From the NCBI GenBank assembly GCA_002841685.1, contig PHAM01000050.1, forward strand, positions 1 to 13,472: a DNA stretch of 13,472 nucleotides, written 5' to 3'. This stretch comes from Elusimicrobia bacterium HGW-Elusimicrobia-2 (GTDB taxonomy: Bacteria; CG03). The notes below the pieces were generated by a model. It ran no database searches. It saw only the letters and a program-made list of their open reading frames with translations, and was not told the origin of the DNA. The position numbers and the translations under genes were made by a program. This document shows, in pieces, positions 1 through 13,472 of the stretch (within the stretch, counting starts at the first letter, position 1; the number at the start of each line of letters is the position of its first letter).

Positions 1-301
1 AATCCTTATCTTCTTTTCATATTCTTCCCCAAAACAAATCAACCTGATAAACCTATATTTCTTCCCAGGGGGGTCACGATGTCCCTTCCTATTCCCAAAT
101 TCAATCGTTCCGCTTTTTGACTGATTTCTTACAATTTGCTGAAATATTTGGTAGCATTTTAATTATGGTGATATCACATATATGTGGCTGTAAAAGATTA
201 ACTGTTGCTACTCTATAATGAATAACTTAAAGCGAATTACTAATATGCTGAAAGTCAAAATGGATGATTTAATGAAGTAATGAGAAAAAGAAAAACTAGA
301 C
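1..301. other. Non-coding or degenerate left flank, no gene called
   Basis: A+T-rich stretch with no supported gene. On the minus strand a frame stays open from 162 to the window edge, but it has no ATG or GTG start and resembles nothing I recognise. On the plus strand a 20-codon frame (218-280) has no ribosome binding site. A loose GGG/CCC palindrome at 71-85 may be another degenerate REP-like unit. A TATAAT at 214-219 has no matching -35 box. Confidence 0.5.
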
Positions 302-357
302 CACTGGGGGCAGTATATGAAAACCAGAACCGTCCCCGATTTTTTCCCGATTTTTTT
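302..357. repeat. REP-like palindromic element upstream of the malonyl-CoA decarboxylase gene
   Basis: A G-rich arm GGGGGC (306-311) can pair with GTCCCC (332-337) around a 20-nt loop. The right side carries the 11-mer GAACCGTCCCC (327-337), which recurs exactly at 7289-7299 and inverted at 7213-7223. A direct duplication follows: CCCGATTTTTT occurs at 335-345 and again at 346-356. The G-rich/C-rich ends with a shared core look like REP units of the kind mobilised by RAYT (IS200-like) transposases; no such transposase is in the window. The hairpin plus T-run could also act as a terminator for transcription entering from the left. Confidence 0.55.
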
Positions 358-361
358 GGCT

Positions 362-389
362 TTGAATTGCGCCGGTAGAGTGGTATAAT
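362..389 (+). promoter_or_regulatory. Sigma70-type promoter for the malonyl-CoA decarboxylase gene
   Basis: TTGAAT (362-367) and a perfect TATAAT (384-389) are separated by 16 bp. Transcription would start near 396, leaving a leader of about 40 nt that contains the ribosome binding site AGGGGG (421-426), 9 nt before the ATG at 436. Confidence 0.6.
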
Positions 390-435
390 AACAGCGCGGA
401 TGTAAAAATGGCTCAAATTAAGGGGGATTAAAAAA

Positions 436-1794
436 ATGAATGAAGACAGACATTTCAGTTTGATTGAGCTTAAAAGACAGCTGGCAAATTCTATTTCAAG
501 AATTTTCGTGAAATTTAAAATTGTTAAATCGGAAAGTGAAAAAGTGGAAAAAGCGCTTTATCTTCTTACCACGGAACACACCGAATATTCATATTCCCTG
601 GAAATTATCAAAAGCTTCTACGATATGGGGGATGAACGGAAAAGCGCTCTGTTTCAGCTTCTGGACGCTATGGACGCCAAGAGGATAGAAACCATCCTGA
701 ACCAGATATTCGCCGTTATGGATACGCCCGAATGGCTGATTACAATGCGGGAAGATTTTATGAGATTGCGAAAAATGAAAGTTTCCGGACAGAAAGCGGC
801 CGCAATGAAAAACCTCAATGATTCATTTGAGGAGTACTTTTCAAAAATATTTAATTTCCAGTATTTCAATACCCGATTGTGCAATTATCAGAACACTTCG
901 GTAAAACTCCTGAAATATATTGCTGAGAAAGAGGGGGTTCATCCCTCGGAACACTGGTGGTCTTTTGAAGACAGGCTGAACAGCCCCGACAGAATTATTT
1001 TATCTCTGGAGCATTTCAAAATGCCGTCAATCCCTCTCGTTTATATTGAACTCGCTTTTTCCAGAGGCCTCATCGGGAATATTGAAAAGGTGCTTGCCGC
1101 GAAACGGAATGTAATTGATATATCAAAAGCTGATACGGTGATATTTTATTCGGTGAATACGACTTTCAGCGGCCTTGCGGGAATAGGAATGGGCAGGAAG
1201 ATGATCATCCGCGCAAAAAAATTCATAAATGAGAAATATCCGCAGATTTCAAGGTTCGCCACTTTAAGCCCCGTTCCCAAGTTCGGGACTTATCTGGACA
1301 CGGTTTTGAAAAATGAAGACCACGAATTTCTTCTGAAACAAAAGAGTATAGACGAAAACGCCAAGCGCTGTTTCTTTACGGATAACGAGGCAACGGCAAT
1401 CCGCCGGGAAATTGTCAAAAGCAATCCTCAGGCAGAAAAATATAAATTTTCCGATTTGCTGGCGTCTGTTTTAGGTATGGAACGATGGCCCCAAAACCCG
1501 GTTTTCAAGGCGAACCTGAAACAGCCGATGATAAATCTGCTGCTTTACTATATAAAGAACGAGAAAAGGACGGACAGAAAGACAGGCAGGCGGCAGCTTA
1601 CGGCGTTTGACCCTGTGGAGAATTTTCATTTAAGCAACGGCGCGTATCTGGGCGGAATCAACTATTGCGGCAATATGTCGGAACGCGGATTAAAAGAATC
1701 TTACGGAATGATGGTAAATTACATTTATAACGGAAAAAAGATGGATTCAAATAAACTTCATTACAGCGAGGGAGAAGTAATCATCAAAATTTAG
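436..1794 (+). CDS. Malonyl-CoA decarboxylase
   Basis: Converts malonyl-CoA to acetyl-CoA and CO2 (MCD/MLYCD family, called MatA in rhizobia). The 452 residues fit the family size. An alpha-helical N-terminal domain (about 1-165) is followed by a GNAT-like acyltransferase-fold catalytic domain. Family signatures are visible: HPSEHWWSFEDR (169-180), the MP-x-IPLVYIE-x-AF strand (196-208), TLSPVPKF (276-283) and NFHLSNGA (396-403). By recalled alignment to the human enzyme, Ser278 and His398 match its catalytic serine and histidine. The end GLKESYGMMVNYIY (418-431) also matches the family. The start is supported by AGGGGG at 421-426 and a good promoter. The gene stands alone and converges on the next gene with a gap of about 40 nt and no clear terminator. 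By eye it is more A+T-rich than the operon that follows. Its cellular role here is inferred: control of malonyl-CoA level or use of external malonate. No malonate transporter or malonyl-CoA synthetase is adjacent. Confidence 0.88.
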   Translation: MNEDRHFSLIELKRQLANSISRIFVKFKIVKSESEKVEKALYLLTTEHTEYSYSLEIIKSFYDMGDERKSALFQLLDAMDAKRIETILNQIFAVMDTPEWLITMREDFMRLRKMKVSGQKAAAMKNLNDSFEEYFSKIFNFQYFNTRLCNYQNTSVKLLKYIAEKEGVHPSEHWWSFEDRLNSPDRIILSLEHFKMPSIPLVYIELAFSRGLIGNIEKVLAAKRNVIDISKADTVIFYSVNTTFSGLAGIGMGRKMIIRAKKFINEKYPQISRFATLSPVPKFGTYLDTVLKNEDHEFLLKQKSIDENAKRCFFTDNEATAIRREIVKSNPQAEKYKFSDLLASVLGMERWPQNPVFKANLKQPMINLLLYYIKNEKRTDRKTGRRQLTAFDPVENFHLSNGAYLGGINYCGNMSERGLKESYGMMVNYIYNGKKMDSNKLHYSEGEVIIKI

Positions 1795-1835
1795 TGAATG
1801 ACAAAAAGGGTTATGAAAAGGATTTTTACAAAAAA

Positions 1836-2183
1836 TTACTTGAATATCATGTAGAGGGAAATTGTCAGAAGGCAGGCACCGAAGATTTTCCTCAGGACTA
1901 TTTCGGTAAAACCGACGGCGAATTTAGCGCCGATAAACCCGCCGAGCACAAATCCCAGACAGAGAAGTCCGGCCACGGGCAGATTGACATGTCCCTGTTT
2001 GTAATAGGTCAGGGCGGCGAGGATGCCGATAGGGGGGATCAGCATGGCGAGAGTGGTTCCCTGCGCCATGTGCTGGGAATAGCCGAAAAGATACACCAGC
2101 GCCGGCACTATGAATACGCCGCCGCCTATCCCTATCATCCCGCTGAGAACGCCCGCAATCAAACCCACTAATAAATATGGCAC
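1836..2183 (-). CDS. Half-size TauE/SafE (TSUP) family membrane permease
   Basis: A 115-residue, very hydrophobic protein of the TauE/SafE (DUF81) family, whose members export sulfite, sulfoacetate or other small organic anions across the inner membrane. About four membrane segments are visible (near 3-33, 40-62, 67-90 and 96-114). The N-terminal half carries the family glycine motif GIGGG (18-22) and QGTTL (41-45). Full-length members have about 250 residues in two repeats; this is one repeat, so it probably works as a dimer. Short members of this kind are common, so I do not call it truncated. I chose the GTG start at 2183 because AAGGAGGG lies 5 nt upstream (2189-2196, minus strand); an ATG at 2240 would add 19 residues but overlaps the likely promoter. 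The substrate cannot be read from sequence. A 125-codon frame on the opposite strand is its shadow. Confidence 0.82.
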   Translation of the reverse strand: MPYLLVGLIAGVLSGMIGIGGGVFIVPALVYLFGYSQHMAQGTTLAMLIPPIGILAALTYYKQGHVNLPVAGLLCLGFVLGGFIGAKFAVGFTEIVLRKIFGACLLTISLYMIFK

Positions 2184-2219
2184 GATATCCCTCCTTAAAA
2201 AGCAGCTGACTATAAAGAT

Positions 2220-2247
2220 ATTATGGCTATATTTTTTCAAAAGTCAA
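2220..2247 (-). promoter_or_regulatory. Sigma70-type promoter for the TauE/SafE gene
   Basis: Read on the minus strand, TTGACT (complement of 2242-2247) and CATAAT (complement of 2220-2225) are 16 bp apart. Transcription would begin near 2213, giving a leader of about 30 nt with a strong AAGGAGGG ribosome binding site before the GTG start. Confidence 0.55.
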
Positions 2248-2327
2248 ATGCTTTTCATGCTCAATTATCAAGAGCCGCCGACGGTGAAACCCTCGCCGCT
2301 GTCCCTGCGGCATTACGGAAGAAAAAT

Positions 2328-2398
2328 AAAAAGGGGACGTACCCTTTCTCCTTTTTCAATAAGTATCGAAAGTCAACCCCTGGCACCATTCCCCTTTT
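2328..2398. repeat. REP-like nested palindrome in the tauE-xseA divergent gap
   Basis: An outer 9-bp perfect inverted repeat, AAAAGGGGA (2329-2337) and TCCCCTTTT (2390-2398), encloses 52 nt. Inside its left arm is a second hairpin, AAAGGG (2330-2335) with CCCTTT (2342-2347). The core GGGGACGTACCC is built like the GGGGACGGTTCC core of the trpF/trpB element: a G-run, AC, a short centre, then a C-run. It ends only 6 nt before the proposed xseA -35 box. I read it as a RAYT-type REP unit; a regulatory hairpin is the alternative. Confidence 0.5.
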
Positions 2399-2404
2399 CC
2401 ATCT

Positions 2405-2432
2405 TTAACAAAGCGTCATTATTTATTAGAAT
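2405..2432 (+). promoter_or_regulatory. Candidate operon promoter directly in front of xseA
   Basis: TTAACA (2405-2410) and TAGAAT (2427-2432), each one mismatch from consensus, are separated by 16 bp. The -10 box ends 7 nt before the xseA ATG, so the transcript would begin at or within a base or two of the start codon. This agrees with the absence of a Shine-Dalgarno sequence before xseA. A promoter further upstream cannot be excluded. Confidence 0.45.
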
Positions 2433-2439
2433 TCAGGCC

Positions 2440-3651
2440 ATGGACACGATAGATAAGATCTACACGGTGACGGAGCTGAACAACCGCGCCAAGCTTATGC
2501 TCGAAAATGAGTTCAAGGGCATAGCTCTTGACGGCGAGCTGTCCAATTTCAAAAAATACAGCTCGGGTCACTGTTATTTTTCTCTCAAAGACGCCGGCGG
2601 ACAGATATCGGGGGTGATGTACCGTTTCAAGGCCGCGCTTCTCAAATTTGTTCCAAAGGACGGGCTTAAGGTCAGGGTGAAGGGCACGGTGACGCTCTAT
2701 CCCGTGCGGGGCTCATACCAGATACTGGTTGACGAGATGTATGAGAAAGGCGTTGGGGAGCTGCAGAAAAAATTTGAGGAACTCAAAAAGAAGCTCGAGA
2801 AAGAGGGCATCTTTGACAAATTAAGAAAACGGCCTCTGCCGTCAATGCCGCAGAAAATAGGCGTGATAACCTCTCCCACGGGCGCGGCGATAAGGGATAT
2901 TCTGACCGTTCTTAAAAGAAGATTTTCAAATGTTCATGTTCTGATAAATCCGGTCAGGGTGCAGGGCGCGGAGGCTCCGCGTGAGATAGCCACGGCCATA
3001 GAGGATATGAACAGCCATTTTCCCGATATAGATGTTCTCATCGTCGGCCGCGGCGGCGGATCGCTGGAGGACCTCTGGGCTTTTAACGAGGAGATCGTGG
3101 CCCGGGCGATATTCGCCTCAAAGATCCCCGTCATCTCGGCGGTCGGACACGAGGGGGACTGGATGATATCCGATTTCACCGCCGATGTGCGCGCGGCCAC
3201 GCCATCGGTCGCCGCCGAGATCGTGCTGGGAAGAAAAGAGGAACTCGTCAAAAGCGTTGACGGCGCCGCGCAGAGGATGAAAAACGCCCTGAACAAAAAG
3301 CTCTCGGGCATAGACGACAGGCTGTCAGCGGCGCTGAGGAGGCCCTATCTGAGGGAGCCGGCGCTCTTCATGTCGCGTTTTGTGCAGGGTTTTGACATAG
3401 CGCTTGAGGGCTTTCTGACGGCGAAAGGCCGGATGTTCGAGGATTGCGGCGAGAAGATCAAAACACTCTCAGGGAGGCTGAATATACTTTCGCCACTGAG
3501 CACTCTCGCGAGGGGTTATGCCATCGCCGAGAAAGTCGGGGGCAGGGTGATAAAGAAATTTTCAGACGCCGAGCCGGGGGAAAGGATAAATGTGCGGCTC
3601 GGAGCCGGGGCTCTCGGATGCGAGGTGCTGGAGACAAAGGAGAAAATATGA
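2440..3651 (+). CDS. xseA: Exodeoxyribonuclease VII large subunit
   Basis: Catalytic subunit of exonuclease VII, which degrades single-stranded DNA to short oligonucleotides in repair and recombination. The 403 residues match the family. An N-terminal OB-fold (about 5-100, with LDGELSNFKKYSSGHCYFSLK) precedes the nuclease domain with GVITSPTGAAIRDI (141-154), GRGGGSLEDLWAFNEE (203-218) and SAVGHEGD (233-240) running into SDFTADVRAATPSVAAE (244-260). The GHExD aspartate (Asp240) is kept. The C-terminal SPLSTLARGYAIAE (351-364) is also typical. The frame stays open far upstream to 2110, but homologues begin only a few residues before the TVTELN motif, and the upstream part would run through the REP element and the tauE gene, so I start at the ATG at 2440. 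No ribosome binding site precedes it, which fits a leaderless message. It is first in the operon and overlaps xseB by 4 nt. Confidence 0.93.
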   Translation: MDTIDKIYTVTELNNRAKLMLENEFKGIALDGELSNFKKYSSGHCYFSLKDAGGQISGVMYRFKAALLKFVPKDGLKVRVKGTVTLYPVRGSYQILVDEMYEKGVGELQKKFEELKKKLEKEGIFDKLRKRPLPSMPQKIGVITSPTGAAIRDILTVLKRRFSNVHVLINPVRVQGAEAPREIATAIEDMNSHFPDIDVLIVGRGGGSLEDLWAFNEEIVARAIFASKIPVISAVGHEGDWMISDFTADVRAATPSVAAEIVLGRKEELVKSVDGAAQRMKNALNKKLSGIDDRLSAALRRPYLREPALFMSRFVQGFDIALEGFLTAKGRMFEDCGEKIKTLSGRLNILSPLSTLARGYAIAEKVGGRVIKKFSDAEPGERINVRLGAGALGCEVLETKEKI

Positions 3652-3893
3652 GTGAAAAGAAAACCGCTTCCAAAAAAGATTTTGAAAAGGACATGAAGCG
3701 CCTTGAGAATATTGTGGCTCTTCTTGAAAAGGGTGAAGCCCCGCTGGATGAATCAATCAAACTTTTTGAAGAGGGGATAGAGAAGGCCGCCGAGATGAAA
3801 AAAAGTCTGGAGGAAGCCAAGAGGAAAATAGAGATAATCTCAAAGAAGAGCGGCCTTGTCACGACGGAGAAATTTGATGAAGAAGAGTTCTGA
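3648..3893 (+). CDS. xseB: Exodeoxyribonuclease VII small subunit
   Basis: Small helical subunit that binds in several copies to XseA. The 81 residues fit the family. The conserved pattern is plain: FEKDMKRLENIVALLEKGE (12-30), PLDESIKLFEEGIE (32-45) and a charged helix to about residue 68. The short Lys-rich start and acidic end (FDEEEF) are ordinary. Its ATG overlaps the xseA stop (ATGA), and AAAGGAG lies 5 nt upstream (3636-3642), so it should be made in step with XseA. An upstream extension of this frame is an xseA shadow. Confidence 0.93.
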   Translation: MSEKKTASKKDFEKDMKRLENIVALLEKGEAPLDESIKLFEEGIEKAAEMKKSLEEAKRKIEIISKKSGLVTTEKFDEEEF

Positions 3894-4734
3894 AAAAGCG
3901 GCCCTTGAAAAAAAACTCCTGAGCCTTCTTCCCGCAGGCTGTGCCTTCACGAAAACCCTTGACCGGGCGCTGGTCTACTGCATGAAGACGGGCGGAAAAA
4001 GGTTAAGGCCCCTGCTTTTTATGGATGTTGTCAAAGCGGTAAAAAAGGATATTCCGCCGGAGATGAAGAAAAAACTCCTTGATTTCGCCTGCGGCATTGA
4101 GTTCATTCACGCCTATTCGCTCGTTCACGACGATATAATGGACGGCGATGATATGCGCCGCGGCAAAGAAACGGTGTGCAAAAAATTCGGTTCCTCAACC
4201 GCCATTCTCGCCGGTGACGCGCTCCTGACAAGAGGCCTGGAAATACTTTACGGCTCTTTCCCCGTGGCCGCGGCCATGGTAAACGCCGGCGTGGGTTCGC
4301 CCGGTATGATAGCGGGCCAGGCCGCCGACATGGCGCAGGAGGGGAAAAAGTCCCCCTCGGAAAAAGCCTTGTGGTACATCCACCTTAACAAGACGGCGGC
4401 TTTTTTCGCGGCTGTGTGCGGCGCCGGAGCCGCGGCGGCCGGAGCCCCCGAAAAGGACGCGCGCAGGTTCGCGTCTTTCGGCCGGAGACTCGGCATGGCT
4501 TTTCAGGTGCGGGACGACATGCTGGACCGGGGGGGCGACATGAAAAAATACAAAAAATCCCGGAATGACGAAAAAAATGATAAGCTGACGGTGCTGAAAT
4601 TTTACACGCTTGCAAAAGCCATGCGGATGGTTAATGAGATAAGCGCCGAGGCGGAAAGTTTTCTTGAAAAACTTCCCTATGACACATCGTCTCTTTTAGA
4701 AATGTCCGGCGCGCTGAGGGAAAGGGAGTTCTGA
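3877..4734 (+). CDS. ispA: Short-chain trans-polyprenyl diphosphate synthase (farnesyl/geranylgeranyl type)
   Basis: Condenses isopentenyl diphosphate with an allylic diphosphate to make C15 or C20 prenyl diphosphates in the cytoplasm. The 285 residues form one polyprenyl synthase domain. Visible are GGKRLRPLL (39-47, substrate Lys and Arg), the first Asp-rich motif DDIMD (85-89) followed by MRRGK (93-97), and the second, DDMLD (213-217), after FQVR. The first motif lacks the two extra residues of E. coli IspA (DDLPAMD) but keeps Tyr80 five residues upstream, a limiter of chain length. In family terms this suits a C15-C20 product; the exact length is inference. The segment after the second motif (KSRNDEKNDKLTVL, 227-240) departs from the usual GKPxGxD-GKxTxP loop. 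It overlaps xseB by 17 nt, with GGAG (3866-3869) 7 nt before the ATG. Position between xseB and dxs is the classical ispA place. Confidence 0.87.
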   Translation: MKKSSEKAALEKKLLSLLPAGCAFTKTLDRALVYCMKTGGKRLRPLLFMDVVKAVKKDIPPEMKKKLLDFACGIEFIHAYSLVHDDIMDGDDMRRGKETVCKKFGSSTAILAGDALLTRGLEILYGSFPVAAAMVNAGVGSPGMIAGQAADMAQEGKKSPSEKALWYIHLNKTAAFFAAVCGAGAAAAGAPEKDARRFASFGRRLGMAFQVRDDMLDRGGDMKKYKKSRNDEKNDKLTVLKFYTLAKAMRMVNEISAEAESFLEKLPYDTSSLLEMSGALREREF

Positions 4735-4736
4735 AT

Positions 4737-6584
4737 ATGGCGATCCTGGATATGATCAATTCTCCGCGCGAGTTGCGGCTCATACGCAGGGATCTCCTGC
4801 CGGGGCTCATGGAGGAGATACGGGAGAAAATAATAGACACCTGCTCTAAAACAGGCGGTCACATCGGCGGAAGCCTGGGCGCGGTGGAACTTATCACGGC
4901 GCTCCATTATGTCTTTGACTGTCCGAAGGATAAAATAATATTTGATGTGGGCCATCAGGCCTACGCGCACAAGATTCTGACGGGCCGCGCCTCGCGTTTT
5001 GAGACGAACCGCCAGTTCGGCGGGATATCGGGTTTTCCGAAAATGACGGAAAGCGTTTACGACGCCTTCGGCGTCGGCCACGCGTCCACTTCCATCTCCG
5101 CCGCTTACGGCATGGCCTGCGCGCGCGACATGAAAGGCGAAAAAAACAAAGTGATAGCTGTCATCGGCGACGGCGCCCTGACGGGAGGCCTGGCTTATGA
5201 GGGTATTAACAACGCCGGATGCTCAGGGCGGGACATCCTTGTGATACTGAACGATAACAATATGTTCATCTCGCCGCGCGTGGGAGCGGTGGGGAGTATG
5301 CTGACAAGGATATTCTCGCTGGGCATCGTGAAGAAAACGGAAGATTCCGTCGTGAATTTTCTCAAAAGGCTCAAAGTCGTGGGCCTTGAGATACTCAGGA
5401 TAGCACGCCGCATTAAAACCATACTCTTTCCCGGCATGTTCTTTGAGGAGATGGGTTTTTCCTGCTTCGGACCCGTGGACGGCCATGATCTTGACCGTCT
5501 GATATTGCTTCTCAGCAGGATAAAAAAATTCAAGGGTCCGGTTTTTCTTCATGTGATAACGAAGAAAGGCAGGGGCTACAAACCCGCCGAGGAGAATCCC
5601 GCTTCATTCCACGGTTTGGGAGCTTTTGACAAAGTGAGCGGTGATATCGCTCCGTCCTCAAAGAGCTATTCCGATGTTTTCGGCGAGGTCCTGTGCGAAC
5701 TCGCCGCGAAAGACGGTAAGATAGCCGCCATAACCGCGGCCATGCCCGCCGGCACGGGCCTTCTGCGTTTTGCCGAACAATTTCCGGACCGTTTTTTTGA
5801 CTGCGGCATCGCCGAGGAGCACGCCGTCACTTTCGCGGCGGGTCTCGCTTCACAGGGCATAAAACCCGTTGTCGCTCTTTACTCAACTTTTCTGCAGAGG
5901 GCGTTGGATCAGATAATACACGATGTCTGTCTGCAGGATCTGAGCGTTGTTTTCGCCGTGGACAGGGCGGGACTCGTCGGTGATGACGGCCCCACGCATC
6001 ACGGTAATTTTGATATTTCATATCTGCGGCTGATACCGGGTATGACCGTCGCCGCGCCGAAAGATGTGCGGGAGCTGGCGGATATGCTCTACTCCGCCCT
6101 GAAATACGGCGGCCCCGTCGCCGTGCGTTATCCGCGCGCCAAAGCGGAAGAGATGAGCTATGGAGGCGAATTCACATTCATTGAGCAGGGAAAAGCCCAG
6201 ATCCTTATTCCGGGAGGGGATGTACGCATCGCGGCGCTGGGGAGCATGGTCTATCCCGCTCTCCTGATCTCGCAGGAGCTTGAGGGAGCGGGAATAAAAT
6301 GCGGCGTTATCAACGCCCGTTTCGCTAAACCGCTGGATTTGGAAACATTAACAGAGGCGGCTGAAAATGCTAAACTCCTGGTAACGCTTGAGGAAAACAC
6401 CGCCACCGGAGGTTTCGGCTCGGCGGTGCTGGAGGAACTTCCGGCGGCCTTGCTTTCCCGCGTGCGGAGAATAGCGCTTCCCGACAGGTTTATAACCCAC
6501 GGTGCCATAGATGAACTGAAAGAGGTATCGGGCATTGATGTCTCCTCGGTGGTGAAGAAGATCAAGGGCTTTATGAAAAAATGA
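4737..6584 (+). CDS. dxs: 1-deoxy-D-xylulose-5-phosphate synthase
   Basis: Thiamine-diphosphate enzyme that joins pyruvate and glyceraldehyde 3-phosphate, the first step of the MEP/DXP isoprenoid route. The 615 residues are close to E. coli Dxs (620). The ThDP-binding stretch is clear: GDGALTGG (144-151) to ND-N (172-174), with GHIGGSLG (41-48) and VGHQAYAHKILTGR (71-84) upstream. FFEEMGFSCFGPVDGHD (235-251), KKGRGYKPAE (276-285) and the transketolase pyrimidine domain with AEEHAVTFAAGLA (359-371) follow. Glu360 matches the catalytic glutamate of AEQH in E. coli. DRAGLVGDDGPTHHG (409-423) and a C-terminal transketolase domain complete it. The ATG is 2 nt after the prenyl synthase stop, with AAAGGGAG 8 nt upstream (4721-4728). 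It shows that this cell makes isoprenoids by the DXP route. Confidence 0.96.
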   Translation: MAILDMINSPRELRLIRRDLLPGLMEEIREKIIDTCSKTGGHIGGSLGAVELITALHYVFDCPKDKIIFDVGHQAYAHKILTGRASRFETNRQFGGISGFPKMTESVYDAFGVGHASTSISAAYGMACARDMKGEKNKVIAVIGDGALTGGLAYEGINNAGCSGRDILVILNDNNMFISPRVGAVGSMLTRIFSLGIVKKTEDSVVNFLKRLKVVGLEILRIARRIKTILFPGMFFEEMGFSCFGPVDGHDLDRLILLLSRIKKFKGPVFLHVITKKGRGYKPAEENPASFHGLGAFDKVSGDIAPSSKSYSDVFGEVLCELAAKDGKIAAITAAMPAGTGLLRFAEQFPDRFFDCGIAEEHAVTFAAGLASQGIKPVVALYSTFLQRALDQIIHDVCLQDLSVVFAVDRAGLVGDDGPTHHGNFDISYLRLIPGMTVAAPKDVRELADMLYSALKYGGPVAVRYPRAKAEEMSYGGEFTFIEQGKAQILIPGGDVRIAALGSMVYPALLISQELEGAGIKCGVINARFAKPLDLETLTEAAENAKLLVTLEENTATGGFGSAVLEELPAALLSRVRRIALPDRFITHGAIDELKEVSGIDVSSVVKKIKGFMKK

Positions 6585-7255
6585 GAACAATGATAAAAAT
6601 ATGCGGCGTGACAAACGAGAAGGATGTGAATTTTATATCCATGCTGGATGTGGATTTTATAGGTTTCAATCTCGTGTCGGGATCCAAAAGGGCGGTTTCT
6701 GAGAACGCCCTTAAAAAACTCGTCTCCATGGTTCCTTCCTATATCAACTCCGTGGCTGTCATGGTAAACCCCGAATTGAAGGATGTGAAAAGGATAATAA
6801 AGAAAACGGGCATATCTTTTTACCAGCTCCACGGCGACGAGAGCGTTGATTTTGTCAGAGATGTCAAGGAGCTCGGCGCGAAAGTGATAAAGGCCTTCAG
6901 GTTTTCCGACGGGGATTCCGTGGAAAAAGTCCTGCCTTACGCCGAATGCGCGGATTATCTGCTAGTTGACAGTTTTTCGCCCGAGACGCAGGGAGGAACG
7001 GGCATCAGGTATTCCGCGGATATAGCCCGGGGCGTGAAGGGAATGGGGTTGCCCATGTTCCTTGCCGGAGGCCTCAATCCCGACAATGCCGCCGAAGCCG
7101 TTGAGGACATAGAGCCTTTTGCCGTGGATACGGCATCAGGCGTTGAGAACAGCCCGCGGAGCAAAGACATTGAAAAAATCCGCGCTTTTATAAGAGCGGT
7201 GCGCGTACCATTGGGGACGGTTCCTAATGGCGTAGTGGAAAGCCGCAAAAAATGA
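6581..7255 (+). CDS. trpF: Phosphoribosylanthranilate isomerase with a repeat-derived C-terminal tail
   Basis: TIM-barrel isomerase that converts phosphoribosylanthranilate to CdRP in tryptophan synthesis. [10 protein letters not shown] (6-15) carries the catalytic cysteine (Cys8); LLVDSF (127-132) carries the catalytic aspartate (Asp130). QLHGDE (82-87), [15 protein letters not shown] (160-174) and [14 protein letters not shown] (183-196) are typical substrate and phosphate loops. Homologues usually end soon after the last helix ([12 protein letters not shown], 197-208). Here about 16 residues are added, and the part PLGTVPNG (210-217) is encoded by a REP-like palindrome (7208-7232). The ATG at 6581 overlaps the dxs stop (ATGA). 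The ribosome binding site is weak (AAGGG, 12 nt away), and a second in-frame ATG at 6590 could serve instead. The gene overlaps trpB by 4 nt. Confidence 0.93.
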
Positions 7256-7304
7256 AAAAACAAAAAAGTAATACGCCAGCGCCATTAGGAACCGTCCCCA
7301 ATGG
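7208..7304. repeat. Perfect 25-bp inverted pair of REP-like palindromes across the trpF/trpB junction
   Basis: Arms 7208-7232 and 7280-7304 are exact reverse complements over 25 bp, separated by 47 nt that hold the trpF stop and the trpB ATG. Each arm is itself an imperfect palindrome: CCATTGGGGAC, one base, then GTTCCTAATGG, pairing throughout if G-T wobbles are allowed. Because of this symmetry, both arms read PLGTVPNG in the local frame: residues 210-217 of TrpF and 11-18 of TrpB. The core GAACCGTCCCC is shared with the element at 302-357. In RNA, the arms would form a 25-bp stem with the trpB ribosome binding region and start codon in the loop. Two REP units in opposite orientation form a BIME-like unit; it is unusual that both are translated. 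Confidence 0.85.
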
Positions 7305-8487
7305 CTATTACGGCGCTTTCGGCGGGCAGTTCGTGCCGGAAACGCTTTATAAACCCCTCAAAGAGCTTGAGGAAGCTTTTAACAGTGCCGTGTCCGACAG
7401 CGGTTTTAAAAAAGAGCTCAGTCAGCTTTTATCCGATTACGCGGGAAGGCCCACGCCGCTTTATTACGCGAAGAGACTTTCCGCTTTTCACGGGCGGTGT
7501 ATTTATCTTAAAAGAGAAGACCTGAACCACACCGGCTCCCACAAAATCAATAACGCGCTCGGCCAGATTCTTTTGGCCCGGCGTATGGGTAAAAAAAGGA
7601 TTATTGCCGAGACGGGCGCTGGCCAGCACGGCGTGGCTGTGGCCACGGCGGCGGCTCTGTTCGGTATGCAATGCGTTGTTTATATGGGAAGCGTTGATAT
7701 AAAAAGGCAGGCCGTCAATGTCCAGCGTATGAAACTTCTCGGCACGGAAATTGTTCCCGTGACAAACGGCGACGCGACGCTGAAAGAGGCCGTGAGCGAA
7801 GCCATTAGGGACTGGATATCCGATCCCGCCGGCACCTACTATCTTATAGGTTCCTGCGTCGGGCCGCACCCTTATCCGCTGATGGTGCGATTTTTTCAGT
7901 CGGTCATAGGCGATGAAACAAAAACACAGATAATGAAAAAGGAAAAACGCCTTTCTGATTATCTTCTCGCCTGTGTCGGGGGCGGCTCCAATTCAATAGG
8001 TTTTTTTCATCCTTTTTATAAGACCGCCGTAAAATTCATAGGCGTTGAAGCCGGAGGAACGGGAGGCTCTCCCGAAAACACCGCGGCGTCAATATGCTAT
8101 GGTTCTCCGGGTGTGCTGCACGGGGCTAAAAGTTATCTTCTGCAGAACCGCGAAGGGCAGATTCTTGAAACTCATTCCATCGCCGCGGGCCTTGATTATC
8201 CGTCGGTTGGCCCCGAACACAGTTTTTATCATCAATCCGGCCGCGCTAAGTATGTCACCGTTTCCAACGCTGAAGCTGTTAAAGCTTTTGAGCGCCTCTC
8301 AAAACTTGAAGGAATAATACCGGCTCTGGAATCGTCTCACGCTTTGGCTTATCTTTCCAAACTCGCTTCGAAAATAAAAAAAAGCGCGATTATATGCGTT
8401 TGTCTTTCAGGCCGCGGCGACAAGGATATGGCGATAGAGCGCGGCATGGCGGAAAGCAGGAAAAAATCTTCGCGGTGCAGGACATGA
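7252..8487 (+). CDS. trpB: Tryptophan synthase beta chain
   Basis: PLP enzyme that joins indole and serine to form tryptophan, in an alpha2-beta2 complex with TrpA. The 411 residues are of the TrpB1 type. [14 protein letters not shown] (19-32) is the normal start of the family. [13 protein letters not shown] (93-105) holds the PLP lysine (Lys98). AETGAGQHG (119-127) holds the catalytic Glu120. GGGSNSIG (243-250) binds the PLP phosphate, and [11 protein letters not shown] (313-323) and LSGRGDKD (385-392) are also present. The first 18 residues are extra: a Lys-rich leader followed by PLGTVPNG from the right arm of the inverted repeat. The C-terminus also runs some 15 residues beyond the usual end. 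The start overlaps the trpF stop, with only a weak GGAAAG upstream, so coupling or the hairpin may set its translation. It overlaps the next gene, which is not trpA, by 4 nt. Confidence 0.95.
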
Positions 8488-9935
8488 AATATAAAATCTT
8501 CGTCAGCGGCGTTCAAAAAGAACTGGAAGACGAAAGATTCGCTGTTAAAGAAATGGTCGTGGAAAATTATCTTTTAAACGAATATTTCAAAGTTTTTCTT
8601 TTTGAAGATTTGCCTGCAAAGAGCAAGTCTTCTGAAAAAGTGTATCTTCGCGAAGTGGAAGAAAGTGATATTTACGTCGGGATATTCGGAAACGAATACG
8701 GAAAAATAGATAAAAAGGGTTTATCCGCGACGGAAAAGGAATATGTAGCGGCGTCAAAATCAGATAAGGAAAGGTTGGTTTTTCTAAAAAGCGGCGATTC
8801 CAAAAGAGAAGATAAATTAAAGGCATTGCTTTCCAGAATAAGAAATAATACAAAAGGCCACTGCTATAAACGGTTTAATGCGATTAACGAATTTAAGGAT
8901 GAGCTTTTTAAGAGTTTGGTTGATTTTCTAAAAGACGAGGGGATAGTAAGCAATAACGCTTTTGATGAATCCGCCTGTAAGAATGCCAAACTCAATGATG
9001 TTGATGAAAAAAAAGTCAGATGGTTTTTACAGATTGCAAAATCACAAAGAAAGTATCCTCTCTCCGTAAATACTCCGGTCAGGGAGGTTTTTATTCATCT
9101 GAATCTTTTAGATAATAAAAAACCCACAAATGCGGGGATATTGCTTTTTGGAAAGAACCCGTCCGGTTTTTTGCTTCAGGCGAAAATAAAATGTATACAG
9201 TTTCCCGGCGCGCAGGTTGAAAAACCTTTTTCATCGTATCAGATATATGACGAGAATTTGTTTGAGCAGATTGATAAGGCGGTTTCATTTGTTTTGGATG
9301 CGATTAAGTTTCCGGTTATTCAGCAGGAACACACGGTACAGGTTAAGAGGGAGCATGAAATACCTGTTTTTGCGATACAGGAAGCGATTGCTAATGCGGT
9401 TACACACAGGGATTATAATAGTAACGCGGCTGTCCAGGTGATGGTTTTTGTGGACAGGGTCGAGATATGTAATCCGGGAAGACTGACGGATAGTCTTACA
9501 ATTGAAAAGCTAAAAAAAACCCATTCGTCGTATCCTACAAATCCTCTCATTGCGCAGCCGCTTTATCTTGCTGATTATATACAGCAGGCGGGCTCAGGAA
9601 CTACCGAAATGATTAAGCAGTGCAGGGCGAAGGGCCTACCGGAACCGGGATTTATATCTGACCGTTATGAATTTAAAACAATTCTTGCCCGGGATATATA
9701 CACTGAAAGCGTGCTTGATAAAATGGGCTTAAATGAAAGGCAGAAAAAAGCAGTGCTTTATGTAAAGGCAAAAGGCAGAATAACGAATCAAGAGTATAGA
9801 CAAATGAATAGTATTTCCAACAAGACAGCTTATTATGATTTAACAGATACTGTTAAGAAAAGTATTTTTGTAACTTCAGGGAGTGGGAAAAATACTGTTT
9901 ATATACTCAAAACAGCAGAAGTAACGAAAAGGTAA
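8484..9935 (+). CDS. DUF4062 - GHKL ATPase - winged-helix protein inserted between trpB and trpA
   Basis: No precise function is known to me. Residues 1-95 look like DUF4062: [15 protein letters not shown] at the start, then [14 protein letters not shown] (60-73) and [10 protein letters not shown] (81-90). Residues 160-400 match the ATPase part of COG2865-type proteins (HATPase_c_4): [21 protein letters not shown] (206-226), the N-box [12 protein letters not shown] (300-311), EICNPGRL (327-334) and QAGSGTTEM (368-376). Residues 415-475 look like a winged helix ([12 protein letters not shown], then TNQEYRQM and SNKTAYYDL). DUF4062 takes the place of the AlbA_2 DNA-binding domain common in COG2865. 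I infer an ATP-dependent sensor or regulator, possibly defence-linked. I start at 8484, where the ATG overlaps the trpB stop; homologues start with this I-F-V-S strand. By eye the gene is more A+T-rich than its neighbours, which suggests acquisition by transfer. Nothing ties it to tryptophan except position. Confidence 0.8.
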
Positions 9936-9960
9936 TGAAAGTAATGGAAAGGTAATGGAA
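9921..9960 (+). repeat. Two tandem 20-bp direct repeats before trpA
   Basis: The 20-mers at 9921-9940 and 9941-9960 match at 17 of 20 positions, and each contains two GTAAYGRAA-like sub-units, so the basic period is about 9-11 bp. They span the end of the DUF4062-ATPase gene and the start of the 51-nt gap, the only real gap within the operon. They could be slippage products or binding sites for a regulator such as the protein just encoded; the sequence does not decide. Confidence 0.55.
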
Positions 9961-9986
9961 GTAAAATCGGCAATAAAGGAACTGAA

Positions 9987-10781
9987 ATGGATAAAATGAC
10001 AAAGATAAAATTTTCGGTTTTTGAAGGCTGCGGGATTAACGCTGCCGCGCGGGGGAAAGCTCTTAACATATTTTTTGTCGCAGGAGCGCCGAATATGGAT
10101 GCGTCCGTTCAATGTTTAAGAAAACTTCCCGCCAGCGGCGCTGACATCATAGAGATAGGGGTGCCATATTCCGACCCTCTTGCTGACGGGCCGGTAATAA
10201 GAGACGCTTACGCGCGGGCTCTCGCGTCCGGCGTCACGCTCAATAAAGTGCTGGCGCTCGTAGCGGCCGAGCGCAGGAATGTGCCGGTGCCGATTGTCCT
10301 TATGATTTACAGCAATCTTGTCCTTCACCGAGGCGAAGATAGTTTCATAGGTGACGCTGTCAAAAGCGGCGTGAACGGTCTGATCATTCCGGATATGATG
10401 TATCCTTATACAAAAAATTTCGCGGCCAAATGCAGGGCCGCCGGCATAGCGTTTATACCTCTGGCCGCCCCCGCGACGGAAAGCGTCAGAATACGCGATA
10501 TTTCATTATCGGGCGACGGATTTCTTTATTACGTCAATGTGGAGGGAATAACGGGTGCCAGGGAAAATCTTCCCAAGGGCATCGCCCGGCGTCTCGCAAA
10601 AGTTTCAGCATCTTCAGTTCTTCCCGTTATGAGCGGTTTCGGCATATCACGCTCTGAACATATAAAAGCCGTGAAGAAATATGTTGACGGGGTCATCGTC
10701 GGCAGCGCTGTGCAGAATTTGCTTAACAAAGGCGAAAAACCATGGGCGCTGGTGGAGGAATTAAAATGTTCTTTTTCATAA
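9987..10781 (+). CDS. trpA: Tryptophan synthase alpha chain
   Basis: Cleaves indole-3-glycerol phosphate to indole and glyceraldehyde 3-phosphate; the indole passes to TrpB. The 264 residues form the usual TIM barrel. IIEIGVPYSDPLADGPVI (54-71) holds both catalytic residues, Glu56 and Asp67. VEGITGAR and VMSGFGIS are the usual phosphate-end loops, followed by VDGVIVGSA. The family motif TAGDP reads VAGAP here (31-35), so a commonly conserved aspartate is replaced, though the catalytic pair is intact. AAAGGA (9975-9980) lies 6 nt before the ATG; another in-frame ATG is at 9996. The gene is cut off from trpB by a 1.45-kb unrelated gene and overlaps accD by 16 nt. Confidence 0.95.
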   Translation: MDKMTKIKFSVFEGCGINAAARGKALNIFFVAGAPNMDASVQCLRKLPASGADIIEIGVPYSDPLADGPVIRDAYARALASGVTLNKVLALVAAERRNVPVPIVLMIYSNLVLHRGEDSFIGDAVKSGVNGLIIPDMMYPYTKNFAAKCRAAGIAFIPLAAPATESVRIRDISLSGDGFLYYVNVEGITGARENLPKGIARRLAKVSASSVLPVMSGFGISRSEHIKAVKKYVDGVIVGSAVQNLLNKGEKPWALVEELKCSFS

Positions 10782-11581
10782 AAAAATCCGAAGACGGTTT
10801 GTGGCTGAAATGCTCCGCCTGCAACGAGATCACATACAAAAAACAGCTTGTGGCTAATTCCTATGTCTGCGCAAAATGCGGGAATTATTTCCGTATCGGC
10901 GGAAAAGAGTATTTGAATCTTCTTTGCGACGACGGGAGTTTTATTGAATATTTTTCCGATATAAAACCCACCGACCCGCTGAATTTTTATGACGTAAAAA
11001 AATATTCAAAAAAACTTAAAGAAGCTCAGAAGAAAACCGGCACCACCGACGCTTTCACCTGCGGCTTGTGCACTATAGATGGCGTCAACGCCTGCATAGG
11101 AGCGCTTAATTTCGCTTTTATGGGAGGGAGCATGGGTTCTGTCGTTGGTGAAAAGATAACCATGCTTGTGGAAAAAGCGATAAAGGAAAAATTGCCCGTT
11201 GTCATAGTGTCCGCTTCCGGCGGCGCGCGAATGCAGGAAGGGATTTTGTCGCTGATGCAGATGGCCAAAACAGCGGGCGTTCTTGCGAAGCTCGCGCGCG
11301 AAAAACTTCCATTTATATCAGTGCTGACAAACCCCACGACGGGCGGTGTCAGCGCGAGTTTTGCTTTTCTGGGCGATATCATTATGAGCGAACCTCGCGC
11401 GCTGATTGGTTTTGCCGGCCCCCGCGTGATAGAGCAGACCATAAGACAGAAATTGCCGGACGGTTTTCAGAAGGCGGAATTTCTGCTTGAGAAAGGCCAG
11501 ATTGATATGATTGTGGAACGAGCGGAACTTAAAAGTAAAGTAGCAGAAGTGTTTAATATTCTCAAGGGAGGTAAATCATGA
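10766..11581 (+). CDS. accD: Acetyl-CoA carboxylase carboxyltransferase beta subunit
   Basis: With AccA it transfers the carboxyl group from biotin-carrier protein to acetyl-CoA, giving malonyl-CoA for fatty acid synthesis. The 271 residues begin with the zinc ribbon typical of bacterial AccD: C16-x2-C19 and C35-x2-C38. The crotonase-fold core follows, with VVGEKITMLVEKA, SASGGARMQEGI (oxyanion glycines), TNPTTGGVSASFA and FAGPRVIEQTI. I chose the ATG at 10766 because GGAGGA lies 6 nt upstream (10754-10759) and the frame above it is trpA shadow. The trpA-accD neighbourhood is common in bacteria, often followed by folC; here glutamate dehydrogenase follows. AccA is not in the window. Confidence 0.95.
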   Translation: MFFFIKKSEDGLWLKCSACNEITYKKQLVANSYVCAKCGNYFRIGGKEYLNLLCDDGSFIEYFSDIKPTDPLNFYDVKKYSKKLKEAQKKTGTTDAFTCGLCTIDGVNACIGALNFAFMGGSMGSVVGEKITMLVEKAIKEKLPVVIVSASGGARMQEGILSLMQMAKTAGVLAKLAREKLPFISVLTNPTTGGVSASFAFLGDIIMSEPRALIGFAGPRVIEQTIRQKLPDGFQKAEFLLEKGQIDMIVERAELKSKVAEVFNILKGGKS

Positions 11582-12846
11582 GAAAAGTTGATTCGGCGGG
11601 TGGAGCTATGAATCCGTGGGCAGTCGCGAAAAAGCAGCTTGCGGATGTCGCGGAAAGTATTGGGCTTGAACCGTGGATTCACAGCAAGCTCAGTGAATGC
11701 AAGAGAAGTCTGATTGTTTCCATTCCCGTGAAGCTGGATAACGGCGGAATGAAAATGTTTGAGGGCTTCAGGGTGCAGCACAACCTTGACCGCGGACCGG
11801 GCAAAGGCGGAATACGCATACATCCGGGCGTTACACTGGATGAAGTGAAAGCTCTGTCTATGTGGATGACATGGAAGTGCGCCGTCGTCAATATACCTTA
11901 CGGCGGAGCCAAGGGCGGCATCACATGCGACCCCGCGGAACTTTCAAAATCCGAGCTGGAAAGAATGGTCAGGAGATACACATCCGAGATAGGAATAATA
12001 ATAGGCCCGGAAAAGGATATTCCCGCGCCTGATGTCAACACGAACCCGCAGGTGATGGCGTGGATTATGGACACATATTCAGTGAATGTGGGTTATCCAG
12101 CACCGGCTGTTGTCACAGGCAAACCGGTGAGCATAGGCGGTTCTCAGGGCCGTCCCGAAGCGACCGGCAGAGGGCTGATGATAGTTGTCAAGAAACTTCT
12201 GGAGAAAATAGGCAAAAAGCCGAAGGATATGACTGTGGCCGTGCAGGGTTTCGGAAATGTCGGAGGAGCGTTCAGCAAGCTGGTAGCCGAACTGGGCTGC
12301 AGGGTAATCGCCGTTTCCGATGTTTCGGGCGGTATTTACAATTCCAAGGGCCTTGATATTCCCGCCGTCGAGAAATATGTTTCCGAAAATGGCGTTTTGA
12401 AAGGATACAAGGGAGCCGATGCCGTGAGCAACGAAGAGCTTCTTGAACTTAAATGTGATATTCTCGTGCCGGCGGCACTTGAGGGCCAGATCACCTCTGA
12501 CAATGCCGCTAAGATAAAGGCGTCATATATTATTGAGGGCGCCAACGGGCCCACGACGCCTAAAGCGGATGAGATACTTGAAAGCATGAATGTTGTTGTT
12601 ATCCCGGATATTCTCGCCAACTCCGGAGGTGTGACTGTATCTTATTTTGAATGGGTGCAGGACCTTCAGTCTAATTTCTGGAAATATGAACAGATAAACA
12701 ACAAGCTGCTGGAGATTATGTCCGAGGCTTTTGACGCCGTTTGGGATATTATGCAGAAAACCAAATGCAGCATGCGCCTGGCGGCATATAAAATAGCCGT
12801 CGGGAGAGTGGCGAAAGCCGTGCGCCTGAGGGGCATATATCCGTAA
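11578..12846 (+). CDS. gdhA: Glutamate dehydrogenase (Glu/Leu/Phe/Val dehydrogenase family)
   Basis: Interconverts glutamate and 2-oxoglutarate plus ammonia. The 422 residues suit the hexameric small-subunit class. The N-terminal domain shows FRVQHNLDRGPGKGGIRIHP (64-83), then the catalytic region IPYGGAKGGI (107-115, Lys112) and PAPDVNT (149-155, Asp152). The Rossmann domain has GFGNVGG (224-230) and VSDVSGGIYN (246-255). EGANGPTTP and PDILANSGGVTVSYFEWVQ are also diagnostic, and the specificity-pocket pattern fits glutamate better than leucine or phenylalanine. NAD versus NADP use is not clear from the strand-end residues. The ATG overlaps the accD stop (ATGA), with GGGAGG 6 nt upstream (11566-11571). 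A second in-frame ATG at 11608 (10 residues shorter) also follows a G-rich stretch. It is the last gene of the operon. Confidence 0.92.
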   Translation: MRKVDSAGGAMNPWAVAKKQLADVAESIGLEPWIHSKLSECKRSLIVSIPVKLDNGGMKMFEGFRVQHNLDRGPGKGGIRIHPGVTLDEVKALSMWMTWKCAVVNIPYGGAKGGITCDPAELSKSELERMVRRYTSEIGIIIGPEKDIPAPDVNTNPQVMAWIMDTYSVNVGYPAPAVVTGKPVSIGGSQGRPEATGRGLMIVVKKLLEKIGKKPKDMTVAVQGFGNVGGAFSKLVAELGCRVIAVSDVSGGIYNSKGLDIPAVEKYVSENGVLKGYKGADAVSNEELLELKCDILVPAALEGQITSDNAAKIKASYIIEGANGPTTPKADEILESMNVVVIPDILANSGGVTVSYFEWVQDLQSNFWKYEQINNKLLEIMSEAFDAVWDIMQKTKCSMRLAAYKIAVGRVAKAVRLRGIYP

Positions 12847-12876
12847 AGAGCCCCGACGGATATCGTCAGCCGCTCT
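12847..12876 (+). terminator. Weak candidate terminator after the operon
   Basis: AGAGC (12847-12851) pairs with GCTCT (12872-12876), and inside it GACG (12855-12858) with CGTC (12864-12867), leaving an internal loop. Only scattered T residues follow, so it is not a canonical intrinsic terminator. It begins right after the gdhA stop. Confidence 0.25.
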
Positions 12877-12916
12877 ATTATTTAAGGATGGAATTTTAGC
12901 TGTGAGAAATGGCACG

Positions 12917-12944
12917 TTGACAGTGAGGGCGGTTTTGTTATAAT
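12917..12944 (+). promoter_or_regulatory. Consensus sigma70-type promoter for the secreted repeat protein
   Basis: TTGACA (12917-12922) and TATAAT (12939-12944) are both perfect, 16 bp apart. The -10 box ends 9 nt before the ATG at 12954, so the transcript should carry a leader of at most a few bases. No Shine-Dalgarno sequence is present. Confidence 0.8.
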
Positions 12945-12953
12945 GCTAACCTA

Positions 12954-13433
12954 ATGAAAAGAAAAAAATCATTTTGTTTTTGGGCGGCGTTTGCGGCGTT
13001 GTGCCTCGCGTCCGATTTCACTTATGCGTCTTGGGGAACATCAACGCTTAACGACGGCGGAGATATAGGCCAATACCCTTCGATAGCGATAGATGGCAAC
13101 GATAATATTCATGTCGTTTCCGTGGGATTTGGGGCTTATTACTGGTTGTGTTATGCCAAATATGACGGAAGCAATTGGACATATGAGGATGTGGATCCAA
13201 CGGCTGAGTTTCATAATTTAAAATCCCCGTCCATTGCGGTTGATGTCCATGGAAATCCTCATATCTCCTACTATGATAGTGATGATATGGAGTTAAAATA
13301 CGCTACCCGCACGGCTTCCGGTTGGGGAACACAGGTAGTGGATACAGACAGCGATGTCGGTCAATACAATTCATTGAGGGAACGGCAAATACATCGTAAC
13401 CCCTTTTATTTGAAAAAGCAATTTTTTTCTTAA
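12954..13433 (+). pseudogene. Secreted repeat protein (beta-propeller-like), broken in its third repeat
   Basis: The 159-residue frame starts with a signal peptide: basic MKRKK, a hydrophobic core (7-19) and a likely cut after TYA (residue 25). Two repeats of about 50 residues follow, each with a core like PSIAIDGNDNIHVVSV (42-57) or PSIAVDVHGNPHISYYD (92-108) and later a YAKYDGSNW or YATRTASGW strand. This resembles BNR-like or other bladed repeats in exported proteins; function unknown. A third repeat opens with DVGQYNSL (134-141) and then turns into RERQIHRNPF and a stop. In another frame, from 13378, the DNA reads GNGKYIV, close to the expected GN-x-HI core, so a small indel probably broke the gene. 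That frame also stops, at 13411. Full-length relatives carry many more repeats. A sequencing or assembly error is possible, and the window ends 39 nt later. Confidence 0.6.
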
Positions 13434-13472
13434 GCAAAGAACAAAGATCAACAGGCGGGATCATAGCAATGT

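What the first reader, a model, noticed from the sequence alone, without database searches (positions are those of the whole stretch)
7208..7304. Translated, mirror-image REP pair that could gate trpB translation
Two exact 25-bp inverted arms flank the trpF stop/trpB start. Each arm is itself a near-palindrome, so it encodes PLGTVPNG in either orientation, and both TrpF (C-terminal tail) and TrpB (N-terminal leader) carry that octapeptide. In mRNA, the 25-bp stem would put the weak trpB ribosome binding region and ATG in a 47-nt loop. A mobile repeat tolerated inside two overlapping genes, in frame in both, is unusual. It suggests a palindrome family whose translation is harmless in either direction and perhaps a new translational switch. 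The repeat and peptides are seen; the switch is inference.
Basis: partly seen in the sequence, partly recalled or inferred. Interest (0 to 1): 0.72.

Follow-up and report, generated by a model that had tools for sequence, protein, structure and literature searches.

The report
Mobile palindrome pair translated between trp genes
Two copies of a small transposase-linked DNA palindrome sit in the end of one tryptophan gene and the start of the next and are read as the same eight harmless amino acids; relatives show that they arrived one at a time and give no sign that together they form a conserved translation switch.

Summary
Exact 25-bp inverted arms (7208-7232 and 7280-7304, 47 nt apart) flank the overlapping trpF stop and trpB start, and both are translated as PLGTVPNG. 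The arms belong to a dispersed REP family with core AATGGGGACGGTTCCTATT: 33 copies in this genome, 142 in it, three congeners and a sister genus. In the sister genus two exact copies flank an IS200-like (Y1) transposase gene in inverted orientation, the RAYT/REP arrangement.

Congeners argue against a conserved switch. One lacks the palindrome at trpF/trpB. Two carry a single copy there, in the trpB leader only (and one in the trpA leader). Only this genome has the trpF arm, so only here can the long hairpin form. The junction is patched: it resembles a relative's trpB-trpA junction more than its trpF-trpB junction, and the contig switches ancestry at 7150-7156.

In-gene copies are rarer than chance (37 of 142, against 80% of random positions) and mostly use the one frame reading x(I/L)GTVP(I/N), mainly in N-terminal leaders and signal peptides. 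Intragenic REPs and Rickettsia palindromic elements are known; this is a new family of that kind. A local hairpin effect on trpB is untested, and an assembly chimera is not fully excluded.

The parts
6581..7255 (+). trpF (phosphoribosylanthranilate isomerase), with REP-encoded PLGTVPNG at residues 210-217, after the family domain
   Evidence: PF00697 covers residues 5-205; NF002298 covers 1-208 of 224
7208..7232 (+). left REP arm CCATTGGGGACGGTTCCTAATGGCG, coding in TrpF; present only in this genome among four congeners
7233..7279 (+). 47-nt loop: trpF tail (VVESRKK*), ATGA overlap, trpB start and first codons; resembles a trpB-trpA junction of a congener
7252..8487 (+). trpB (tryptophan synthase beta), with REP-encoded PLGTVPNG at residues 11-18, ahead of the catalytic core
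   Evidence: TIGR00263 match starts at residue 18
7280..7304 (-). right REP arm, coding in the TrpB leader; also present in two congeners ([16 protein letters not shown])
7150..7156 (.). ancestry switch: G003-like upstream, G001-like downstream to about 8427
322..340 (-). diverged third copy of the palindrome (ATCGGGGACGGTTCTGGTT), outside the listed genes

Best explanation
The feature is an inverted pair (doublet) of a small mobile palindrome of the REP kind, spread by, or formerly spread by, an IS200-like Y1 transposase (RAYT). One copy entered the trpB leader before or during the divergence of this genus; the second sits in the trpF tail only in this lineage. The trpF-trpB boundary was then, or thereby, rebuilt by recombination: its sequence resembles a trpB-trpA junction, which in relatives carries its own REP, and the contig changes ancestry 52 nt upstream of the left arm. 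The copies are translated as PLGTVPNG and tolerated because they fall outside the TrpF and TrpB catalytic domains and in a stop-free, uncharged frame. The hairpin in mRNA is a by-product. Shown: repeat family, translation by sequence logic, transposase flanked by the repeat in a sister genus, stepwise presence in relatives, mosaic ancestry. Inferred: mobility by the transposase, REP-mediated recombination, neutrality.
For: Repeat family: 24 exact cores in this genome against 0 in the reversed control; 33, 34, 13, 25 and 37 copies in G000, G001, G002, G003 and G004 at up to 3 mismatches. The repeat is nearly confined to this genus and its sister G004 within the phylum. Transposase link: in G004 a Y1_Tnp gene has exact AATGGGGACGGTTCCTATT copies in inverted orientation about 12 bp from each end of the reading frame. 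Four other Y1 genes checked (two in G002, one in G000, one in G011) are each flanked by their own GGGGACG or GGGACGG inverted repeats, though the DnaA_C-type Y1 genes of G000, G001 and G003 are not. In an unrelated Bacteroidales MAG (RUG12511) a Y1 gene is flanked by CATTAGGGACGGTTCCTAATG, and its own C-terminus reads ATLGTVPNVTVLREN. Stepwise gain: G002 has no REP at trpF-trpB; G001 and G003 have it in the trpB and trpA leaders but not in trpF. Patched junction: 7242-7305 is 94% identical to G001's trpB-trpA junction (E 3e-22) against 81% to its trpF-trpB junction (E 7e-12). Diagnostic sites switch from G003-like to G001-like between 7150 and 7156. Tolerance: genic copies 37/142 against 80% of random positions, and 31 of 37 in the GTVP frame.
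Against: No cognate transposase flanked by this exact repeat was found in G000 itself; its two Y1 genes lack this repeat, so mobility in this genus may be past or rely on another enzyme. No target-site duplication or clean empty site was demonstrated for the trpF arm. Only three congeners were held. The two-arm form rests on one draft assembly of 94 contigs.
Confidence: 0.78

Rival explanations
1. Translational switch: the 25-bp stem holds the trpB start in a loop and makes trpB translation depend on trpF translation or on a condition.
For: The hairpin is very stable (-66.5 kcal/mol, z -7.7), the start lies in the loop, and stop and start overlap.
Against: The second arm is missing in all three congeners, whose trpF-trpB junctions fold no better than shuffled sequence (z -1.1, -0.5, -0.2). 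No covariation can be shown. The start region is unpaired rather than sequestered (0.71 unpaired). A ribosome finishing trpF passes through the left arm, which should open the stem. No Rfam match.
Confidence: 0.08
2. Assembly artefact: the 25-bp palindrome, shared by trpF-trpB and trpB-trpA junctions of co-occurring strains, led the assembler to join pieces of two strains.
For: The contig is a mosaic of G003-like and G001-like stretches with switches at 7150-7156, about 8430 and about 10085. Both arms are exactly identical. The two-arm form is unique to this genome.
Against: Both reading frames stay open through the join and trpF keeps the frame of the trpB tail. The 7150-7156 switch is 52 nt away from the repeat. 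An extra gene (8475-9935) absent from the relatives' trpB-trpA junctions lies inside the middle G003-like piece. No second, G003-like trpB was found elsewhere in the genome. Single REP copies in trpB and trpA are independently present in two other genomes.
Confidence: 0.12
3. The hairpin is an RNA processing or attenuation element (RNase III site or terminator-like) that separates trpF from trpB in the mRNA.
For: A long perfect double-stranded stem is a typical kind of RNase III substrate (general knowledge); hairpin shown.
Against: No U-run follows the stem; it lies inside coding sequence; absent in relatives.
Confidence: 0.06
4. PLGTVPNG is a functional peptide (docking or regulatory tag) on Trp proteins, and the DNA palindrome is secondary.
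For: The same peptide is found on TrpB and TrpA in G001 and in related form in G003.
Against: G002 lacks it on both TrpB and TrpA, G000 lacks it on TrpA, and TrpF has it in one genome only. The nucleotide palindrome is conserved in non-coding copies as well, and unrelated proteins carry the peptide at leaders.
Confidence: 0.04

Closest known systems
REP / BIME sequences with REP-associated tyrosine transposases (RAYTs), Nunvar et al. 2010, PMC2817692
   Same: Short dispersed imperfect palindromes, often in inverted pairs (commonly 24-25 bp start to start), and a Y1 transposase flanked by two copies in inverted orientation.
   Different: No GTAG/GTGG tag; the conserved block is GGGGACG. The transposase falls under the NCBIfam RAYT cut-off (54.9 of 80 bits). 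Copy number is tens, not the usual more than 100.
TIRtrons / TIRYT with GGGGWSAS terminal repeats, Di Nocera et al. 2013, PMC3733652
   Same: RAYT-like genes in organisms without GTAG REPs, flanked by inverted repeats with a GGGG-type motif that form moderate families, sometimes as dimers.
   Different: Core GGGGACGG departs from GGGGWSAS at one position (G for A); here the repeat is itself palindromic and often translated.
Intragenic GTAG and CGTC REPs, PMC3733652
   Same: REPs inside ORFs, many at protein ends; tolerated in loops.
   Different: Here 31 of 37 in-gene copies use a single frame (GTVP) and many fall in signal peptides or leaders.
Rickettsia palindromic elements (Ogata et al. 2000, 2002; as described in PMC10969869 and PMC2229807)
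   Same: Palindromic selfish DNA inserted in frame in unrelated proteins.
   Different: RPEs are about 105-150 bp and Rickettsia-specific; this element is about 19-25 bp and tied to a Y1 transposase.

Membership tests
RAYT-associated REP | Dispersed short palindrome in many copies | tested here: met
   33 copies in G000 at up to 3 mismatches, 0 in reversed control
RAYT-associated REP | Y1 transposase gene flanked by two REPs of the family in inverted orientation | tested here: met
   Met in sister genus G004; not seen at G000's own two Y1 genes
RAYT-associated REP | GTAG/GTGG-type tetranucleotide tag beside the stem | tested here: not met
   Profile of 141 copies shows no conserved flank outside the 19-bp core
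RAYT-associated REP | Transposase passes the curated RAYT model | tested here: inconclusive
   NF047646 E 8.5e-15 but 54.9 bits against cut-off 80; Pfam Y1_Tnp above its cut-off
RAYT-associated REP | Inverted pairs / BIME-like arrangement | tested here: met
   19 neighbouring pairs within 250 bp, 14 of them inverted, commonly 24-25 bp start to start
TIRtron (GGGGWSAS) | Flanking inverted repeats with GGGGWSAS | tested here: inconclusive
   GGGGACGG matches 7 of 8 positions; the motif is shared by only some TIRtrons
Rickettsia palindromic element | About 105-150 bp palindrome with its own ORF | tested here: not met
   Element is about 19-25 bp
Conserved RNA switch | Structure conserved or covarying in relatives | tested here: not met
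   Left arm absent in three congeners; no Rfam match

The most novel reading that the evidence does not exclude
In this lineage a transposase-linked palindrome has become a recurrent source of protein N-terminal leaders and signal-peptide segments: the one frame reading (I/L)GTVP(I/N) is retained again and again because it is useful, and REP copies also act as recombination points that swap gene boundaries inside operons such as trp.
Probability: 0.15. Interest if true: 0.62.

Novelty: new member of a known kind. Interest (0 to 1): 0.4.

Why it matters
It gives a natural series (no copy, copies in trpB and trpA, copies in trpF and trpB) showing how a selfish palindrome enters biosynthetic genes without destroying them, and how it can leave an apparent regulatory hairpin that is probably only a by-product. 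It cautions against reading every strong hairpin at a gene junction as a switch. It also adds a GGGGACG-type REP family tied to a Y1 transposase, with a strong bias for one harmless reading frame.

Tried and rejected
A viral-contig scan for the palindrome found nothing. The genome contigs pattern scan mostly caught other palindromes; the useful hit was Bacteroidales MAG RUG12511. Rfam gave no match at the junction. Phage tblastn with TrpB found only distant TrpB homologues. Literature searches found no report of a REP in trpB/trpF and none evident for REPs in signal peptides, within an open-access library only and judged from titles and abstracts. Rejected: the idea that the trpB copy lies upstream of the true start, because no start codon lies between the REP and the GGQF motif. 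Some N-terminal calls (G001:C299, G002:C69, G004:C79, G004:C6) may be 5' untranslated and should not be relied on individually; the de-duplicated frame count (22 of 27) was made by hand.

Full report
WHAT IS THERE. The window holds a gene run in which trpF (6581-7255), trpB (7252-8487) and trpA (9987-10781) follow one another, with an extra gene (8475-9935) between trpB and trpA. The strongest inverted repeat of the window is 7208-7232 / 7280-7304: 25 nt, perfect, 47 nt apart. The trpF TGA and trpB ATG overlap (ATGA) in the loop. The left arm is read as PLGTVPNG in TrpF residues 210-217, the right arm as PLGTVPNG in TrpB residues 11-18. Translation follows from the sequence: the TrpF copy precedes the stop, and in TrpB the first in-frame start after the arm lies inside the conserved GGQFVPE motif. 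Both copies lie outside the family cores: PF00697 covers TrpF 5-205 and NF002298 covers 1-208; the TIGR00263 match starts at TrpB residue 18. In RNA the arms form a long stem, -66.5 kcal/mol, z = -7.7.

IT IS A REPEAT FAMILY. GGGGACGGTTC occurs 24 times in the 1.78-Mb genome, with 0.75 expected from base composition and 0 for the reversed control. With up to three mismatches to AATGGGGACGGTTCCTATT there are 33 copies here, 34, 13 and 25 in three congeners (G001, G002, G003), and 37 in a 0.7-Mb draft of the sister genus G004. Other families of the phylum have few or no copies, and the stricter core occurs only in these two genera. Aligned copies show a 19-bp core with pairing that runs on for one or two further variable pairs (positions -1/19 are C-G, T-A or G-C in different copies, 76% paired) and no conserved flank. 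Neighbouring copies are often inverted, 24-25 bp start to start. The core pairs through G.T on the GGGGACGGTT strand, so the palindrome is a better hairpin on one strand, which orients it.

IT IS LINKED TO A Y1 TRANSPOSASE. In G004 a gene with a Y1_Tnp domain (E 5e-13) is flanked by two exact copies in inverted orientation, about 12 bp from each end of the reading frame. Four other Y1 genes examined are flanked by their own inverted repeats with the same first block: GGGGACGGAGGTAATT (G000), GGGGACGTCCTTAAT (G002), GGGGGACGG(A/T)GGAAAGT (G002), and GGGACGGATGTGAAAA (G011); a further one (G001) shows a GGGGACG repeat on its downstream side only. G000 itself has two Y1 genes, neither flanked by the repeat of this finding, so its copies look orphaned or depend on an unassembled or foreign enzyme. 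A Bacteroidales MAG (RUG12511) has arrays of nearly the same palindrome, and one of its Y1 genes is flanked by it and ends in ATLGTVPNVTVLREN, the same translated motif. The G004 transposase is related to, but under the cut-off of, the NCBIfam RAYT model (54.9 against 80 bits).

RELATIVES GIVE THE ORDER OF EVENTS. Three congeners hold the locus. G002 (TrpB 86% identical) has no palindrome: TrpF ends AVRGS* and TrpB starts with a GTG, MKKLKSYYGSFGGQF. G003 (87%) and G001 (96%) have one copy in the trpB leader ([43 protein letters not shown]) but none in trpF, which ends AVRGA*. Both also carry a copy in the trpA leader ([24 protein letters not shown] in G001; MKSQKRIASALSGTVPNTIKFSVF in G003), where G002 and this genome have none. 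So the trpB copy is shared, the trpF copy is private to this genome, and the hairpin is new. Junctions of the relatives fold no better than shuffled sequence at trpF-trpB (z -1.1, -0.5, -0.2, against -8.3 here by the same mononucleotide shuffle).

THE JUNCTION IS A PATCHWORK. The stretch 7242-7305 is 94% identical over 64 nt to G001's trpB-trpA junction (E 3e-22) but only 81% to G001's own trpF-trpB junction (E 7e-12); G003 shows the same order. The trpF tail (GGAAAGCCGCAAAAAAT) matches this genome's trpB tail (GGAAAGCAGGAAAAAAT) at 15 of 17 positions, in the same frame. Diagnostic sites between G001 and G003 show this contig to be G003-like up to 7150, G001-like from 7156 to about 8427, G003-like through the end of trpB and the start of trpA, and G001-like again from about 10085. 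Inference: the trpF-trpB boundary was rebuilt by recombination, in which short REP copies at neighbouring junctions may have supplied homology. A chimeric assembly is the main technical worry, since a 25-bp repeat is where an assembler may err. Open reading frames across the join, the distance of the ancestry switch from the repeat, and the lack of a second trpB speak against it, but only reads can settle it.

TRANSLATED COPIES ARE A FAMILY TRAIT. With a codon-usage criterion, 37 of 142 copies fall in genes, against 80% of random positions in the same loci, so the element is mostly extragenic. Of the 37, 31 use the frame that reads x(I/L/M)(G/V/R)TVP(I/N), although five of six frames of the consensus are open (p = 6e-8 counting all; about 1e-5 after removing orthologues by hand, 22 of 27). 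Most lie in N-terminal leaders and signal peptides, for example MKRIRTVPILLVPILLLLLGTVPNRAYA in G001 and MKKQNLIKTLLKRIGTVPILSLLLFSVPVFA in G003. Other frames occur mainly at C-termini. Clear internal cases are a loop of a protein in G000 and G002 that has no such insert in G004, G005 and G006, and a mannose-1-phosphate guanylyltransferase-like protein in G003; in the latter loop G002 carries motifs of another REP family instead. The bias is best explained by selection against charged or disruptive frames; use of the peptide is possible but unshown.

MECHANISM AND RIVALS. Best reading (0.78): a mobile REP doublet, gained stepwise and reshaped by recombination, translated and tolerated; the mRNA hairpin is a by-product. 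Against a switch (0.08): no conservation, and an unpaired start region. A local effect on trpB in this strain is not excluded. Assembly chimera (0.12), RNA processing site (0.06) and functional peptide (0.04) are listed with tests.

KNOWN CONTEXT. RAYT genes flanked by inverted REPs: PMC2817692. GGGGWSAS-type TIRtrons, and REPs inside genes including protein ends: PMC3733652. In-frame Rickettsia palindromic elements: PMC10969869 and PMC2229807. The present family lacks the GTAG tag and fits the GGGG-type class best, with one mismatch to its motif. It is a new member of a known kind; the uncommon points are the dominant GTVP frame, the repeated use of the trp junctions, and the patchwork boundary.

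Noticed in passing
window 8475-9935: A DUF4062 plus HATPase_c_4 gene separates trpB from trpA here; in G001, G002 and G003 trpA follows trpB directly. The flanking trpB end and trpA start are not G001-like.
   Followed up: partly
window 7150-7156, about 8430, about 10085: The contig alternates between G003-like and G001-like ancestry, as from homologous recombination or chimeric assembly.
   Followed up: partly
window 1-98 and 13375-13472: Both contig ends match a repeat of about 98 bp found many times in G001, often near contig ends, a likely cause of assembly breaks.
   Followed up: no
window 307-340: A diverged copy AAAACCAGAACCGTCCCCGATTTTTT lies upstream of the malonyl-CoA decarboxylase gene; the GGTTCTGGTT form recurs at other loci (for example L015, L019).
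   Followed up: no
L003 392-410 and G003:C101:5589: A MobA-like nucleotidyltransferase carries the REP in the NRNRPH frame right after its LAAGFSSRM motif in two genomes; whether the enzyme still works is unknown.
   Followed up: no
L268 (G002) and L206 (G003): The same loop of a mannose-1-phosphate guanylyltransferase-like protein holds different REP families in two congeners, an apparent insertion hot spot.
   Followed up: partly
L291, L039, L042 (Bacteroidales MAG RUG12511): Arrays of an almost identical palindrome, often about 46 bp apart, in another phylum; a Y1 transposase there is flanked by it and carries LGTVPN at its own C-terminus.
   Followed up: partly
L025, L137, L138: A second Y1 transposase type, with a DnaA-like C-terminal helix-turn-helix (PF08299, tested on L025), conserved in G000, G001 and G003 without GGGGACG repeats beside it.
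   Followed up: no
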